Shown piece after piece: positions 1-64,000 of a stretch of DNA of 64,000 nucleotides. The stretch lies in contig NZ_LUKF01000001.1 of NCBI RefSeq assembly GCF_001592755.1, positions 472,029-536,028 on the forward strand, read 5' to 3'. The first letter of the stretch is position 1, and each line of letters begins with the position of its first letter. The position numbers were made by a program, and so were the translations under genes. Below the pieces are notes generated by a model. That model was given only the letters and a program-made list of their open reading frames with translations, was not told the origin of the DNA and ran no database searches. This DNA comes from Bdellovibrio bacteriovorus. Its GTDB lineage: Bacteria; Bdellovibrionota; Bdellovibrionia; Bdellovibrionales; Bdellovibrionaceae.

Positions 1-102
1 GAGAGAAATGGTTTACCTTCTTGGATTTCCGAACAACAATGGCAGATGAAAGAGATTAAAAAGATATCTCCAGATTTTGTCTTGTTGGAATTCACAAAAT
101 GA
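1..102 (+). CDS. C-terminal end of an unidentified protein (partial)
   Basis: An open frame enters from the left edge in frame 1 and stops with TGA at 100-102, giving about 33 residues that end in LLEFTK. The stop overlaps the ATG of the next gene as ATGA at 99-102, the usual sign of translational coupling within an operon. The visible part is too short to name a family. I call it coding because of the stop-start overlap and the lack of other signals in this stretch. Confidence 0.6.
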   Translation, partial: ERNGLPSWISEQQWQMKEIKKISPDFVLLEFTK

Positions 103-1310
103 TCAAACTCTTTGGTGCTTTTTCATTCTTGCTTGTTACTTACTTCCTTTACGGATTTTATATAAATCAGTACGAAGTTTCCGTCGTGCCCCAACAGATC
201 ACGCGTGAGCACGCCAAGAATTTAAATGACTACAAAGGCGTGATGAATGTTCACACAGATTTAAGCAGTGGTTCAGCCCCGGCAAGTTTCGTTATCGCCT
301 CTGCAAAATTAGCGAACTTGGATTTTTTGATGTTCACCGACTTGAACATCTTCAATATGCCGACGACGTTTGAATCCTATCACGGAAATCTTTTGGTTTT
401 TTCTGCTGGTAAGTACAGTTATCTTGATTCTCGTTTAATTTATTATTCGTTAAATCAAGAAAGCATCGGAAGTAATTTGGGCGAAGCTCAAGTAAAACTT
501 GCCGATCTGCTTTCGCAAAAAACGGGCGCCAGCAAAGAATCATTAACGATTCTCACTCATCCCTACAAAGCCGGCTATTCTTGGAGTGGTGAAATTCCCG
601 AAGGCCTTGATGGTTTTGAACTTCTAAATATGAAGAGCTTGGTGAATCGTGCCTGGGAAGAATCAAAAATTTCCACGATCTGGAGTTTATTGATCTATCC
701 ATTTAATCCACGCTTGTCATTCCTTCGGCTTTACACTGAGCCCACAGATGAAATCGCGTTGTTAGATAAAATGAGTCAGCAACGTCGCATTATCGTCTAT
801 GGCGGAACCGAAGCTTCAGCCCGAGTTATTCCACTCGCGAATTATTTCATTCGCTTTCCTAGCTACAAGCGCTCTTTTGAATTTATGAGCAATCACGTTT
901 TAATGAAGTCGGAGCTCACCGGTAGCTTCAACAGTGATCGCACGAAAATTTTCAATGCTTTAAAAAGCGGGAATTTTTATATCGCTCTTGATATGCTTGG
1001 AGATCCCAAAGGATTCGTCGCTACCATCGAGAGCGAAAACAAATCTCACTTAATGGGTTCGGAAATAAAGTTTTCAAAAAACATGTCTTTGAAAGTGAGC
1101 TTGCCGGTCAAACCCAAAGATTTTTTTGAAATCATCATAATTAAGAACGGCGAAGTGGCGGCACGAATCAACGATCCCGAAACTGTTTATCAGATCCCCG
1201 AGCCGGGAGTTTACCGAGTGCAGGTGCGTGTCAGCCCGATGCTACCACTTCCTGACGCCAAAAAATGGATCACTTGGATTTACACGAATCCTTTTTACGT
1301 TACTCCTTAA
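99..1310 (+). CDS. Exported or membrane-anchored protein with a degenerate PHP phosphoesterase-like fold
   Basis: The 403-residue product starts with a hydrophobic segment (about residues 5-22) that would act as an uncleaved anchor or signal peptide. Residues about 48-90 resemble the start of PHP-domain phosphoesterases: NVHTDLSSG in place of the usual HxH motif, and FTDLN in place of TDHN. A later LTHPY resembles the PHP motif that carries a metal-binding His, and YGGTEAS sits where GSDAH is expected. Most metal ligands are therefore replaced, so catalysis is doubtful although the fold may remain. The start codon overlaps the stop of the upstream partial gene, so the two are probably co-translated. 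The C-terminal 80 residues look like a beta-rich domain. The fold assignment is by motif resemblance only. Confidence 0.7.
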   Translation: MIKLFGAFSFLLVTYFLYGFYINQYEVSVVPQQITREHAKNLNDYKGVMNVHTDLSSGSAPASFVIASAKLANLDFLMFTDLNIFNMPTTFESYHGNLLVFSAGKYSYLDSRLIYYSLNQESIGSNLGEAQVKLADLLSQKTGASKESLTILTHPYKAGYSWSGEIPEGLDGFELLNMKSLVNRAWEESKISTIWSLLIYPFNPRLSFLRLYTEPTDEIALLDKMSQQRRIIVYGGTEASARVIPLANYFIRFPSYKRSFEFMSNHVLMKSELTGSFNSDRTKIFNALKSGNFYIALDMLGDPKGFVATIESENKSHLMGSEIKFSKNMSLKVSLPVKPKDFFEIIIIKNGEVAARINDPETVYQIPEPGVYRVQVRVSPMLPLPDAKKWITWIYTNPFYVTP

Positions 1311-1611
1311 GTCTTATTTCAACTTCCAAACCCTGAATCGGTGGAGTTTGGCAGGCTAAGCGCTCCTCATCTAAAAATTTTCGGTCTTCCGCCATTTCGC
1401 TTTCTATTTCGTTACGAGGACCGACGTCCGAAAGACCTTTACGGACATGGACTAAACATGTTCCACAAGTTCCATTGCCGCCACAGGTATGGCTGATCTT
1501 AATTCCCGCGCGCAAAGCGACTTCCAGGACGGTTTCATCCTTATGACTCACCGGGACATCTGGGTGGTCTGGTAAAAAGGTTATATATATTCCAGACTTA
1601 GTGCCTTTCAC
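1300..1611 (-). CDS. 2Fe-2S plant-type ferredoxin
   Basis: A small electron carrier of about 103 residues. The cluster-binding cysteines fit the plant/adrenodoxin pattern: C43-x5-C49-x2-C52 and a distant C87 (numbered from the GTG start). I choose the GTG at 1611 because AAGGAG lies nine bases upstream of it; a TTG at 1629 would put that ribosome site inside the gene. The gene converges on the preceding one with an 11-base overlap and no terminator between them. Its redox partner is not visible here. The family is clear; the physiological role is not. Confidence 0.88.
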   Translation of the reverse strand: MKGTKSGIYITFLPDHPDVPVSHKDETVLEVALRAGIKISHTCGGNGTCGTCLVHVRKGLSDVGPRNEIESEMAEDRKFLDEERLACQTPPIQGLEVEIRLKE

Positions 1612-1680
1612 GGCTAGGAACTCCTTCAAAGAACGACTCTTTTGTTGAAACCGCTCTCTCCATTTTGTATCAATAAATCC

Positions 1681-2295
1681 ATGAGATTCATAGCTTTTGA
1701 CTTAGAGACCACTGGAACTGTTCCTGGCGTAGACCAAATCGTTGAAATCGGGGCTGTTCGCTTCATTGACGGCCAACCTGAGGCGATCTTCGCAACACTT
1801 GTAGACCCACAACGTCCTATTCCTCCAGGCGCTTCGGCGGTGAATGGTATTAGTGACGACATGGTTAAAGGTAAGCCTTTCATTGAAAGTCTTTTGCCGA
1901 TGTTTGCAGAATTCTGTGGTGACGATATTCTTGTCGCGCACAATGCGCCGTTTGACTCTCAGTTTTTAACTGCGGATATCAAAAAGTATGAAGCTGCGGC
2001 TCCTAAAGGTTTGATCCTTGATACACTTCCTATCGCAAGAAAAGTGTTCCCGGGTCTTCCAAACTACAAACTTGGAACTTTGGTTCAGCACTTGAAAATC
2101 CCGACAACGGATTTCCATAGAGCAGAAGAAGATGCCTCTTATTGCGGTCACTTGTTCCACCAAATGGTGAAAAGAATTTCTATCGGCGGCCAACCTCCAC
2201 AAGTGACAAACCTTGTGGCACTAACAGGCAAACCAGAACTTCGCTTCCCACAAATCGTGCGCCAGCCAAAACAAATGGATTTCTTCGGCGTTTAA
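1681..2295 (+). CDS. DEDD-family 3'-5' exonuclease (DnaQ/PolC-type)
   Basis: The 204-residue product begins MRFIAFDLETTG, with the DxE metal-binding motif of exonuclease motif I at D7 and E9. LVAHNAPFD is motif II, and a late FHRAEEDA fits motif III (HxxxxD). It is a stand-alone proofreading-type or nucleic-acid-trimming exonuclease without a polymerase domain. A TTG start at 1642 is possible but would add a non-conserved extension before the core strand, so I use ATG 1681. There is no clear Shine-Dalgarno sequence, so it may be translated from a short leader. It is divergent from the ferredoxin gene and ends at a strong hairpin terminator. Whether it is the replicative epsilon subunit cannot be decided from this window. 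Confidence 0.88.
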   Translation: MRFIAFDLETTGTVPGVDQIVEIGAVRFIDGQPEAIFATLVDPQRPIPPGASAVNGISDDMVKGKPFIESLLPMFAEFCGDDILVAHNAPFDSQFLTADIKKYEAAAPKGLILDTLPIARKVFPGLPNYKLGTLVQHLKIPTTDFHRAEEDASYCGHLFHQMVKRISIGGQPPQVTNLVALTGKPELRFPQIVRQPKQMDFFGV

Positions 2296-2320
2296 TTTTT
2301 CTTTGAAAATTTAAAACTAA

Positions 2321-2346
2321 AAAGCCCTGAGTGATCAGGGCTTTTT
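2321..2346. terminator. Bidirectional intrinsic terminator
   Basis: A 10-base-pair perfect stem (AAAGCCCTGA, loop GTGA, TCAGGGCTTT) is followed by T-rich sequence on the plus strand and preceded by A-rich sequence, so it can serve both the exonuclease gene and the converging nadE gene. Confidence 0.88.
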
Positions 2347-2347
2347 T

Positions 2348-3967
2348 TTATTCTTTAGCTTTGTGAGCAATCGGATAGCGACGACCGCGACCAAAAGAAT
2401 GTGGTGATACTTTCAATATGGGCGGAGCCTGCCAACGCTTAAACTCCGTGCGCATAAGTACAGGCAACAACCATTTGTCGGTCTCCGTCTTCGCCGGACC
2501 TGATCTTTCCACTAAGTAAGCCACAGATTTATCAAGATCTTCATACGGCGGCAGACTGTCTTGGTCTTTTTGATTTGGACGAAGTTCTGCGGAAGGAGCG
2601 CGCGTGATGATCTCTTCTGGAATCACTTCACCTTGTTGGTTGTAATAACGAGCCAAGGCATAGACTTGTTCTTTAGTTAGATCTCCCAGAGGAGCTAAAC
2701 CACCACACATGTCTCCGTACAATGTGGAATATCCCGCGGCGTATTCGCTTTTATTTCCCGTTGTTAAAAGCATGCTGTTTTCTTTATTTGAAAACGCCAT
2801 CAAAGTTAAGCCCCGCAAGCGAGCTTGCAGGTTTTCATGAACCAATCCGAAATCTTTTAGATCGATTCCTTTTTCAAGGCCTTTGACAACCTGATCATAC
2901 ATAGGGCCGATCTCGACAACCTTGAAATCAACACCCAAGTTTTTTGCTAAGTCTTTCGCCAAAGTCAGACTTTTTTCAGCGTTGAAAGGACCAGGCAGTC
3001 CAATCGTTGTTACATTCGACGGACCTAGCGCATCCACTGCCAATGCGGCAACAACCGCAGAGTCGATTCCTCCGCTAAGTCCAAGATGCACTTTTTTCAT
3101 TCCCGTTTTTGCACAGAAATCACGAATGCCTAATACCAGTGCGCGACGAAGTTCTTCTGTCACATCTATTTTCGGCGTTTTATTCCACACTTCCATCGTG
3201 TCGATATCAATAACGTTGATATCTTCTTCAAAGGACTGACACGTTAGAACTTTCTTTCCGTTTTTATCGATAACGAAGCTTGCGCCATCAAAAATAATTT
3301 CATCCTGAGCACCTACAAGATTCACATACATCATCGGTGCTTTGAAATACCGAGCTGTCTTACTGACGACATATTCCCGCTGCTTCATCTTGCCGACAAA
3401 ATAAGGAGACGCGCTAAGGTTGATCACCATGTCGATCTTTTGTTTTTTTACCTGCGCTAATGGATTCACCACATACGGCGAACGACCTTCTTTGTCTGGC
3501 CAGCCCCAAATATCTTCACAAATTGTAAGAAAGAATTTTTTCCCCTTCCAAGTGAAGTAGTTCTTAGAAAGATCACCGGGTTGAATGAAGCGGGCTTCGT
3601 CGAAAACATCGCCTGTAGGCAAAAGTTGTTTGTGGAAAAATCGAGGTTTTTGACCTTTTGCCGCAAAGACAGCGCTATTGAAATAGGGACGTCCCATTTT
3701 TTTCGGATTCTTCGTAATCAATCCAAAAATAACGCCGATGTCTTTGGGAATTTTTGAAAGCAGGGATTTTAATTCTTGTTCTTGTTTAGCAACGACCTTT
3801 GAACGCTCTAAAAGATCGAAAGGATGATAGCCGAACAATGCGCACTCAGGAAATACGACAAGATCACACTTGCGCTGTTGCGCTTGGCGAATGAAGTCTA
3901 AAATTTTTTCTTTATTAAACTGGAAGTCGGCGAGTGTCGGATTTATTTGGGCAATAGCGATTCTCAT
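2348..3967 (-). CDS. nadE: Glutamine-dependent NAD+ synthetase
   Basis: The enzyme amidates deamido-NAD to NAD using glutamine nitrogen and ATP. The 539 residues hold two domains. The N-terminal nitrilase-like glutaminase (about 1-260) carries the Glu (VVFPEC), Lys (FHKQLLP) and Cys (LTICEDIWG) triad. The C-terminal synthetase has the PP-loop LSGGIDSA near residue 300. The length is normal for the bacterial two-domain form. The start ATG overlaps the stop of the DUF2203 gene (ATGA at 3964-3967), so the two form an operon. NAD supply is also served by nadD further along the window (10779-11810). Confidence 0.96.
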   Translation of the reverse strand: MRIAIAQINPTLADFQFNKEKILDFIRQAQQRKCDLVVFPECALFGYHPFDLLERSKVVAKQEQELKSLLSKIPKDIGVIFGLITKNPKKMGRPYFNSAVFAAKGQKPRFFHKQLLPTGDVFDEARFIQPGDLSKNYFTWKGKKFFLTICEDIWGWPDKEGRSPYVVNPLAQVKKQKIDMVINLSASPYFVGKMKQREYVVSKTARYFKAPMMYVNLVGAQDEIIFDGASFVIDKNGKKVLTCQSFEEDINVIDIDTMEVWNKTPKIDVTEELRRALVLGIRDFCAKTGMKKVHLGLSGGIDSAVVAALAVDALGPSNVTTIGLPGPFNAEKSLTLAKDLAKNLGVDFKVVEIGPMYDQVVKGLEKGIDLKDFGLVHENLQARLRGLTLMAFSNKENSMLLTTGNKSEYAAGYSTLYGDMCGGLAPLGDLTKEQVYALARYYNQQGEVIPEEIITRAPSAELRPNQKDQDSLPPYEDLDKSVAYLVERSGPAKTETDKWLLPVLMRTEFKRWQAPPILKVSPHSFGRGRRYPIAHKAKE

Positions 3968-4326
3968 TCAATCACTATACGCCCAGAAAACCCGTCTTGG
4001 TAGCCATGCCAGTGATTAATCTCGACTTCTGGAAACTTCCAGCAATAGAAGCCATCGCCGTTGTCAAAGTCCGCCATCCAAAGACCCTTCGGTTCGGCTC
4101 CCAACTTTTCGACTTTGACTTGCCAACGGTCAATAATGACGTTGATTTCAGCTTCGATAGCTCCCACTGATGGATGCGACTTGTCGGAAAAGGCATCAAT
4201 GCGATTCAGGTGAGTTTTGACTTGGCGGCTTGCCTCATCAGTCATGCGATAGATCAGCGGCAAAAGACGTCGCGCTTCCTGCAACGTGAATGTTTTTTTG
4301 CGATTGATTTCAACCACATTTTCCAA
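3964..4326 (-). CDS. DUF2203 family protein
   Basis: A 120-residue cytoplasmic protein that matches DUF2203 by pattern: an N-terminal FTLQEARRLLPLI helix, then a C-terminal block with GLWMADFDNG, FYCWKF, and NHWHGYQDGFSGR. The function of the family is unknown. It starts with TTG at 4326, supported by GGGGG seven bases upstream. The stop overlaps nadE by four bases, which couples the two genes. Nothing visible explains why it sits with NAD synthesis. Confidence 0.8.
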   Translation of the reverse strand: MENVVEINRKKTFTLQEARRLLPLIYRMTDEASRQVKTHLNRIDAFSDKSHPSVGAIEAEINVIIDRWQVKVEKLGAEPKGLWMADFDNGDGFYCWKFPEVEINHWHGYQDGFSGRIVIE

Positions 4327-4450
4327 AGACGATCCCCCACCCTTATGTCGATGAAGGCTGTATCCATGAAAGATCGGAGTGTTTCAAGCAATTAAAGCAA
4401 AGACAGATAACTTAAGAATTTATATGAAGAATTTCTAAACGCGACGCAGA

Positions 4451-5326
4451 TTATCCGGAATCGCTCTTAGACATTTGCAGTGCCTGACCGCCAATAAAGA
4501 TCACAAGCGCAATGACCAACGCCGCAATGAACAAATAACGTATAAAATTTCCAATCGTCATGGGTTCATCTTCTTGGACCGTCGTTTTAATTTCGGGCTT
4601 TTTAACTAGAATTTTCTTAGGTGGTGGCTTTACGGATTCGCCGGCAACAATACGCCCCCCTGTGCCGTCGGCCTTCTTTTCAAGTTTCTTTCTTTCTGAC
4701 TCTGTCAGACCGGTTATGCCCACAGACATTCTTTTTCTTTGAGGAGCGACGTAACGGCCCCCATTGCTCGCTCTAAAGAAGCCCCCATTACCACCATTGT
4801 CCAAGGCGATTTCAACGACCTTACCGCCCCCTTGCGCATTCCCCCCAGTTTCCACACCAGAAGAAGGACGACGTCCTCGGTTCATGTAGGAGCTGCCGCG
4901 GCGAGAAGAAGAACCGGCGTATGTTCCACCAGATCCGCCGCTACTTCCATCAGAGGAACTGCTCGAACTAGAGTTGTTCTTGGATGAAGAGCCATCGCCC
5001 GATGAGCCACCGCCGTTGTTATTACTAGGGGGTCTTCCACTAGTCAGGGTCCCCGGCTGAAATTTTTTATCGCACTCAGAATCTTCATCAACGACAGAGG
5101 GTGTATCGCTGCCAAGAGTAGGAAGTTCGCCGTACTCAAGAAGACAGGCGACGTATTTTCCCATGTAGTTATCAACAAATTGCCCAAACGGTTTGAAGAT
5201 CTGATTTGCTAACATCAAAATCAGAGAGACAGTAATAACCAACATCAGAACGTATTCGATCACGGCCTGACCTTGTTTATTCCCAAGTCTAGAAGTAAAT
5301 TGAGATTTCTTCACTCGTACGAGCAT
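4451..5326 (-). CDS. Pilin-like (TadE/Flp-type N-terminus) membrane protein with Ser/Gly-rich linker
   Basis: A 291-residue protein. After a short basic leader, residues 18-44 read GQAVIEYVLML followed by a hydrophobic helix. That resembles a prepilin peptidase site with the conserved Glu at +5, as in Flp and TadE-like pseudopilins. Residues about 100-170 are a low-complexity Ser/Gly/Asn linker, then a basic segment, and a second transmembrane helix lies at about 260-281. True Flp pilins are far shorter, so this is not a standard pilin. Its start is only 19 bases from that of the divergent TPR gene. The function is unknown; an envelope or secretion role is inferred. Confidence 0.65.
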   Translation of the reverse strand: MLVRVKKSQFTSRLGNKQGQAVIEYVLMLVITVSLILMLANQIFKPFGQFVDNYMGKYVACLLEYGELPTLGSDTPSVVDEDSECDKKFQPGTLTSGRPPSNNNGGGSSGDGSSSKNNSSSSSSSDGSSGGSGGTYAGSSSRRGSSYMNRGRRPSSGVETGGNAQGGGKVVEIALDNGGNGGFFRASNGGRYVAPQRKRMSVGITGLTESERKKLEKKADGTGGRIVAGESVKPPPKKILVKKPEIKTTVQEDEPMTIGNFIRYLFIAALVIALVIFIGGQALQMSKSDSG

Positions 5327-5338
5327 TTAGGTCATAAT
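5310..5338 (+). promoter_or_regulatory. Candidate sigma70-type promoter giving a leaderless TPR mRNA
   Basis: TTCACT (5310-5315) and CATAAT (5333-5338) are separated by 17 bases. Transcription would begin at about 5345, right at the ATG at 5346, so the message would have essentially no leader. No Shine-Dalgarno sequence is present. This is based on motif match only. Confidence 0.35.
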
Positions 5339-5345
5339 ACAACAT

Positions 5346-6722
5346 ATGATGACTGGACTGAATTTCAATCGTTCCTTATTTATCCTGTTCTTGGCTTTTG
5401 TCTCATATTCATACACTCCCCAGGCTTTAGGCCAGAGTAAGGATGAATTCTCTCTCTTCGAAAAAGAGCTCGACGCAAACTCTTCTGCGGAGGTAAAACC
5501 TTCATCGGCGCCGAAGTCTACAGAGAAAAAGACTTCGACTCCGGCGAAAGCAATTTCTGCTCCGGCAGCGAAAGCCACTCCAGCTCCGTCGCCTATACCA
5601 GCACCCGCAGCTAAGACGGCCCTACAACCAACTAAAGAATCTCCGGCTCCAGTAAGTCCTGCGGCTCAAACGCAAACTACACCCACTCCGGTTGATGCGA
5701 AAATCCCAGAAACCGTGGCGGCTACCGTATCTACAAATTCCAGCGAAGAAACTTCAGATCAAAAGATTGAGCGCTTAAAAAAGGAAATCCGCAGCGGCCC
5801 TAAAAATGGCGCTTTGATCGTTCAACTAGCAGAAGAATTTTACAAAAAAGAAGATTACGAAAAAGCGACGCTGCTTCTGTGGAAACACGTCGATAAAATT
5901 GATCGCAAAGGTTTGGTTCTGCTAGCAAAGGCCCATGAAAAACGCAAAGAACCGAACGAGATGTTGCGTGCTTTGAATGTCCTTATCGGAAAAGACGAAA
6001 AAGATTTTGAAGCTTATTCACTCATGGGTAATGCCTATGTCATGAGCCGCAAAACCAAAGACGCGATGGAAAGCTATAAAAAAGCCACCGAACTGAATCC
6101 CCAGTATGAGCCGGCTTATGATGGCTTGATTGACCTTTACGAAAAACGAGAGCCGCCAAATCTTTATGAGTTGCGCATCCTTTATCAAGACATGGTTCAG
6201 AACATCGGACCTCGTCCTCAATATCTGCGCAAACTTTGCGAAATCAATACGATGGATGCTACTTATGAGCCAGCGGTTCATGCCTGCAATGAAGCCATTC
6301 GTAAAGACCCTAAAGTCGCTGACGGTTACGTTTACCTTGGGATTAGCCAGAAGGCCTTGGGTGAAGACGACGTGGCTTTAAAAACGCTCAAGAAAGCTTC
6401 TAAAGACTTTCCTAAGTCAGAGTTGGCGCAATATCAGTATGGAAAGCTCTTAGAAGATCAAAAGAACTATGTCGATGCGATGAAACAGTATAAGGCAGGT
6501 ACAGAGGCAGATCCGCAAGCGGCCCGCTCTTGGTTGGGACTTGCTACTTCGTCGTTTGAAATTCGCAAATTTGATCTGGCTTTGATCGCGTTTAAGAACG
6601 CCTGCAAGTATGACAAAAAAAATGCCGTGGCCTTTAGAAAAGCCACGACAATTTTAAGAAACCAGAAGAACTCTCAGTGGATCGGAAAGTTTGAAGACGC
6701 TTCCGAAACCTGTACGTTCTAG
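5346..6722 (+). CDS. Exported TPR-repeat protein with Pro/Ala-rich linker
   Basis: A 458-residue protein. Residues 1-30 are a signal peptide ending near ALGQ. Residues about 45-135 are a Pro/Ala/Lys/Thr-rich linker that could span the periplasm or peptidoglycan. The rest is a series of TPR helices (for example a DAMESYKKATELNP repeat and a DVALKTLKKASKDFP repeat). TPR arrays usually scaffold protein complexes. It is divergent from the pilin-like gene with only 19 bases between starts, so the two may be co-regulated and work together. The 3' end overlaps rimO by four bases on the other strand. No enzyme motif is seen. Confidence 0.82.
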   Translation: MMTGLNFNRSLFILFLAFVSYSYTPQALGQSKDEFSLFEKELDANSSAEVKPSSAPKSTEKKTSTPAKAISAPAAKATPAPSPIPAPAAKTALQPTKESPAPVSPAAQTQTTPTPVDAKIPETVAATVSTNSSEETSDQKIERLKKEIRSGPKNGALIVQLAEEFYKKEDYEKATLLLWKHVDKIDRKGLVLLAKAHEKRKEPNEMLRALNVLIGKDEKDFEAYSLMGNAYVMSRKTKDAMESYKKATELNPQYEPAYDGLIDLYEKREPPNLYELRILYQDMVQNIGPRPQYLRKLCEINTMDATYEPAVHACNEAIRKDPKVADGYVYLGISQKALGEDDVALKTLKKASKDFPKSELAQYQYGKLLEDQKNYVDAMKQYKAGTEADPQAARSWLGLATSSFEIRKFDLALIAFKNACKYDKKNAVAFRKATTILRNQKNSQWIGKFEDASETCTF

Positions 6723-8092
6723 TTTTCAGTAACGATACCACCTAAAAGGTCGTATTCCATGCTGTCGGTGATGTGAACTTTAACCATATCGCCGACTTGC
6801 GCATCACCTTCATTGATAAGCACAACACCATCGATATCCGGAGCTTGACCCCAGAAACGGCCTTGCAATAGCAAGTCTGTCTCTTCACTAAAACCTTCAA
6901 CGATCACGTCGATAGTTTTACCTACGAAATCCGCATGTTTTTCGCGAGAAATATTCTGCTGAATTTCCATCAAAGCATCGTGACGATACTGTTTTGTTTC
7001 TTCATCAATTTGATTTTCCATGCGGCCACCTGGAGTATTCTCTTCTGGAGAATACTTAAAGCAACCTACGCGGTCGAATTGTTGTTCAGCGACGAATTGC
7101 AAAAGTTCTTCGAACTGTTCTTGGGTTTCGCCTGGGAAACCTACGATGAACTGAGTGCGGATCACAGCTTCAGGGATGTGCTCGCGGATATTCATCAACG
7201 CCGTTTCGACTTCGTCACGAGTCATCTTACGGTTCATGCTCTTAAGAACAGCGTCGTTGATGTGCTGCAAAGGCATGTCGAAGTACTTCACGATCTTTTT
7301 GCTATTTTTAATTACTTGAACCATCTCTGGAGTGATTCCATCTGGATACAAGTACATCAAACGGATCCACTGAAGACCTTCAACTTGATCCAAAGCTTTC
7401 AATAACTCAACCGGGCTTTCTTTGCGCGTTGGATCTTTGCGACGGATGTCCCAGCCGTAGTCCGTGAAGTCATGGCTGATAATAATAAGCTCTTTCACAC
7501 CACCCGCAACTAGAAGCCTTGCTTCGGCCACGATGGCGTCGATAGAACGAGATTGAAGATTTCCGCGAATCAAAGGAATGGCACAGAAAGCACAACGCTT
7601 CATGCAGCCTTCAGAGATTTTCAAATAAGCACGATGACCCGGTTGCGAGTTCACGCGTGGAGTCGCTTCCTCTTGAAGATAAGTAGGAAGGTTGAAGAAA
7701 GTTTTCTTCGTGTCACCAGCTTCTGAATTTTTTAGGATCTTAGCGATATTTTGGAATTCACCCGAACCTACGAAAAGATCAGCTTCCGGCAAACCTTCAA
7801 CAAGGTCGTCTTTATAGCGCTGAGTTAAGCAACCAGCGACAACGACTTTTTTAATTTTGCCTTCTTGCTTTAGATCACTCATATCCAAAATTCTTTGGAT
7901 GGATTCCTTTTTAGAATCTTCGATGAAACCACAAGTATTTACGATCACGGTGTCCGCATCTTCAGCCTCGCCAACAACTTGGTAGCCGTCTTTCATCAAA
8001 GTGCCAGCCATGATCTCACTGTCGACAAGATTCTTTGGACAACCTAAAGAGATAAAATGAACTTTGTTGTTTTGAGTTGTCTCTTGTTTCAT
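6719..8092 (-). CDS. rimO: Ribosomal protein S12 methylthiotransferase
   Basis: A radical SAM enzyme that methylthiolates the conserved Asp of ribosomal protein S12. The 457 residues open with the UPF0004 domain, which starts HFISLGCPKNLVDSE, diagnostic of RimO rather than MiaB. It carries further cluster cysteines in VNTCGF and GCLTQR. The radical SAM motif GCMKRCAFC follows near residue 163, and a TRAM-type RNA-binding domain closes the protein. The start ATG overlaps the stop of the upstream LolA-like gene (ATGA at 8089-8092). Confidence 0.95.
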   Translation of the reverse strand: MKQETTQNNKVHFISLGCPKNLVDSEIMAGTLMKDGYQVVGEAEDADTVIVNTCGFIEDSKKESIQRILDMSDLKQEGKIKKVVVAGCLTQRYKDDLVEGLPEADLFVGSGEFQNIAKILKNSEAGDTKKTFFNLPTYLQEEATPRVNSQPGHRAYLKISEGCMKRCAFCAIPLIRGNLQSRSIDAIVAEARLLVAGGVKELIIISHDFTDYGWDIRRKDPTRKESPVELLKALDQVEGLQWIRLMYLYPDGITPEMVQVIKNSKKIVKYFDMPLQHINDAVLKSMNRKMTRDEVETALMNIREHIPEAVIRTQFIVGFPGETQEQFEELLQFVAEQQFDRVGCFKYSPEENTPGGRMENQIDEETKQYRHDALMEIQQNISREKHADFVGKTIDVIVEGFSEETDLLLQGRFWGQAPDIDGVVLINEGDAQVGDMVKVHITDSMEYDLLGGIVTEN

Positions 8093-8736
8093 AGATCCGT
8101 CACCTGTGCACCTTTAGGCGGTTGGTATTTAAATAAACTTTTCTTTTCTTTTTTCTTAAACTCGATGTCCGAAAACTTCAGCGTCGTTAGATTTCCGATA
8201 TCGTCTTTATAAGAAATCTCGTTCAGTGTGCTGTCTTTCGGGTTTATCACGACTTGCATCGACTTCACCGTCAGATCGTCGTATAGCGGGGTTACATCGA
8301 GCTTTACAAGGTCGCCCGCTTTTTCTTCCTTCTGAACCTTGAAGTTCTTTTCTAGATCCGTTCCCAGAAGCGAAGAAATCAAAATATGCGACCTGGTTTT
8401 TTTATCGACCTTGCCTTTAGCTACTTGGACAGGCCCGCCGAATTCTTTTGGAGGAGTTTGCTCGCTCCAAATTGTGGAACCATCGAAAACCAAAAGAGTT
8501 TGCTCTGGTTTCGTGTTTTCCCAACGGAACTTACCGTTTGCTAAAAAGATTTTTCCTTCGTGCTTTGTTTCTTTGCCTAGAAGTTCTGACTTCACAGACT
8601 TTTCCACGCTCATTTCCACAAGCTTGGCGTTACGATATTTCTTAGATACTTTTTGAAGAGTCCCATTCCCCGTTGCTGCAAAAACACCCCAGGAAAAGGT
8701 CATAAGGAAAAACAAGATACTGATTCTTTTAAACAT
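8089..8736 (-). CDS. LolA-like periplasmic outer-membrane lipoprotein carrier
   Basis: A 215-residue protein with a cleavable signal peptide ending VFAA near residue 21. The mature part matches LolA-type chaperones: repeated beta strands such as KFRWEN and LLVFDGSTIWS, then a late VKSMQVVINPKDSTLNEISYKD-like stretch. LolA ferries lipoproteins across the periplasm. The gene sits between comF and rimO in one orientation and is co-translated with rimO through a four-base overlap. The symbol is withheld because several LolA-like paralogues usually occur in this lineage. Confidence 0.8.
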   Translation of the reverse strand: MFKRISILFFLMTFSWGVFAATGNGTLQKVSKKYRNAKLVEMSVEKSVKSELLGKETKHEGKIFLANGKFRWENTKPEQTLLVFDGSTIWSEQTPPKEFGGPVQVAKGKVDKKTRSHILISSLLGTDLEKNFKVQKEEKAGDLVKLDVTPLYDDLTVKSMQVVINPKDSTLNEISYKDDIGNLTTLKFSDIEFKKKEKKSLFKYQPPKGAQVTDL

Positions 8737-8743
8737 TCGCGAT

Positions 8744-9412
8744 TTATAGCAGATGTCTGGACGCTCCGCAAGAGAGCCTCCTATGGGCTAGCACCCAAAC
8801 CTCAAAATGGGCCGGGCACCCCAAGGCTATGTGAGCCGCCCTCGCTGTAGCCCCCGTAGTTAAGACATCATCGGCAAAAATCCAAAGCGTCTCAGGCGCA
8901 AAGTCCACAGGGCTTGTAGATTTTTCACGAAGCCTCATCTCGATGAGAGCCCTCTCGGCACGGTCCGCACCCCTCTGGTGGTGCTTGGAAAGCTTCTCCA
9001 AACAGGGGTGCAAACTCGCTCCCAATGACTCCGCAAGCCCTTGGGCCCAGGCAAAAGAGTGGTCCTTTTGATCGATACGTTTTGCCGGGGCAGGCACCAC
9101 TTGGATACGACGGTTGGAAGTGAGGTTCGATAAATTTTTTCGAGCGAAATCTTGGGCGTAATACCTCCAAGCCTCTTCGTTTCCGGTTCCCTTCAGCGAT
9201 AAAACGAGTTGAGAAAGAATGTCACTTCTTCCTGGATCCCAACTATAGTGAGCGCGCACTTGAAATGGCGGCACCAAAATCGGAGTGGATTGCTCCCAGC
9301 GATCGAGTTTTAGAGCACAATATCTACAAAACCTTCCCTTCGTGACCAAGAAAGATCCGCAATTCAGACAGCACGACAGGTGTTTCTTAAATAAATTAAA
9401 TGTTGGATTCAT
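8744..9412 (-). CDS. ComF family phosphoribosyltransferase-like protein
   Basis: About 222 residues. It opens with a zinc ribbon (CCLNC and FCRYC) followed by a type I phosphoribosyltransferase fold. The PRPP loop is FADDVLTTGATARAA, and an upstream VVPAPAKR matches the family. ComF proteins take part in DNA uptake and recombination in naturally competent bacteria. The start is ATG 9412 or the adjoining GTG 9415; neither has a strong ribosome site. The gene lies seven bases upstream of the LolA-like gene and is probably the first gene of that operon. Confidence 0.88.
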   Translation of the reverse strand: MNPTFNLFKKHLSCCLNCGSFLVTKGRFCRYCALKLDRWEQSTPILVPPFQVRAHYSWDPGRSDILSQLVLSLKGTGNEEAWRYYAQDFARKNLSNLTSNRRIQVVPAPAKRIDQKDHSFAWAQGLAESLGASLHPCLEKLSKHHQRGADRAERALIEMRLREKSTSPVDFAPETLWIFADDVLTTGATARAAHIALGCPAHFEVWVLAHRRLSCGASRHLL

Positions 9413-9436
9413 CACAGTGCTTCTACTGCAAATTCT

Positions 9437-9465
9437 TTGACAGCTTTTGCGGCCAGGCCTAGAAA
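9437..9465 (+). promoter_or_regulatory. Candidate sigma70 promoter of the glutaminase-like gene
   Basis: A perfect TTGACA (9437-9442) and TAGAAA (9460-9465) lie 17 bases apart. Transcription would start near 9472, leaving a leader just long enough to hold the AGGGG ribosome site before ATG 9484. Confidence 0.55.
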
Positions 9466-9483
9466 CTGACTAGAGGGGAAATC

Positions 9484-10308
9484 ATGAAACTTTTTGCTCT
9501 GATTCTGACTTTAGGTCTTTCACTTCAAGCCTTCGCGGCTCATCGTGGTCTTTCGCCAGTGCGCAAGTCCGGTGAAACTTATCAACAAGCTCGTGATCGC
9601 CATCTCTTCAATTGGAACTTCAAAATTCCATCTCCATTTCCATCGCCGTTTGATGATCATCAAGAGGAGATGTCTTTTGGTTCTCCGGTTGATAGATATA
9701 AAAAACCTTTGAAGAATTTGGATCTTAGCGAAATCCCGGACGTGGGTTCTTACGCGGATCTTGAGCGTGAATTCAAGTATGTTCGCGACACTCGTTTTCT
9801 TCAAACAGAAGATCCCTCATTCCCTCGTCGTTTGACTTGGATGTATCCTGATGACGGCTGTTATGCTCGCGCGGAAATGGCAAAGATCGGATTGGTTGAG
9901 CACAACTTCCCGGCACCTAAGAAGATTTTCGTATTCGGAAATTTGCACGCAATCACTAAGAACTCACCCACCGGTGATGTTATGTGGTGGTATCACGTAG
10001 CTGTCACTTACAGAGTGGGCAACGAAGCCTACGTTTTTGATCCTGCAATTGAGCCATCCCGTCCATTGAAATTAACAGAGTGGAACGACAAAGTCGGCGG
10101 CAGCCGCTCCAACGTTCAGTATACAATCTGTCACAAAGATACTTTCGATCCTTCGCAAGATTGCGTGAAGCCTCATGCTTTGACTGAAAAAGAAGCTGTG
10201 AGCGAACAAGTTTCCTTCTTGGAATACGAATGGGACCGCGTAAAAGAGTTGGGTCGTGATCCTTACAAGGAATTGGGTGAATTCCCGCCTTGGTCGGTAG
10301 CTCACTAG
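9484..10308 (+). CDS. Secreted protein-glutamine glutaminase-like enzyme (protein deamidase)
   Basis: A 274-residue protein with a signal peptide ending AFAA at about residue 19. A Cys-His-Asp set fits the protein-glutaminase family that deamidates glutamine side chains in folded proteins: C126 in DDGCYARAEM, H171 in WWYHVAV, and D186 in YVFDPAIE. Order and spacing match that family. The residues between the signal peptide and about 110 may be a pro-region, as in secreted glutaminases. It has its own promoter and an AGGGG ribosome site, and stands alone between divergent comF and convergent rlmH (four-base overlap). The target is unknown; prey proteins are a reasonable inference. Confidence 0.78.
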   Translation: MKLFALILTLGLSLQAFAAHRGLSPVRKSGETYQQARDRHLFNWNFKIPSPFPSPFDDHQEEMSFGSPVDRYKKPLKNLDLSEIPDVGSYADLEREFKYVRDTRFLQTEDPSFPRRLTWMYPDDGCYARAEMAKIGLVEHNFPAPKKIFVFGNLHAITKNSPTGDVMWWYHVAVTYRVGNEAYVFDPAIEPSRPLKLTEWNDKVGGSRSNVQYTICHKDTFDPSQDCVKPHALTEKEAVSEQVSFLEYEWDRVKELGRDPYKELGEFPPWSVAH

Positions 10309-10775
10309 ATATTGTGATATGGAATTTTTTTGATGATCGTAAAGGCGCGGTAGATTTGCTCTAAGCTCATCGCCTGCGCCATTAAGTGATTCATCACCAT
10401 CGGTGACAAAGCCACCTTCAGATCGGCTCTTTTGCGAACGTCTTCGTTCACACCGAAAGCGCCACCAATAATAAAAATAGCGCGCTTCTTAGAGCTTCCC
10501 AGAATATTTTCGATTTTTTTAGAAAACTGAATCGAATCAAAAGCAGAGCCGCGTTCGTCAAAAAGAACGACGAAGTCATCGCTATTGATATTTTTAAGAA
10601 TGAGTTCGGATTCTTCGTTGCGTTTAAAATCCGCATCTTCGCGCGCGGATTTTTTTGCTTTCAAACTTTGAATTTCAAAAGGAATAAAGAAAGAGATCTT
10701 CTTTTTGTACAACTCGCTGACCTCATCAGCCCAAGCCTCTTTGGCCGTCGCGAGATTGTACAAAATGAATTTCAT
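10305..10775 (-). CDS. rlmH: 23S rRNA pseudouridine-1915 N3-methyltransferase
   Basis: A 156-residue SPOUT-family methyltransferase. It shows FVVLFDERG, the SAM-site glycine loop FIIGGAFG, the LSPMVMNHLMAQAM segment and the terminal PYHN that together identify RlmH. It modifies pseudouridine 1915 of 23S rRNA in assembled ribosomes. It lies three bases after nadD::rsfS, so obgE, nadD::rsfS and rlmH form a ribosome-maturation operon. Confidence 0.95.
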   Translation of the reverse strand: MKFILYNLATAKEAWADEVSELYKKKISFFIPFEIQSLKAKKSAREDADFKRNEESELILKNINSDDFVVLFDERGSAFDSIQFSKKIENILGSSKKRAIFIIGGAFGVNEDVRKRADLKVALSPMVMNHLMAQAMSLEQIYRAFTIIKKIPYHNI

Positions 10776-10778
10776 AGA

Positions 10779-11810
10779 TTACTGAGCCTCGCCCTTACCC
10801 AAGTAAGGATCTTTGAAACCAAGGTCTTTGCCTTCTCTCCAAAGGTTTTCAAGACTGTATTCCTGACGTACGAAATCATAGAAGATGTGAACGATCAAAG
10901 AACCGTAGTCCACAAGAACCCAACGTCCTTCGTCGATACCTTCCACACTTTGTGGATGCACGTTGTATTCTTCTTTTACCGCCATCACGATGTTTTCAGC
11001 CATAGCAGCCGCGTGACGAGTCGAAGTACCTGAAGCAATCAAAGTGTATTCACTTGGCGCGGCAATACCAGTTAAATCAAAACCACGTACATTGATGCCT
11101 TTCTTTGCGAACAAAACATTCGCGCAGAATTCAGAGAACTTTTTGAAGTCTCCGATACGGTCACCCAAGTTACGGTAAAGCTTGTGATCTTTGATATAAG
11201 ATTCAACGGCTAGCGGAAGATATTTTTCTACCGGTTTACCCGTGCGCAACCACTTACGAAGTTCACTTGCAGAAATTTCGATATCACGCAAAGTGATGAA
11301 CTGAATGTTACGACCCGTGTTCAACTCGATAAAGTTGAAGTCAAAGTCGGAAACCATTGGCTTTAAGTAGCCAGGCATTTCATCCAAAGACTCTGGAGTT
11401 TCGTAACCAGGACGAGTTGTTACAACCAAATTCACTTCTGAAAGAAGCTTTTGATAGTCTTTCCATTGCGAAAGCTCTTCGAACTTATCTGCACCAACAA
11501 CCAAATAAAGATCGTTCGCATCGTAAGTTTTACGAAGATTCAAAACTGTATCAATCGTGTAGCTCATGCCACCGCGTTTGATTTCTTGATCGTCTACGAA
11601 GTAAGTCTCGCCATATTGTTCAAAGGCTAGGCGAGTTAGTTCCAAACGTTGTTCTGCTGTTGGACCCTCAACCGGAGTTTTCAAAGGATTTTGAGCTGCA
11701 GGAACGATGTGAACTTTTTGAAGGCCGACTTTTTTCGCTACTGTTTGAATAGCGTTGATGTGGCCCATATGCGGTGGATTAAAACTTCCACCAAAAATAC
11801 CTATTTTCAT
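10779..11810 (-). CDS. nadD: Fusion of nicotinate-nucleotide adenylyltransferase (NadD) and ribosomal silencing factor (RsfS)
   Basis: A 343-residue single frame holding two normally separate proteins. Residues 1-213 are NadD: FGGSFNPPHMGH nucleotide-binding motif at 6-17, SYTIDTV at 83-89, and ISASELRKWL at 179-188, ending in the typical SYIKDHKLY. Residues about 222-331 are RsfS (Iojap/YbeB): FDLTGI, then ASGTSTRHAAAMAENI at 259-274 and a WVLVDYGSLIVHIF core. NadD makes deamido-NAD; RsfS binds L14 of the large ribosomal subunit and blocks subunit joining. The two genes are often neighbours, so fusion is an easy step. The ATG overlaps the obgE stop by one base. Confidence 0.93.
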   Translation of the reverse strand: MKIGIFGGSFNPPHMGHINAIQTVAKKVGLQKVHIVPAAQNPLKTPVEGPTAEQRLELTRLAFEQYGETYFVDDQEIKRGGMSYTIDTVLNLRKTYDANDLYLVVGADKFEELSQWKDYQKLLSEVNLVVTTRPGYETPESLDEMPGYLKPMVSDFDFNFIELNTGRNIQFITLRDIEISASELRKWLRTGKPVEKYLPLAVESYIKDHKLYRNLGDRIGDFKKFSEFCANVLFAKKGINVRGFDLTGIAAPSEYTLIASGTSTRHAAAMAENIVMAVKEEYNVHPQSVEGIDEGRWVLVDYGSLIVHIFYDFVRQEYSLENLWREGKDLGFKDPYLGKGEAQ

Positions 11811-12841
11811 TATTCTTCTTCCTCTTGCATGATTTGACGAGCAAGTTCTTGAATAAATTCTTTGATATTTTTGCCCGTCACTGCCGAGATTGCGTAAGGC
11901 TCTTGGCCCGAAATATCTTTGAACTTATTTTTAAGTTTCATCAGTTGTGTTTCGCTTAATGTGTCGATCTTGTTGAGCACAACAAACTGAGGACGCGTGG
12001 CAAGAGGGAAGAATCCTTCTTTGTCTTCGTTGTTGGTGTCGTACATCTTAAGCTCGTTATTAATATCTAAATAGTCTTCCACTGGATCACGTCCCGACAT
12101 CCCGGAAGCATCAATCAAGTGAATGAAAAGACGTGTGCGTTCGATGTGTTTTAGGAATTGAATTCCTAATCCCACACCTTCGTGCGCGCCCTTCACTAAT
12201 CCTGGGATATCCGCAACGACGAATGACGTGTAGTCACCGGCTTTGACGACACCCAAGTTCGGAGTCAAAGTTGTAAAAGGATAATCCGCGATCTTCGGAC
12301 GAGCCGCAGAGATGCGCGAAATCAAAGTGGACTTTCCAGCATTTGGAAAACCAATGATTCCCACGTCGGCGATCAATTTCAACTCAAGCTTAACTTCAAT
12401 CTCTTCACCGTCTTCGCCAGGTTGTGCGTAGTCCGGAGCTTGATTCACACTTGTTTTGAAAAACTCGTTACCCATTCCGCCACGTCCGCCTTTAAGCAAA
12501 ACGTATTCAGAAATTCCCGTCATATCGACAATGATTTCGCCTTCAAGAGTACGAATCACTGTTCCTTCAGGAACAATCATCACAAGGTCTTCACCGTTGT
12601 GACCGGATTTTTGTCGACCCATACCCATCTGGCCATTTTGTGCCGCATATCTTTTGTTCTGACGAATATCGACAAGAGAATTGATATGTTTAGACGTGCG
12701 GATAATGACGTCGCCGCCTTTTCCGCCGTTACCACCATCAGGACCACCGCGAGGCATAAGCGATTCACGGCGATAGCTGACGCAACCAGGACCACCTCGG
12801 CCTGACGCAAGAGATATTTTTACTTCATCGATAAACTTCAT
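11810..12841 (-). CDS. obgE: Obg/CgtA GTPase
   Basis: A 343-residue GTPase of 50S assembly and stress signalling. It has the glycine-rich Obg fold at the N-terminus (GGRGGPGC, GGPDGGNGGKGG), then a G domain with P-loop GFPNAGKS near residue 165, DIPG, and NKID. It lacks the extra C-terminal OCT domain. It heads the obgE-nadD::rsfS-rlmH operon and is separated from rpmA by a terminator, so it probably has its own promoter although it follows rplU-rpmA on the same strand. Confidence 0.96.
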   Translation of the reverse strand: MKFIDEVKISLASGRGGPGCVSYRRESLMPRGGPDGGNGGKGGDVIIRTSKHINSLVDIRQNKRYAAQNGQMGMGRQKSGHNGEDLVMIVPEGTVIRTLEGEIIVDMTGISEYVLLKGGRGGMGNEFFKTSVNQAPDYAQPGEDGEEIEVKLELKLIADVGIIGFPNAGKSTLISRISAARPKIADYPFTTLTPNLGVVKAGDYTSFVVADIPGLVKGAHEGVGLGIQFLKHIERTRLFIHLIDASGMSGRDPVEDYLDINNELKMYDTNNEDKEGFFPLATRPQFVVLNKIDTLSETQLMKLKNKFKDISGQEPYAISAVTGKNIKEFIQELARQIMQEEEE

Positions 12842-12949
12842 ATAGCACCAACGGTCACGGCTGTATCACAGATTCACTGAGATGGGCATGCCAGAGTAAG
12901 GACATTGAAAGCGTTATAGGGGGAAAAGATGTGGGGTGAGGCCCAAACA

Positions 12950-12981
12950 GAAAAAGGAGCCAGTTTGAGGTGGCTCCTTTT
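12950..12981 (-). terminator. Terminator of the rplU-rpmA operon
   Basis: An 11-base-pair stem pairs AAAAGGAGCCA with TGGCTCCTTTT around an 8-base loop. On the minus strand the hairpin is followed by a T run, so it would stop transcription coming from rpmA before obgE. Confidence 0.8.
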
Positions 12982-13029
12982 CAGTATGAAAAATTCTTGA
13001 TGCTTATCAGAACTGATTAATCGAAACGA

Positions 13030-13290
13030 TTAAACAGCTTTTGGATAAACACTAACTTTGAAACGCTCTTTAGAGAAACGTTCAAACTTAACAAGACCTT
13101 CGACAACAGAATAGATCGTGTAATCGCGACCCATTTTAACATTGTTACCCAAGTGGAATTTTGTTCCACGTTGACGAACAATGATTGTTCCCGGAAGAAC
13201 TTTTTCACCACCAAAGCGTTTTACACCTAAGCGTTTACTCTGTGAATCACGACCGTTCTTTGTACTACCACCGGCTTTTTTACTTGCCAT
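13030..13290 (-). CDS. rpmA: Ribosomal protein L27
   Basis: An 86-residue protein of the peptidyl-transferase region of the 50S subunit. It begins [16 protein letters not shown] and contains [10 protein letters not shown] and VGRDYTI-like (MGRDYTI) segments typical of L27. There is no Firmicutes-type N-terminal extension. It is preceded by an AGAGG ribosome site and follows rplU by 26 bases, the usual order. Confidence 0.97.
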
Positions 13291-13316
13291 GACTAACCTC
13301 TCTTAAGAATTAAAAA

Positions 13317-13874
13317 TTATGCTTTCTTAGAAGTTTTCTTAGCTGCTTTTTTCTTAGCGCCAGTTGCTTTTTTTGCAGTCTTTTTAACTGCTTTTTTAGC
13401 AACTTTCTTTTTCGCTACTTTTTTAGCCGCTTTTTTAACAACTTCTGCAGTTCCTTTGTTCGCTGCGCGCTCTTTACGAGCTGCTACGCGAGCTTGTGCT
13501 TTTTCTGCACGAACTGCTGCTACGTCTACTACTTTTGCAGATTCATCTGTTTTCGCAGTTTTACCGTCGAAAGAGATCGCCTTAACAAAAAGCTCTGTGA
13601 ACTCTTGTTTGTGAGTTGCAAACTTTCTGTAACCTTGACGACGCTTCTTTTTGAAGACGATTTGTTTTCTTGTTTTAGCTTGTTTTGTAACTACAACAGT
13701 TACTTTCGCGCCTTTTACAAGAGGTTGACCAACAGCAGTGGACTCACCACCAACCATCAAAACTTCGTTGATTTCAAACTCTGCGCCAAGTGCTTGCTCA
13801 AGCTTATCTACTTGAAGAACGTCACCAGCTTGAACTTTATATTGCTTACCGCCTGTACGAATAATCGCGTACAT
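13317..13874 (-). CDS. rplU: Ribosomal protein L21 with a long Lys/Ala histone-like tail
   Basis: Residues 1-101 are a normal L21 (MYAIIRTGGKQYKVQ at the start, KKKRRQGYRK in the middle). The protein then continues for about 84 residues, of which the last 40 or so are KKxAKKxAKK-type repeats like histone H1 or AlgP tails. L21 is normally about 103 residues. Start ATG 13874 is fixed by GGAGG six bases upstream; a longer frame starting at 13925 has no support. The tail is in frame with no stop or shift, so it is genuinely encoded. It could bind rRNA or DNA; this is inference. Confidence 0.95.
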   Translation of the reverse strand: MYAIIRTGGKQYKVQAGDVLQVDKLEQALGAEFEINEVLMVGGESTAVGQPLVKGAKVTVVVTKQAKTRKQIVFKKKRRQGYRKFATHKQEFTELFVKAISFDGKTAKTDESAKVVDVAAVRAEKAQARVAARKERAANKGTAEVVKKAAKKVAKKKVAKKAVKKTAKKATGAKKKAAKKTSKKA

Positions 13875-13908
13875 GAAATACCTCCAGCTACCCGAATTAA
13901 GCCAATGG

Positions 13909-13938
13909 TAAATGCCACCTCGCACTAGGTTTTGTCAA
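13909..13938 (-). promoter_or_regulatory. Candidate promoter of rplU-rpmA
   Basis: On the minus strand a perfect TTGACA (13933-13938) is followed after 18 bases by CATTTA (13909-13914). The -35 is strong and the -10 weak. The leader to ATG 13874 would be about 28 bases. Confidence 0.4.
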
Positions 13939-14082
13939 CCTAATACATGCTATTTTTTTCAGCTTTAAAAGGGAGAAAAAGAGAATAGCTTTGGCCCCCC
14001 TTAAATGCAAATCATTGTTGCAGTTTTTTAGAGGGGTCTAGGGTTAAAAGAAAAGCCTGTTTTTTCAGCAACTTAGCTACTT

Positions 14083-15564
14083 TTAGGGCCTTAAAAGTTC
14101 ACGCTTAATCGCGTCGCTCAGTTGCACCTTCGGGTTGTTTACAAGAGCTTTAATCATCTCCATGTGATCTTTATATGCCTTCTCAGTACCCGCTGTACGA
14201 GCTTTGGCGGCAATAACGCGCAGCTCATCTTTTTCTCGGCGCAAAGATTCAAAGATGACTTCGGCCTTCTCACTGCTGTTTCTGATGGCACTTTTGCTTT
14301 CCAGGAAATATTCCGCCGCTTTATCGTAACGGCCGGCCTGGGCATTAATGCCTGAACCTACTAGATAATCCCGTTCAGACTTCTGCACTTTCGCATCTTT
14401 CAAATAGACTTCATAAGAATCAGCAGACTCTTTATACTTCTTCGTCGCTTCTTCTATCTTATTGGACGTGCGAAGCTTGTCGGCTTCCAAGCGTGTTTGA
14501 TTGAAGTAGACTCGAGCTTTATAGCTATCGCCATACATGCCGGCAATTCCTTGGCGCATCAGTTGATTTCGTTCAACATCAGAAAAACCTGCGGCCTTTA
14601 AAAGATCTGCTTTCTGTTTTAAGTCGGCTGCAGAATAAGTTCCGTAACCACGCCCGGTCTCTGAAGCTATTTCGTGAGCTTTGACCAAGGCCTCTTTTTG
14701 TTCCGCTGTCAAAGCACGGCCCAAAGATTTTTCAGCCTCTGCGATACGTTCGGCGTTTGAAAGCTTGGCCATCTTTGCTAAATCCACGGCCGCTTCGCCT
14801 GCTTTACTTGCGACCGCCGTTTCTTTAGCGGCCAATCCACCCGCTTGCAGAAGTTTTGCAAGCTTCGGCGCTTTCGCTAAAACATTCACTGCTTTTCCAG
14901 GGCTCACGACAGAAAGAACACCGTAACAAAGCATCTCGGCTTGAGCTTCGTTATTAAAACACGCAAGCTTCACACCTTGCTTTTCTAGGTATTGCTTTCC
15001 TTTTTCTAAAAGGTTTAATGAAACCTCAGACATCTTCTTAAGGTCGGCGTCGCTAAGCGAACCATCTTGGCGCATTCTCCATAAAGCCAGTGGTGCTAAA
15101 ATCGGATTTGAGAACATCACAGCCTTTGAATATGTTTTGATTGATGAATCAAACGTGCTTGAGCGGCACTCGGGACTGTTCCAACATTCACGAATATTGG
15201 CTGCTCCCTTTCCTGCTAAATCAGGGATTGAAGAAAGAGCTTCCCAAAAATCTTTACCTACTTCGACAGCGCCGGAAAAACATCCCTTCAACTGATCTAT
15301 GGGTCTCATTAGACCTGAATCACAAACTGCACCTGGGGAGCATGAACGAATAGAAGAAGCGACTTCGGGGTCGGACTTCGCCAGGTTTTCGCAGCCCGCA
15401 AGCTTTTGCTCGGCCTTACACATTTCCGAGGCCAGCTTTAAGGGTTCAGGAATTCGTTCGCAATCTCCTAAAAATTTCGAACATGACAAACTGATGTCGG
15501 CAGAAAGCACCGACAATGGAAAAAGCAAAGTTAGAATAAGGAGTTGAATCGCCTTCATAAACAT
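14083..15564 (-). CDS. Exported protein of unknown family
   Basis: A 493-residue protein with a signal peptide ending VLSA near residue 22. The first 150 mature residues are Cys-rich (at least eleven Cys, such as CSKFLGDC and CSPGAVC), suggesting disulfide bonds outside the cytoplasm. A middle Ala/Lys/Leu-rich helical part includes NAERIAEAEKSLGRALT, a pattern I associate loosely with large secreted helical proteins. The C-terminal 170 residues are charged helices resembling TPR-like repeats (YKESADSYEVYLKDAK). No catalytic motif is seen. It is a single gene divergent from the XRE regulator. Start may be ATG 15564 or 15558. Confidence 0.75.
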   Translation of the reverse strand: MFMKAIQLLILTLLFPLSVLSADISLSCSKFLGDCERIPEPLKLASEMCKAEQKLAGCENLAKSDPEVASSIRSCSPGAVCDSGLMRPIDQLKGCFSGAVEVGKDFWEALSSIPDLAGKGAANIRECWNSPECRSSTFDSSIKTYSKAVMFSNPILAPLALWRMRQDGSLSDADLKKMSEVSLNLLEKGKQYLEKQGVKLACFNNEAQAEMLCYGVLSVVSPGKAVNVLAKAPKLAKLLQAGGLAAKETAVASKAGEAAVDLAKMAKLSNAERIAEAEKSLGRALTAEQKEALVKAHEIASETGRGYGTYSAADLKQKADLLKAAGFSDVERNQLMRQGIAGMYGDSYKARVYFNQTRLEADKLRTSNKIEEATKKYKESADSYEVYLKDAKVQKSERDYLVGSGINAQAGRYDKAAEYFLESKSAIRNSSEKAEVIFESLRREKDELRVIAAKARTAGTEKAYKDHMEMIKALVNNPKVQLSDAIKRELLRP

Positions 15565-15716
15565 TACATCGGCATTTGATCATGGTTCTAAACCGCTTTT
15601 ATGGAATAACTATGGACGGAAGGTAACCCGGTCTAGGCTAGGTAGGTACTGCTGCGCGTGATGCAATCTCTAAAAAGAAATTTTAGGGTTATTGAAAACA
15701 AGGTGAGGAGTTCTCG

Positions 15717-16028
15717 ATGAAGAAGGTTGGGGAGTTTCTGAAAAAATCTCGCGAGGCTAGAAATCTCTCTCAGGGAGATGTTTCCACCCACCTCGGCTAC
15801 AACACCCCTCAGTTCATCTCAAATTGGGAACGCGGTCTTTCTCTTCCCCCCGTCACCACTCTAAAAAGCCTCGCAAAACTTTACAAAATAAATGCTGACG
15901 AACTTTTTCAAATGATTTTGGAAGAGCACCTTGAACAAACAGCAGAATCTCTTCGCCAAAAATTTGAGGAAGAGAATCTAAAATATTCTAAACAAAGAAA
16001 ATCTCGTACTGCTCTAAGTGGTAGTTAG
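15717..16028 (+). CDS. XRE-family HTH transcriptional regulator
   Basis: A 103-residue DNA-binding protein. Residues about 5-62 form a Cro/CI-type helix-turn-helix (LKKSREARNLSQGDVSTHLG, then ISNWERGLSLPP). A short charged C-terminal tail may serve in dimerization. The start is fixed by AGGTGAGGAG six bases before ATG. Its last 41 bases overlap the 3' end of the RNase G gene on the opposite strand. Targets are unknown; the divergent exported gene at 14083-15564 is an obvious candidate. Confidence 0.88.
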   Translation: MKKVGEFLKKSREARNLSQGDVSTHLGYNTPQFISNWERGLSLPPVTTLKSLAKLYKINADELFQMILEEHLEQTAESLRQKFEEENLKYSKQRKSRTALSGS

Positions 16029-17508
16029 GCTCGATCTTGAAAGCCACTGAACGACCGAGTTTTTTCTCGATGCTTTCAAGACTTTCACCCTCAACTTCAT
16101 AAATCCAATCCACCACGCCACTATGGCAATGAATGACGACATTTGTTTTCTTATTGATAAGCATGTCGGCATCGCGCTCAAGCTCACGGAAGATTTCATT
16201 CGCGACAGTTGATTTGCGCTTAATATAACCTTTGCCATCACAGTAAGAGCAAGGCTCACACAAAGTCTTAATAAGACTTGGACGAATGCGCTTACGAGTC
16301 ATTTCCACAAGTCCCAATTGCGACATTGAAACGATATTTGTGCGTGCACGGTCGCGACCCAACTCTTCCGCTAAAGCTTCTAAAACTTTTTCGCGGTGAG
16401 ATTCTTTTTCCATGTCGATGAAATCGATGATGATGATACCGCCGCAGTTACGAATGCGCAGTTGGTGGGCCGTCTCGCGAACCGCTTCCAGATTGGTTTT
16501 TAAGATGGTGTCTTCCAGGTCTTTTTTACCGACGAATTTACCGGTATTTACGTCGATAACGACAAGGGCTTCGGCTTCATCAATCACAATGTAACCGCCG
16601 GACTTTAACCAGATTTTTCTTTCCATCGAGCGAGAAATTTCAATATCGATGTCGTACAAATCAAAAAGAGGTTTTTGCTCTTCGTAAAGGACGATGTTCT
16701 GCTTGTACTTAGGCATGAACTGGGACACGAACTTCACAACTTTTTTATGAATCTCGATACTATCAACCCACACGCTTGTCACATCTTCGGACATCAAATC
16801 ACGAAGCGCACGCAACTCAACATCGAGCTCCGTGTGAACCATGCCTGGTGTTTTTTTCTTTTCGTAGTTTTTGAAAATCTCTTTGCTAAGACGATCTAGG
16901 TATTCGATGTCGGCCTTCAACATCTCTTCCGATGCGCCCTCCCCTGCCGTACGTACGATCACGCCGCCGGAAGGATTGATTTTTTGAACAAGCTTACGCA
17001 GACGTTCACGTTCTGTTTCATCTTCGATACGACGAGAAATTCCCAAGTGGCGCACCGTCGGTAAAAACACCACGAAACGGCCGGGCAGTGAAAGATGTGT
17101 CGTTAAACGCGCGCCCTTGGTGCCCAGCGGATCTTTCGCCACCTGAACTAAAATGGACTGACCCTCTTTCAATAAATCCTGAATCGGAGTCTTGTTTTGG
17201 TGAGAAGGAAGTTTGTCGTCGTCCCCTTCCATTTCCAAGGGTTCCTCACGATCGACGTCAGAAAGGAAGTTGTCGTCCACGTCTTCACGAATGTCGCCCA
17301 CATAAAGGAAAGCCGCTTTTTCTAAACCAATATCCACGAAAGCCGCCTGCATACCAGGAAGAACTCTTAAGACGGTCCCGCGATGGATCGACCCGACCAA
17401 GGTCGGCGAAGTTTTACGTTCAATTTTTAAATCAGAAAGAATGCCGCCATCGACATAGGCCACACGAGTTTCTTGAGGTCTCACATTGATGAGAATTTCA
17501 GCTGACAC
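15988..17508 (-). CDS. rng: Ribonuclease G/E family endoribonuclease
   Basis: A 506-residue RNase of the E/G family, the short G-type without the degradosome scaffold tail. The S1 RNA-binding domain spans about residues 35-125 (GSIHRGTVLRVLPGMQAAFVD-like). The catalytic DNase-like domain carries VIDVNTGK and IIIIDFIDM, which hold the metal-binding aspartates. The zinc-link cysteines are in CEPCSYC near residue 424. It starts with GTG 17508 behind AGGAGG. It processes rRNA and decays mRNA. It diverges from pilT. Confidence 0.94.
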   Translation of the reverse strand: MSAEILINVRPQETRVAYVDGGILSDLKIERKTSPTLVGSIHRGTVLRVLPGMQAAFVDIGLEKAAFLYVGDIREDVDDNFLSDVDREEPLEMEGDDDKLPSHQNKTPIQDLLKEGQSILVQVAKDPLGTKGARLTTHLSLPGRFVVFLPTVRHLGISRRIEDETERERLRKLVQKINPSGGVIVRTAGEGASEEMLKADIEYLDRLSKEIFKNYEKKKTPGMVHTELDVELRALRDLMSEDVTSVWVDSIEIHKKVVKFVSQFMPKYKQNIVLYEEQKPLFDLYDIDIEISRSMERKIWLKSGGYIVIDEAEALVVIDVNTGKFVGKKDLEDTILKTNLEAVRETAHQLRIRNCGGIIIIDFIDMEKESHREKVLEALAEELGRDRARTNIVSMSQLGLVEMTRKRIRPSLIKTLCEPCSYCDGKGYIKRKSTVANEIFRELERDADMLINKKTNVVIHCHSGVVDWIYEVEGESLESIEKKLGRSVAFKIEPNYHLEQYEIFFV

Positions 17509-17626
17509 AACAACCTCCTACCCTAGTTCATTAGTCCAGAAACAAGACCGAGAGCAAATAATATTTAATATTGAAACACATCTGGCCGAAAAGATCATGG
17601 AAATAGAGCCTTTACCGGAGATTACG

Positions 17627-18724
17627 ATGGCAACAATTGATGAACTGTTCAAACTCATGGTGGAACAAGGAGCCTCCGACTTGCACATTACAAGCGGTGC
17701 ACCTCCGTATTTGCGTCTCCATGGAAACATGATTCCGTTGAACTATCGCGAATTGACGAACCAAGACGTACAAGGTTTGCTCTTCGAGATTCTTTCTGAG
17801 AAGCAGAAAAAAGCCTTTGTCGAAAAATGGGAACTGGATTTCGCTTACACTCTTTCAGGCATTGGACGTTTTCGTTGCAATATCTTTATGCAAAGAAAAG
17901 GTCTTGGCGCCGTTATGCGTATCATTCCAGAAAAAATTAAAACGGCACAAGAATTGGGTTTACCTCCAGCAGTAATGGATATGATTGATTGCGATCGTGG
18001 TTTGATCTTAGTTACGGGTCCTACGGGTTCCGGTAAATCAACAACGCTTGCAGCGATGATCCATCAGATCAACGCCACTCGTGAAGCGCACATCATCACG
18101 GTGGAAGACCCGATCGAGTTCGTGCATCCCAACTTAAAAGCCTTGGTGAATCAACGTGAAGTGGGAAGTCACACGAAAAGTTTCGCGAACGCCTTGAAAG
18201 CGGCCTTGCGTGAAGATCCAGATATCTTGCTGGTCGGTGAGTTGCGTGACTTAGAAACTATTTCGTTAGCATTAACGGCAGCGGAAACAGGTCACATCGT
18301 ATTTGGTACTCTTCACACGAACAGTGCCGCGAAAACTGTCGATCGTATCATCGACGTTTTCCCTGCAGGCCAACAACAACAAATCCGTACGATGCTAGCG
18401 GAAAGCTTGCGCGGAGTTGTCGCGCAAACACTTTTCTCGCGCGCCGATGGACAAGGTCGTGTGGCTGCTTACGAAATCATGCGTAATACAAAAGCCATCT
18501 CGAACTTGATTCGTGAAGGTAAAGTCCATCAAATCCCTTCAGCCATGCAAACAGGCTCAAGTCAGGGTATGGTGCTTTTCGAAAAATACATCGAAGACTT
18601 GGTTCGCAAAGGAAAAGTTTCTGCAGCCGATGCAAAAACTTTCTTGGGTCAAGCTGGCGGTGGAGATACGACGATTCAAGGAACTATGGCCGGAGGCTCT
18701 GCCCCACGCACCAAAGTTGGCTAA
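17627..18724 (+). CDS. pilT: Type IV pilus retraction ATPase PilT
   Basis: A 365-residue hexameric ATPase that depolymerizes type IV pili. MATIDELFKLMVEQGASDLHI begins the N-terminal PAS-like domain. Walker A is GPTGSGKST, the Asp box follows (ITVEDPIEFVH), and Walker B and His box residues are in LREDPDILLVGELRD and GHIVFGTLHT. The C-terminal AISNLIREGK resembles the AIRNLIRE motif needed for retraction. I use ATG 17627 because CCGGAG lies seven bases upstream; longer frames run back into the rng 5' end. Type IV pili are needed for prey entry in Bdellovibrio (established knowledge). Which pilT paralogue this is cannot be told here. Confidence 0.94.
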   Translation: MATIDELFKLMVEQGASDLHITSGAPPYLRLHGNMIPLNYRELTNQDVQGLLFEILSEKQKKAFVEKWELDFAYTLSGIGRFRCNIFMQRKGLGAVMRIIPEKIKTAQELGLPPAVMDMIDCDRGLILVTGPTGSGKSTTLAAMIHQINATREAHIITVEDPIEFVHPNLKALVNQREVGSHTKSFANALKAALREDPDILLVGELRDLETISLALTAAETGHIVFGTLHTNSAAKTVDRIIDVFPAGQQQQIRTMLAESLRGVVAQTLFSRADGQGRVAAYEIMRNTKAISNLIREGKVHQIPSAMQTGSSQGMVLFEKYIEDLVRKGKVSAADAKTFLGQAGGGDTTIQGTMAGGSAPRTKVG

Positions 18725-18725
18725 T

Positions 18726-19100
18726 TTAGAAATCGTAAGAAAAATGAACTATTGAGGGAGCCTTGGCAAGATTTGCCAGGGCTCTTCTGCTTTTCAACTC
18801 TTGATCAAACACATTGGAATAATCATAAGTTTTAGCTGCGGGGCGCGAGGAGTCATAAACAACGTAACCCAAGCCCGCCGCAAATCCGATCAAAGCTCCG
18901 GTCGTAATATTATTCGTGTGCTCTTCGGGTTCACCGTAGAATGAAAGTGTGCTCAGCCCCAGGATGGCTCCGCCAAGACTGGAAAACAAAACAGTGGCGA
19001 TACTTCTTTTTACCGTTCTGTCTGCTTGCGCAAAAGAAGCTGAGGAAGTGAACAAAATCACGGATGTTAATAAAACTGAGGTCCACTTCTGTGGCGTCAT
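18726..19100 (-). CDS. Small exported protein with glycine-rich hydrophobic segments
   Basis: A 124-residue product. A signal peptide (residues 1-25, ending SFAQ) is followed by two Gly/Ala-rich hydrophobic stretches (SSLGGAILGLS and TGALIGFAAGLGYVVYD) and a C-terminus that ends in FSYDF. The terminal aromatic residue is reminiscent of outer-membrane proteins, but the length is short for a barrel. Start ATG 19100 is set by GGAGG five bases upstream. It converges on pilT with one base between stops and diverges from deoC. The function is unknown. Confidence 0.75.
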   Translation of the reverse strand: MTPQKWTSVLLTSVILFTSSASFAQADRTVKRSIATVLFSSLGGAILGLSTLSFYGEPEEHTNNITTGALIGFAAGLGYVVYDSSRPAAKTYDYSNVFDQELKSRRALANLAKAPSIVHFSYDF

Positions 19101-19160
19101 GATTGCCTCCTGCAACGAACTAAGATAACTTTTCTTATTTAAACACTCTTGAGGTGCCCG

Positions 19161-19823
19161 GTGCAACTAAGTCGTTATATTGATCATACTCTTTTGAAAC
19201 CTGAAGCGCAGTTAGCGCAAATCGAAAAACTCTGTGCAGAAGCCAAAGAACACGGCTTTTTCAGCGTTTGCGTGAATACCTCCTATGTTCCAGCATGTGC
19301 GGAACTTCTGAAAGACTCTTCCGTCAAAGTTTGCTGCGTTGTCGGCTTTCCTTTGGGAGCGATGGATACAGAAAGCAAAGCTTTTGAAACTTCAACGGCT
19401 ATTAAAAACGGTGCTGGCGAAATCGATATGGTGATCCATGTCGGCGCTTTGAAAGACCGTCGCTTAGACTATGTGCGAGATGATATCAAAGCCGTCGTGA
19501 AAGCGGCGCAAGGTCGCACGGTGAAAGTGATCATCGAGACATCCCTTCTTAATAACGAAGACAAGGTGTTGGCGTGCAAAGCGGCGATGGAAGCCGGGGC
19601 TCACTTTGTGAAAACATCCACAGGATTTGGCGGTGGTGGTGCGACCGTCGATGATGTCAAACTCATGAAATCAGTTGTTGGTGATGCGCTGGAAGTAAAA
19701 GCTTCTGGTGGCATTAAAGATATCGCTCAAGCCAAAGCGATGATTGATGCAGGGGCAACTCGCTTGGGAACAAGCTCTGGAATCATCATCGTACAGGGCG
19801 GCACCGTTCAAGGAGGTTACTAA
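19161..19823 (+). CDS. deoC: Deoxyribose-phosphate aldolase
   Basis: A 220-residue class I aldolase that splits 2-deoxyribose-5-phosphate into glyceraldehyde-3-phosphate and acetaldehyde. [11 protein letters not shown] opens the TIM barrel, and the Schiff-base Lys is in HFVKTSTGF with the GGGGAT phosphate-binding turn after it. I prefer GTG 19161 (GAGG just upstream) to TTG 19149. It is first in deoC-deoA-PNP, which together take apart deoxynucleosides. The stop overlaps the deoA start (TAATG). Confidence 0.95.
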
Positions 19824-21142
19824 TGGCATTTCTTCCGGCAGAAATTATTAAAGCGAAGCGCAACGGTCGCGAACTTTCTTACGACGAGATCAATGAATTT
19901 ATTCTAGGATATGCGCGCGGTCAGATTCCTGATTATCAAATGTCGGCGCTTTTGATGGCGACCTTTTTTAAGGGCATGACGACGGAGGAAACTCTCTCAC
20001 TCACGAAAGCCATGCTTCACTCTGGTGAAGTTGTGGATTTTTCTTCCGTACCGGGATTTAAAGTCGATAAACACTCTACTGGCGGCGTGGGTGATAAGAC
20101 CAGTTTGATCCTTGGTCCCATCGTTGCCGCAGCTGGTGTGCCCGTACCGATGATCTCCGGCCGCGGCTTAGGCCATACCGGTGGAACTTTAGATAAGCTT
20201 GAATCTATTCCTGGATTCAATACGCAAAAATCTTTGCCTGAATTCGTAGAGCTTGTTCGCAAACATGCGATTTGTTTTATCGGTCAAACAAAAGAAATCT
20301 GCCCTGCGGATAAAAAGATCTATGCTCTTCGTGACGTGACGGCGACAGTGGAAAGCCTTCCACTGATTTGTGCTTCTATCATGTCTAAGAAATTGGCCGA
20401 AGGCATTGATGGTTTGGTGCTGGACGTGAAGTTCGGCTCTGGCGCTTTCATGAAAACTCCAGCCTTAGCAGAAGAACTCGCTTTGAATTTGATGGCGATT
20501 GCTAAAGGTTATGGAAAGAAAGTTACATCTTTGCTAACGAATATGGACCAACCCTTGGGTCGCTTTGCCGGAAATTCTTTGGAAGTCGAAGAATGCGTTG
20601 CAATCATGAAGAATGAAAAGTTCATGGGGCCGGGTGGTTACGATCTTTATGAGGACACGCGCGAACTCAGCCTTCAGCTTTCTGCTCACATGCTGCTTTT
20701 GGCAGGAGTTGGCCGCACGGCTGAAGAATCTTATAAAATTGCCTTAGATATGCTGACTTCAGGAAAGGCGATGGCGAAGTTTGAAGAGCTTTGCGGGATC
20801 CATGGCGGAAATCTGAAAGCCCTTCCAAAACCACAACACAAAATGACTATTACCGCAGAAAAGGCCGGTTATGTGCACGGCTTCCACACAGAAAGCATTG
20901 GTATTGCGGGCATTATTATTAAAGCCGGACGTGCACAGACCACCGACGTGATCGCGCCTACAGCCGGGATAGAATTTCATGTTAAAGTCGGCGACGAAGT
21001 GAAGGCTGGCGACACTGTGTTCACGTTGCACGGCGATGACAAAGACTTGCTGCAATCGGCAGTTCCCCTGTTGAAATCAGCGGTGAATATTTCCTTGCCA
21101 AAAATTGCAAAGCCTAGTTTGATACTGAAGACTTTGAGCTAA
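19823..21142 (+). CDS. deoA: Thymidine/pyrimidine-nucleoside phosphorylase
   Basis: A 439-residue enzyme releasing pyrimidine bases from (deoxy)nucleosides by phosphorolysis. KHSTGGVGDKTSL and SGRGLGHTGGTLDKLE are the family signature and phosphate site. The C-terminal third is the usual alpha/beta lobe (GYVHGFHTESIGIA, then a DVIAPTAGIEFHVKVGDEV-type domain). The length is normal. The gene overlaps deoC by one base and is followed by the purine phosphorylase after 27 bases. Confidence 0.95.
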   Translation: MAFLPAEIIKAKRNGRELSYDEINEFILGYARGQIPDYQMSALLMATFFKGMTTEETLSLTKAMLHSGEVVDFSSVPGFKVDKHSTGGVGDKTSLILGPIVAAAGVPVPMISGRGLGHTGGTLDKLESIPGFNTQKSLPEFVELVRKHAICFIGQTKEICPADKKIYALRDVTATVESLPLICASIMSKKLAEGIDGLVLDVKFGSGAFMKTPALAEELALNLMAIAKGYGKKVTSLLTNMDQPLGRFAGNSLEVEECVAIMKNEKFMGPGGYDLYEDTRELSLQLSAHMLLLAGVGRTAEESYKIALDMLTSGKAMAKFEELCGIHGGNLKALPKPQHKMTITAEKAGYVHGFHTESIGIAGIIIKAGRAQTTDVIAPTAGIEFHVKVGDEVKAGDTVFTLHGDDKDLLQSAVPLLKSAVNISLPKIAKPSLILKTLS

Positions 21143-21169
21143 TACTCGAGGGACGCAGAGGAGAAAATT

Positions 21170-21985
21170 TTGGTATTAAATAAGCTTCAAGAAACCATCA
21201 CCTATATCCGTACTAAAACTTCGGCTAAACCGAAGATCGGTGTTGTTTTAGGTTCCGGTCTTGGTGCTTTCGTGAAGGATGTGGAAGTTGAAATCACACT
21301 TCCTTACAAAGACATCCCGCACTTTTCTCCCCCGACAGTTGAAGGCCACTCTGGAAATTTGATTTTCGGTAAAGTGAACGGTCAACAGATTGTGATTCTT
21401 CAAGGTCGCAATCATTATTACGAAGGACACAGCATGGAAAGTGTTGTGTTCCCTACTCGTACATTAGCGATGTTGGGTATTGAAACTTTGATCCTGACAA
21501 ACTCTGCCGGTGGTTTTGGCGAAAACATGCAAGCTGGTGACTTCATGATTATTGAAGATCACATCAACTTGATGGGTACGAATCCCTTGATGGGCCCGAA
21601 CATTAAAGAACTGGGTCCTCGTTTCCCTGATATGACAGAAGCTTATGACAAGCGTTTGATCTCTATCATGGAGCAAGTTTTGTTAAAGCAAGGCACACGC
21701 TTTCACAAAGGTGTTTACTGTGGCGTGAGTGGCCCTACTTATGAAACGCCTTCTGAAGTCCGTTACTTGAAACTTATTGGCGGCAAAGCTGTCGGTATGA
21801 GTACGGTTCCAGAAACAATTGCAGCAAACCACTTGGGTCTTCGCGTGGCGGCTTTAAGCTGTATCACGAATTTGGCGGCGGGAATTTCATCGCAAAAACT
21901 TTCGCACGATGAAGTGACTGAGACCGCAAAACGTGTCGAAATTCAGTTTTTATCTTTCCTAAAAGAATTTATCGGACAGATCTAA
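21170..21985 (+). CDS. punA: Purine-nucleoside phosphorylase (trimeric type)
   Basis: A 271-residue enzyme that phosphorolyses purine (deoxy)nucleosides. It has VVLGSGLG, HSGNLIFG, GRNHYYEGH, TNSAGGF and VGMSTVPE, all typical of the PNP/MTAP family of the trimeric low-molecular-mass class. The start is TTG 21170, supported by GAGGAG seven bases upstream. With deoC and deoA it completes a pathway from deoxynucleosides to bases, glyceraldehyde-3-phosphate and acetaldehyde. In a predator this would draw on prey DNA (inference). Confidence 0.92.
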   Translation: MVLNKLQETITYIRTKTSAKPKIGVVLGSGLGAFVKDVEVEITLPYKDIPHFSPPTVEGHSGNLIFGKVNGQQIVILQGRNHYYEGHSMESVVFPTRTLAMLGIETLILTNSAGGFGENMQAGDFMIIEDHINLMGTNPLMGPNIKELGPRFPDMTEAYDKRLISIMEQVLLKQGTRFHKGVYCGVSGPTYETPSEVRYLKLIGGKAVGMSTVPETIAANHLGLRVAALSCITNLAAGISSQKLSHDEVTETAKRVEIQFLSFLKEFIGQI

Positions 21986-22130
21986 ATCAGGTCTTATTTC
22001 CCTACAAAACATGAGGCTTCTTAATGTCATTATTTAGTGACTGTGGAGCCGTAATTTTTCAGCACTAGGCTTACCTTTAGATCCTTGGGTCCAGGTCCAG
22101 TTTAAACCGTTCTAGCCTCAAATTAAGACA

Positions 22131-22136
22131 TATAAT
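22131..22136 (+). promoter_or_regulatory. Consensus -10 element upstream of the subtilase gene
   Basis: A perfect TATAAT lies 79 bases before ATG 22215. No good -35 is found 16-18 bases upstream (CGTTCT only), so recognition may need an activator. The whole 21986-22214 gap otherwise holds no ORF or strong hairpin. Confidence 0.35.
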
Positions 22137-22214
22137 TACCGAAGAGCTAACCGATTGGGCCAACCGATTGCGTCTCACTAATAGGGACCAGGATGGCCCG
22201 CACAGGGAGTGAAC

Positions 22215-23444
22215 ATGGATGTTCAAAAAATTCTCTCGGCGGTTGTCTGCATCTTCGTATTAGCATCTTGTGGCAACAAATCGCCTAGCACCGTATTTCC
22301 GGAAAATGGAGCGATGGACTCGAGCGCATGCACGGGCCAAGCAATCCAGAATAAATTCATCGTCCAATGGGAAGATGGAAAATTTACGGTGGAACAGGCC
22401 GCAAACGCTGACGAATTTACGAAAAATTTTATCGAGCCACAGCTAGAGAAGATCCGCTATGTGGAGTTCGACCGTCAAATTCAAACATCTAAAACTGATG
22501 AAATTCAAGCCAATGCCTATTCCGATAGTTGGGGGCAGACAAAGATAGGTGCGCCTTCTTTGTGGGCTCAAGGCATTCAAGGACAGAATGTTAAAATCGC
22601 CGTTGTTGATGCGTTCGTCGACACAAGCCATCCGCAAATCAAACCGCGTATTGCTGTGAACACGGCAGAGATTCCCAATAATGGCAAAGACGATGACGGT
22701 AACGGCATTGTTGATGACTATTATGGAGCTTCATTTGTCTCTATTCCAAATAACAATCCAACACCCAGCTCGCATGGAACTCATGTGGCAGGTATTATCG
22801 CTGCGGACGAACGCTATGGTTCTGTCCAAGGTGTCGCTCCTCGATCGCAACTGATTCCTGCGCAATTTATTGCCAATGATGGTGGTGGTTCGTTAGGTGA
22901 TGCGGTTCTGGCTTTGCAATACTCGGCTTCGCGTGGAGCTAAAATTATTAACGCAAGCTGGGGTGGAGCTCCGTGTGTGGCTTCTCTAAGAAATGCCTTC
23001 GTTGAACTTCAAGGAAAAGGCATCTTAGTTATTGTTGCCGCTGGTAATGATGGACGTGATGTCGATGTTTACCCTGAGTTCCCCGCTTCATTTGGTTTAG
23101 CAAATCAAATCACAGTCGCTGCTTCTTCGGTGTCTGATTTCATGACCTCTTGGTCAAACAGTGGATTCAATCTTGTTCACGTCGCGGCTCCGGGAGAAAG
23201 AATTCTAAGTACGGTTCCTGGTAACTCGACAGCTTATATGGACGGCACAAGCATGGCAGCTCCGATGGTTTCTGGTGCGGCAGCGCTTTTGTGGAGTGCT
23301 CGCCCGACCGCTTCGGCAGCGCAAATTAAGCAGTCGATTTTGCAGTCCGTCGATGTCGTTCCAGGACACGAATTTAAAGTAAAAACTCAAGGACGCATTA
23401 ACGTAGAAAAGGCGTTTGAAGTCTTAAAGCAGTTAGTTCCATAA
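22215..23444 (+). CDS. Subtilisin-family (S8) serine protease lipoprotein
   Basis: A 409-residue protease. The signal peptide ends with lipobox LASC (C19), so it is lipid-anchored. Catalytic residues are visible in order: Asp in AVVDAFVDTSHP, His in SSHGTHVAGI, the oxyanion Asn region NASWGG, and Ser in GTSMAAPMVSG. A pro-like region of about 95 residues precedes the catalytic domain. The insertion DDDGNGIVDDYYG is common in calcium-binding secreted subtilases. I choose ATG 22215 (GGGAG five bases upstream) over GTG 22209. It is a single gene in the surface hydrolase group. Confidence 0.93.
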   Translation: MDVQKILSAVVCIFVLASCGNKSPSTVFPENGAMDSSACTGQAIQNKFIVQWEDGKFTVEQAANADEFTKNFIEPQLEKIRYVEFDRQIQTSKTDEIQANAYSDSWGQTKIGAPSLWAQGIQGQNVKIAVVDAFVDTSHPQIKPRIAVNTAEIPNNGKDDDGNGIVDDYYGASFVSIPNNNPTPSSHGTHVAGIIAADERYGSVQGVAPRSQLIPAQFIANDGGGSLGDAVLALQYSASRGAKIINASWGGAPCVASLRNAFVELQGKGILVIVAAGNDGRDVDVYPEFPASFGLANQITVAASSVSDFMTSWSNSGFNLVHVAAPGERILSTVPGNSTAYMDGTSMAAPMVSGAAALLWSARPTASAAQIKQSILQSVDVVPGHEFKVKTQGRINVEKAFEVLKQLVP

Positions 23445-23467
23445 ATTCAATAACATAGCCTCAATCG

Positions 23468-23505
23468 CGCGTCGCATAAATAGTAGGCGGCGCGTCTCTA
23501 ATTTT
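23468..23505 (+). terminator. Weak terminator after the subtilase gene
   Basis: CGCGTCGC pairs with GCGGCGCG (one G-T pair) around an 11-base loop and is followed by a loose T-rich tail. This is plausible but not strong. Confidence 0.45.
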
Positions 23506-23582
23506 AAGGTGATTCCTAACAACCTCATGATAGATTGGTCCCTTGTTTTTTAAGGGTCTTCCCCTTCATAAAAAGGAATCAT

Positions 23583-25151
23583 ATGAGCACAGAAATTTCA
23601 TCTGGCATTCAAGCTCGCCTCAACGATCTTGAAAAACGTAATGAAGCTGCAATGGCCGGTGGTGGCGCTGCACGTATTGCGAAACACAAACAAGGTGGAC
23701 GTCTTACTGCCCGCGAAAGAATTGATGTTCTTGTCGATCCAGGCAGCTTTGTCGAGATGGACCGTTTTGTTACTCACCGTTGTACTAATTTCGGTATGGA
23801 TAAAACTGTTGTTCCTGGTGACGGTGTTATCACTGGTTACGGTCGTATCAACGGCAAACTCGTTTATGTCTCTTCTCAAGATTTCACTGTCATCGGTGGA
23901 TCTATGTCGCGCACTCAAGCTAATAAAATCTGTAAAGTGATGGATTTGGCGATGAAAAATGGTGCGCCTTTTATCTCTATCAACGACTCCGGCGGAGCTC
24001 GTATCCAAGAAGGTATTGAATCCTTGGGTGGTTACGCGGACATCTTCACTCGCAATACAATGGCTTCTGGATTGATCCCGCAAATCACGGCGATCATGGG
24101 CCCTTGTGCGGGTGGTGCCGTTTACTCCCCTTCCATCACTGATTTTGTCTTCATGGTTAAAAACACAAGCTATATGTTTGTGACAGGCCCTGACGTTATT
24201 AAGACTGTGACTCACGAAGAAGTGACGAAAGAAGACTTGGGTGGCGCAACGACTCACTCTGCGAAATCAGGTGTGGCTCACTTCGCAGCCGAAGATGACA
24301 AGCACTGCTTGTTGTTGATTCGTGAATTGATGAACTTCCTTCCTTCAAATAATTTGGATGATGCTCCCGTTCTTCCGACGAATGATCGTCCGGACCGCGT
24401 GACTGAATCTTTGAATACATTGATTCCAGAAAATCCAAAAAAACCTTATGACATGTTGGGTGTTATCACTGAGTGTGTGGATGAAGGTTACTTCCTTGAG
24501 GTTCATAAGCACTTCGCGCAAAACGTGATCGTGGGTTTTGCACGCTTCAACGGACGCCCTGTAGGTATCGTCGCAAATCAGCCGAACGTACTTGCAGGTT
24601 GCTTGAATATCGAAGCTTCTCGTAAAGCGGCTCGTTTCATCCGTTTCTGTGATGCTTTCAACATTCCTATCGTTTCTTTCGTCGACGTTCCGGGCTTCTT
24701 GCCGGGTAAAGACCAAGAGTGGAACGGTATCATCACTCACGGTGCAAAACTTCTTTACGCTTATGCCGAAGCGACTGTGCCTAAGATCACGATCATCACT
24801 CGTAAAGCTTACGGTGGTGCTTACATCGTCATGGGCTCTAAACTTCTTCGTTCTGACGTGAATCTTGCTTACCCATCTGCGGAAATCGCGGTGATGGGTG
24901 CTGAAGGTGCCGTTAGCATCATCAGCCGCGAAGAGATCTCGAAAGCTAAAGATCCTGTCGCAGAAAAAGCTCGCCTCACAGCAGAGTACGAAGCGAAGTT
25001 CAGCAATCCATATGTTTCTGCAGAACTTGGATACACAGATGAAGTGATCGAGCCAGCTATGACTCGTAAACGCATCATTGATTCACTCGAGATGTTGAAA
25101 CATAAACGCGACATTATGCCGGCTAAAAAGCACGGAAATATTCCTCTTTAA
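23583..25151 (+). CDS. pccB: Acyl-CoA carboxylase carboxyltransferase (beta) subunit
   Basis: A 522-residue carboxyltransferase of the propionyl/methylmalonyl/methylcrotonyl-CoA carboxylase group. Two crotonase-like halves are visible: [13 protein letters not shown] and [11 protein letters not shown] in the first, and [10 protein letters not shown] with [13 protein letters not shown] in the second. These carry the two oxyanion holes that bind acyl-CoA and biotin. Start ATG 23583 is set by AAGGA. It is followed directly by biotin carboxylase and biotin carrier genes, so the operon encodes the whole enzyme. The true acyl-CoA substrate cannot be fixed by eye; propionyl-CoA is the likeliest. Confidence 0.9.
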
Positions 25152-25175
25152 TGAGAGAGTGAAGGAAAGCTTTAT

Positions 25176-26678
25176 ATGGCATTATTTAAAAAAATTCTGA
25201 TTGCGAACCGTGGAGAAATCGCTATCCGTATCACTCGCGCTTGTCGTGAGTTGGGTATCGGATCTGTTGCGGTTTTCTCTGATGCGGATCGTGACAGTCT
25301 TCACGTTTTCTTGGCGGATGAGGCTTATCACATTGGGCCTTCTCCTTCGAAAGAAAGCTATTTGAACTACAAAAAAATCATCGAAGTGGCAAAACAAGCT
25401 GGCGTGGATGCGATTCACCCGGGTTACGGTTTTCTTTCTGAAAACACTGTTTTTGCCAAAGCTTTGGAAGAAGCGGGCATTACATTCATCGGCCCTACGG
25501 TTTCTAATATTGAATCCATGGGTGATAAGCTTTCAGCAAAAGCCTTGATGAAAAAAGCCGGTGTTCCGACGGTTCCAGGCAGTGACGGCGGTGTTGAGAC
25601 GGTCGAGCAGGCGCAAGCTATTGCTGAAAAAATCGGTCTACCTGTCATCATCAAAGCCTCTGCCGGTGGTGGTGGTAAAGGGATGCGTGTTGTTCGTAAG
25701 ATGGATGAACTTGAAAGTGCGTTCCGTGCGTGCCGCTCTGAAGGTCAGAACTATTTCGCAGATCCTACCGTGTACATCGAAAAATTCATCAACGATCCAA
25801 AACACATCGAGATTCAAGTGTTCGGCGATCAACACGGCAACCACGTTCACTTGTTTGAGCGTGAGTGCTCGGTTCAACGTCGTCACCAAAAGATCATTGA
25901 AGAATGTCCATCCCCTTCAGTGCCGAACGATGTTCGTTTGCGCATGGGTGATGCGGCTGTTCGCGCAGCTAAGCAGATCAATTACGTGGGTGCGGGTACT
26001 ATCGAATTCATTTTCGATAACACGACAAAGGAATTCTACTTCATGGAGATGAACACTCGTCTTCAAGTAGAACACCCGATCACTGAAATCGTGACTGGTT
26101 TTGACTTAGTAAAAGAACAAATCAATGTAGCGGCCGGCAGACCTCTTTCTTTCAAACAGGAAGATATCAAACAAAAAGGTCATGCGATCGAAGCGCGTAT
26201 CTGTGCTGAAGATCCTATCACGTATAAACCTCACCCTGGTGTGATTCGCGCTTGTCGCCATCCGCAAGGTCCGTTCATGCGCGTGGATTCTTACGCATAT
26301 CCTGGTTACGAAGTTCCTATCTTCTATGACCCAATGATCGCGAAAGTCATCACTTGGGGTGATAAGCGTGACGAAGCTATCGATAGAATGCAGCGTGCGT
26401 TGTCAGAGTTTGTTCTAACCGGAATTAAAACCAACATCGTTCTTCATAAAACGATCTTGGATCATCCGAAATTCCGCGATGGATCTTATACGACTCAGTT
26501 TATTGAAAAGAACTTTGAAGTGATCGAACCACAGCTCTTTAAAGAAGTTGAAGATCCGGTGTTTTTGATTGCAGCGGCTATCACTGCTTACAATGACCGT
26601 AAATCCAAAGATGTTCGTCAGTTGAACCTGACTTCAAACTGGAAACGCGTCGGTCGTAAACTTCAATTAAGGACGTAA
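25176..26678 (+). CDS. Biotin carboxylase subunit
   Basis: A 500-residue ATP-grasp enzyme that carboxylates biotin with bicarbonate. KKILIANRGEIAIRI opens the protein. HPGYGFLSEN, KASAGGGGKGMRVV (glycine-rich ATP loop) and FMEMNTRLQVEHPITE are the family signatures. The C-terminal part stops where the biotin carrier domain of a fused alpha subunit would begin; that domain is encoded separately by the next gene, one base downstream. It belongs with pccB rather than with the essential acetyl-CoA carboxylase, by operon. Confidence 0.92.
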   Translation: MALFKKILIANRGEIAIRITRACRELGIGSVAVFSDADRDSLHVFLADEAYHIGPSPSKESYLNYKKIIEVAKQAGVDAIHPGYGFLSENTVFAKALEEAGITFIGPTVSNIESMGDKLSAKALMKKAGVPTVPGSDGGVETVEQAQAIAEKIGLPVIIKASAGGGGKGMRVVRKMDELESAFRACRSEGQNYFADPTVYIEKFINDPKHIEIQVFGDQHGNHVHLFERECSVQRRHQKIIEECPSPSVPNDVRLRMGDAAVRAAKQINYVGAGTIEFIFDNTTKEFYFMEMNTRLQVEHPITEIVTGFDLVKEQINVAAGRPLSFKQEDIKQKGHAIEARICAEDPITYKPHPGVIRACRHPQGPFMRVDSYAYPGYEVPIFYDPMIAKVITWGDKRDEAIDRMQRALSEFVLTGIKTNIVLHKTILDHPKFRDGSYTTQFIEKNFEVIEPQLFKEVEDPVFLIAAAITAYNDRKSKDVRQLNLTSNWKRVGRKLQLRT

Positions 26679-26679
26679 C

Positions 26680-27207
26680 ATGTATTTTGAAGCAGAACTT
26701 AACGGCAAAAAATATAAAGTCGACGTGACTGAACAGCGCTCTACTTGGAAAGTTTCTTTACAAGAAGAAGGTAAAAACTGGCTTCACTACGACATTTCTA
26801 AACGTGACTTTAAAGAGGCCGAGCAATACATCAGCTTCCTTTTTGAAGGGAAATCTTACTTGATTGACGTGATCGGGCAAGACACTGAATACACTGTGTT
26901 TACTCGTAACTCATTCCGTACAATCAAGGTGTTCAATGATGAAATGCTTCTGCATGAATCTTTGAAAAAGGGCGGCAACTTCGGCGCCGACCAAGAGCTG
27001 AAATCCGGCATGCCTGGTAAGATCATCGAGATCTTTGCAAAAGAAGGCGAAATCGTTAAAGCCAATAAGCCGCTTCTAATTATGGAAGCGATGAAAATGG
27101 AAAACGAAATGCGCGCCACTCGCGACGTGAAGATCAAAGAAATCAAAGTTAAGCAAGGCGACTCGGTTGAATCCGGGGCTGTGTTGATTAAGTTTGAAGA
27201 GCCTTAG
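26680..27207 (+). CDS. Biotin carboxyl carrier protein of the acyl-CoA carboxylase
   Basis: A 175-residue protein. The last 70 residues form a biotinyl domain with the modified Lys in the MEAMKMEN motif. The first 100 residues look like the beta-rich BT domain that links BC to the carboxyltransferase in fused alpha subunits. The start lies one base after the biotin carboxylase stop, so BC and this protein look like one alpha subunit split in two. A good terminator follows. Confidence 0.9.
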   Translation: MYFEAELNGKKYKVDVTEQRSTWKVSLQEEGKNWLHYDISKRDFKEAEQYISFLFEGKSYLIDVIGQDTEYTVFTRNSFRTIKVFNDEMLLHESLKKGGNFGADQELKSGMPGKIIEIFAKEGEIVKANKPLLIMEAMKMENEMRATRDVKIKEIKVKQGDSVESGAVLIKFEEP

Positions 27208-27219
27208 GGCTTAAAGAAA

Positions 27220-27245
27220 AAGGGGCTGATGAAGCCCCTTTTTTG
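27220..27245 (+). terminator. Terminator of the acyl-CoA carboxylase operon
   Basis: AAGGGGCT pairs with AGCCCCTT around GATGA, followed by six Ts. Confidence 0.9.
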
Positions 27246-27399
27246 TTAGAATTTGATTGTATTTCTGAGCAGAGAATTAGGTCTATTAACTTCAACTGGT
27301 GAATCTGAGTTTTGGTTCTGACCATTAACCAACAATCCCTTTGTGCCGATGCGCCAGCAGTAGGGAGAGCATGTGCGCAAATATCCTACCGTTGCTCTA

Positions 27400-27804
27400 T
27401 TAAGGCTTTCCATCTTCAACTTCATGTGGCTTTAAGTTGAGCGACTGTAAAATGTAATTGAGGTCAGATTCATTTAAAAAACCCAGCTTTAACATTGGAA
27501 GACCATCGTTTCGATAGAGAAACAATCTTGATTTGCCGATCTTTTTATAAGAAGAAAAACTAGTCTTCTTAATCGCCTTGAAGTTAAGACTAAAAAAGTG
27601 GCGTACATATATATGCAAATCTTCAATTTTAACTGCAGGAATTCTAACTGCACATAAAGAAAATGTTAAAAGTACCACTCCCAAGCAGATGTAAATTGCC
27701 TTGTATGTTAAATTTTCTTCTGGCAAAGCACTAAAGAAAAGGATCAGAGAAATAAGAATAACTCCTACTGTAGTCTGTTTTCTATGATAAATAGATTTCA
27801 TCAT
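27400..27804 (-). CDS. Small membrane protein of unknown family
   Basis: A 134-residue protein with two transmembrane helices (about 11-28 and 36-54) and a basic cytoplasmic C-terminal part of some 75 residues. The layout resembles small bacterial PH-like membrane proteins, but I cannot assign a family. By eye it is richer in A and T than its neighbours. Its ATG overlaps the stop of a short upstream frame (TAATG at 27802-27806), and AAGG lies just before, so it belongs to an operon with 27804-27956 and 27953-28882. Confidence 0.65.
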   Translation of the reverse strand: MMKSIYHRKQTTVGVILISLILFFSALPEENLTYKAIYICLGVVLLTFSLCAVRIPAVKIEDLHIYVRHFFSLNFKAIKKTSFSSYKKIGKSRLFLYRNDGLPMLKLGFLNESDLNYILQSLNLKPHEVEDGKP

Positions 27805-27956
27805 TACTTGCCTTGCTCGTCAGCTAGCTTATCCAAAGCATCTTTTTGGATCGTAATTTTCAACAAGATCGCAGTTATTCCCGCTGTAACCGCAGCACAC
27901 ATAACCGCCGCGGCTAATGAAGCCCCTTTTTTATTTCTATATTCGTTAGCGCTTAT
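27804..27956 (-). CDS. Putative short pilin-like membrane peptide without a normal start codon
   Basis: Between two clear genes lies a frame of about 50 residues: a polar N-terminus, NKKGASLAAAVMCAAVTAG-type helix and a charged tail ending DEQGK. The stop TAA overlaps the next start as TAATG, typical of coupled genes. No ATG, GTG or TTG occurs in frame before an internal ATG at 27902 (32 residues). An ATA at 27954-27956 overlaps the upstream stop as ATAA and could be a rare start. The G|ASL junction before a hydrophobic helix faintly resembles a prepilin site. Real coding is likely from the protein character, but the start is unresolved. Confidence 0.4.
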   Translation of the reverse strand: MSANEYRNKKGASLAAAVMCAAVTAGITAILLKITIQKDALDKLADEQGK

Positions 27957-28882
27957 TTCGTACCGCTGGATTTTTTCTCTTTCGGTGCGGGGCTTGCGGG
28001 GTTCCCCATCATTCCGCCAGCATTCATACCGCCGGTAGCACCCATCATAGCACCTGTACCGCCACCGCCGATCATCATACCCATGCCACCACCGTAAACG
28101 CCCATTCCTGGATACATTTGACCGCCCATTGCGCAGGCTGTGATGAAACCTGAGACGTCCATGTTGCCGCCGATTTCTTGTTTTGGTTTTCCCGCCCATT
28201 CAAAGGTGGCAAAAGATTTTCCTTCTTTAGCTAGTTCCTTTTTTCTTTGATCAAAGGCCATCTGTGCGGAAGCGATCAAACCCACGCATTGGCTTGCGTT
28301 CTGGCTGCCGATTTGTTTCATCATCGGTTCGATTTTTGCGCAGAAGTCTTTATCGTAAGTAACTTTCGCTTCCACTTTTTTATCGTCAGGCATTTGATAC
28401 ATCAGACTTTGCTTGATATCGCATTCAGAACCGTTGCGCTCAAAAGTAGTCTCGGTGGCTTTTGTGATTGGCAAGTTCCAGCCGTTCTTCTTAGCTTCTT
28501 CGCGGTATTTCTTTTGTTCAGTGATGTCGAATTCTTTATTCACAGAAACGATTTTTCCGTCCTGTCTTTTTACGTGAATTACGCGCTGAACAGTTTCAAA
28601 CTCTGGCTTTCCCATGCCAGTGCCCATTTTCATTTGTTTCGTTTTATACACGATGGTCTCTACGCCATCTTTGTTGTTACGAGACACGATGTTTTCCGGG
28701 CGCAAAACCTGAGTAGCGCCATTCGCATCGAAATAGAGTGATGAGCCGTCGGCATCCATTCCATAAGTAAAATCTTGGACAGCACCATTAGCAGCCATGA
28801 CACACTTATCGCCAAAATAACCCATTGTTGTTGCATGCGCAGAACCTGCTAACATGACCAAGCCAAGAACTGTTTTAAACAT
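27953..28882 (-). CDS. Exported protein with Gly/Met-rich C-terminus, unknown family
   Basis: A 309-residue protein with a signal peptide ending AHAT near residue 18. The middle is an ordinary soluble domain with several Cys (MAANGAV region, SECDIKQ, KDFCAKI, SQCVGLI). The last 70 residues are low complexity, GGGMGMMIGGGG and similar, followed by a basic end. Start ATG 28882 has GGGAGG seven bases before it. The 3' end is overlapped in another frame by a long Arg-rich ORF that I regard as a by-product of the Gly/Met repeats. First gene of a probable three-gene operon. No function is assigned. Confidence 0.72.
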   Translation of the reverse strand: MFKTVLGLVMLAGSAHATTMGYFGDKCVMAANGAVQDFTYGMDADGSSLYFDANGATQVLRPENIVSRNNKDGVETIVYKTKQMKMGTGMGKPEFETVQRVIHVKRQDGKIVSVNKEFDITEQKKYREEAKKNGWNLPITKATETTFERNGSECDIKQSLMYQMPDDKKVEAKVTYDKDFCAKIEPMMKQIGSQNASQCVGLIASAQMAFDQRKKELAKEGKSFATFEWAGKPKQEIGGNMDVSGFITACAMGGQMYPGMGVYGGGMGMMIGGGGTGAMMGATGGMNAGGMMGNPASPAPKEKKSSGTK

Positions 28883-28936
28883 TGTTCCTCCCGATAGTTC
28901 CAGTAAATTTTTTGAAATACGAACTTAATTAGGATA

Positions 28937-28965
28937 ATGGGAATACTGTGGTTCTACATTCCCAT
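28937..28965. repeat. 8-bp perfect inverted repeat upstream of the Gly/Met-rich protein gene
   Basis: ATGGGAAT and ATTCCCAT face each other across 13 bases. There is no T run after it on either strand, so a terminator is unlikely. It sits 55-83 bases before the start of 27953-28882, a usual place for an operator. Confidence 0.5.
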
Positions 28966-29005
28966 ACCTTCAAATCTGGACCTTAAAGTGTTTTCCTCAG
29001 GAAAT

Positions 29006-29305
29006 TTAGGGCTTAATTCGCGAAACAATCCGACAACTAGAAAGCTCTACCACGTGTTTGACCGTCTTTTGTTGGCCGCAAGCTAAGATATATTTTGGAC
29101 ACGCTTGGTTTTCTTCGTAATAGCAAATCTGCCCCTGGCGCTGTTTTGCGTGCCAGTTAATACGATAGCGGGGATCAGTGGATGTCGGGGCCTGACTTAA
29201 CCACACCTTTCCATTTTCTTGAAAGACATATCCTTCCACCTTCGTGTTCTTAGCGAAAACAGAAGCCGAAAATAGCAATATCGAAGTAAAGATTATTGAC
29301 CTCAT
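29006..29305 (-). CDS. Small exported four-cysteine protein coupled to the clan CD peptidase
   Basis: A 99-residue protein. Residues 1-18 are a signal peptide ending VFAK. The mature part has four Cys (GQICYY, NQACPK, ILACGQ, LSSCRI), probably forming two disulfides in the periplasm or outside. It is not a family I recognise. Its ATG overlaps the stop of the peptidase gene (ATGA at 29302-29305), which suggests equal production. A small secreted partner such as an inhibitor or a chaperone is possible but unproven. Confidence 0.65.
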   Translation of the reverse strand: MRSIIFTSILLFSASVFAKNTKVEGYVFQENGKVWLSQAPTSTDPRYRINWHAKQRQGQICYYEENQACPKYILACGQQKTVKHVVELSSCRIVSRIKP

Positions 29306-30903
29306 CGTACCCCCGACTTACTTTTTTCACGACTGGAGCTTTGTTCATTTATTTTCTCAAATCCCATTTGCGCGATTTCTTCAAGTCGCGCCCAGGATTT
29401 TTCGGAAGCCCCCGCTGCGAACTTTTCTATACATCGAGCTTCTTCAGAATAAAAATCTTCGTGCGGTTTAATCATCTCGCAATAGCTAGCAATGGGTTTT
29501 GAATTGCTTGTAAACGCCAGATAAGTATCAACCGCGTTTTTTCCTACATGCTGCTTGAAGCAATCTTGTCTTCTTTGTGACTCTTTAAATGTTTGTTCGG
29601 CGCTAGCTAAGGCGGGAATTGGACGAGCACACTTATTTATGACATGTCTTGGATTTAGTGAAGTTTTCGACCAATCCATAAATACCGTTTCCATGTAGGC
29701 TGCTTTTCCTTGAGCACATGCCGACGGAACCGGTTTCTGATCACAGGCCTTTAAGTCTTTAGCTAAATCTTCAATTTTTCTTTTCTTATATTCTTCAAAT
29801 CCCGCTTCATCGTTAATCGCATAAAGTTCTTCCAAGCGATTGCGTATTTCTGCTTTACGTAACTCCGAAGCTTCATCATCACTTTCGCGATAAAAATCCA
29901 TCTCCCCTTGAAGATTTTCAATCATGCGTGGAAGGTCGGTTTCCATATTTCCGTTTTGAATCAAGGCCTTCAGCTGTTCAATGGCCGCGGCCTCAAAAGC
30001 GGACCGGTTCTTTTTAAGTTCGTTCTTTTCGGCCTCTACCATTTCCTTTTTACTGCAACCTGTTTTATTTTTTAAATCACTGAGGTATTTCAAATTCAAA
30101 GTGTTCTGCGACAGAAGGTTTTTAACAATCTTCCCTCGCTTCTCGCTGATTTTTAGTGATGAATTTTCTTTCGAGTCACGGCACCGGTTTTCGACAAACG
30201 CCTGGGCCTGACTACGTGGTAATGAGAATACGGCCGGATTCGTGAATGGAAATTGCGCCGGATGTCCCATCTGAATTTTTTTATAGTCTTCGCTAGCTTT
30301 TAAGAACGCCTCTTCATAACTGCTGCCTTGATCAAGCGCACGCTGAAAAAATACTGGAAAGTCATGAGCCATGACTTCGTCTCCAGCCACTTTCATGGTC
30401 CAAGCTTTTAAGTCCGATCTTGTGGAAGCAAAGGCTTGTGTCTTAGGAAGATCGGAAAGAGCTTCAGGTATCTTGCCACTATAACAGTTCAGTGCATAAA
30501 CCGTAGTTTCTGCTTGGGGGTTGCTTTTTTGAAAAGCTTGGAGAGAATTTTTAAGATCTTGGACTTCAATAGATTTTTTATAATCTGTATTAATGCCGTC
30601 TGAAACAGCCAGGTAATACTTGTCATCCTTTACAATCCCGTGGCCTAAAAATTCAACGTGAAGTGAATCCACGTTCTTTAATTGTTTTAAGCTTTTTTCA
30701 AAATTAGATTTCTCTGCTTTGGTTTTCGCACCGGGAGAAAGACGTACGATTTTATAGCCGTAGGTTTCATAGAACTTAATCGCGGATGCTTCTCGTTCTT
30801 TTAATACTGGATGGGAGTCTCCGACAAAAAGCACGGCCACCTTATCGCCAGCAAATGAAGAAACGCACCAGAATGTCAGCAATATCGAAAAAATAGATTT
30901 CAT
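29302..30903 (-). CDS. Secreted clan CD (caspase/legumain-like) cysteine peptidase
   Basis: A 533-residue protein with a signal peptide (1-18). Residues about 20-230 have the caspase-like fold order: a VAVLFVGDSH strand, then VEFLGHGI carrying His88, and YALNCYSGK carrying Cys140. The H-G near the end of one strand and C-x-S-G at the end of the next match clan CD peptidases. The C-terminal 300 residues are charged helices with scattered Cys and no recognised domain. The start is ATG 30903 with AAAAGGG directly against it, an unusually short spacing. The specificity pocket and any self-cleavage site cannot be deduced. Confidence 0.75.
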   Translation of the reverse strand: MKSIFSILLTFWCVSSFAGDKVAVLFVGDSHPVLKEREASAIKFYETYGYKIVRLSPGAKTKAEKSNFEKSLKQLKNVDSLHVEFLGHGIVKDDKYYLAVSDGINTDYKKSIEVQDLKNSLQAFQKSNPQAETTVYALNCYSGKIPEALSDLPKTQAFASTRSDLKAWTMKVAGDEVMAHDFPVFFQRALDQGSSYEEAFLKASEDYKKIQMGHPAQFPFTNPAVFSLPRSQAQAFVENRCRDSKENSSLKISEKRGKIVKNLLSQNTLNLKYLSDLKNKTGCSKKEMVEAEKNELKKNRSAFEAAAIEQLKALIQNGNMETDLPRMIENLQGEMDFYRESDDEASELRKAEIRNRLEELYAINDEAGFEEYKKRKIEDLAKDLKACDQKPVPSACAQGKAAYMETVFMDWSKTSLNPRHVINKCARPIPALASAEQTFKESQRRQDCFKQHVGKNAVDTYLAFTSNSKPIASYCEMIKPHEDFYSEEARCIEKFAAGASEKSWARLEEIAQMGFEKINEQSSSREKSKSGVR

Positions 30904-30941
30904 CCCTTTTAGAATATCGAAGGGAGATAGTGTAAGGAATA

Positions 30942-30970
30942 GGGCGCCAAAAGAACTGGTCTAGGCGCCC
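30942..30970. repeat. GC-rich intergenic hairpin
   Basis: GGGCGCC pairs with GGCGCCC across 15 bases between two minus-strand genes. The T-rich flank (TTCTTTTTAT) is on the plus-strand side, so as a terminator it would face the wrong way for these genes. It may be a weak attenuator or mRNA stem. Confidence 0.5.
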
Positions 30971-30980
30971 TTCTTTTTAT

Positions 30981-31670
30981 CTATGGGAGTTTGAGCTTTG
31001 GACAACGTTTTTGAATAAACGTCAGCATCGCTTTGTCATTGTACTTAAGATAAATGTCGCCATCGCTTGTGTACTTAAAAAGTTCTGAGTTCTTCACGGA
31101 ACATGACGTGTTGTTCACATCTTTAAAAACAGAATTTGCGTTTGAATTCGACGTGGGAGGAGAACCTAATTTAAATCCACCATCCAACACAATCCCTTGG
31201 AAGTTTGTGATTTCAATGCCACCGCGGTTGGAGGGCTCGACATAATCAGCCACTACAACATTTGCGCGCGTGATGCTTTTTAAACGAGCTTTCTTGGATT
31301 CAAATACGAACTTGTCACCCGTCACGTGGGTGACGATCAATTCACGGGTGTCGTCTTTCCATTCGTAGGAAAAAGCTTCGGTATTTCTTGGGAAAAGGTA
31401 GAACTCACGAGCCCCCGTTGTTTGGGATTCGTCACCTGGCCCAAATGAGTTAAAGACCATGAACATGCCTTCTGAAGTGAAAAGATGGTCGCGATAGATC
31501 AAGTCTTTCCAGGCGTCGTCTGGCGTGACAGAGAAAAAACACTCTCCATTTCCTGACAACATTTGTTGGATTTTTGTTCCATCACGGCGTTCAGCGATGT
31601 CAGGGCAGCTTGCCTGATCCGCAGCGTGGGCTATTCCTACAGATAAAATAAGACTTAACAAGAATGACAT
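30981..31670 (-). CDS. Exported protein of unknown family
   Basis: A 229-residue protein with a short signal peptide ending AHAA near residue 16. The mature part is beta-rich (MFMVFNSFG, EAFSYEWKDDTRELIVTHVTGDKFVFESK) with five Cys, one near the C-terminal RCPKLKLP end. GGGGG lies four bases before ATG 31670. It lies upstream of the clan CD peptidase on the same strand, separated by a hairpin. No family is recognised; the secreted location is the only supported statement. Confidence 0.72.
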   Translation of the reverse strand: MSFLLSLILSVGIAHAADQASCPDIAERRDGTKIQQMLSGNGECFFSVTPDDAWKDLIYRDHLFTSEGMFMVFNSFGPGDESQTTGAREFYLFPRNTEAFSYEWKDDTRELIVTHVTGDKFVFESKKARLKSITRANVVVADYVEPSNRGGIEITNFQGIVLDGGFKLGSPPTSNSNANSVFKDVNNTSCSVKNSELFKYTSDGDIYLKYNDKAMLTFIQKRCPKLKLP

Positions 31671-31741
31671 GGATCCCCCTGGAAATAGCTGACCTTATGG
31701 CGGAACACTTGTCAATTTGACGGACGACGGGTCCTGAAAAT

Positions 31742-32503
31742 CTATTCGCGCTCGTTCACTCTCTCAGTGAACTCTCGCTTCTTTTCAAAAACGCCTACGA
31801 TAATCACAGCGATTTCAAAAAGCACCCACATGGGTGTAAGCATCATCACCATGCTTAATAGATCTGGAGGTGTGATAATGGCCGCGATCACGGCGATAGT
31901 CATTACCGCATAACGACGGTTCTTACGGAGGAAAGACTGGGAAACAATTCCCAACATGCCAAGCACCACGATGACTAATGGCAACTCAAACGCCACACCG
32001 AACATCAAACACATTTGCGTGAAAAAACCCATGTATTGATCGATGGAAATCATCGGCTTATCGACGTCGCCACCAAAGTGCATCAGAAACTCAAACGCCA
32101 TCGGCAAAGCGATGTAGTATGAAAAGGCGGCACCCAAAACAAAAAGGACAGTGCCAGAGACGATAAAACCTAAAGTATACTTGCGCTCTTTAGAATAAAG
32201 ACCGGGCGCTACAAAAAGCCAAACTTGATGAAGCCAGAAAGGGCATGAAATCAAGATACCGCAAACAAAGGCAAGCTTAAGATGCGCGATGAACTTGTCT
32301 AACGGACCCGTGTAGATCAGACCGCCACCTGGCAAATACGGCGCAATCGGGGCGCGCACGAAGTTAAAAATCTGATCACTGAAGCCGTAACAAATTCCCG
32401 TTGCAATCACCAAAATAAAAGCACAATTGATCAGACGCTTACGCAAATCAGCCAAATGCTCATACAACGATTGCGCTCGTGAATCTAATTCTTCGCTTCT
32501 CAT
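31742..32503 (-). CDS. tatC: Twin-arginine translocase subunit TatC
   Basis: A 253-residue six-helix membrane protein that recognises Tat signal peptides. It has HLADLRKRLI at the N-terminus, FWLHQVWLFVAPGLYSKERKY in the first cytoplasmic loop, and LPLVIVVLGMLGIV with the following RRYAV. All are typical TatC signatures. The ATG overlaps the stop of the TatA/B gene (ATGA at 32500-32503). Confidence 0.96.
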   Translation of the reverse strand: MRSEELDSRAQSLYEHLADLRKRLINCAFILVIATGICYGFSDQIFNFVRAPIAPYLPGGGLIYTGPLDKFIAHLKLAFVCGILISCPFWLHQVWLFVAPGLYSKERKYTLGFIVSGTVLFVLGAAFSYYIALPMAFEFLMHFGGDVDKPMISIDQYMGFFTQMCLMFGVAFELPLVIVVLGMLGIVSQSFLRKNRRYAVMTIAVIAAIITPPDLLSMVMMLTPMWVLFEIAVIIVGVFEKKREFTERVNERE

Positions 32504-32820
32504 GAGGGTTTGTGCTCTTTATCTTCGGTGTTTTTTTGTTCAGTAAGTTCCATCTGTTGAGGATCGGAAGCTTCTTCACTGATAGTGGGATGGTGATCGT
32601 AAGAAGGTGGCTGAGATTGTTTCTTAGGCGGTTCGTTGAAATCAATGCGATCAAAACGCGCTTGCTGTTTTAGGTCTTCACCCAAAATATTCGTGCTGCG
32701 TTTAAGCTCGTTGATAAAACGACCCAGGGTGCGAGCTAACTCTGGAAGCTCTTTCGGCCCGATTACGATCAGGGCCAATACACCAAGGAAAATGAGTTCT
32801 GACATGCCTAAGCCAAACAT
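32500..32820 (-). CDS. Sec-independent translocase TatA/TatB family subunit
   Basis: A 106-residue protein. The N-terminal helix (MFGLGMSELIFLGVLALIVIG) and amphipathic PKELPELARTLGRF helix define the family. The acidic, unstructured tail of about 55 residues is long for TatA and nearer to TatB. Paired with tatC, it may serve as the TatB-like partner or a bifunctional TatA. No second small Tat gene is present here. Confidence 0.9.
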   Translation of the reverse strand: MFGLGMSELIFLGVLALIVIGPKELPELARTLGRFINELKRSTNILGEDLKQQARFDRIDFNEPPKKQSQPPSYDHHPTISEEASDPQQMELTEQKNTEDKEHKPS

Positions 32821-32838
32821 GGCGTCAGCATAGTGGAA

Positions 32839-33474
32839 TCAGCCTTGCTTGCCAAGCTTTACTTGGTCTTGCGGCAGAGTCAAAACACCCATTTCGACGA
32901 GTTTTTCACGCGCCAGTTCCGACCCCGTTCGCATATAGCGGTCATAGAGACGAAGAATACTTTCATCGCTCTTAATAAATGAGTGGTGGCTGATATATGT
33001 GAGTACGTCCACGAAATCCAAAAACTGTCTAGAGAACGTATTATAAACTTTAGCCAAAGTATCTTCGCGTGTGCAGTGAGCTAGCGAGGCGTAAGCAGCT
33101 CCGCCGATTTCCGCATAGTAATCCACATCCACTATTTTACGTGAAAGGGAGTCTCCAAAAAAACCGCTGATGTAAAGAGTGCGATCACCTAGTTTTCTAA
33201 GTAATTCGGTCTTGGTTACAGCATCAGAATTTTGCGCTGTTAAATACATTTCAGCCAGTGTGGTGGGATTCTTCTGGCCCGCCTCGTTGGCGTATTCGCT
33301 TTCAAAAAGATTGCGAGCATCCAAGTAATGCTGCAGAAGATTTACAAGATAGTTTTCCACCAAAGGAAAGGTTTGAATCTTTCTTTGGCTTAAACCCTTT
33401 TGGACCATTTCTTGGAAATAGCCCTCAGGACTTACAAAAAGTTCTACTGAGTCGGTCGAACGCTTTTCCCTCAT
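32839..33474 (-). CDS. Conserved cytoplasmic protein of unknown function
   Basis: A 211-residue, mostly helical protein without signal peptide or membrane segment. It has a SQRKIQTFPLVENYLVNLLQHYLDARN helix, an ISGFFGDSLSRKIVD motif and a DYYAEIGGAAYASLA segment. These conserved-looking, Gly-containing turns suggest a real folded domain, but I do not recognise the family. It ends 19 bases before the TatA/B gene on the same strand and may be co-transcribed with it. Confidence 0.7.
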   Translation of the reverse strand: MREKRSTDSVELFVSPEGYFQEMVQKGLSQRKIQTFPLVENYLVNLLQHYLDARNLFESEYANEAGQKNPTTLAEMYLTAQNSDAVTKTELLRKLGDRTLYISGFFGDSLSRKIVDVDYYAEIGGAAYASLAHCTREDTLAKVYNTFSRQFLDFVDVLTYISHHSFIKSDESILRLYDRYMRTGSELAREKLVEMGVLTLPQDQVKLGKQG

Positions 33475-33636
33475 ACCTAAGAGTTTAACAAAACTGAGGG
33501 GGGATACGGTTAATTGTTTTTTTGTATTCTAGGCCTAAGTCTCAGGATGTCTCATTCTGAAACATATTTCCGGCACACCCCTTGAATTCATCGTCCTAAA
33601 GGCCTTTTTGAATTTTTGAAAGGCAAGGAGCCCGCT

Positions 33637-34692
33637 TTGAAGCCCCTTCTTCTGGCTATAGTTTTGTCATCGATCGGCGCATTTTGTGCCGAGCCTGCAT
33701 TTGCGCAGAAATGCTCAAGCATTTTTTCTTCGCAATACGCTTTAGATGGCAAGGTGGAGGTGGACCTTCCTGCAGTTCGTAGCGCAAAAACAGCTACCGA
33801 ATACGCAAATACGATCACCGAAATAAATTCTTTAATCGCTCCCTTAGAAATTCCTGGTCAGGTAAAAGTATCTGTCGGTACGGCTTTTAAGTTTTCGCAC
33901 TTCAACGCCGGTGATTTCTCTATTTACATCGGTGTACGTCCCGACTCTATGGGAAAGATGAACCCCAAGGTCAATCAAACAACCATGGCGCATGAATACG
34001 CCCACGCGATCTTTGAACACAACCTTATTAAAGATCTAGAAAGCTATAAATCACTTCGCAACAAAGCCGTTAATCTGGAAGCACAAGTCGAGGCGGCAGC
34101 TCGTGAGTCGAAAAATCTAGTGTATCGTTCCGACGTCACGTTTGACAAAAAGAAGAAGCAACAGCTTCAGTGGCAAGCCATCGAAAAGATGCTGGAATCA
34201 AAATCTTTAAAAAAAGAGTTCAAAGCCTTTCAACGCTATTGGATTATCCGCACGGCCTTTCACGAACTCTTTGCGGACTCCGTTGCGCTGACATACACAC
34301 GCGACCCCAAAAGCATTGCTACTCTTTTAAAATCAAAAGAAGAAAAGAATAAAGAATTTAGTTCAAATGATATTATTCTGCGAGACTTCACCGATGGTCG
34401 CCATCACCGCAATGAACAGACGTGGAAGAAAGAACATCCTTTTTATACGGAGTTCGCGGCCGATGTGTATTACTCATTTTTACCGGCACGTTGGGAACTT
34501 TGGAATATTGTGAAGAATAAAATCGACAGTGAAAACTATCGAAAGGAACTTCCTTATAAAGTCTTTTCAATTCTTGAAAGAAATCTATCCGAGTCGTTGG
34601 CGCTCAGCCCGGAAACTGTGGGTCCCACGGGCCTTAAAGATATTCAACGCATGAACGATCAAATCATCGAAGACTTCAGACGCGAACTATAG
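33637..34692 (+). CDS. Secreted zinc metallopeptidase (HExxH)
   Basis: A 351-residue protein. A signal peptide (1-23, ending AFAQ) leads to a domain with HEYAH (in TMAHEYAHAIFEH), the zinc-binding HExxH. A later FHELFADSVAL supplies a likely third ligand, as in gluzincins. A Lys-rich helical insert separates the two motifs. I choose TTG 33637 because AAGGAG sits six bases upstream; a TTG at 33616 would put that site inside the gene. The 3' end overlaps the M16 peptidase gene by six bases on the opposite strand. The exact family is uncertain. Confidence 0.8.
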   Translation: MKPLLLAIVLSSIGAFCAEPAFAQKCSSIFSSQYALDGKVEVDLPAVRSAKTATEYANTITEINSLIAPLEIPGQVKVSVGTAFKFSHFNAGDFSIYIGVRPDSMGKMNPKVNQTTMAHEYAHAIFEHNLIKDLESYKSLRNKAVNLEAQVEAAARESKNLVYRSDVTFDKKKKQQLQWQAIEKMLESKSLKKEFKAFQRYWIIRTAFHELFADSVALTYTRDPKSIATLLKSKEEKNKEFSSNDIILRDFTDGRHHRNEQTWKKEHPFYTEFAADVYYSFLPARWELWNIVKNKIDSENYRKELPYKVFSILERNLSESLALSPETVGPTGLKDIQRMNDQIIEDFRREL

Positions 34693-37290
34693 TTCAACGT
34701 CCGAAGGTCCCACAAGACTGATAACCGAAGGCTGAGAGAAAATCTTTTGTGCAAGCTTTTGCACGTCTTCTGGTGTTACGGCGAAATATTTATCGGCAAC
34801 ATCCAACGTGTCTTTATAATCAAGACCATAGATATCATCGAATAAAAGGGCATTGCAGATAGTGCTTTTTCTTTGCAATTCGATATCGTGACGTCCGATC
34901 AAATATCTTTGGGCGCGTCCCAACTCCTCTTCGCTGACTTTTGTGTCAGCAAGTTTTTGAAACTCCGCTTTCAACATCTGAATGGCCTTTTCGGATTTTT
35001 CAGGAGAGCAACCGATATATCCACCGAAATATCCACACTCTAAACCTTCCATGTGCATAGGCGACACGGAATAAGCCAAAGAGTTTTTATCACGAAGTTC
35101 GATAAAGAGTCGTCCACCCTGGCCGCTCAAAATGGATTGAATAATTTCTAGCGTGAAACGATTCGGATCCTTCAAGGTCAAACCACGATATCCTACGATG
35201 ATGTGACTTTGTTCTTTCTTAAGAGGTTGGTAAAGTTTCTTACCTTCTTTAAGCTCGGCAATTGGAAACTTATTAGCAACTCTTTCGCCTTTCGGTAAAA
35301 GCTTAGTGATTTCTTCAAGCTTATTGACCCATTTATCTTTATTCACATCACCCACCACACAGAAAGTCAGATTTTTTGCGTGGGCAATTTTCTTGTAATA
35401 GGCCATTAAATGTTCTGAATTAATCGCGTTGATGGAAGCTTCCGTTCCAATCATGTCACGCGCGTACGGGTGCCCTTTAAAAATTTCTTGAAGGAAACTA
35501 AGAACACACAGCTGTGCCGGATTGTCATTACGGGCTTTGATCTGATTTTTGATAACGACTTTTTCCCTTTCAAGAATGTCTTGCGGGAAAAGCGGATGTA
35601 AAAGCGAGTCGGCATAGATCTCAAGCATTTTATCTTCAAATGGAGAAAGATAATCCATCGAAAGACCGGCCGAGTTTCTGCCCCCGAAGGCACCAAAGCC
35701 AGCCGCCAGTTCATCCACCTTTAAGTTGATATCATCTTCCGTAAAGTTCTTTGAACCTGAAAGCCAGTTACGAGAAAAGAGCTCTGTTAATCCGGTCTGA
35801 TTTTCTTCCTCAACTCGAGTTCCCCCTAAAAACGCCGCTTTCATTGCGACATAAGGAGTGTCTTTTTGATCACGAATCAAAAGAGTCGCGCCTGAAGATA
35901 AAGTGATTTTTTCAGTTTCAGGCGTGTGCTTAACCGCTCCGACGTTGATGTTAAATTTCTTAGCCTTAAACTTCATGGTGTCTTTAGAAAGCTTCGCGCC
36001 TTGAAGGGCTTTTTTTAGATCCTTCGCGAAGGACTTCAAAATCTGCTCGGCTTCTTTTTTATCCATGTTCGTCATTAATGAAAGGCCGAAGTTATCTGGC
36101 TTAAAGTATTTTTTTGCCACTTTCTGAATGTCTTCAGGCTTTAGGGCATAAACTTCTTTCATGTATTTGCGGTAGTAGTCATGGTCGTTGTAATAGAACT
36201 CATTACTTCCGGCTTTTCTGGCAATGTTATCCACAGTCTCCATCGAATAAACTTCGTGGCTTGCAAAATTCGTAATGGCTTTTTGCATTTCTGCGGATGT
36301 CGGCGGTTCTTCGATCAATTTCACAAGCTCTGGCGTTACTTTAGTAAGCGCCTTCGCGAGGTTCTCTTTTTCAAGATTAAATGAAACCGCAAAAAGTCCG
36401 TCGTCCTGCATGGAATAGCTAAAAGAACCTACTGAGTTTGTTAGCGGCTCGCGGATACGCAGGCTTTGCATCAGGCGGCAGGAGTCCCCTTGTCCCAGAA
36501 TCGCCGACAAGACTTCCAGGGCTGCAATGTCTTTATGCTTTACGCTGGGAATACGCCAAGTCAGATAACCTGTCGTTTGCTCAAATTTAGTTTGCTCAAC
36601 TTTAATGCGAATTGCTTTTTGCGCAGGTTCTTTCGTGCGCGCTACTTTTTTTAGTTTGTAAGGCGCAAACGCACCAAAAAGTTCTTCGACTTTTTTCTTC
36701 ATGTCTTTCGACTCAAAATCCCCGGCCACGACCAGGAACATGTTCGAAGGGACATAGCGACTGTGGTAGTACTGAAGAATTTTTTTAGGAGACACTCCGT
36801 TAACGACTTTGTCGTAACCAATCACCGGGCGGCCATAAGGATGTTTTTTAAACACGTTTGTGAATAACAACTGGCTGGCGCGACGGCCCGGGCTGTCTTG
36901 CCCGCGTTTAATCTCTTCAATAACGACTTCACGTTCGTTATCGATTTCTTTAGGGTCGAAAGTGGGAAAACCCATCATTTCGCTAATTACATCCAGTGCG
37001 ACGTCGGAAAATTGTTTTGAAATAGTCACGTAAAAGACGGTTTGGTCAAAAGAAGTGTAGGCGTTAAGCTCCCCGCCGGATCCTTCCACTGTGGCTGCAA
37101 TTTCGCCGACATTGTACTTGCGAGTCCCTTTAAAGACCAAGTGCTCGATGAAATGTGAAAGACCCTCTTCACCCTTTTTTTCATCGGCCGAGCCTGTTTT
37201 CACCCACATTTGAACTGAGACGACAGGTGACTTATGACTCTCTAAGAAAAGGACTTTCATACCGTTTTTTAGTTGAAATTTTTTAGACAT
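34687..37290 (-). CDS. M16 (pitrilysin/insulinase) two-domain metallopeptidase
   Basis: An 867-residue protein with two M16 repeats. The first has the inverted zinc motif HFIEH (H46, E49, H50) and a downstream NEREVVIEE supplying the third ligand. The second, starting near residue 460, is open and closable in fold but has TGLTELFS where the motif should be, so it is catalytically dead. This active-plus-inactive pair in one chain is known from the family. No signal peptide is seen, so it acts in the cytoplasm or is exported some other way. Divergent from hemW with 16 bases between starts. Confidence 0.92.
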   Translation of the reverse strand: MSKKFQLKNGMKVLFLESHKSPVVSVQMWVKTGSADEKKGEEGLSHFIEHLVFKGTRKYNVGEIAATVEGSGGELNAYTSFDQTVFYVTISKQFSDVALDVISEMMGFPTFDPKEIDNEREVVIEEIKRGQDSPGRRASQLLFTNVFKKHPYGRPVIGYDKVVNGVSPKKILQYYHSRYVPSNMFLVVAGDFESKDMKKKVEELFGAFAPYKLKKVARTKEPAQKAIRIKVEQTKFEQTTGYLTWRIPSVKHKDIAALEVLSAILGQGDSCRLMQSLRIREPLTNSVGSFSYSMQDDGLFAVSFNLEKENLAKALTKVTPELVKLIEEPPTSAEMQKAITNFASHEVYSMETVDNIARKAGSNEFYYNDHDYYRKYMKEVYALKPEDIQKVAKKYFKPDNFGLSLMTNMDKKEAEQILKSFAKDLKKALQGAKLSKDTMKFKAKKFNINVGAVKHTPETEKITLSSGATLLIRDQKDTPYVAMKAAFLGGTRVEEENQTGLTELFSRNWLSGSKNFTEDDINLKVDELAAGFGAFGGRNSAGLSMDYLSPFEDKMLEIYADSLLHPLFPQDILEREKVVIKNQIKARNDNPAQLCVLSFLQEIFKGHPYARDMIGTEASINAINSEHLMAYYKKIAHAKNLTFCVVGDVNKDKWVNKLEEITKLLPKGERVANKFPIAELKEGKKLYQPLKKEQSHIIVGYRGLTLKDPNRFTLEIIQSILSGQGGRLFIELRDKNSLAYSVSPMHMEGLECGYFGGYIGCSPEKSEKAIQMLKAEFQKLADTKVSEEELGRAQRYLIGRHDIELQRKSTICNALLFDDIYGLDYKDTLDVADKYFAVTPEDVQKLAQKIFSQPSVISLVGPSDVEL

Positions 37291-37306
37291 ACTCTAGATA
37301 ACTCCC

Positions 37307-38479
37307 ATGGCATTTGGTGTCTACGTTCACATTCCTTACTGTATTCAGCGCTGCACTTATTGTGACTTCGCGACTTATGAGCAAAGTAAGATTTTGCCTC
37401 CGGATCAGTACGTCGAATTGCTGTTTAAAGAAATTCGCCAGAAGCATCGCTATTACACCCCGCAAAGTTTGGACACCCTTTACTTTGGCGGAGGAACGCC
37501 GAGCTTGATCCCTGCTCCTCTCATTGTATCGATTATAAAAGAGCTGGGTAGATACGGATTTACAACTAGACCCGATACTGAAATCACTATCGAGATCAAT
37601 CCGGCAACAATCAACGAAGACAAACTAAAAATGTATTTGGATCATGGGGTGAACCGATTCAGTGTTGGTGCTCAAACCTTTGATGATCGTTTGTTGAAAA
37701 TGGTGCATCGCGAACACTCTGCGAAACAAACATTGGAAACCCTGGACCTTTTGCGAGCGCACAATTTGAACTTCAGCTTCGACATTCTTTTTGCGCTGCC
37801 GTCACAGACTGTCGCCGGTTTGAAAAACGATGTGAAAATCGCCATTGAACAAGGCGCAAAACATATCAGCCCCTACTGCCTGACTGTTCCAGATGGTCAT
37901 CCCCTTTCTAAGGGCCGCCCTTTGGATGATGAGCAAGTAGAGATGTTTGACATCATCGCCGATGAACTGACGGCAAAAGGTTTTAAGCAATACGAAATTT
38001 CAAACTTCGCTCTTCCCGGTTTTGAATCGCGCCACAATATGCTTTATTGGGTGGACGAACCTTATTGGGGCTTAGGACTCAGCGCGCATTCTTACAGTCT
38101 TGAATCCGCGTGGGGCACTCGCTATTGGAACATCAATTCTATCAACGAATACCAAAAGCAAATTTTAGCTTTTGATGGACAAGAGTTTGATTCGCCCGCA
38201 AAGCATTTGCCTGCTGCACAACATGAAGTTCTAGAAATGCATCAAGCTCTCACAGACTTTTGTCATACTTCAATGCGTTTAATGCGCGGGCTCAGCCAGG
38301 AAAAGCTCTCTAAAAAATTCCCGCCAGAGATTTCAAGCAAAGTACAAACTCTTTTAAACGGCCTGATCAAAAAGAACTGGGTTCAGTATGACAACGAGCA
38401 CTGGTCGCTCACTCGTGATGGCTTAGTTTTGAGCAACAAAGTTTTTCAAGAATTGACCTTCCTGCCAGAGGATATTTAA
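37307..38479 (+). CDS. hemW: HemW-like radical SAM protein (heme chaperone)
   Basis: A 390-residue radical SAM protein. The CxxxCxxC motif appears as YCIQRCTYCDF near residues 10-20, followed by YFGGGTPS and EINPATI. HemW binds heme and is often misnamed coproporphyrinogen III oxidase. It lacks the longer N-terminus of true HemN. It starts at ATG 37307, 16 bases from the divergent M16 gene. It is followed by grpE after a promoter-like element, so the two may not share a transcript. Confidence 0.9.
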   Translation: MAFGVYVHIPYCIQRCTYCDFATYEQSKILPPDQYVELLFKEIRQKHRYYTPQSLDTLYFGGGTPSLIPAPLIVSIIKELGRYGFTTRPDTEITIEINPATINEDKLKMYLDHGVNRFSVGAQTFDDRLLKMVHREHSAKQTLETLDLLRAHNLNFSFDILFALPSQTVAGLKNDVKIAIEQGAKHISPYCLTVPDGHPLSKGRPLDDEQVEMFDIIADELTAKGFKQYEISNFALPGFESRHNMLYWVDEPYWGLGLSAHSYSLESAWGTRYWNINSINEYQKQILAFDGQEFDSPAKHLPAAQHEVLEMHQALTDFCHTSMRLMRGLSQEKLSKKFPPEISSKVQTLLNGLIKKNWVQYDNEHWSLTRDGLVLSNKVFQELTFLPEDI

Positions 38480-38501
38480 GGGCCTGCTAGGGCACCGGAC
38501 A

Positions 38502-38530
38502 TTGACAATCCCAAACGAATACACAATCTT
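38502..38530 (+). promoter_or_regulatory. Candidate promoter of grpE
   Basis: A perfect TTGACA (38502-38507) is followed 17 bases later by AATCTT. The -10 is poor, so the call rests on the -35 and on the position 23 bases before the grpE start. Confidence 0.4.
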
Positions 38531-38552
38531 AAGTATTGCGAAAGGAACTGTC

Positions 38553-39077
38553 ATGTCAGAAGAAAATAACTCTCAAAATTCCAATTCTGCCAATCCAGAA
38601 ACTGCAGCCGCGAACGGCTCTTCTGAAATTCAGAAACTTCAAGAACAAGCGGAAAAATTTAAAAACGATTTCCTTTACCTTCGTGCGGAGTTTGAGAATT
38701 ACAAACGTAATGCCATCAAAGAGCGCTCAGATCTTGTGAAATACGGCGGCGAAAGATTTATCCGCGACTTACTTGAGGTGGTGGATAATTTCGAGCGTGC
38801 GTTGCAAACAAATGTCACGGCCGAAAACTTTGCAACATTCCGTCAAGGTGTTGATATGACCGCACAGGAGCTAAAATCTTTGCTGCAACGTCATTCTGTT
38901 CAAGAAATACCTGCACAGGGTGTTCCGTTTGATCCTAATGTTCATGAAGCCTTAAGCAGCGAGGCGACAGAACAAGTGGCGCCAGGTCACGTTGTTCGTG
39001 TATTTAAAAAGCCTTACAAGCTTCATGATAAAGTGATTCGCACAGGCCAAGTGGTGGTTGCTAAGAAACCAGAATAA
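38553..39077 (+). CDS. grpE: Nucleotide exchange factor GrpE
   Basis: A 174-residue cofactor of DnaK. A polar N-terminal tail is followed by a long coiled coil and the FLYLRAEFENYKRN and GGERFIRDLLEVVDNFERAL segments, then a beta domain ending KLHDKVIRTGQVVVAK. The start is ATG 38553 with AAGGA upstream; a longer frame from 38502 is not supported. DnaK itself is not in the window. dnaJ-like follows after nine bases. Confidence 0.95.
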   Translation: MSEENNSQNSNSANPETAAANGSSEIQKLQEQAEKFKNDFLYLRAEFENYKRNAIKERSDLVKYGGERFIRDLLEVVDNFERALQTNVTAENFATFRQGVDMTAQELKSLLQRHSVQEIPAQGVPFDPNVHEALSSEATEQVAPGHVVRVFKKPYKLHDKVIRTGQVVVAKKPE

Positions 39078-39086
39078 GAGGGTTGA

Positions 39087-40097
39087 TTGTCTAAAAAAGA
39101 CTTATACTCCACATTAGGTGTCTCTCGATCCGCTTCGGCAGACGAGATCAAAAAAGCTTATCGCAAGCTTGCGATGCAATATCATCCTGACAAAAATCCC
39201 GGCGATAAAAAAGCCGAAGAAAAATTCAAAGAGATCAGTCAGGCCTATGATGTTCTAAGCGACACGAAAAAACGCGAAATGTACGATCAGTTCGGTCACG
39301 CCGGAGCCCAAGGGTTCGGTGGTGCTGGACCCGGCGGATTTGGCGGTGGTGCAGGTGCAGGTGGATTCGGAGGCTTTGGTGGTTTTGGCAACCAAGGCGG
39401 CCAACAAACTGGTGGCGATCCGTTTCAAGATATCTTTGGTGATGTCTTCGGGGAAATTTTTGGCAACGCTCGCGGTGGTACGAATACTCGCGGACGTCGT
39501 CAACAAGCTAAAGGCACCGACCTTCGCTACACTTTAAATATTTCTTTTGAAGATTCTGCTTTAGGCGCAGAGAAAGTAATCAGCTTTGTTCGCCAAAAGG
39601 GCGGCAAGGAAGAGACTGCAAAACTTTCTGTCAACGTCCCTGCCGGCGTTAAAGAGGGTCAAAGACTTAAACTCGCAGGAGAGGGAGACTCCCCTGCTGG
39701 CGCTTCTGCCGGTGATCTCTACGTCATTATCAATATTCAAGAGCATCCTCTTTTTAAACGAAACGAAAACGATGTGATCTTGGACCTTCCGATCGTTTAT
39801 ACGGATGCGATCTTGGGAACTAATATCGAAGTTCCAACACTCACAGGTAAGGCAATGATTCGAATTCCGCCAGGAACACACTCTGGTCAGACTTTCCGCC
39901 TTAAAGGCAAAGGCTTTCCAAAATTGGGTGGATTTGGTTCTGGAGATATGTTGGTGAAGGTTCTCGTGGATACGCCTCATCATATCTCATCTCGACAAAA
40001 AGAACTTATTGAAGAGCTTGCGAAGTCGACCGAGTCCTCGCCCCTAGTAAAAGCCTTCCAAGAAAAAGTCTCGCAAATTATGAGGAATAGAAAATGA
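39087..40097 (+). CDS. Type B DnaJ-like (CbpA-type) Hsp40 without zinc finger
   Basis: A 336-residue J-domain protein. The J domain (residues 4-70) carries HPD in YHPDKNPG. A Gly/Phe-rich segment runs to about residue 130, and two beta-barrel client-binding domains follow. There are no CxxCxGxG repeats, so it lacks the zinc finger of classical DnaJ. It starts with TTG 39087 after AGGG. It is downstream of grpE and overlaps the next lipoprotein gene by four bases, an unusual operon partner. The family assignment is firm; the label as the main DnaJ is open. Confidence 0.92.
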
Positions 40098-41770
40098 CAT
40101 CTCGATTCGCACTTCTGTTAAGCGCCTGCCTCTTAGCCTCTTGCACGACGGTCGCAACAAAAAAGCGTCCTCCGTACAAACCGACTCCGGTGACGACAAC
40201 GACAAAAAAACCTAAGTCGATGGCAGGCATGACGGCGGGTCGTCCTCCAGAGCAAATTCAAAGCGAGACTTTGACTTTACCAGAGCAACCAAAAACAGAA
40301 GATGCGCTTGAGTATTTAAAAGTTCTTGTAAATAAATCTGTGCAAGCCCCCACTAAGGCGGAACAAGATGCCAATCGTCTTCATGCCATTGATATTGTCG
40401 AGAATAAGTTAAACGAAGATCAACTTGAAGATGTGGCAGATAGTTCTGACTTCGGATTTCTGCGCGCACACGCCATGTATCGCTTGGGCGAACTTGCTTT
40501 AGATAGAAAAGACACTTCCGCCGCAAAGAAATACTTCGCCGCGGTTGAAGATTTCGTTCCCGGTACAGATCAAGCCATTCGCGCACAAGAAATGATCCAG
40601 CAATTAGACGCCTCTAAAAACGTGCACACAGAAACGGTCGGAGTTGTTCTTCCTTTAAGCGGAAGAAATGCTCCCGTCGGTCAACGCGCGCTTCGCGGAC
40701 TGGAGATGGGTCTAGGACTTCATATTCCTGGCTCTGGATTTAAGCTTGCGGTCATGGACAGTGAAGGCAACCCCGACTCTGCTCGCCGCGGTGTTGAGCG
40801 ACTAGTTAAAGAAGACAATGTCATCGCCATTGTTGGAAGCTTATTAAGTAAAACTGCTCCGGCGGTGGCGGCGAAATCAGATGAGCTGGGTGTTCCTACG
40901 GTCGCTCTTTCGCAAAGATCTGGTCTTACTGAGATCGGCCCTACAGTATTTAGAAATTCTCTGACAAGTGGCATGCAAGTACGCGCTTTGGTCCGCACAG
41001 CAATGGATAACTTAGGCATGAAGAAGTTCGCAATTCTTTATCCTAATGATGCTTACGGTGTTGAGTTTGCAAACATCTTCTGGGATGAAGTTTTAGCTCG
41101 CGGGGGACAAATCACCGCGGTTCAGAATTATTCGACGAAAGAAACGGATTTCCGTCTGGTCGTGCAAAGGCTTGTGGGAACTTACTTTGGCGAAGCACGC
41201 CAAGACGAGTTCAATCTTCGCCTGAAAGAGCTTCAACACAGTGATAAAAAAAGATCCGTGCGTCAGTCGAATCTAGAAAATATTCTTCCTCCTATCACCG
41301 ACTTTGATGCGATCTTCATTCCCGATAGCGTAAAAGCCATGGGTCAGATCTCTGCCATGCTTTCATATAATGACGTTAAAAACGTGAAATTGATGGGCAC
41401 AAATCTGTGGAATACAAAAGACGTCGCTCGCCGTGCGGGGAACTTTTCAAACAATCTGCTTTTTGTAGATAGCTTAACTCCGACAGCTCAAGACAAGTCG
41501 CGCTTCGTTGCTGAATACAAAGCTTTGTATAATGAAGATCCTTCTTTGATCGAAGTTCAGGCTTACGATGCAGGCCTTATTTTGCGCCAACTTATCGTTG
41601 CCGGAGCCGACAGTCGTGAGGAACTCACACAAAAGCTAAGCCAGCTCAGCCGCTTCCCTGGCGCCTTAGGGCCTCTTTCCATGAATGCAGAGCGTGAAAT
41701 CGAGCGCCCTGTCACCGCCCTAACTATCGAAAAAGGCGAAGTAATTCCCTTTAAATCTGAAGTTAAATAG
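40094..41770 (+). CDS. Lipoprotein with periplasmic binding (LivK/LpoA-like) domain
   Basis: A 558-residue protein. The lipobox LASC gives a lipid anchor at about residue 16. A Pro/Thr/Lys linker and an Ala-rich helical, TPR-like part (about 70-175) precede a type I periplasmic-binding fold. That fold starts [16 protein letters not shown] and includes [15 protein letters not shown] and [14 protein letters not shown]. The same order occurs in LpoA, the activator of PBP1A, and in YraM-like proteins. It could therefore support peptidoglycan synthesis or bind a ligand. The ATG overlaps the stop of the DnaJ-like gene (ATGA). Confidence 0.85.
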
Positions 41771-41814
41771 CTTCCATAAAATAAATTAATGACGATTTTT
41801 TAACCTCCCCCTGG

Positions 41815-41837
41815 GGTGTGCCTGTCATAGGTACACC
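41815..41837. repeat. 23-bp imperfect palindrome upstream of the DksA-like gene
   Basis: GGTGT-G-CCT-GTCAT-AGG-T-ACACC has eight pairing positions on each side. It lies 43-65 bases before ATG 41879. It could be an operator or an mRNA stem; no T run follows it. Confidence 0.45.
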
Positions 41838-41878
41838 AGCGACGACGCAGTCGCAAAAATCTAAAGAAGGGGGTTGTT

Positions 41879-42250
41879 ATGACAAGTCGTATTTCTGAAA
41901 ACTTAGTGATGGAGTGTAGAAAGAAACTTCTTATTGCGAAACAGGATGTTTTGAATAGATTCAGAACAGCCCAACGCGAACTTGTTCACGCCGAGCGCGG
42001 CGGAGACGAAGCCGATCAATCTGTCGCTCATATGGCTGAGCATTCTTTTTTAGTAACTCAAGAGCGCATGAGAAACCAACTTGTCGAGATCGAGATGGCC
42101 CTGGCTCGCATCGAACAAGGCACTTTCGGAGTCTGCGAAGAAACGGAAGAAATGATTGAGACAGATCGCTTGCTTGCGATTCCTTGGACACGCCTCAGTA
42201 TCGAAGGTGCCGAGATGCGAGAAGCAGTAGGTCGTAAATTCGCTCGATAG
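41879..42250 (+). CDS. DksA/TraR-family protein with degenerate zinc finger
   Basis: A 123-residue protein shaped like DksA: an N-terminal coiled coil and a C-terminal finger region. In that region the four zinc cysteines are reduced to one: C86, T89, S107 and G110. The ALARIEQGTFGVCEE opening is otherwise typical. The paralogue encoded next has an intact finger and the same length. Loss of zinc binding happens in DksA2-type proteins, which still act on RNA polymerase. AGGGGG lies upstream of ATG 41879. Confidence 0.85.
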   Translation: MTSRISENLVMECRKKLLIAKQDVLNRFRTAQRELVHAERGGDEADQSVAHMAEHSFLVTQERMRNQLVEIEMALARIEQGTFGVCEETEEMIETDRLLAIPWTRLSIEGAEMREAVGRKFAR

Positions 42251-42367
42251 GCGCCGCGCCAAGAGCCTGCTTACTAAAACGTCACGCAGCGCTTTTTTGA
42301 TGACATGATCTCAAACCCCCGTAATAAGGAAGCCACATTCGGCCAGATCATCATATCGGGGGGTGAG

Positions 42368-42739
42368 ATGAACGTAACCGAACTTACAGAACAAGAACTT
42401 CAAAATTTGCGTGAATCTTTGCTTTTCCAAAAGAGCTCGATTCTTAATAAAACGCACGAGTTTAAAGCCGAACAATCCAGCATCGGAAACGTTGCGGATG
42501 AAGCTGAAGCGGCTTCTCAAGATATCTCTAATAATATCTCTATCCATCTTCATGAAAGAGATCGCACCGCACTTTACGCGATTGAAAGAGCTCTTTCAAA
42601 AATCGCTGACGGGACGTACGGCCAGTGCGAGTCTTGTGGTGAAATCATCGGGGCACGTCGACTTCAGGCCAGACCGTTCACCGCTCTTTGTATTGAATGT
42701 ATGGAAGAACAAGAGAGCCATTCCAATCTATTCCAATAA
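42368..42739 (+). CDS. dksA: DksA/TraR-family regulator with intact zinc finger
   Basis: A 123-residue protein that would bind the secondary channel of RNA polymerase and modulate initiation with ppGpp. The C4 finger is complete: C87, C90, C108 and C111 (CESC then CIEC). The coiled coil carries DEAEAASQD in place of the canonical DxxDxA tip. I choose ATG 42368 because of GGGGGTGAG just before it. Whether this is the main DksA or a TraR-like paralogue is not clear. It is followed by a hairpin and then lon. Confidence 0.85.
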   Translation: MNVTELTEQELQNLRESLLFQKSSILNKTHEFKAEQSSIGNVADEAEAASQDISNNISIHLHERDRTALYAIERALSKIADGTYGQCESCGEIIGARRLQARPFTALCIECMEEQESHSNLFQ

Positions 42740-42755
42740 TTTCTGAATTCACTCA

Positions 42756-42802
42756 TTGGACGAGGTCCGCTGACATGGATGTCAGTCCAAATTTTATTTT
42801 TT
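42756..42802 (+). terminator. Probable terminator between dksA and lon
   Basis: CTGACAT and ATGTCAG form a 7-base-pair stem with a 2-base loop; outside it TTGGA and TCCAA can pair across an asymmetric bulge. An ATTTTATTTTTT tail follows. Confidence 0.55.
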
Positions 42803-42879
42803 GATTCAAGCTCCCACTGTCTCATGCCGAGAAGTTTCATACTAGAAACATAAATGCCCGCATTACGCGGAGGAGCGGT

Positions 42880-45285
42880 ATGAGTTTTGACGATAAAGTC
42901 CTAGAAATCCCACAGACACTTCCTATGTTACCTGTGAGAGACATCGTTGTATTTCCGTATATGATTATTCCGTTGTTCGTAGGCCGCGACGCCTCGATCC
43001 GCTCAGTGGAAGAAGCTTTGGCGAAGAATCGTTTGATCTTTTTAGCTTCCCAAAAAGACATTTCCGAAGAGAATCCGTCTCCTGACAACATCTACACAGT
43101 AGGTACTGTGGCGATGATCATGAGAATGAGAAAACTTTCTGACGGTCGCGTGAAAATCTTGATCCAAGGTGTAGCTAAGGGTCGTGTTAAGAATTTCACG
43201 AAAACATCTCCTTCTTTCGAAGTGGCTGTAGAAAAAATCGAAGAAATCCCAACACAAAAAACTGTTGTTGAAAATGAAGCCCTTATCAGAACAGCGAAAG
43301 AGCATATCGAGCGTATCATCGCTTTAGGTCGCCCTCTTTCTCCAGACATCTTATTGGTGTTGGATGATGTTTCTGATCCAGGTCGTATCGCAGACCTTAT
43401 CGCTTCTAACTTGGGTATCAAAGTTCAAGACGCTCAAAAAGTTCTTGAGACTTCTGATGCTACAGAAAGACTTAAACTTGTTAACGAGATCTTGGCTCAA
43501 GAACTTGAAGTCATGCAGACTCAGCAAAAAGGTCGCACTGGTGGCAAGGAAGACATGTCCAAGTCTCAACGCGAATACTTCTTGCGCGAGCAAATGAAGG
43601 CTATAAAGAATGAGCTTGGTGAAGGCGATTCTAAATCTGAAGAGATGGACGAACTTCGCGAAAAACTTGTGAACGCGGGAATGCCTCCACAAGTAGAAGC
43701 TGAAGCTTTGAAACAGCTTGGACGTTTGGAGCGTATGCATCCAGATGCTTCTGAAGCTACAATGGTTCGCACATACCTAGACTGGATGGCGGATCTTCCT
43801 TGGAGCAAAAAATCTGACGACGTGATTGATCTTAAACGTGCCAAAGAAATTTTGGACGAAGATCACTACGAACTAGAAAAAGCTAAAGACCGTATCATGG
43901 AATTCTTGGCGGTTAGAAAATTAAAGCCGAACCTTAAAGGCCCAATCCTTTGCTTCGGTGGTCCTCCGGGCGTAGGTAAAACGTCTCTTGGTAAATCTAT
44001 CGCTCGTGCGATGGGTCGTGAGTACTTCCGTATCGCTCTTGGCGGCGTGAAAGACGAAGCAGAGATCCGCGGTCACAGAAGAACTTATGTTGGTGCAATG
44101 CCTGGTAAAATCATCCAAGCACTTCGCCAAGCTAAGACAAACAACCCAGTTATCGTTCTAGATGAAGTTGATAAATTAGGTTCGGACTTCCGTGGTGACC
44201 CATCAGCAGCAATGCTTGAGGTTTTGGATCCAGAACAAAATGCAACTTTCCGTGACAACTACTTGAACGTCGATTTCGACCTTTCAAATGTGTTGTTCAT
44301 CGCAACAGCTAACGTGTTGGAAAATATCCCACCAGCTCTTCGCGATCGTATGGAAATCTTGAACATTCCTGGTTACACAGAGAACGACAAACTTTTGATC
44401 ACGAAGAAACATTTGATCAGAAGACAAATTGAAGCCAACGGTATCACTGAAGAGAACATCAAGTTCACTGACGAAGGTATCAAGTACTTGATCGCGGGTT
44501 ACACTCGTGAAGCAGGTCTTCGTAACCTCGAGCGTGAAGTCGGTTCTGTCTGCCGTAAAGTGGCTAAAATGGTTGTGATGGGTGAAGCTAACTTTGTCGA
44601 AATCACTCCAGCAGTGGTTCCAGAGTTGTTAGGTCCTCCACGCTTCCAACGTGACGACAAGTTTGCCGACTCTCAAGTAGGTGTTGTGCAAGGTCTTGCT
44701 TGGACACAAGCCGGTGGTGAAGTTCTTACTATCGAAGCTTTGAAAATGAAAGGTAAAGGACATCTTGCATTGACGGGCCAACTTGGCGACGTGATGAAAG
44801 AGTCAGCTCACGCAGCAATGTCATATGCTCGTGCTCACCAAGAAGAATTGGGTATCCCTGAAGACTTCTTTGAAAAGTACGATGTGCATGTTCACTTGCC
44901 AGCGGGTGCAATCCCTAAAGACGGTCCTTCTGCAGGTATCACTCTTACAACAGCGCTTGTAAGTTTGATGACAGGAACTCCAGTTCGTCACGATATCGCG
45001 ATGACTGGTGAAGTGACTCTACAAGGTCGCGTACTTCCAGTCGGTGGTATCCGTGAGAAGTGTTTGGCAGCTTTGAACCTAGGTATTACAAACATCATCA
45101 TCCCGATGGCTTGTAAGAAAGATATCGCTGATATCCCTAAGGTCTTCAAAGACAAGATCAACTTCATCTTCGCTGAAAACTTAGATGAGGTGTTCGCGGT
45201 CGCTTTCGATAAAGAAGCGAGAAGCCAAGACAAGAAGACAGCAACGAAAAAAGATCCAAAAAAATCGAAGAGCTTGGCTGCTTAA
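42880..45285 (+). CDS. lon: ATP-dependent Lon protease
   Basis: An 801-residue AAA+ serine protease. The N-domain (LPMLPVRDIVVFPYMI) is followed by a coiled linker. The AAA+ module has Walker A GGPPGVGKTS, and the protease domain has KDGPSAGIT with the catalytic Ser and a later Lys. A short Lys-rich end follows. Start ATG 42880 has GGAG upstream. It sits in the grpE-dnaJ-dksA stress block and is closed by a strong terminator. Confidence 0.97.
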   Translation: MSFDDKVLEIPQTLPMLPVRDIVVFPYMIIPLFVGRDASIRSVEEALAKNRLIFLASQKDISEENPSPDNIYTVGTVAMIMRMRKLSDGRVKILIQGVAKGRVKNFTKTSPSFEVAVEKIEEIPTQKTVVENEALIRTAKEHIERIIALGRPLSPDILLVLDDVSDPGRIADLIASNLGIKVQDAQKVLETSDATERLKLVNEILAQELEVMQTQQKGRTGGKEDMSKSQREYFLREQMKAIKNELGEGDSKSEEMDELREKLVNAGMPPQVEAEALKQLGRLERMHPDASEATMVRTYLDWMADLPWSKKSDDVIDLKRAKEILDEDHYELEKAKDRIMEFLAVRKLKPNLKGPILCFGGPPGVGKTSLGKSIARAMGREYFRIALGGVKDEAEIRGHRRTYVGAMPGKIIQALRQAKTNNPVIVLDEVDKLGSDFRGDPSAAMLEVLDPEQNATFRDNYLNVDFDLSNVLFIATANVLENIPPALRDRMEILNIPGYTENDKLLITKKHLIRRQIEANGITEENIKFTDEGIKYLIAGYTREAGLRNLEREVGSVCRKVAKMVVMGEANFVEITPAVVPELLGPPRFQRDDKFADSQVGVVQGLAWTQAGGEVLTIEALKMKGKGHLALTGQLGDVMKESAHAAMSYARAHQEELGIPEDFFEKYDVHVHLPAGAIPKDGPSAGITLTTALVSLMTGTPVRHDIAMTGEVTLQGRVLPVGGIREKCLAALNLGITNIIIPMACKKDIADIPKVFKDKINFIFAENLDEVFAVAFDKEARSQDKKTATKKDPKKSKSLAA

Positions 45286-45320
45286 TAGTAGCCCAAGCCC
45301 ATCGCCCCTCCCAAAAATAG

Positions 45321-45347
45321 AAAAGGACCGAGAAATCGGTCCTTTTT
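45321..45347. terminator. Strong bidirectional terminator after lon
   Basis: AAAAGGACCGA and TCGGTCCTTTT form an 11-base-pair stem with GAAA tetraloop. T runs lie on both sides in the respective directions, serving lon and the converging L,D-transpeptidase gene. Confidence 0.92.
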
Positions 45348-45373
45348 TATTTTCAAAATCAGAATTTAAATAT

Positions 45374-45997
45374 CTATTCGTGAACCGTGATCCAAGTTTT
45401 GTAGATGCCATGTTCGCGCACTAGACGGTTGAACTTGAAAGCATTGTCTGGATGAACACGAATGCAACCATGAGAAGCTCTAGAACCTAGCTTTTTCCAG
45501 TTGCTAGTGCCCGTTCCATGAATCGCAAATCCACCAGAAATAAATACTGCGTAAGGCATGTTGCCAAGACCGTTGTAATCCCCACCCGGATATTTCGTAG
45601 AAGTGTATTTGTCATAGATACGTCCGTTAGGATGAGTATCAAAGTTCGGAGTTCCATGACCTGGAGTTCCTGTAGAAACTGCCCACGTATTCGTGTGAAC
45701 ACCATCGATATACAAATACATTTTTTGTTGTGATCTAGAAACTTGCGCCCACACTTTGCAAGAACTGCGATAACAAGAAGGACCCATCGGGCCGATCAGG
45801 TTTTCAATAAACGGAGAAGAGCCTGTTTCTTCGAAATAGATTTGATCCATTTGTTGAAGAGTTTCTTCGATATTGGCATCAAACGGATTAAGTTCATCCA
45901 TCACGTTTTCGTTGTCCGCAACTTCCACCTCTTGGGCTTGCGCAGAGATTGCCAACGAAGAAACTAAGAAGAACGCTGTCATTAAAGATTTAAACAT
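45374..45997 (-). CDS. Exported L,D-transpeptidase (YkuD family)
   Basis: A 207-residue enzyme with a signal peptide ending AQAQ near residue 22. The YkuD domain starts WAQVSRSQQKMYLYIDG and carries FAIHGTG and the active-site SHGCIRV with catalytic Cys. It forms 3-3 crosslinks, anchors proteins, or exchanges D-amino acids on peptidoglycan. In Bdellovibrio some L,D-transpeptidases remodel the prey wall (established); whether this is one of them is not shown. GGGGG lies just before ATG 45997. Confidence 0.93.
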   Translation of the reverse strand: MFKSLMTAFFLVSSLAISAQAQEVEVADNENVMDELNPFDANIEETLQQMDQIYFEETGSSPFIENLIGPMGPSCYRSSCKVWAQVSRSQQKMYLYIDGVHTNTWAVSTGTPGHGTPNFDTHPNGRIYDKYTSTKYPGGDYNGLGNMPYAVFISGGFAIHGTGTSNWKKLGSRASHGCIRVHPDNAFKFNRLVREHGIYKTWITVHE

Positions 45998-46021
45998 TTG
46001 ACCCCCTTCAAGTCAGAGGTC

Positions 46022-46050
46022 GAAATATCGATTGTGTTACGGTTTGGCAA
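46022..46050 (-). promoter_or_regulatory. Candidate promoter of the L,D-transpeptidase gene
   Basis: On the minus strand TTGCCA and TATTTC are 17 bases apart, with the -10 about 25 bases before ATG 45997. The match is moderate. Confidence 0.35.
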
Positions 46051-46117
46051 TGAAGATGTTGTAAGGAACGCGCCGCTCTTTGATGACACAACATACCTTT
46101 TTATTTAGCATTCAATA

Positions 46118-47239
46118 ATGAGCAGAACGAAACCAGCACGCGGCGAAAATGCGGTGGAATCCCTTGGGGAAACCTGGATTTTATCAGGAAGTACGGGTCA
46201 GGATAAACACCAAGGGTCGTACGTAAAACTAAAGATCGCGCTGGAATTTCCTCACCAAAATGTTCGACTGCGTTTTGTAAGAGAATCTGGCTGGTCTGAT
46301 TTCGTGAAAGGTTTGGGCGTCGTAGAATGCCAAACCGGCGATAAAACTTTTGATGATTTGGTCTATATTAATACCGACAGCCCGCATATCCACAGACTTC
46401 TTAAAAGCAACTCTTCTTTGCGTCAGGCTATTGGAAACATGCTTGCCAATGAAGAAGTTCAATCTGTTGAAGTTGAAGATGGACAGGTATTTCTTCGCAC
46501 ACGAGCTTATGGAAAACAGCGAAACACAGAGGGCGCTTGGGGCGCAATATTTCCTAAGATTGATTTTTCATATCAGTTTGAGTGCTACAAAACCACAGCT
46601 ACAAATCTCATCGAATTTAGAGAAATTCTGCTTCACAACTGGGGACACGATGCTTTCAATTGGGATGGAAGAGGTATCGCCAAGGGTCTTATATTAAATG
46701 CCATTGGCGTCACCTCTGCACTGCTCTTAATGTATTTTTTAAATAAATTCCTTATTGAGGATAAATACGGACATCTCGTCGACTCACTTCAGTTTTTTGT
46801 CTATGGTATTTTACCCAGTCTTATCACTTTTGTTATCTTGATAGGCCTAGGATTGTTATGGATGAGAGGTTCATCGTGGACCTTACGATTTCTTATTCCG
46901 TTTCTGATCTTGTCGTTATTTATCTCTCCGGCTTTAGTATATTCTGGTGCGAAGTATATTAATTATGCGGAGTCGACCTTCTTCAAATCCGTCGATGCTC
47001 CTATCTATTCGTTCGAAGTCGTGCTTCGTAAATCTAAAAATTCATCTCGATACGTGTGCATGGTTCAAAGTCAGAATCCCGTCGAGTCCCAAAAGATATT
47101 GCGCGAGGATTACTATCCTGAGTTCTGTAATGAGTTGAAGCAAAAAAGATCTATGTCGAACCTCTTCTATCACTATGAACTTCAAAAAGGAAAACTTGGT
47201 GCGTACTGGTACACAAGCAAAGCTGTCGTCACAAAGTAA
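46118..47239 (+). CDS. Membrane protein of unknown family
   Basis: A 373-residue protein. The N-terminal 180 residues look like a soluble cytoplasmic domain. Three transmembrane helices follow (about 190-212, 225-248, 256-276), then a soluble tail with VLRKSKNSSRYVCMV. No family is recognised. There is no clear ribosome site before ATG 46118, and by eye the gene is richer in A and T than lon or nuo. It is followed by the MFS gene after 65 bases, perhaps in one unit. Confidence 0.65.
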   Translation: MSRTKPARGENAVESLGETWILSGSTGQDKHQGSYVKLKIALEFPHQNVRLRFVRESGWSDFVKGLGVVECQTGDKTFDDLVYINTDSPHIHRLLKSNSSLRQAIGNMLANEEVQSVEVEDGQVFLRTRAYGKQRNTEGAWGAIFPKIDFSYQFECYKTTATNLIEFREILLHNWGHDAFNWDGRGIAKGLILNAIGVTSALLLMYFLNKFLIEDKYGHLVDSLQFFVYGILPSLITFVILIGLGLLWMRGSSWTLRFLIPFLILSLFISPALVYSGAKYINYAESTFFKSVDAPIYSFEVVLRKSKNSSRYVCMVQSQNPVESQKILREDYYPEFCNELKQKRSMSNLFYHYELQKGKLGAYWYTSKAVVTK

Positions 47240-47304
47240 TGCGTTAACACAATACAAATTGAAACTATCCCCATTGCTTCCTTCATGAGATAAATTGAGT
47301 CCGC

Positions 47305-48606
47305 TTGGATAAATACAAATACGAAACAACAGTCAAAGGTTTATGGGACGTTACCGGGATGGTTTCTCTCGGAGTGATTCTTGTTTTTTATTGTTACTAT
47401 CTGACGGGAATTCTTCATTTTGAAACCTCGCAAACAAAAGAATCGTCATCAGGCCTTAGCGTTGTCGCCTCCTACTTAAGCTTTGCTACGGGATTTATAT
47501 TTAGGCCTTTAGGTGCGATTTATTTTGGTGCTCTAGCGGACACCGCGGGCAAAAAACGCGCCTTGGTGAAATCCTTTAAGATGCTAGGGGTTGTTTCTTT
47601 ATGCATGGCTTTGCTTCACGAATCGTACATGCCAGCAAACGTAGTCTCAGTATTCGTGATCATTGTTCGCTTACTGCAAGGATTTGCGACCGCAGGAACC
47701 GTTACATGTGCTATTGCCTACATCTATGATTTGGCGCCCACTTTAGAAAAAGGACGTTTTACTTCTTGGCTTCAAATGGCAGCTCCATCTGGTTATTTGA
47801 TTGCGATGGCCATTGTGATTCTATTTAAGCTATTTGTGTCTGCTGAAGATTTGGGAATATGGGGCTGGAGAGTTTGCTTTCTGTTGAGTGGTCTTATCTA
47901 TCCCCTCGCAGTTTACATCGACAGAAAATTTCCCGATGTACCTTTGACCTATGACCGTGAGACCTCAGCGATCAGCCATCTAAAAAATCTTTTGAGCGAC
48001 AAATCAGCGCTTAAAAGAATCTTTACGTTTGCACTTTTTATCGCCATTAACGTGGGTGTTCTTGCTTATTTCTTTAATCTTTACCGACTCTATTTCTTAG
48101 GCCCTCTGTTAAAAGTCCCATCCGATGCCATCGGATTTATTGTAGCGATCTCAAGTTTGTTTCTGCTGCCGCTTTATCCTCTTTTCGGAGTTATTTCTGA
48201 TAGAGTGGGTCGAACAAAAATGTGCCTGGCCGGGGCCTTTTTAGGAATTGCGGTGATTTTTCCTTACTTTTATTTTATGCAGAAATTCGCGGGTGTTGGC
48301 GGGATCGGCGCCAATAAAGCAGCGCTGATTATAATTATGGTCCTCACCGGATTTGTAATCACACTTAGTTACGCCCCCGTTGTCGCTTTAGTTTGTGATT
48401 CTGTGGAGCCTCGTTATAGAGCCGTCTCTTTCGGCGTTATCTACAATATCGGCTTTTCGTTTATACCGTCCCTGCTGCAAATCGCCGGGAGCTATTTCTA
48501 TGATAAGAATGCTTCGATCTATGGCGGAATTTATGCGGCTTTGATTGTCGCTACTTTAGCAGGCGGAATCAGCTACCTGATTCGCCCCAAAAGAACTACT
48601 GCTTAA
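47305..48606 (+). CDS. MFS transporter (metabolite:H+ symporter type)
   Basis: A 433-residue 12-helix transporter. RPLGAIYFGALADTAGKKRAL contains the loop 2-3 motif of the major facilitator family, with a second copy at GVISDRVGRTK. The overall pattern (VRLLQGFATAG, WRVCFLLSG) is closest to the proline/alpha-ketoglutarate (MHS) branch. The substrate is unknown. It starts with TTG 47305. The end overlaps the HTH/coiled-coil gene on the other strand by 11 bases. Confidence 0.85.
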   Translation: MDKYKYETTVKGLWDVTGMVSLGVILVFYCYYLTGILHFETSQTKESSSGLSVVASYLSFATGFIFRPLGAIYFGALADTAGKKRALVKSFKMLGVVSLCMALLHESYMPANVVSVFVIIVRLLQGFATAGTVTCAIAYIYDLAPTLEKGRFTSWLQMAAPSGYLIAMAIVILFKLFVSAEDLGIWGWRVCFLLSGLIYPLAVYIDRKFPDVPLTYDRETSAISHLKNLLSDKSALKRIFTFALFIAINVGVLAYFFNLYRLYFLGPLLKVPSDAIGFIVAISSLFLLPLYPLFGVISDRVGRTKMCLAGAFLGIAVIFPYFYFMQKFAGVGGIGANKAALIIIMVLTGFVITLSYAPVVALVCDSVEPRYRAVSFGVIYNIGFSFIPSLLQIAGSYFYDKNASIYGGIYAALIVATLAGGISYLIRPKRTTA

Positions 48607-49087
48607 AACCTTTAAGGCGGTCGTTTTCAGATTCCAAAACACGAACCAGAGTCTTTAGATCTGCCACTTCGTCTTTCAGTTGAAGAATAGTTTCTTCTTT
48701 GTCTTGAAGGATTTGGGTGTAGGCTTTTTTAAGTTCGTTCAGAAGTTTGTTGGCAGCGGTTAAGATGGGCTCATCTTTGTTGGCCTTCATTGATTTATCT
48801 TGAAGGTCCTGAGCTTTCAGAAGGTCGTCTTTTGAAGAAGCGGACATAGTGTCGTTACCTTTCATCATTCCATGATGAGCACCCACCAAGGCGTCGCTGT
48901 CTTGGGAGGGGCGATGTACTCGTTGATGGGTACCCATCGGTTCGTCCATGATGAAGTACTTGCCGTCTTCAAATCGGAATTTGATGTCGTCAGCTTTGAT
49001 TCGACGGCGGAGTGTGCTCACACTAATTTTGTATTTAGTAGAGTAATCCGTTAGCGGTAACCATGAACCAGTTGCTTCAACGTTCAT
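48596..49087 (-). CDS. HTH (MerR/excisionase-like) protein with C-terminal coiled coil
   Basis: A 163-residue protein. Residues about 8-50 (PLTDYSTKYKISVSTLRRRIKA, then a GKYFI beta wing) form a winged HTH like the DNA-reading part of MerR or excisionase proteins. A polar linker follows, then a coiled coil (about 110-160, LQLKDEVADLKTLVRVLESENDRL) for dimerization. I use ATG 49087; the codon before it is TTG. It may bind the TATCCA repeats just upstream of its own promoter (inference). Confidence 0.75.
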   Translation of the reverse strand: MNVEATGSWLPLTDYSTKYKISVSTLRRRIKADDIKFRFEDGKYFIMDEPMGTHQRVHRPSQDSDALVGAHHGMMKGNDTMSASSKDDLLKAQDLQDKSMKANKDEPILTAANKLLNELKKAYTQILQDKEETILQLKDEVADLKTLVRVLESENDRLKGFKQ

Positions 49088-49140
49088 CAAATTTCCTTAC
49101 TAGCCAAACTTTTCGGGGTGGTCGCCCTACTCAGCTTGCG

Positions 49141-49254
49141 TATCCAACATTAACACACGACTTCGGTCTGTCAAATTTTGTGTGAGTAGTTATCCAAATT
49201 CAACAAAATTCAGGACCTTGATCTGGCTATCCACAACTTTTTTAGCCTATCCAA
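49141..49254 (+). repeat. Cluster of four TATCCA direct repeats, DnaA-box-like
   Basis: TATCCA(A/C) occurs at 49141, 49191, 49228 and 49248, all in one orientation. With one base before, two copies (TTATCCAAA and CTATCCACA) match the DnaA box TTATCCACA at eight of nine positions; the others match at six. Copies one and four are both followed by a CTTCG(G)TCTG-like segment. The cluster fills the gap between the HTH gene and the patatin gene. Confidence 0.5.
49147..49174 (-). promoter_or_regulatory. Candidate promoter of the HTH/coiled-coil gene
   Basis: On the minus strand a perfect TTGACA (49169-49174) is followed after 16 bases by TAATGT (49147-49152). The TATCCA repeats flank and overlap it. 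Confidence 0.45.
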
Positions 49255-49358
49255 CTAGACCTTCGTCTGACTAAGCAACCCTAAGTCATGGATTTTCTTA
49301 AGTTCCAAAGAATCCTTTGCCCGAAAGTCCAAGAACTCTCATACTTAAAGATAACACT

Positions 49359-50558
49359 ATGCGGATTAGAGATAAGAAAAAAGTGGCCCTAGTATTAAGT
49401 GGAGGCGGCATTAAAGCGGCGGCCTTTCACATTGGGGTTTGCTTAGCTTTACAAGAAAAAGGCTTTCGCTTTGCCGGAGGTACCAAAGAGATGGTGCGTC
49501 AGAACTTCGGTGAAGACGATCCATTTACAATCCGTCTTTATGTAGGCTCTAGCGCCGGCGCTTTCGTAGCTTCAATCCTTGCCGCTGGCTACCCGATTGA
49601 GTCCCTCGTCAACGCATTCCAAATCGGTTCGGGCAGTCATCCTTCTTTTGATAAGTCGGATTTACGGTATTTAAAACCCATCAGCTACCGCGATATTTTT
49701 AATTTAAACTCCAGCGGTTTGTTGAAGTTTATTCCGCGCACTTTGATGGAAAAGGCCTTGGTCACCGGTGGTCTTGAATCCCTTTTAAAAAACGGTCTTA
49801 AGTTAAACGGCCTTTTTTCAACCAAGGGTATTGAAGGCTATTTGCGCAAAGAGGTTTTGCTGGACAATGACTTCGCTCGTTTGGGTGTGGGTCTTTTTAT
49901 TATCGGAACCCAGTTAAACCACACCCGCAAAGCCATCTTTGGTAACTTCCCGGAATCCTATAAAACGGAAAACACGAAATACATCAACTACGCAACGATC
50001 AGTGATGCCGTGGCTTGTTCAACGGCCTTGCCTCCGGTCTTTGCTCCTTACGGAATCAAACGTCCCGACGGAAAAGAGATGTATTATTATGACGGCGAAA
50101 TTCGCGACACTCTTTCCACGCACGTGGCGGCAGATTATGGCGCGGATCTGGTGATTTCTTCTTTTTCAATTCAGCCTTATCACTACACGGAAGAGATGGG
50201 TTCGTTGCATGACTATGGAATTCCACTGATCGCAAATCAGGCTCTTTACCAAGTCGTTCAGCAAAAAATCATGCGCCATATTCAATACAAGAATGACATT
50301 CGCGGTATCTATAACGCCGTAGATGGTTACTTCAAACAGATGAACTTGCCGGCTGAGCATCGCGACAAACTGCTTGAAATCATTCGCAATCGTGTGAACT
50401 ATCGCCCGGAAGTGGATTACATCTATATTGCTCCACGCCCGAACAACTATGAAATGTTTTTCGTTGATCACTTCAGTTTAAATCCAGAGATTTTAGCGCG
50501 CATTGTGCGTATCGGATTTAAATCCGCGATCAACGTTCTTCGCCACTACGACGTTTAG
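49359..50558 (+). CDS. Patatin-like phospholipase
   Basis: A 399-residue lipid acyl hydrolase. VLSGGGIKAAAFHIGV is the oxyanion glycine motif, GSSAGAF holds the nucleophile Ser (GxSxG), and YYDGEIRD holds the catalytic Asp (DGE in place of DGG). No signal peptide is seen. I start at ATG 49359; a TTG at 49317 would add 14 residues without a ribosome site. It could act on the cell's own or another cell's lipids. The C-terminal 100 residues have no assigned domain. The stop overlaps the TgpA-like gene by four bases. Confidence 0.88.
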   Translation: MRIRDKKKVALVLSGGGIKAAAFHIGVCLALQEKGFRFAGGTKEMVRQNFGEDDPFTIRLYVGSSAGAFVASILAAGYPIESLVNAFQIGSGSHPSFDKSDLRYLKPISYRDIFNLNSSGLLKFIPRTLMEKALVTGGLESLLKNGLKLNGLFSTKGIEGYLRKEVLLDNDFARLGVGLFIIGTQLNHTRKAIFGNFPESYKTENTKYINYATISDAVACSTALPPVFAPYGIKRPDGKEMYYYDGEIRDTLSTHVAADYGADLVISSFSIQPYHYTEEMGSLHDYGIPLIANQALYQVVQQKIMRHIQYKNDIRGIYNAVDGYFKQMNLPAEHRDKLLEIIRNRVNYRPEVDYIYIAPRPNNYEMFFVDHFSLNPEILARIVRIGFKSAINVLRHYDV

Positions 50559-52483
50559 TGGCTGCGAATTTCATTTTTCCAGTTTGTTAAAAGCTCTTTG
50601 CCCGACGAAGCTGTTTTACCAGCATAAGTTTGTTCGTCATAAAACGTTTCGATTTCTTGAAGAATCATTTTCAAATAAGGAAACTGTGCCTGCAGCTTTT
50701 TTAGAAACTCCAGCGGAGGCTCTGAATTTTCGCGCTGGATATTCTTTTTTTCGGCCCACTTTTCCACGGCTTGCAACAGAACTTGTGCTTCATTAAGGTT
50801 TCTTTTCTGTTTGAAAAGACTGCGGAAAATTAAAACAAGTGCGGCAATAACAACGACAAGTAAGAAAGTGGATTGAATTCTGTAATTCAACAAAGCACTC
50901 CAAAAACTTTGTTGAGACGTTTTATCAAAATCGATAAGGAAATAAGTCCATCGATAGTTGATATCTTCCACCCAAAAACTGACTTCATCCCATAGAAGAA
51001 AATCTTCTTTCGCTGGCGGACGCCAATCCACGGCGCGCGCAAAGGCCCGCTGATCTTCTTCCGAAAGTCCAAAAAATTCTTCTGCACCGATCACCAAACG
51101 AAGAGGCGCAACCCATAAAGTTGGATCGATTCGCTGCCACTGTCCTTCATTAAAGATTTCAACCCAGGCGTGAGCATCTTTTTGCGAAACTTTCCAAAAG
51201 TTGCCCAAAGGATTAAAACGGCCGCCTTGATATCCGACGATCACTCGCGCGGGAATTCCTAAGGATCTTGCAAGAGTCGCGTAAGCTCCCGCAAAATGCT
51301 CACAAAACCCTCGTTTTCTTTCAAAAAGAAAAGTTTCTAGATCGTTTGGACCATAAACGCCGGGAGATAGCGTGTAGACGAATCCGTTATCTACAAAAAG
51401 TTTTTGCAGTTCTTCGACCTTTTGGGGAATAGAAAGATTTCTGCTTAAGACACCGTCGACCCATGCGTGAACACGTCCTTGTACGGGAGGAACCTGAAGA
51501 TCTTCATCCTGCGGAGTCGCTCTGTCCTTATAGTCATGCTCATAATATCCCCGATACATTGAAGATTTATTTAATGGCCGAATTGACCGATAGATGTTCT
51601 GAGGAAGCGCTAGAACTTGATTCACGTCTAAGTCGACATGCTTTGTTCCCTCTAAAACAAAAAGATAGAGCTGAGATGTGGGCTCAATTGCGACCTCATA
51701 AGTTGGCAAAGATTTATAGTCTTCTGTTGAAGGAGCTCTAAATCCCAAGCGTCGCGGACGCCAGCTCAAACCCCGCGATTGAGTCAAAACCGATCCACGC
51801 CAATAGAGATCTACCGATTTATTTATCGGCAGATTTTCAATCTTGGCCCGAAATGCTGTTGCCGTGTTCGTTGCAAGTTCCGCCACCATCCCGGGGTTTA
51901 TTTCATCGGTAAAGCCAATTTCTCCGAACTGCGCAGAACCGCGCGACATCGCCCACGGTAAAACAAAGCGCGGAAAGGCAAAAAATAAAATCACAGCCAT
52001 CGGCACTGAAAGAATGAATATCTTTAATAGTACTTTCGCGCGAGCCGGCAGCGATTCAGGCAAGAGCGAATACCAAAGCCCGACAAAGGCCAAAACGGAA
52101 GGAATTATCCAATATATATCTAAACTAAAAAGCGCCTTCACTGAAATCAAAAGAAAGCCCAGAAGGATCACAAATTTATGATCGCGTTCGTTCTGATAGT
52201 CCATGATTCTTAATGAAGAAAGAGCTAACAAAAATGTATACGCGGGCTCCTGGCCAATCAAAGTGCGAAATTGAACAAGCACTTGAATTAACAAAAGAAC
52301 ACTTAGGATTCCCGTGGCCTTTCTAGATAAAGGTTTCCACTGAAGATTTTCTACGCCCCACTTCCAAAAAAGCATGACGAAGCTGAAAACAGCTATCCAT
52401 GCTGAAACCTCAAGCGCTACCATCGCCATGGCGATAATAAATGAAACGGCGAGTGCTTTCTGAGAGTAGAACCTTTTTGTCAT
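50555..52483 (-). CDS. Transglutaminase-like membrane protein (TgpA/DUF3488 type)
   Basis: A 642-residue protein. The N-terminal 190 residues hold several transmembrane helices, then a transglutaminase fold follows. Its catalytic residues are Cys in KRGFCEHFA, His in KDAHAWVE and Asp in QRIDPT. One more transmembrane helix lies near residue 560 before a short cytoplasmic tail. Start ATG 52483 overlaps the DUF58 stop (ATGA). The usual trio MoxR, DUF58 and transglutaminase is complete here. Its substrate is unknown in most bacteria. Confidence 0.92.
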   Translation of the reverse strand: MTKRFYSQKALAVSFIIAMAMVALEVSAWIAVFSFVMLFWKWGVENLQWKPLSRKATGILSVLLLIQVLVQFRTLIGQEPAYTFLLALSSLRIMDYQNERDHKFVILLGFLLISVKALFSLDIYWIIPSVLAFVGLWYSLLPESLPARAKVLLKIFILSVPMAVILFFAFPRFVLPWAMSRGSAQFGEIGFTDEINPGMVAELATNTATAFRAKIENLPINKSVDLYWRGSVLTQSRGLSWRPRRLGFRAPSTEDYKSLPTYEVAIEPTSQLYLFVLEGTKHVDLDVNQVLALPQNIYRSIRPLNKSSMYRGYYEHDYKDRATPQDEDLQVPPVQGRVHAWVDGVLSRNLSIPQKVEELQKLFVDNGFVYTLSPGVYGPNDLETFLFERKRGFCEHFAGAYATLARSLGIPARVIVGYQGGRFNPLGNFWKVSQKDAHAWVEIFNEGQWQRIDPTLWVAPLRLVIGAEEFFGLSEEDQRAFARAVDWRPPAKEDFLLWDEVSFWVEDINYRWTYFLIDFDKTSQQSFWSALLNYRIQSTFLLVVVIAALVLIFRSLFKQKRNLNEAQVLLQAVEKWAEKKNIQRENSEPPLEFLKKLQAQFPYLKMILQEIETFYDEQTYAGKTASSGKELLTNWKNEIRSH

Positions 52484-53424
52484 AAAAGATCTTCCCTGCT
52501 TAGGTGAGCAAGGACCTCTAGGCACATCTTGCGATGAGCAGAACTTTGATCTTTAGCGATATGATGCTTTCCGACTTCGAGAGAAAATGAATGGCCTAGC
52601 TTGTGTGCTTCATCAATCCACAAACACAGTTGCGAAATTCTTGCTTCTTCATCATGCAAATGAGCTGTCTGTTTCCAAGAAAAATGCAGCGAAGGCTTCT
52701 CGGACTCTTCAAAATTTTTTACAAGCAGTTCCTGCCTGCGTGCTGTCGCTTTCCAATCTATTCGCCTTAAAGAATCCGTGCTTTGGTAAGTACGATGCTC
52801 CCTGAATAAGCCTGTATTTTCACTGTCTGTTTCCGCATAAGAGTTTTGTGGAAAAGCCTCTTCGCCTTTTCTTGCCGGATAAACTGTGATTTCTCGAGGA
52901 GTTTTAAAGACTCTCCACGCTCTTAACAAAGAAAAAGGAAATGTACTTTGAACCGCTATTCTGGGAAGAAGATGTCGGCCGCGTTTTTTAAAAACAAAGG
53001 GAACAAGAACCACGTCTTCTTCCTGTGGCTCAAGATCCGTGCGCGAAGAGGTTTCAGGATACTTTTCGAAATAGCTTTCGATCTGAAAACACGGCGACTT
53101 TGCATTATTTTTCAATGTTACGCTTAAGGCCGATGTCTCGTCGCAAAAAGCTTCGTCAATGTGAACATCAATAACATCAACGCCATCGACATTTTTATTG
53201 GTGATAAAAGTTCCTGTGAAAGCCACAGAGATTAAGAAAAAGAAGAAAATGTAAATCAAATTGTTGGAGTATCCAACCGCCATAAAAAATAGAACTAGCG
53301 ACATCAACCCAAAGGCGACGCCAAATCCTGTCGGCAGAATATAGGTTCGCGTTTTCTTTTTAGACAGGAACTGGCGTGCTTTTTTGTAAAGCCCCTGCCC
53401 ACTCACGGCCGCGTTTGATGCCAT
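52480..53424 (-). CDS. DUF58 domain protein
   Basis: A 314-residue protein. Two transmembrane helices (about 30-70) are followed by a beta-rich region and the DUF58 segment (HRTYQSTDSLRRIDWKATAR). The start is ATG 53424 with GGAGG five bases before; it lies 65 bases inside the 3' end of the MoxR gene, a long overlap. DUF58 proteins work with MoxR ATPases, probably as a VWA-like client. Confidence 0.88.
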   Translation of the reverse strand: MASNAAVSGQGLYKKARQFLSKKKTRTYILPTGFGVAFGLMSLVLFFMAVGYSNNLIYIFFFFLISVAFTGTFITNKNVDGVDVIDVHIDEAFCDETSALSVTLKNNAKSPCFQIESYFEKYPETSSRTDLEPQEEDVVLVPFVFKKRGRHLLPRIAVQSTFPFSLLRAWRVFKTPREITVYPARKGEEAFPQNSYAETDSENTGLFREHRTYQSTDSLRRIDWKATARRQELLVKNFEESEKPSLHFSWKQTAHLHDEEARISQLCLWIDEAHKLGHSFSLEVGKHHIAKDQSSAHRKMCLEVLAHLSREDLL

Positions 53425-54274
53425 GATTGCCTCCAAGACGATGTCCTAATACAGGAATCAAAACTTGTTGAACATCTTCAGGTCGTAAATAGTTTCTTCC
53501 ATCCATAAAGGCCCAAGCCTTCGCGGCTTTCGCTAAAGCCATTCCTGCACGAGTTGAAAGTGGTGCTCCTTCAAATCCGGGACGACGAGATCGCTCTAAA
53601 AGATCCGCGATGTACTGAGCGACATTAGCGGACACTTGCACTTTTGTAACTTCAATCAAAGCTTCTGCAATTTCAGTTTCACTAAATAGCGGATGAATTT
53701 TTTGCAGCAAATGTCGAGGATCATCACCTTGTAAAATGCGCACTTCGGTTTCTTTAGAGGCCGGATGTAGTTCTAAACTCATTAGAAAACGATCTAGCTG
53801 ACTTTCTGGTAAAGGAAAGGTGCCGGTCTGTTGATGCGGGTTCTGAGTTGCGATCACATAGAATGGATGCGGCAGTGGCCAGGTCACACCTTCAACAGAC
53901 ACTTCGCCTTCTTCCATCGCTTGTAGCAAAGCACTTTGGGTGCGCGGGCTTGCGCGATTCAACTCATCCGCCATCACCATCTGTGAAAATAACGGCCCTT
54001 GATGAAAAACGAATTTATGTTCTTGCGGATGATAGATCTGTCCGCCAATTACATCCGCTGGTAAAAGATCAATCGTGAATTGCACGCGACGAGTTTTTAA
54101 TCCGGTGAGCTTCCCTAGCACCTGAACAAGAGTGGTTTTTCCAACTCCGGGCAAGTCTTCAATAAGCAAATGGCCGCCCGCCAGAAGGCAGGTGATGGCC
54201 AAACGAATTTCAACATTCTTATCCAGAACGACCTTCGAGGCCTGAGCAATGAGTTCGTGAAACTTCTGATTCAT
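53360..54274 (-). CDS. MoxR-family AAA+ ATPase
   Basis: A 304-residue ATPase with Walker A LPGVGKTT, Walker B MVMADELNRASPRTQSALL and the sensor ATQNP. MoxR proteins help mature or activate partner complexes. ATG 54274 is preferred to TTG 54280. It is the first gene of the trio; the end overlaps the DUF58 start by 65 bases. Confidence 0.93.
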   Translation of the reverse strand: MNQKFHELIAQASKVVLDKNVEIRLAITCLLAGGHLLIEDLPGVGKTTLVQVLGKLTGLKTRRVQFTIDLLPADVIGGQIYHPQEHKFVFHQGPLFSQMVMADELNRASPRTQSALLQAMEEGEVSVEGVTWPLPHPFYVIATQNPHQQTGTFPLPESQLDRFLMSLELHPASKETEVRILQGDDPRHLLQKIHPLFSETEIAEALIEVTKVQVSANVAQYIADLLERSRRPGFEGAPLSTRAGMALAKAAKAWAFMDGRNYLRPEDVQQVLIPVLGHRLGGNHGIKRGREWAGALQKSTPVPV

Positions 54275-54349
54275 GCTCAATAAGGATATTAGGTCTTACT
54301 GCACGGGAGTAGCTATTCCCCGAAGTCCCGATGAAAGACTAGCGATTTA

Positions 54350-54382
54350 CAAATAAAAAAGCCCTGGTAGTTGCCAGGGCTT
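54350..54382 (-). terminator. Terminator of the nuo operon
   Basis: GCCCTGG and CCAGGGC pair across six bases. On the minus strand the hairpin is followed by TTTTTTATTT. Confidence 0.88.
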
Positions 54383-54411
54383 AGTATGTTTTTTATCGAA
54401 GTGCAGTCAGC

Positions 54412-55872
54412 TTAGAACAAGCTTTTTTCTACAGCCGAGAAAATCGGGCCAGAGACAAATCCCATGATCACAATCGCTAGAGCCATGATCACAGTCGTCA
54501 CTGTTGTTGCATTCAGTGAATGACTTGCAACTTCCGCGTTACCTTCTTTCATGTACATAACAACGACCGGGCGCAGGTAGTAGTAAACACCAATCACAGA
54601 GCTAATCATACCCCAGATCGCCAACCACAACAGACCTTCACCGATAGCCGCGTTGAACAGATAGAACTTACCGAAGAATCCAAGAGTCGGCGGAATACCT
54701 GCTAACGATAACAAGAACACCGTTAAGCAAAGAGCTAACATTGGTCTTTGTTTCGCAAAGCCAGCAAGGTCATCCACGTTCACGATGTGGTTCTCTGATT
54801 TTTCAAGCATGCTTGCAATCGCGAACGCACCCAAAGTCATCAAAGCATAGCTTAGAAGATAGAAGATAACTCCCGAAGCACCGAACGCACCGTTATCGCT
54901 AACGCCGGCCGTGATGATACCGATCAACAAGTAACCAGAGTGCGCTACTGATGAATACGCAATCATACGCTTAAAGTTATTCTGAATGATCGCTGCCGTG
55001 TTACCCAAGATCATTGTGATCACAGCCAACCATTGCAAGATATCAAACAAGTGATCTGAACCGATCAAAGACTTCGTTGCAATCACACGCAAGAAAGCGG
55101 CGAAAGAAACTGTCTTAACCGCTGTCGCCATGAAAGCCGTGTGCGGAGTTGGAGCCCCTTGATACACATCTGGAGTCCAAGCATGGAATGGTGCAATCGA
55201 AACCTTAAAGCAGAAGCCCAAGATAACGAAAGTGATACCAAACAAGAAAAGACGACTAGTTTGTACTAGCTCTGCCGCGCTATCCATGAATGCCAGGATG
55301 TTTGTTCCACCCGTTGAACCGAAGATAAATGCCACACCATAAAGGAACAATGCCGAAGCAAAAGAACCCAAGATGAAGTATTTCAAAGCGGCTTCTTTAG
55401 AAAGCTTCTCTTCGTGGCTCATCGCAATCATCAGATACAATGCCAAAGACATCATCTCTAGGCCGATGAAAACCATCAAAAGATCCACAGCAGAAACCAG
55501 GATCAACATACCTACAGCAGAACTCATCGCTAAGAAAATCAACTCAGAGAACTGTTTTCCTGTCGTCGATGGATTTTCATACATCATCACCATCGCCGCT
55601 CCCGCAGCGCCCAAAGCAATGATACCCATCCACTGAGTCACACCGTCAAAGATAAGACCGTTATTAAACGCTGTCTTACCGCCGCCACCAAACACAATCA
55701 AAAGACCAATCGCGATCACAATACCGATAAGGGCTTGCGCCAAAGTCACAGCATGAGGTTGTTCGCGGTTGCCGCGAAGAACTTTAGCCGTGATCGGAAT
55801 CAAGCTTACTAGGAACAAGGCGATCATCGGAGAAATCAACAAAACGTCACTAAGACCGATATTCATATTCAT
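54412..55872 (-). CDS. nuoN: NADH-quinone oxidoreductase subunit N
   Basis: A 486-residue, about 14-helix antiporter-like subunit of complex I. EMMSLALYLMIA, KYFILGSFASALFLYG and FKVSIAPFHAWTPDVYQGAPTP are typical. It is the last gene of the operon and ends at a terminator. It overlaps nuoM by one base. Confidence 0.96.
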   Translation of the reverse strand: MNMNIGLSDVLLISPMIALFLVSLIPITAKVLRGNREQPHAVTLAQALIGIVIAIGLLIVFGGGGKTAFNNGLIFDGVTQWMGIIALGAAGAAMVMMYENPSTTGKQFSELIFLAMSSAVGMLILVSAVDLLMVFIGLEMMSLALYLMIAMSHEEKLSKEAALKYFILGSFASALFLYGVAFIFGSTGGTNILAFMDSAAELVQTSRLFLFGITFVILGFCFKVSIAPFHAWTPDVYQGAPTPHTAFMATAVKTVSFAAFLRVIATKSLIGSDHLFDILQWLAVITMILGNTAAIIQNNFKRMIAYSSVAHSGYLLIGIITAGVSDNGAFGASGVIFYLLSYALMTLGAFAIASMLEKSENHIVNVDDLAGFAKQRPMLALCLTVFLLSLAGIPPTLGFFGKFYLFNAAIGEGLLWLAIWGMISSVIGVYYYLRPVVVMYMKEGNAEVASHSLNATTVTTVIMALAIVIMGFVSGPIFSAVEKSLF

Positions 55873-57425
55873 TAGTTACCTCCTTGCGCGTGCTGAGTGG
55901 AAGTTGCGCCAGGCTCTACAATCGTCAGGTTATAGTTACTTCTGTTGTTCACTAGATAATCAATACTTGCCTTTGAATAGTTCAAGAAATGATTCGGGAA
56001 AAGACCCATCCAGAACACCATGATAACAAGAGGAACAAGAACCGCGATTTCACGCGCATTCAAGTCGTGAAGTGGGTGATGTTCGTCTTTCACCAACTCG
56101 CCTTTTTCGCCGAAGAATACGCGTTTGAACATCCAAAGCATATAAACGGCTCCCAAGATCACACCTGACACCGCGAAGTAAGCAAATACTGGTTCTGCTT
56201 GGAAAGTGCCAAGAAGAATCAAGAACTCACCCACGAAACCGTTCGTCAATGGAACTGCGATCGAAGACAAAGTGATGATAAAGAAAAAGATTGTGAAAAG
56301 CGGAAGAACTCCTGCTAATCCACCGTACTTGCTGATTTCACGAGAGTGCGTTCTTTCGTAGATCATACCGATCAACAAGAAGAGTGCACCTGTAGAAATA
56401 CCGTGGTTCAACATTTGATAAAGACCACCGGACATCCCGTAAGCATTGAATGCAAATAGACCGACTAAGATGTAACCCATGTGCGACACCGAAGAGTACG
56501 CCACAAGTTTTTTCACATCCGGTTGAACCATCGCAACCAGGGCTCCGTAGATGATTCCGACTGTACCGATCAACATGAACAACCATGCCCAGTATTCAGA
56601 AGCTTCTGGGAATAATGGAATCACCCAGCGCATGAAACCGTAAGTACCCATCTTAAGCATCACACCGGCTAGAATTACAGAACCTGGTGTTGGGGCTTCA
56701 ACGTGGGCATCAGGCAACCAAGTATGAACTGGGAATGCCGGAACTTTGATCGCAAAGGCCAAAGCAAACGCGAAGAACAATAAAGTTTGAAGGCTGAAGA
56801 ATGTCCCACCTACAAACGGAATTTTAAGTTTGTAGAAATCAAGAAGACTTGCACTCATTGTGCCTGTCGCTTCTTGAGTTAGGTACATCATATAGATGAT
56901 CGCAACGAGCATCATCACAGAGCCAGCGAATGTATAGATGAAGAACTTCACGGTTGCATAGATACGACGAGCACCACCCCAGATACCAACCATGAAGTAC
57001 ATTGGTACCAGAGAAAGCTCCCAGAACACGTAGAAGAAGATCGCATCCATTGCCAAGAACGTTCCAAGCATCGCTGTTTGCAGAACAAACATCGCGACGT
57101 GGAAGCCTTTAACTCTTTCTGTGATCGACGTCCAAGAACCCAAGATGATGATCGGTGTAAGGAACGTCGTTAAAAGAACCAACCACAACGAAATACCGTC
57201 GATACCCATGAAGTATTGAATGCCGAAGCGCTCAATCCACATGAACTTTTCAACCATCTGAAGGCCTGCAGAGTTCGGATCAAACTGTCTGAACAATGCT
57301 AAGCTCAAAATGAATTCAACGATTGAAAGGCCTAGGGCCAAGTGACGAATTGTATTCGACTTTGGCCAAACAGCGACGATCAACGCGAACAAAAGAGGTA
57401 GGAAAACAATGCTACTCAGGATCAT
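55872..57425 (-). CDS. nuoM: NADH-quinone oxidoreductase subunit M
   Basis: A 517-residue proton-pumping subunit. WELSLVPMYFMVGIWGG, KVPAFPVHTWLPDAHVEAPTPGS and KKLVAYSSVSHMG carry the conserved Glu and Lys of the channel. The stop overlaps the nuoN start by one base (TAATG). Confidence 0.97.
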   Translation of the reverse strand: MILSSIVFLPLLFALIVAVWPKSNTIRHLALGLSIVEFILSLALFRQFDPNSAGLQMVEKFMWIERFGIQYFMGIDGISLWLVLLTTFLTPIIILGSWTSITERVKGFHVAMFVLQTAMLGTFLAMDAIFFYVFWELSLVPMYFMVGIWGGARRIYATVKFFIYTFAGSVMMLVAIIYMMYLTQEATGTMSASLLDFYKLKIPFVGGTFFSLQTLLFFAFALAFAIKVPAFPVHTWLPDAHVEAPTPGSVILAGVMLKMGTYGFMRWVIPLFPEASEYWAWLFMLIGTVGIIYGALVAMVQPDVKKLVAYSSVSHMGYILVGLFAFNAYGMSGGLYQMLNHGISTGALFLLIGMIYERTHSREISKYGGLAGVLPLFTIFFFIITLSSIAVPLTNGFVGEFLILLGTFQAEPVFAYFAVSGVILGAVYMLWMFKRVFFGEKGELVKDEHHPLHDLNAREIAVLVPLVIMVFWMGLFPNHFLNYSKASIDYLVNNRSNYNLTIVEPGATSTQHAQGGN

Positions 57426-57428
57426 ACA

Positions 57429-59360
57429 TTACCTCATGATCACAAATGAAAGAGCCACAACAACACCGATACCGATGTACATCGCGTACTGTTGCATATT
57501 ACCAGTTTGGATAGAGCGAACGAACGAGCCCATACCGCGAGCTAAGTCGCCGGCCAAGTAAGTCGCTTTATCGATGAAATTCACATCGATGTAATACCAA
57601 GTGTTTTTGCTGATGCTAACAAGTGGATTGATGATGAATCCGAAGTAAGCTTCATCAACGAAATATTTGTTATACACAAGGTTGTACACAGGCTTGATGC
57701 TGTCGGCGATTTTCTTCGGAGTCTCTGGAGACTTCACGTAGAATTGGTACGCTACGATCGCAGAGATCAAAGCCAAACCAACAGAAACACCCATCAAAGT
57801 CCATTCCGTCGTGTGATCAATCGCTGTCCAACCTGGGATTGGAGAGATCATTGGATGCAACCAGTGCTCCCACACGTTTGGAAGGTGACCCAAATGTTCA
57901 CCGATCACGTGAGGAATACCGATCCAACCACCGATCACAGAAAGAATACCTAAAACGATCAATGGAATCGTCATAAGCGCTGGAGATTCATGCGGGTGAA
58001 CATCGCTTGGAACGCGGCTCTTACCCCAGAATGTCAACGCCATCAAACGAGTCATGTAGAACGCTGTCAAAGTCGCACCCAACGCCCCCATCGCCCACAA
58101 GATCGGAGAACCTAGTGGAGAGTTGAACGTGTAAGCTAAGATTTCATCTTTAGAGAAGAAACCCGCGAACGGCGGCATACCGATGATCGCAAGCCATCCC
58201 AAGAAGAACGTCACGTGCGTGATTGGCATGTACTTTTTAAGTCCGCCCATCTTACGTATATCTTGTTCTTCGTGCATCGCATGGATCACTGAACCCGAGC
58301 CCAAGAACATCAGGGCTTTAAAGAATGCGTGAGTCATCAAGTGGAACATCGCTGCTCCGAAAGCACCCACACCGCAAGCCAAGAACATGTAACCAAGTTG
58401 AGAGACTGTTGAGTACGCTAGTACTTTTTTGATATCCCATTGGGTCATACCGATTGTCGCTGCTAAAACGGCTGTCGCCGCACCGATGATAGCAATCACC
58501 ATCATTGTGTTCGGAGCCATGATGAACAACGGATTCAAACGCACGATCATGTAAACACCGGCAGTTACCATCGTCGCCGCATGGATAAGAGCGGATACGG
58601 GTGTTGGACCGGCCATCGCGTCTGGAAGCCAAACATACAGTGGAATCTGTGCCGACTTACCTGTTGCGCCGATGAAGAGGAACAAAGTTCCCAAAGTCAC
58701 CGCACCCAACCAAGAAGCCTCTGCTGTTGTTGGCGCCAAAGCATTCAACTCAGAGAAATTCAAAGTTCCGAAAGTGATGAAAAGGATGAACATTCCAAGT
58801 AGGAAAGCAGCGTCACCCACACGGTTTGTGATAAAGGCTTTCATACCAGCTGCAGCTTTTTCTTTGTCTGTGAACCAGAAGCCGATTAACAAGTAAGAGC
58901 AAAGACCAACGCCTTCCCAACCCACGAACATCACAAGCAAGCTGTCGCCAAGAACTAGCAACAACATGTTGAAGATAAAAAGGTTCAGGTAAGCAAAGTA
59001 TTTTGCCGCACCTTTATCGTGGTGCATGTAACCGATCGAGAATAAGTGGATCAAAGTACCAACGCCCGTGATCACCAAGATCATGATAGAGCTGATTTGA
59101 TCAACAACGAATCCGGCATTAACTTTAAACTTATCAACTGCCATCCACTCAAAGAAGCTCACCGCAATTTTGCGAGATTCCGCTGGCATCGCAACAACGT
59201 CTAACACCAATAAGATCGCGCTGATGAAAGAGATCGCAATTGCTGATGTGGCAATCACACCCGCCACGTTTGCAGAGTGCTTTTTATAACGAACTCCGTT
59301 GATCAAGAAACCAACGAACGGAGCTAGGATCAAAAGGGCCATTAAAAGAGAATGATTCAC
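57429..59360 (-). CDS. nuoL: NADH-quinone oxidoreductase subunit L
   Basis: A 643-residue antiporter-like subunit. GWEGVGLCSYLLIGFW, KSAQIPLYVWLPDAMAGPTPVSALIHAATMVTAG (read in two parts) and KKVLAYSTVSQLGYMF are diagnostic. The C-terminal long lateral helix region and last transmembrane helix are present. It lies three bases before nuoM. Confidence 0.97.
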   Translation of the reverse strand: MNHSLLMALLILAPFVGFLINGVRYKKHSANVAGVIATSAIAISFISAILLVLDVVAMPAESRKIAVSFFEWMAVDKFKVNAGFVVDQISSIMILVITGVGTLIHLFSIGYMHHDKGAAKYFAYLNLFIFNMLLLVLGDSLLVMFVGWEGVGLCSYLLIGFWFTDKEKAAAGMKAFITNRVGDAAFLLGMFILFITFGTLNFSELNALAPTTAEASWLGAVTLGTLFLFIGATGKSAQIPLYVWLPDAMAGPTPVSALIHAATMVTAGVYMIVRLNPLFIMAPNTMMVIAIIGAATAVLAATIGMTQWDIKKVLAYSTVSQLGYMFLACGVGAFGAAMFHLMTHAFFKALMFLGSGSVIHAMHEEQDIRKMGGLKKYMPITHVTFFLGWLAIIGMPPFAGFFSKDEILAYTFNSPLGSPILWAMGALGATLTAFYMTRLMALTFWGKSRVPSDVHPHESPALMTIPLIVLGILSVIGGWIGIPHVIGEHLGHLPNVWEHWLHPMISPIPGWTAIDHTTEWTLMGVSVGLALISAIVAYQFYVKSPETPKKIADSIKPVYNLVYNKYFVDEAYFGFIINPLVSISKNTWYYIDVNFIDKATYLAGDLARGMGSFVRSIQTGNMQQYAMYIGIGVVVALSFVIMR

Positions 59361-59370
59361 GGCTGCTCCC

Positions 59371-59694
59371 TTATCCTTTCAAGTGTTCAAAGAAGCGAAT
59401 ATTCACTTCGTTAAAGCGTTTAAAGATTGAAACGGCCAATGCCAAACCTACCGCCGCTTCTGCCGCGGCGATTGTCATGACAAAGAAAACCATGATGTGA
59501 CCATCAAGAATGCCTAAGTACTTGCTGAATGCGATGAAGGTTAAATTCACAGAATTCAACATCAACTCTACAGACATCAAAAGTACGATCACGTTACGGC
59601 GAAGAAGAACTCCGGCCATACCCATCATGAACAAAAGTGCTGCCAGAACTAAATAGTGAGTCAGGCCAATGTTGTTAATGAAATCAGTGTTCAT
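59371..59694 (-). CDS. nuoK: NADH-quinone oxidoreductase subunit K
   Basis: A 107-residue three-helix subunit. LMSVELMLNSVNL and FVMTIAAAEAAVGLALAV hold the conserved glutamates. I use ATG 59694 with AAAGGTGGA as the ribosome site, which makes it begin inside the last codons of nuoJ's neighbourhood; a GTG at 59703 is possible. Confidence 0.95.
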   Translation of the reverse strand: MNTDFINNIGLTHYLVLAALLFMMGMAGVLLRRNVIVLLMSVELMLNSVNLTFIAFSKYLGILDGHIMVFFVMTIAAAEAAVGLALAVSIFKRFNEVNIRFFEHLKG

Positions 59695-60220
59695 GTGTTC
59701 CACCTTTACTGCGCGCTAGAGCCACCGCACCAACTGCGATCACTAGCAAAAGAACGCCCAATGCTTCAAAGCCGAAGATGTATTTAGAAAACAAAATCTG
59801 GCCCAACTGTTTTGTTGTTTCCATGCCTGTTCCCGCAGTCACTGGGTTGTCCGTAGTTTTTTCAGTCAAAAGACCTACAGACATCGCAATGGCGCCGACA
59901 ACCAGGCCTGCCAACAAACCTACGGAAGCAATTTTAACTGCTCCAGAAAACTTTCCCTTCGTGAAAGCTTGAAGATCTTTCTTCAAGTCGAAGAGCATGA
60001 TCACCATGACGAAAAGAACCATCACGGCGCCGGCGTAAACGATCAACTGAACACCTGCAATAAAGTAAGCATTCAAAGTCACGAACAACGCGGAGATACC
60101 CACCATCGTCATCGCCAAACAAAGCGATGAATAAATCGGGTTAGATAAAAGAATGACACTCAGGCCGCTGACCAGAGTGACAATCGCTAAGAACCAAAAA
60201 AGAAATGCATCTGCTGTCAC
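59684..60220 (-). CDS. nuoJ: NADH-quinone oxidoreductase subunit J
   Basis: A 178-residue membrane subunit. Five helices are visible, with YSSLCLAMTMVGISALFVTLNAYFIAGVQLIVYAG (read in parts) typical of NuoJ. It overlaps nuoK by 11 bases and follows nuoH by 10. Confidence 0.95.
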   Translation of the reverse strand: MTADAFLFWFLAIVTLVSGLSVILLSNPIYSSLCLAMTMVGISALFVTLNAYFIAGVQLIVYAGAVMVLFVMVIMLFDLKKDLQAFTKGKFSGAVKIASVGLLAGLVVGAIAMSVGLLTEKTTDNPVTAGTGMETTKQLGQILFSKYIFGFEALGVLLLVIAVGAVALARSKGGTHEH

Positions 60221-60230
60221 GTTATTCTCC

Positions 60231-61388
60231 TCACAAAGATGCGATGTAGATCACAAACGCGGTAATGATCGTGTTTGCTAGCGCCCAAGGAAGCAAAGTC
60301 TTCCAACCGAAATCCATCAATTGGTCATAACGGAAGCGTGGAAGCGTCCAACGAACCCAGATGAAAACCCACAAGAAGAATGCAAACTTGATATTGAAAA
60401 CAAGGAAGTGGATCAATGCCACCAAAGCACTTGCCCAGCCCGCAGAAGACGTTACCGAAGCCGCCCACTCTTGAACTTGTTCAACGGATACGTACGGAAT
60501 ACCGTAACCACCGAAGAAGAACAAAGCCATCAAGCCTGAGGCGATCATCATGTGACCGTATTCACCGATGAAGAACATGTTGAATTTGAAGCCGCCGTAC
60601 TCTGTATGGAAACCGGCAACAAGTTCAGATTCACCCTCTGCCAAGTCGAATGGAAGACGATTTGATTCGGCAAATGCTGTTGTGAAGAACAAAAGAGCTG
60701 CCAATGGTTGATAGAAAATCCCCCAGTTTGGAAGCCAACTTGCAGTGATTGTGTGACCCAAGAAGACGAATTGAAGGGGACCTTGTTGAGCCACCGTCAT
60801 GTCTTGAAGGTTGAACGTACCGTAAAGCATGATCACGCCCACGATAGAAAGACCCAAAGCCAACTCGTAAGAGATTGTTTGCGCCGAAGCACGAAGAGCA
60901 CCCATCAAAGAGTACTTATTTCCTGAACCCCAACCCGCCATCAACAAAGTGTAAGCAGCCAAAGAAGAAACACCCAAGATGAATACGATACCAACGCCGA
61001 TATCATAACCTTGAACCAAGAAAGTGTACGGACCCCAAGTAGATCCAAACATTTCAAATGTTCCTACTTGAATCGGTGTCGACATTGGGATGGCAGAGAA
61101 CGCCACCGCACCTGGAATCAACGCAAATACCGGAGCTGCATAGTACAACAATGGTTTTGCGGTATCTGGAACGAAGTTTTCTTTCGTCAAGAATTTCACA
61201 GCGTCAGCCAAAAGTTGCATCAAGCCCAAAGGTCCTACGCGGTTGGGTCCCAAACGATTTTGAATGAATGCGGAACCACGGCGCTCTAGCCATACAAGAA
61301 TAGGAACTGCTTGAACCATCATCAAAAAGATGACGACAAGTTTTAAACCGTTAACGGTAATTTCAAAAAGATCTTTACCCATTCCCAT
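60231..61388 (-). CDS. nuoH: NADH-quinone oxidoreductase subunit H
   Basis: A 385-residue membrane subunit that forms part of the quinone site. ERRGSAFIQNRLGPNRVGPLG, LPFDLAEGESELVAGFHTEYGG and a late WVRWTLPRFRYDQLM are diagnostic. It is longer than many NuoH proteins because of the loops after helices 2-3. It follows nuoA after three bases, so nuoB-G and nuoI are absent from this transcript. Confidence 0.96.
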   Translation of the reverse strand: MGMGKDLFEITVNGLKLVVIFLMMVQAVPILVWLERRGSAFIQNRLGPNRVGPLGLMQLLADAVKFLTKENFVPDTAKPLLYYAAPVFALIPGAVAFSAIPMSTPIQVGTFEMFGSTWGPYTFLVQGYDIGVGIVFILGVSSLAAYTLLMAGWGSGNKYSLMGALRASAQTISYELALGLSIVGVIMLYGTFNLQDMTVAQQGPLQFVFLGHTITASWLPNWGIFYQPLAALLFFTTAFAESNRLPFDLAEGESELVAGFHTEYGGFKFNMFFIGEYGHMMIASGLMALFFFGGYGIPYVSVEQVQEWAASVTSSAGWASALVALIHFLVFNIKFAFFLWVFIWVRWTLPRFRYDQLMDFGWKTLLPWALANTIITAFVIYIASL

Positions 61389-61391
61389 TGA

Positions 61392-61760
61392 TTAGTCCCA
61401 TTCCAATGCTTTTGATTTTACTTCCCAGAAAAGTCCGAAGATGAAAATTCCGATGAAGACCATCATCGAAATAAGCACGAACAGACCTTGTCCTGATGAT
61501 AAGAAATCACGGAAAGAAGTTGCCCATGGATACATGAAAATGATCTCGATATCGAAAAGGATGAAGAGGATCGCAGTAAGATAATACTTTACTGAAACCT
61601 TTGTATCTTTCTTATCAAGAGCAGGAATACCGCACTCGTAAGGCTCGTACTTGATAGAGTTATAAACGGGTTTGCCGCCTGTTTTGGACGCGACCCATAC
61701 TAAAAATGCTCCGAATAGAGCGATGAAGATGACGATGAAAATGACTCCACCGAGTGGCAC
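61392..61760 (-). CDS. nuoA: NADH-quinone oxidoreductase subunit A
   Basis: A 122-residue three-helix subunit. KYEPYECGIPALD-like and FDIEIIFMYPWA stretches are the NuoA signature. It starts with GTG 61760 behind GGAGGGG. It is first in the operon and has a good promoter upstream. Confidence 0.95.
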   Translation of the reverse strand: MPLGGVIFIVIFIALFGAFLVWVASKTGGKPVYNSIKYEPYECGIPALDKKDTKVSVKYYLTAILFILFDIEIIFMYPWATSFRDFLSSGQGLFVLISMMVFIGIFIFGLFWEVKSKALEWD

Positions 61761-61802
61761 TGTACCCCTCCAAAGTTGTCGTTATTATTTGGATTTCAAT
61801 TA

Positions 61803-61831
61803 GTTATATATGTGTCGTCTGTGAAAACCAA
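61803..61831 (-). promoter_or_regulatory. Candidate promoter of the nuoA-HJKLMN operon
   Basis: On the minus strand TTGGTT and TATAAC are 17 bases apart, about 43 bases before GTG 61760, with an A/T-rich leader and a GGAGGGG ribosome site. Confidence 0.55.
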
Positions 61832-61881
61832 GAAATATGAATGGAAACAAGGCGATAAGCATGGCAAGATGAGCCCACCGA

Positions 61882-64000
61882 ATGAAAGCCGAAATGACTC
61901 ATACAAGGCTTGAATCCATCCTGGAAAGGGCCTTCGAAACAACACGCGGAAAAATTCAAGTGACCGGAGCTGCATCTCCGCTCGCGCTTGCTTACTTTTT
62001 GTCGCAGACTTACTCTAAAAAAATCAACAGCTTGCCGCACTTAGTTGTTGTTAGCAGTCTTTCCGAAGCGAACAAACTTCAGCAGCTTTTAGAGTTCTTT
62101 GACCCATCTCGTCACAGCACGATTTTACCTGCTTTCGATGTTTCACCTTATTCCGGTCTTTATCCAAACTCGAGAGTCGTTAGTGATCGCGTTCGATTCT
62201 TGTCTCGAGCCCAACAAGCGAAGGCTGGAGAAATCTTCATATCTGTTTCTGACGCGCTGACACAAAAGACTTTGCCGGTGAAAATCCTGAAAGAATATTC
62301 GCGTCTTCTAAAACCCAGCGACGAACTTCCTGAAGACATCGCAGAGTATTTAAACTCGCTTGGCTATTCTTCAGCACCGATGGTGGAAGATAAAGGTCAG
62401 TATGCTTTGCGCGGAGGTATCGTTGATATTTTCCCGCCGACAGAAGATGAACCGGTTCGCTTAGATTTATTCGGCGATCAAATTGAGTCTATTCGTCACT
62501 TCAATGTTTCAGATCAACGAAGCACCGATGAAGTTGCTTCATTCGTCTTAACTCCAGCGCGCGAGATTCTTTTCCGCGATGAAAATCACGAAAGACTTTT
62601 GCAAAGAGTCCGCGCGATGATTGATGGCCGCGAGGTTGATAAGGCCGAGGCCGAAGAAACTCTGCGCTCTTTGGTTTTAAAAAACTCATTCCCTGGAATT
62701 GAATTCTTACTTCCCTACTTTTATGGAGAACTTGCTAGTCCGCTAGAACATTTTTCATCTGCGGTGAATGTATGGTTTTTAGATCCGATTGAAATTTCCA
62801 GATGGACAGATGAAGTTTGGGCCGAGATTAAAGCGGACTACGCTTCAAGCACGCAACACGTGATTCGACCTGAGTTGGAATTACTTTACTCTCCATTTGA
62901 AACTTTAAGTTTCCCTGCCGGATCGCGCGAAGTTTATTTCTCTTCATTAGAATATTTAGAAAACGCCGAGACCAGCGAAGATGGCAGAGTCGAATATCGT
63001 ACGGCACTGACTCAAGACTTCACGAACCTAAGTTTAAATAACGCCGTTGGCTCTGAGATGTGGCTGCAGGCGGCTACCAACAAGCTGAACAAATGGCGTG
63101 ACGACGGTTATCGCATTTTCATTGGTACGAAAAATCAATCCCACATTGAGCGCTTAAAATTAATCTTTGATAAGCTGGGTCTGAAGGTCGCACGCGCGAA
63201 TGAAGATGAGTATCGTTGGGATTCTTGGTTGATGGAGCAAGACAGTGCCACTCATCTTGTTCACGTTATTCCTCGCTATCTGACTGAAAGCCTTCGTCTA
63301 GACGAAGAAAAAGTTATTTTCCTGCGCGATGAAGACTTCTACGGAAAGAAGCAGCGTTCTCGTGAATCTTCCGGTGCGCAAGACTTTCAAAAGCAAGCCA
63401 AGCGCCTGGCGTTCGGTGATTTAAAACCGGGCGATCTTGTTGCCCACGTTAAACATGGTGTGGGTCAATATGAAGGTCTTAAGATCATGAATATTGGCGG
63501 GGTCGAGTCTGAGTACATTCAGGTCGGCTACAAGGATAAGGATAAACTTTATCTTCCTGTTTACCGTGTGGGCCAACTACAGAAATTCTCTGGCGCGGCA
63601 AGCACAACAATTCTTGATAAACTGGGTGGCACCGCTTGGGAAAAGACCAAAGCAAAGGTTAAAGCCCACGTTCGCGATATCGCGGCTGATCTTTTGGCTC
63701 TTTATGCGAAACGGGCTGAGCTTCATCGTCCGCCTTTTGTGTTTAAAGATAGTGAAATTCAGATGTTTGAAAACAGTTTCCCATATGAGGAAACTGACGA
63801 TCAAATGCGCGCAATCAACGACATCATGCGCGACTTAAAATCCACAAAACCGATGGATCGTTTGGTCTGCGGCGATGTGGGTTTTGGTAAAACCGAGGTC
63901 GCTATGCGCGCGGCCTTCTTTGCTGTGCAAGCTCGTCGTCAAGTCGCTTTACTCGCTCCGACAACTGTCCTTACATTCCAGCACTTTGAAACTTTGAAAA
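61882..64000 (+). CDS. mfd: Transcription-repair coupling factor Mfd (N-terminal part, runs off the window)
   Basis: About 706 residues are visible of roughly 1150 expected. The UvrB-like N-terminal part has KGQYALRGGIVDIFPP. The RNA polymerase-interacting CarD-like domain has GDLVAHVKHGVGQYEGL. The start of the translocase motor carries Walker A GDVGFGKTEVAMRAA and then APTTVLTFQH. Mfd removes stalled RNA polymerase and recruits UvrA. The frame holds no internal stop up to position 64000. I use ATG 61882; ATG 61894 is an alternative. It is divergent from nuoA with about 121 bases between. Confidence 0.95.
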   Translation, partial: MKAEMTHTRLESILERAFETTRGKIQVTGAASPLALAYFLSQTYSKKINSLPHLVVVSSLSEANKLQQLLEFFDPSRHSTILPAFDVSPYSGLYPNSRVVSDRVRFLSRAQQAKAGEIFISVSDALTQKTLPVKILKEYSRLLKPSDELPEDIAEYLNSLGYSSAPMVEDKGQYALRGGIVDIFPPTEDEPVRLDLFGDQIESIRHFNVSDQRSTDEVASFVLTPAREILFRDENHERLLQRVRAMIDGREVDKAEAEETLRSLVLKNSFPGIEFLLPYFYGELASPLEHFSSAVNVWFLDPIEISRWTDEVWAEIKADYASSTQHVIRPELELLYSPFETLSFPAGSREVYFSSLEYLENAETSEDGRVEYRTALTQDFTNLSLNNAVGSEMWLQAATNKLNKWRDDGYRIFIGTKNQSHIERLKLIFDKLGLKVARANEDEYRWDSWLMEQDSATHLVHVIPRYLTESLRLDEEKVIFLRDEDFYGKKQRSRESSGAQDFQKQAKRLAFGDLKPGDLVAHVKHGVGQYEGLKIMNIGGVESEYIQVGYKDKDKLYLPVYRVGQLQKFSGAASTTILDKLGGTAWEKTKAKVKAHVRDIAADLLALYAKRAELHRPPFVFKDSEIQMFENSFPYEETDDQMRAINDIMRDLKSTKPMDRLVCGDVGFGKTEVAMRAAFFAVQARRQVALLAPTTVLTFQHFETLK

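Follow-up and report, generated by a model that had tools for sequence, protein, structure and literature searches.

Putative exported clan CD cysteine peptidases of Bdellovibrio and its relatives are encoded beside small exported partner proteins

In the SpeB/Spi and staphopain/staphostatin systems an exported peptidase is encoded next to its own small inhibitor, and in Bacteroides fragilis the Bfi inhibitors, of 116-138 aa, are encoded within 35 bp of the Bfp proteases (PMC2873492). For prokaryotic metacaspases, a survey reported many operon types, among which a protease/protease-inhibition operon was confined to four Rhizobium strains (PMC3501461). The gene pair described here resembles the C10 proteases with Bfi, SpeB/Spi and staphopain/staphostatin in layout, since in those systems a secreted cysteine protease is accompanied by an adjoining, co-transcribed gene for a small inhibitor, and some of the inhibitors are exported (PMC2873492). 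Those proteases, however, are papain-like enzymes of clan CA (C10 and C47), and the partner protein in question here has no match among known inhibitor families. A second likeness is to Bd3459/Bd3460 of Bdellovibrio, in which an exported hydrolase of a predator is co-transcribed with a small, exported inhibitor, a self-protection protein encoded downstream (PMC4686830); there, however, the enzyme is a peptidoglycan DD-endopeptidase and the inhibitor an ankyrin-repeat protein.

The gene layout is already known; what is new, relative to the literature searched, is the combination of a putative clan CD enzyme with an unnamed partner family. A reading of the DNA made from its sequence alone (hereafter the sequence-only reading) knew of no described system with such a pair, and no description was found in the literature searched, subscription papers and preprints lying outside its scope. 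The words ‘caspase’ and ‘cysteine’ are absent from the main text of a 2025 Bdellovibrio proteome paper.

The gene pair and its surroundings

The window, that is the whole stretch of 64,000 nucleotides that was analysed, carries the pair on its minus strand, with the following features.

29302..30903, minus strand: predicted exported clan CD cysteine peptidase, 533 aa (P0001); ORF with invariant His88/Cys140 and a sub-cut-off Pfam Peptidase_C13 match
30850..30903, minus strand: signal-peptide-like N-terminus of the peptidase, residues 1-18; hydrophobic stretch ending SFA, followed by GD
30199..30849, minus strand: predicted peptidase domain, about residues 19-235; region common to all relatives, with a profile-profile match to the second subfamily
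30640..30642, minus strand: codon of the putative catalytic His88; His aligned in 66/66, caspase HG in register
30484..30486, minus strand: codon of the putative catalytic Cys140; Cys aligned in 66/66, legumain ACESG in register
29305..30198, minus strand: C-terminal region of the peptidase, about residues 236-533, charged, with eight Cys; from sequence and Cys positions
29006..29305, minus strand: small exported partner protein, 99 aa (P0004), Cys 61/69/76/91; ORF with homologues adjoining the peptidase in G018, G124, G315 and G368
29302..29305, minus strand: four-base ATGA stop/start overlap of the peptidase and partner genes; from sequence

The two ORFs and their four-base overlap are thus present as first proposed. 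The proposal that both products are exported also held, in that a hydrophobic, signal-peptide-like stretch opens each protein (MKSIFSILLTFWCVSSFA in the peptidase and MRSIIFTSILLFSASVFA in the partner). Signal peptides were assessed by hydropathy alone, a crude and loose test, by which a hydrophobic N-terminus is present in each of the 60 peptidase relatives whose 5' end is complete.

The sequence-only reading had also placed the pair within a block of secreted unknowns (27400-31670). This suggestion failed on comparison with another species of the genus (G008), in which tatC, the 229-aa gene and a 302-aa gene are kept, the pair is missing and the flanking genes lie 163 bases apart (L169). The region 27400-31670 was rejected as one functional block because its flanking genes (229-aa and 309-aa in the window) adjoin each other there without the pair. 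The intact neighbourhood in G008 indicates that the two genes were acquired together at the window locus, or lost together elsewhere.

The 229-aa exported protein (window 30981-31670), whose gene follows tatA/tatC, is a member of an unnamed family represented as many as three times in a genome of the genus. The 309-aa exported protein (window 27953-28882) is kept in two related species and carries a Gly/Met-rich low-complexity tail (GGGMGMMIGGGGTGAMMGATGG...). An inverted repeat, GGGCGCC...GGCGCCC (window 30940-30970), lies in the gap that separates the peptidase gene from the 229-aa gene; it is followed by a T-rich run on the plus strand and was not listed by the repeat scan because its loop is too long. 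It is possibly a terminator that parts the pair from the upstream gene.

Catalytic dyad and family placement

His88 (LGHGI) and Cys140 (NCYSG) had been taken as the marks of a clan CD enzyme, and wider alignment bears this out. The two aligned residues never vary among the nine close-family members, and an alignment of 66 peptidases from the wider family shows both in every sequence; the His is followed by Gly in 64 of these, and 65 have the Gly of the C-x-[SG]-G motif (two residues after the Cys, or later in the motif). Such conservation is strong evidence of selection on a clan CD dyad. Moreover, the window peptidase shows the arrangement typical of the clan, a hydrophobic strand leading to HG and a second hydrophobic strand leading to Cys, with His and Cys invariant. 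These features support the prediction that the large protein is an exported clan CD (legumain/caspase-type) cysteine peptidase, and suggest that it would be proteolytically active.

In Pfam, the window peptidase does not reach the cut-off of Peptidase_C13 (PF01650; 15.8 vs 22.8 bits, residues 79-192); a relative from G234 passes it with 26.3 bits. The window peptidase has no match to C14 (PF00656), which one relative matches weakly (E 0.003), no helpful match in NCBIfam, and none in a PDB sequence search with the single sequence. In a weak PDB profile alignment, Cys140 falls on the catalytic Cys of legumain (ACESG). The likeness to legumain and family C13 lies in an HG...C dyad in the same order, in C13 being the best Pfam match of the window family, in export and in a long C-terminal region. 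However, the window protein scores under the C13 gathering score, is bacterial and has a small partner gene, and its C-terminal region has no detected sequence relation to that of legumain. This region contains Cys at positions 241, 283, 387, 396, 425, 448, 475 and 491 and differs in length among relatives; by analogy with legumain, it is possibly an activity-modulating tail.

Near-threshold matches of the core profile, read singly, yielded twelve loci with exported HG...C[YHFK][SG]G proteins, which form a second subfamily homologous to that of the window peptidase (hhalign E 2.5e-18). The second-subfamily profile matches PDB metacaspases (SCHSG), its catalytic His and Cys being aligned with theirs (best E 7.2e-5), and through this homologous sister subfamily the sequence profiles suggest a caspase-like α/β fold, with the corresponding dyad geometry, for the window family. 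The likeness to metacaspases and orthocaspases (C14B) comprises the aligned H and C of the sister subfamily and the active-site motif SC[YH]SG; in contrast to these enzymes, only one member of the family has a Pfam C14 match, and a weak one, and the pair is absent from the operon types of the metacaspase survey (PMC3501461).

Distribution and constancy of the pairing

The exact pair of the window is rare, being found in two of about 24 genus members. Among 60 relatives, close copies of both genes occur in one other species of the genus (G018; 95% and 93% identity). A metagenome assembly of a Bdellovibrio sp. (G031), which gave the sole relative found in one genome-collection scan, has a distant peptidase close to the end of a contig, where no partner can be seen. 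In another family of the order, a three-peptidase profile found a peptidase in G124 that is 21% identical and keeps the dyad; directly behind it, with a four-base overlap, is encoded a 99-aa exported protein with the C...ACPxY core of the window partner. Searches across the phylum brought in three further genomes in which a peptidase gene and a partner gene share a four-base overlap (G315, G368 and G234), as well as two window-type peptidases that lack a partner despite adequate surrounding sequence (G153 and G154:C162). Weak matches in G194, G263, G344 and G137 were discarded as spurious: they fall in stop-interrupted frames or in genes of a different kind, for instance those for a periplasmic binding protein and an aconitase. 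A plasmid search gave no match, and viral contigs scanned with profiles A1 and A7 gave nothing usable.

The second subfamily is the more common. It is present in about half of the genus members that were searched, and nearly all of the twelve loci have a small exported protein adjoining the peptidase, upstream or downstream. One family accounts for these partners, and its shared features are C[G]xY...G at a conserved N-terminus, a hairpin with TxSE, and P[DN]PL...C at the C-terminal end. The genome of the window itself has such a pair (L121, G000:C19, about 292242-292964), in which a peptidase of 445 aa and a partner of 161 aa overlap by four bases.

Whether the pair is kept together, a point on which the sequence-only reading had let its claim depend, was addressed by a co-occurrence search. 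Profile searches of up to 369 genomes of the phylum gave 67 distinct peptidase genes, 62 of which have an adjoining, same-strand gene for a small exported protein, a total that is partly non-independent in that some partner profiles were built from adjoining proteins. The five partnerless peptidases are L028, L030, L037, L104 and L124; two of them (L104 and L124) are fragments at contig edges, and L037 stops near a contig end. The window pair is one case of a large class, with more than 60 pairs across the phylum of Bdellovibrio-like bacteria, that is apparently undescribed.

Independent tests of the pairing were provided by separate searches with a peptidase profile (A7) and a partner profile (A8). 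The A7 search of 140 genomes of the order matched in 21, and a partner was found at all non-seed, non-edge loci except L130 and L135. These two encode peptidase-like proteins, one multidomain and the other a lipoprotein, and were left out of the pair count. Seventeen of the partners at A7 loci are recognised by the separately built A8 profile, and a further four loci (L123, L126, L128 and L137) have a small exported neighbour that A8 misses. At L123 (G087:C27) a TAA codon breaks the peptidase gene and the small neighbour gene stays open.

Conversely, the A8 search of 115 genomes of family f12 matched in 34, and 30 loci were examined. A profile-recognised peptidase adjoins the partner in 28 of the 30; the remaining two are L157, at the edge of its contig, and L167, where the peptidase is diverged (FCFSGG) and its gene overlaps that of the partner by four bases. 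Searching with the partner only led to a peptidase neighbour in 22/22 loci, a count that omits seven seed loci and the contig-edge case. This return from partner to peptidase upholds the idea of protease and small protein as a real two-gene unit. No stand-alone partner copies were found, and none of the window type in the 369 genomes searched with the window-type partner profile.

In 59 of the 61 profile-matched pairs the two genes are spaced within -30 to +20 bases, and in 27 at exactly -4, the spacing of all window-type pairs. The peptidase gene is first in 39 pairs and the partner gene in 22; the occurrence of both orders indicates a functional linkage rather than one frozen arrangement. 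Within the same -30 to +20 limits, a small exported ORF accompanies 19/22 peptidases vs 16/91 other genes of the same loci, the latter value being likely overestimated owing to the loose hydropathy test. Moreover, the distance matrices of peptidases and partners are correlated (r = 0.78, 49 pairs; permutation maximum 0.21), which shows co-inheritance and does not imply contact. Genomes with several peptidases have one partner per peptidase, as in G154 (L109).

Some loci have more elaborate arrangements. L109 (G154:C498, 577-4488) has the order peptidase-partner-partner-peptidase, two complete pairs placed back to back on one strand. G030 has four peptidase copies (L112, L131/L136), and one pair adjoins a gene for a subtilisin-like serine protease.

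The partner protein and its possible role

The window partner has four Cys, at positions 61, 69, 76 and 91. The sequence-only reading had treated these as its defining feature, and here it was too broad: the four-Cys form is limited to this species pair, distant homologues keep only Cys61 and Cys69, and mature partners mostly have two Cys. The partners match no entry in Pfam, NCBIfam or PDB, and searches with 6, 18 and 44 partner sequences gave no convincing match to peptidase inhibitors of known family, staphostatin among them, in Pfam, a result that counts against the inhibitor explanation given below. Partner sequences are strongly diverged and fall into types without proven homology to each other. 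Between the window type and the commonest type (A10 and A11) homology is unproven (hhalign E 5.7e-4, probability 29%), and the register of the first hairpin, with a C-terminal PL motif in some partners, hints at it. A single mechanism for all pairs is an assumption, as these types are not provably homologous.

The small protein is probably an inhibitor or a helper of the adjoining protease. The genes are adjoining, co-oriented and conserved and their products both have export-type N-termini, as in protease-inhibitor systems; pairing, matched export, small partner size and precedent together favour an inhibitor. An exported cysteine peptidase with its own secreted inhibitor or self-protection protein is the best explanation, one in which belief and doubt are evenly balanced. 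The partner would be small, exported, probably disulfide-bonded and mostly β, and would most likely bind its cognate peptidase and inhibit it within the periplasm of the producing cell, giving self-protection. Translational coupling would keep its output in step with that of the enzyme, which may then act freely after its release into prey, or wherever it is extracellular or apart from the partner. The host is presumably a predator, judging from its kinship; the link to predation is inferred, as are partner binding, inhibition and location.

A chaperone or subunit would account for adjacency and co-inheritance just as well. The partner could be an activator, folding chaperone or regulatory subunit that aids folding or substrate presentation, the mature enzyme then being heterodimeric. 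The same adjacency, overlap and co-inheritance speak for this, as do the two gene orders and the frequent need of clan CD enzymes for accessory regions that stabilise them; legumain, for example, is unstable without its C-terminal domain (PMC4357240). However, the long C-terminal regions of the peptidases could already fill such a role, and the window-type peptidases of G153 and G154:C162, which lack a nearby partner gene, together with that of G031 near its contig end, indicate that the peptidase is not always partner-dependent, a point that weighs against an inhibitor as well. We consider an activator or chaperone rather unlikely, but it is the main rival of the inhibitor.

The divergence of the partners, and their types without proven homology, would also suit two independent, co-expressed secreted factors (for example in digestion of prey or of biopolymers) that make no contact, or a partner that the peptidase releases as its substrate or as an effector; but pairing is strictly one-to-one, even where a genome has several pairs, and the searches found no stand-alone partner copies, which makes this improbable. 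The large protein might instead be no protease at all, with the clan CD fold serving a binding, non-hydrolytic function and the pair forming a structural or adhesion unit. The sub-cut-off C13 score of the window member (15.8 vs 22.8 bits) and its lack of a PDB match on its own agree with this, yet the dyad is aligned in 66/66, both residues are in register where the profile of the sister subfamily matches metacaspases (E 7.2e-5), and one family member exceeds the C13 cut-off (26.3 bits), so that we hold it to be very improbable. Extending the inhibitor explanation to the whole phylum is a tentative step, in which doubt somewhat outweighs belief: predators would possess an expanded set of exported caspase/legumain-type peptidases, each with a clan CD inhibitor, of a new family or families, that protects the producer.

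Overall, dozens of uncharacterised, predicted exported caspase-like enzymes of Bdellovibrio-like bacteria belong to fixed units of two genes, in which the other gene specifies a matching small protein. If the partner inhibits its enzyme, the pairs would constitute a natural, genetically encoded set of clan CD inhibitors and offer a handle on how predators avoid self-digestion; if it is an activator, they would represent a new mode of control for a caspase-like enzyme. In either role, more than 60 enzyme/partner pairs are open to direct testing.
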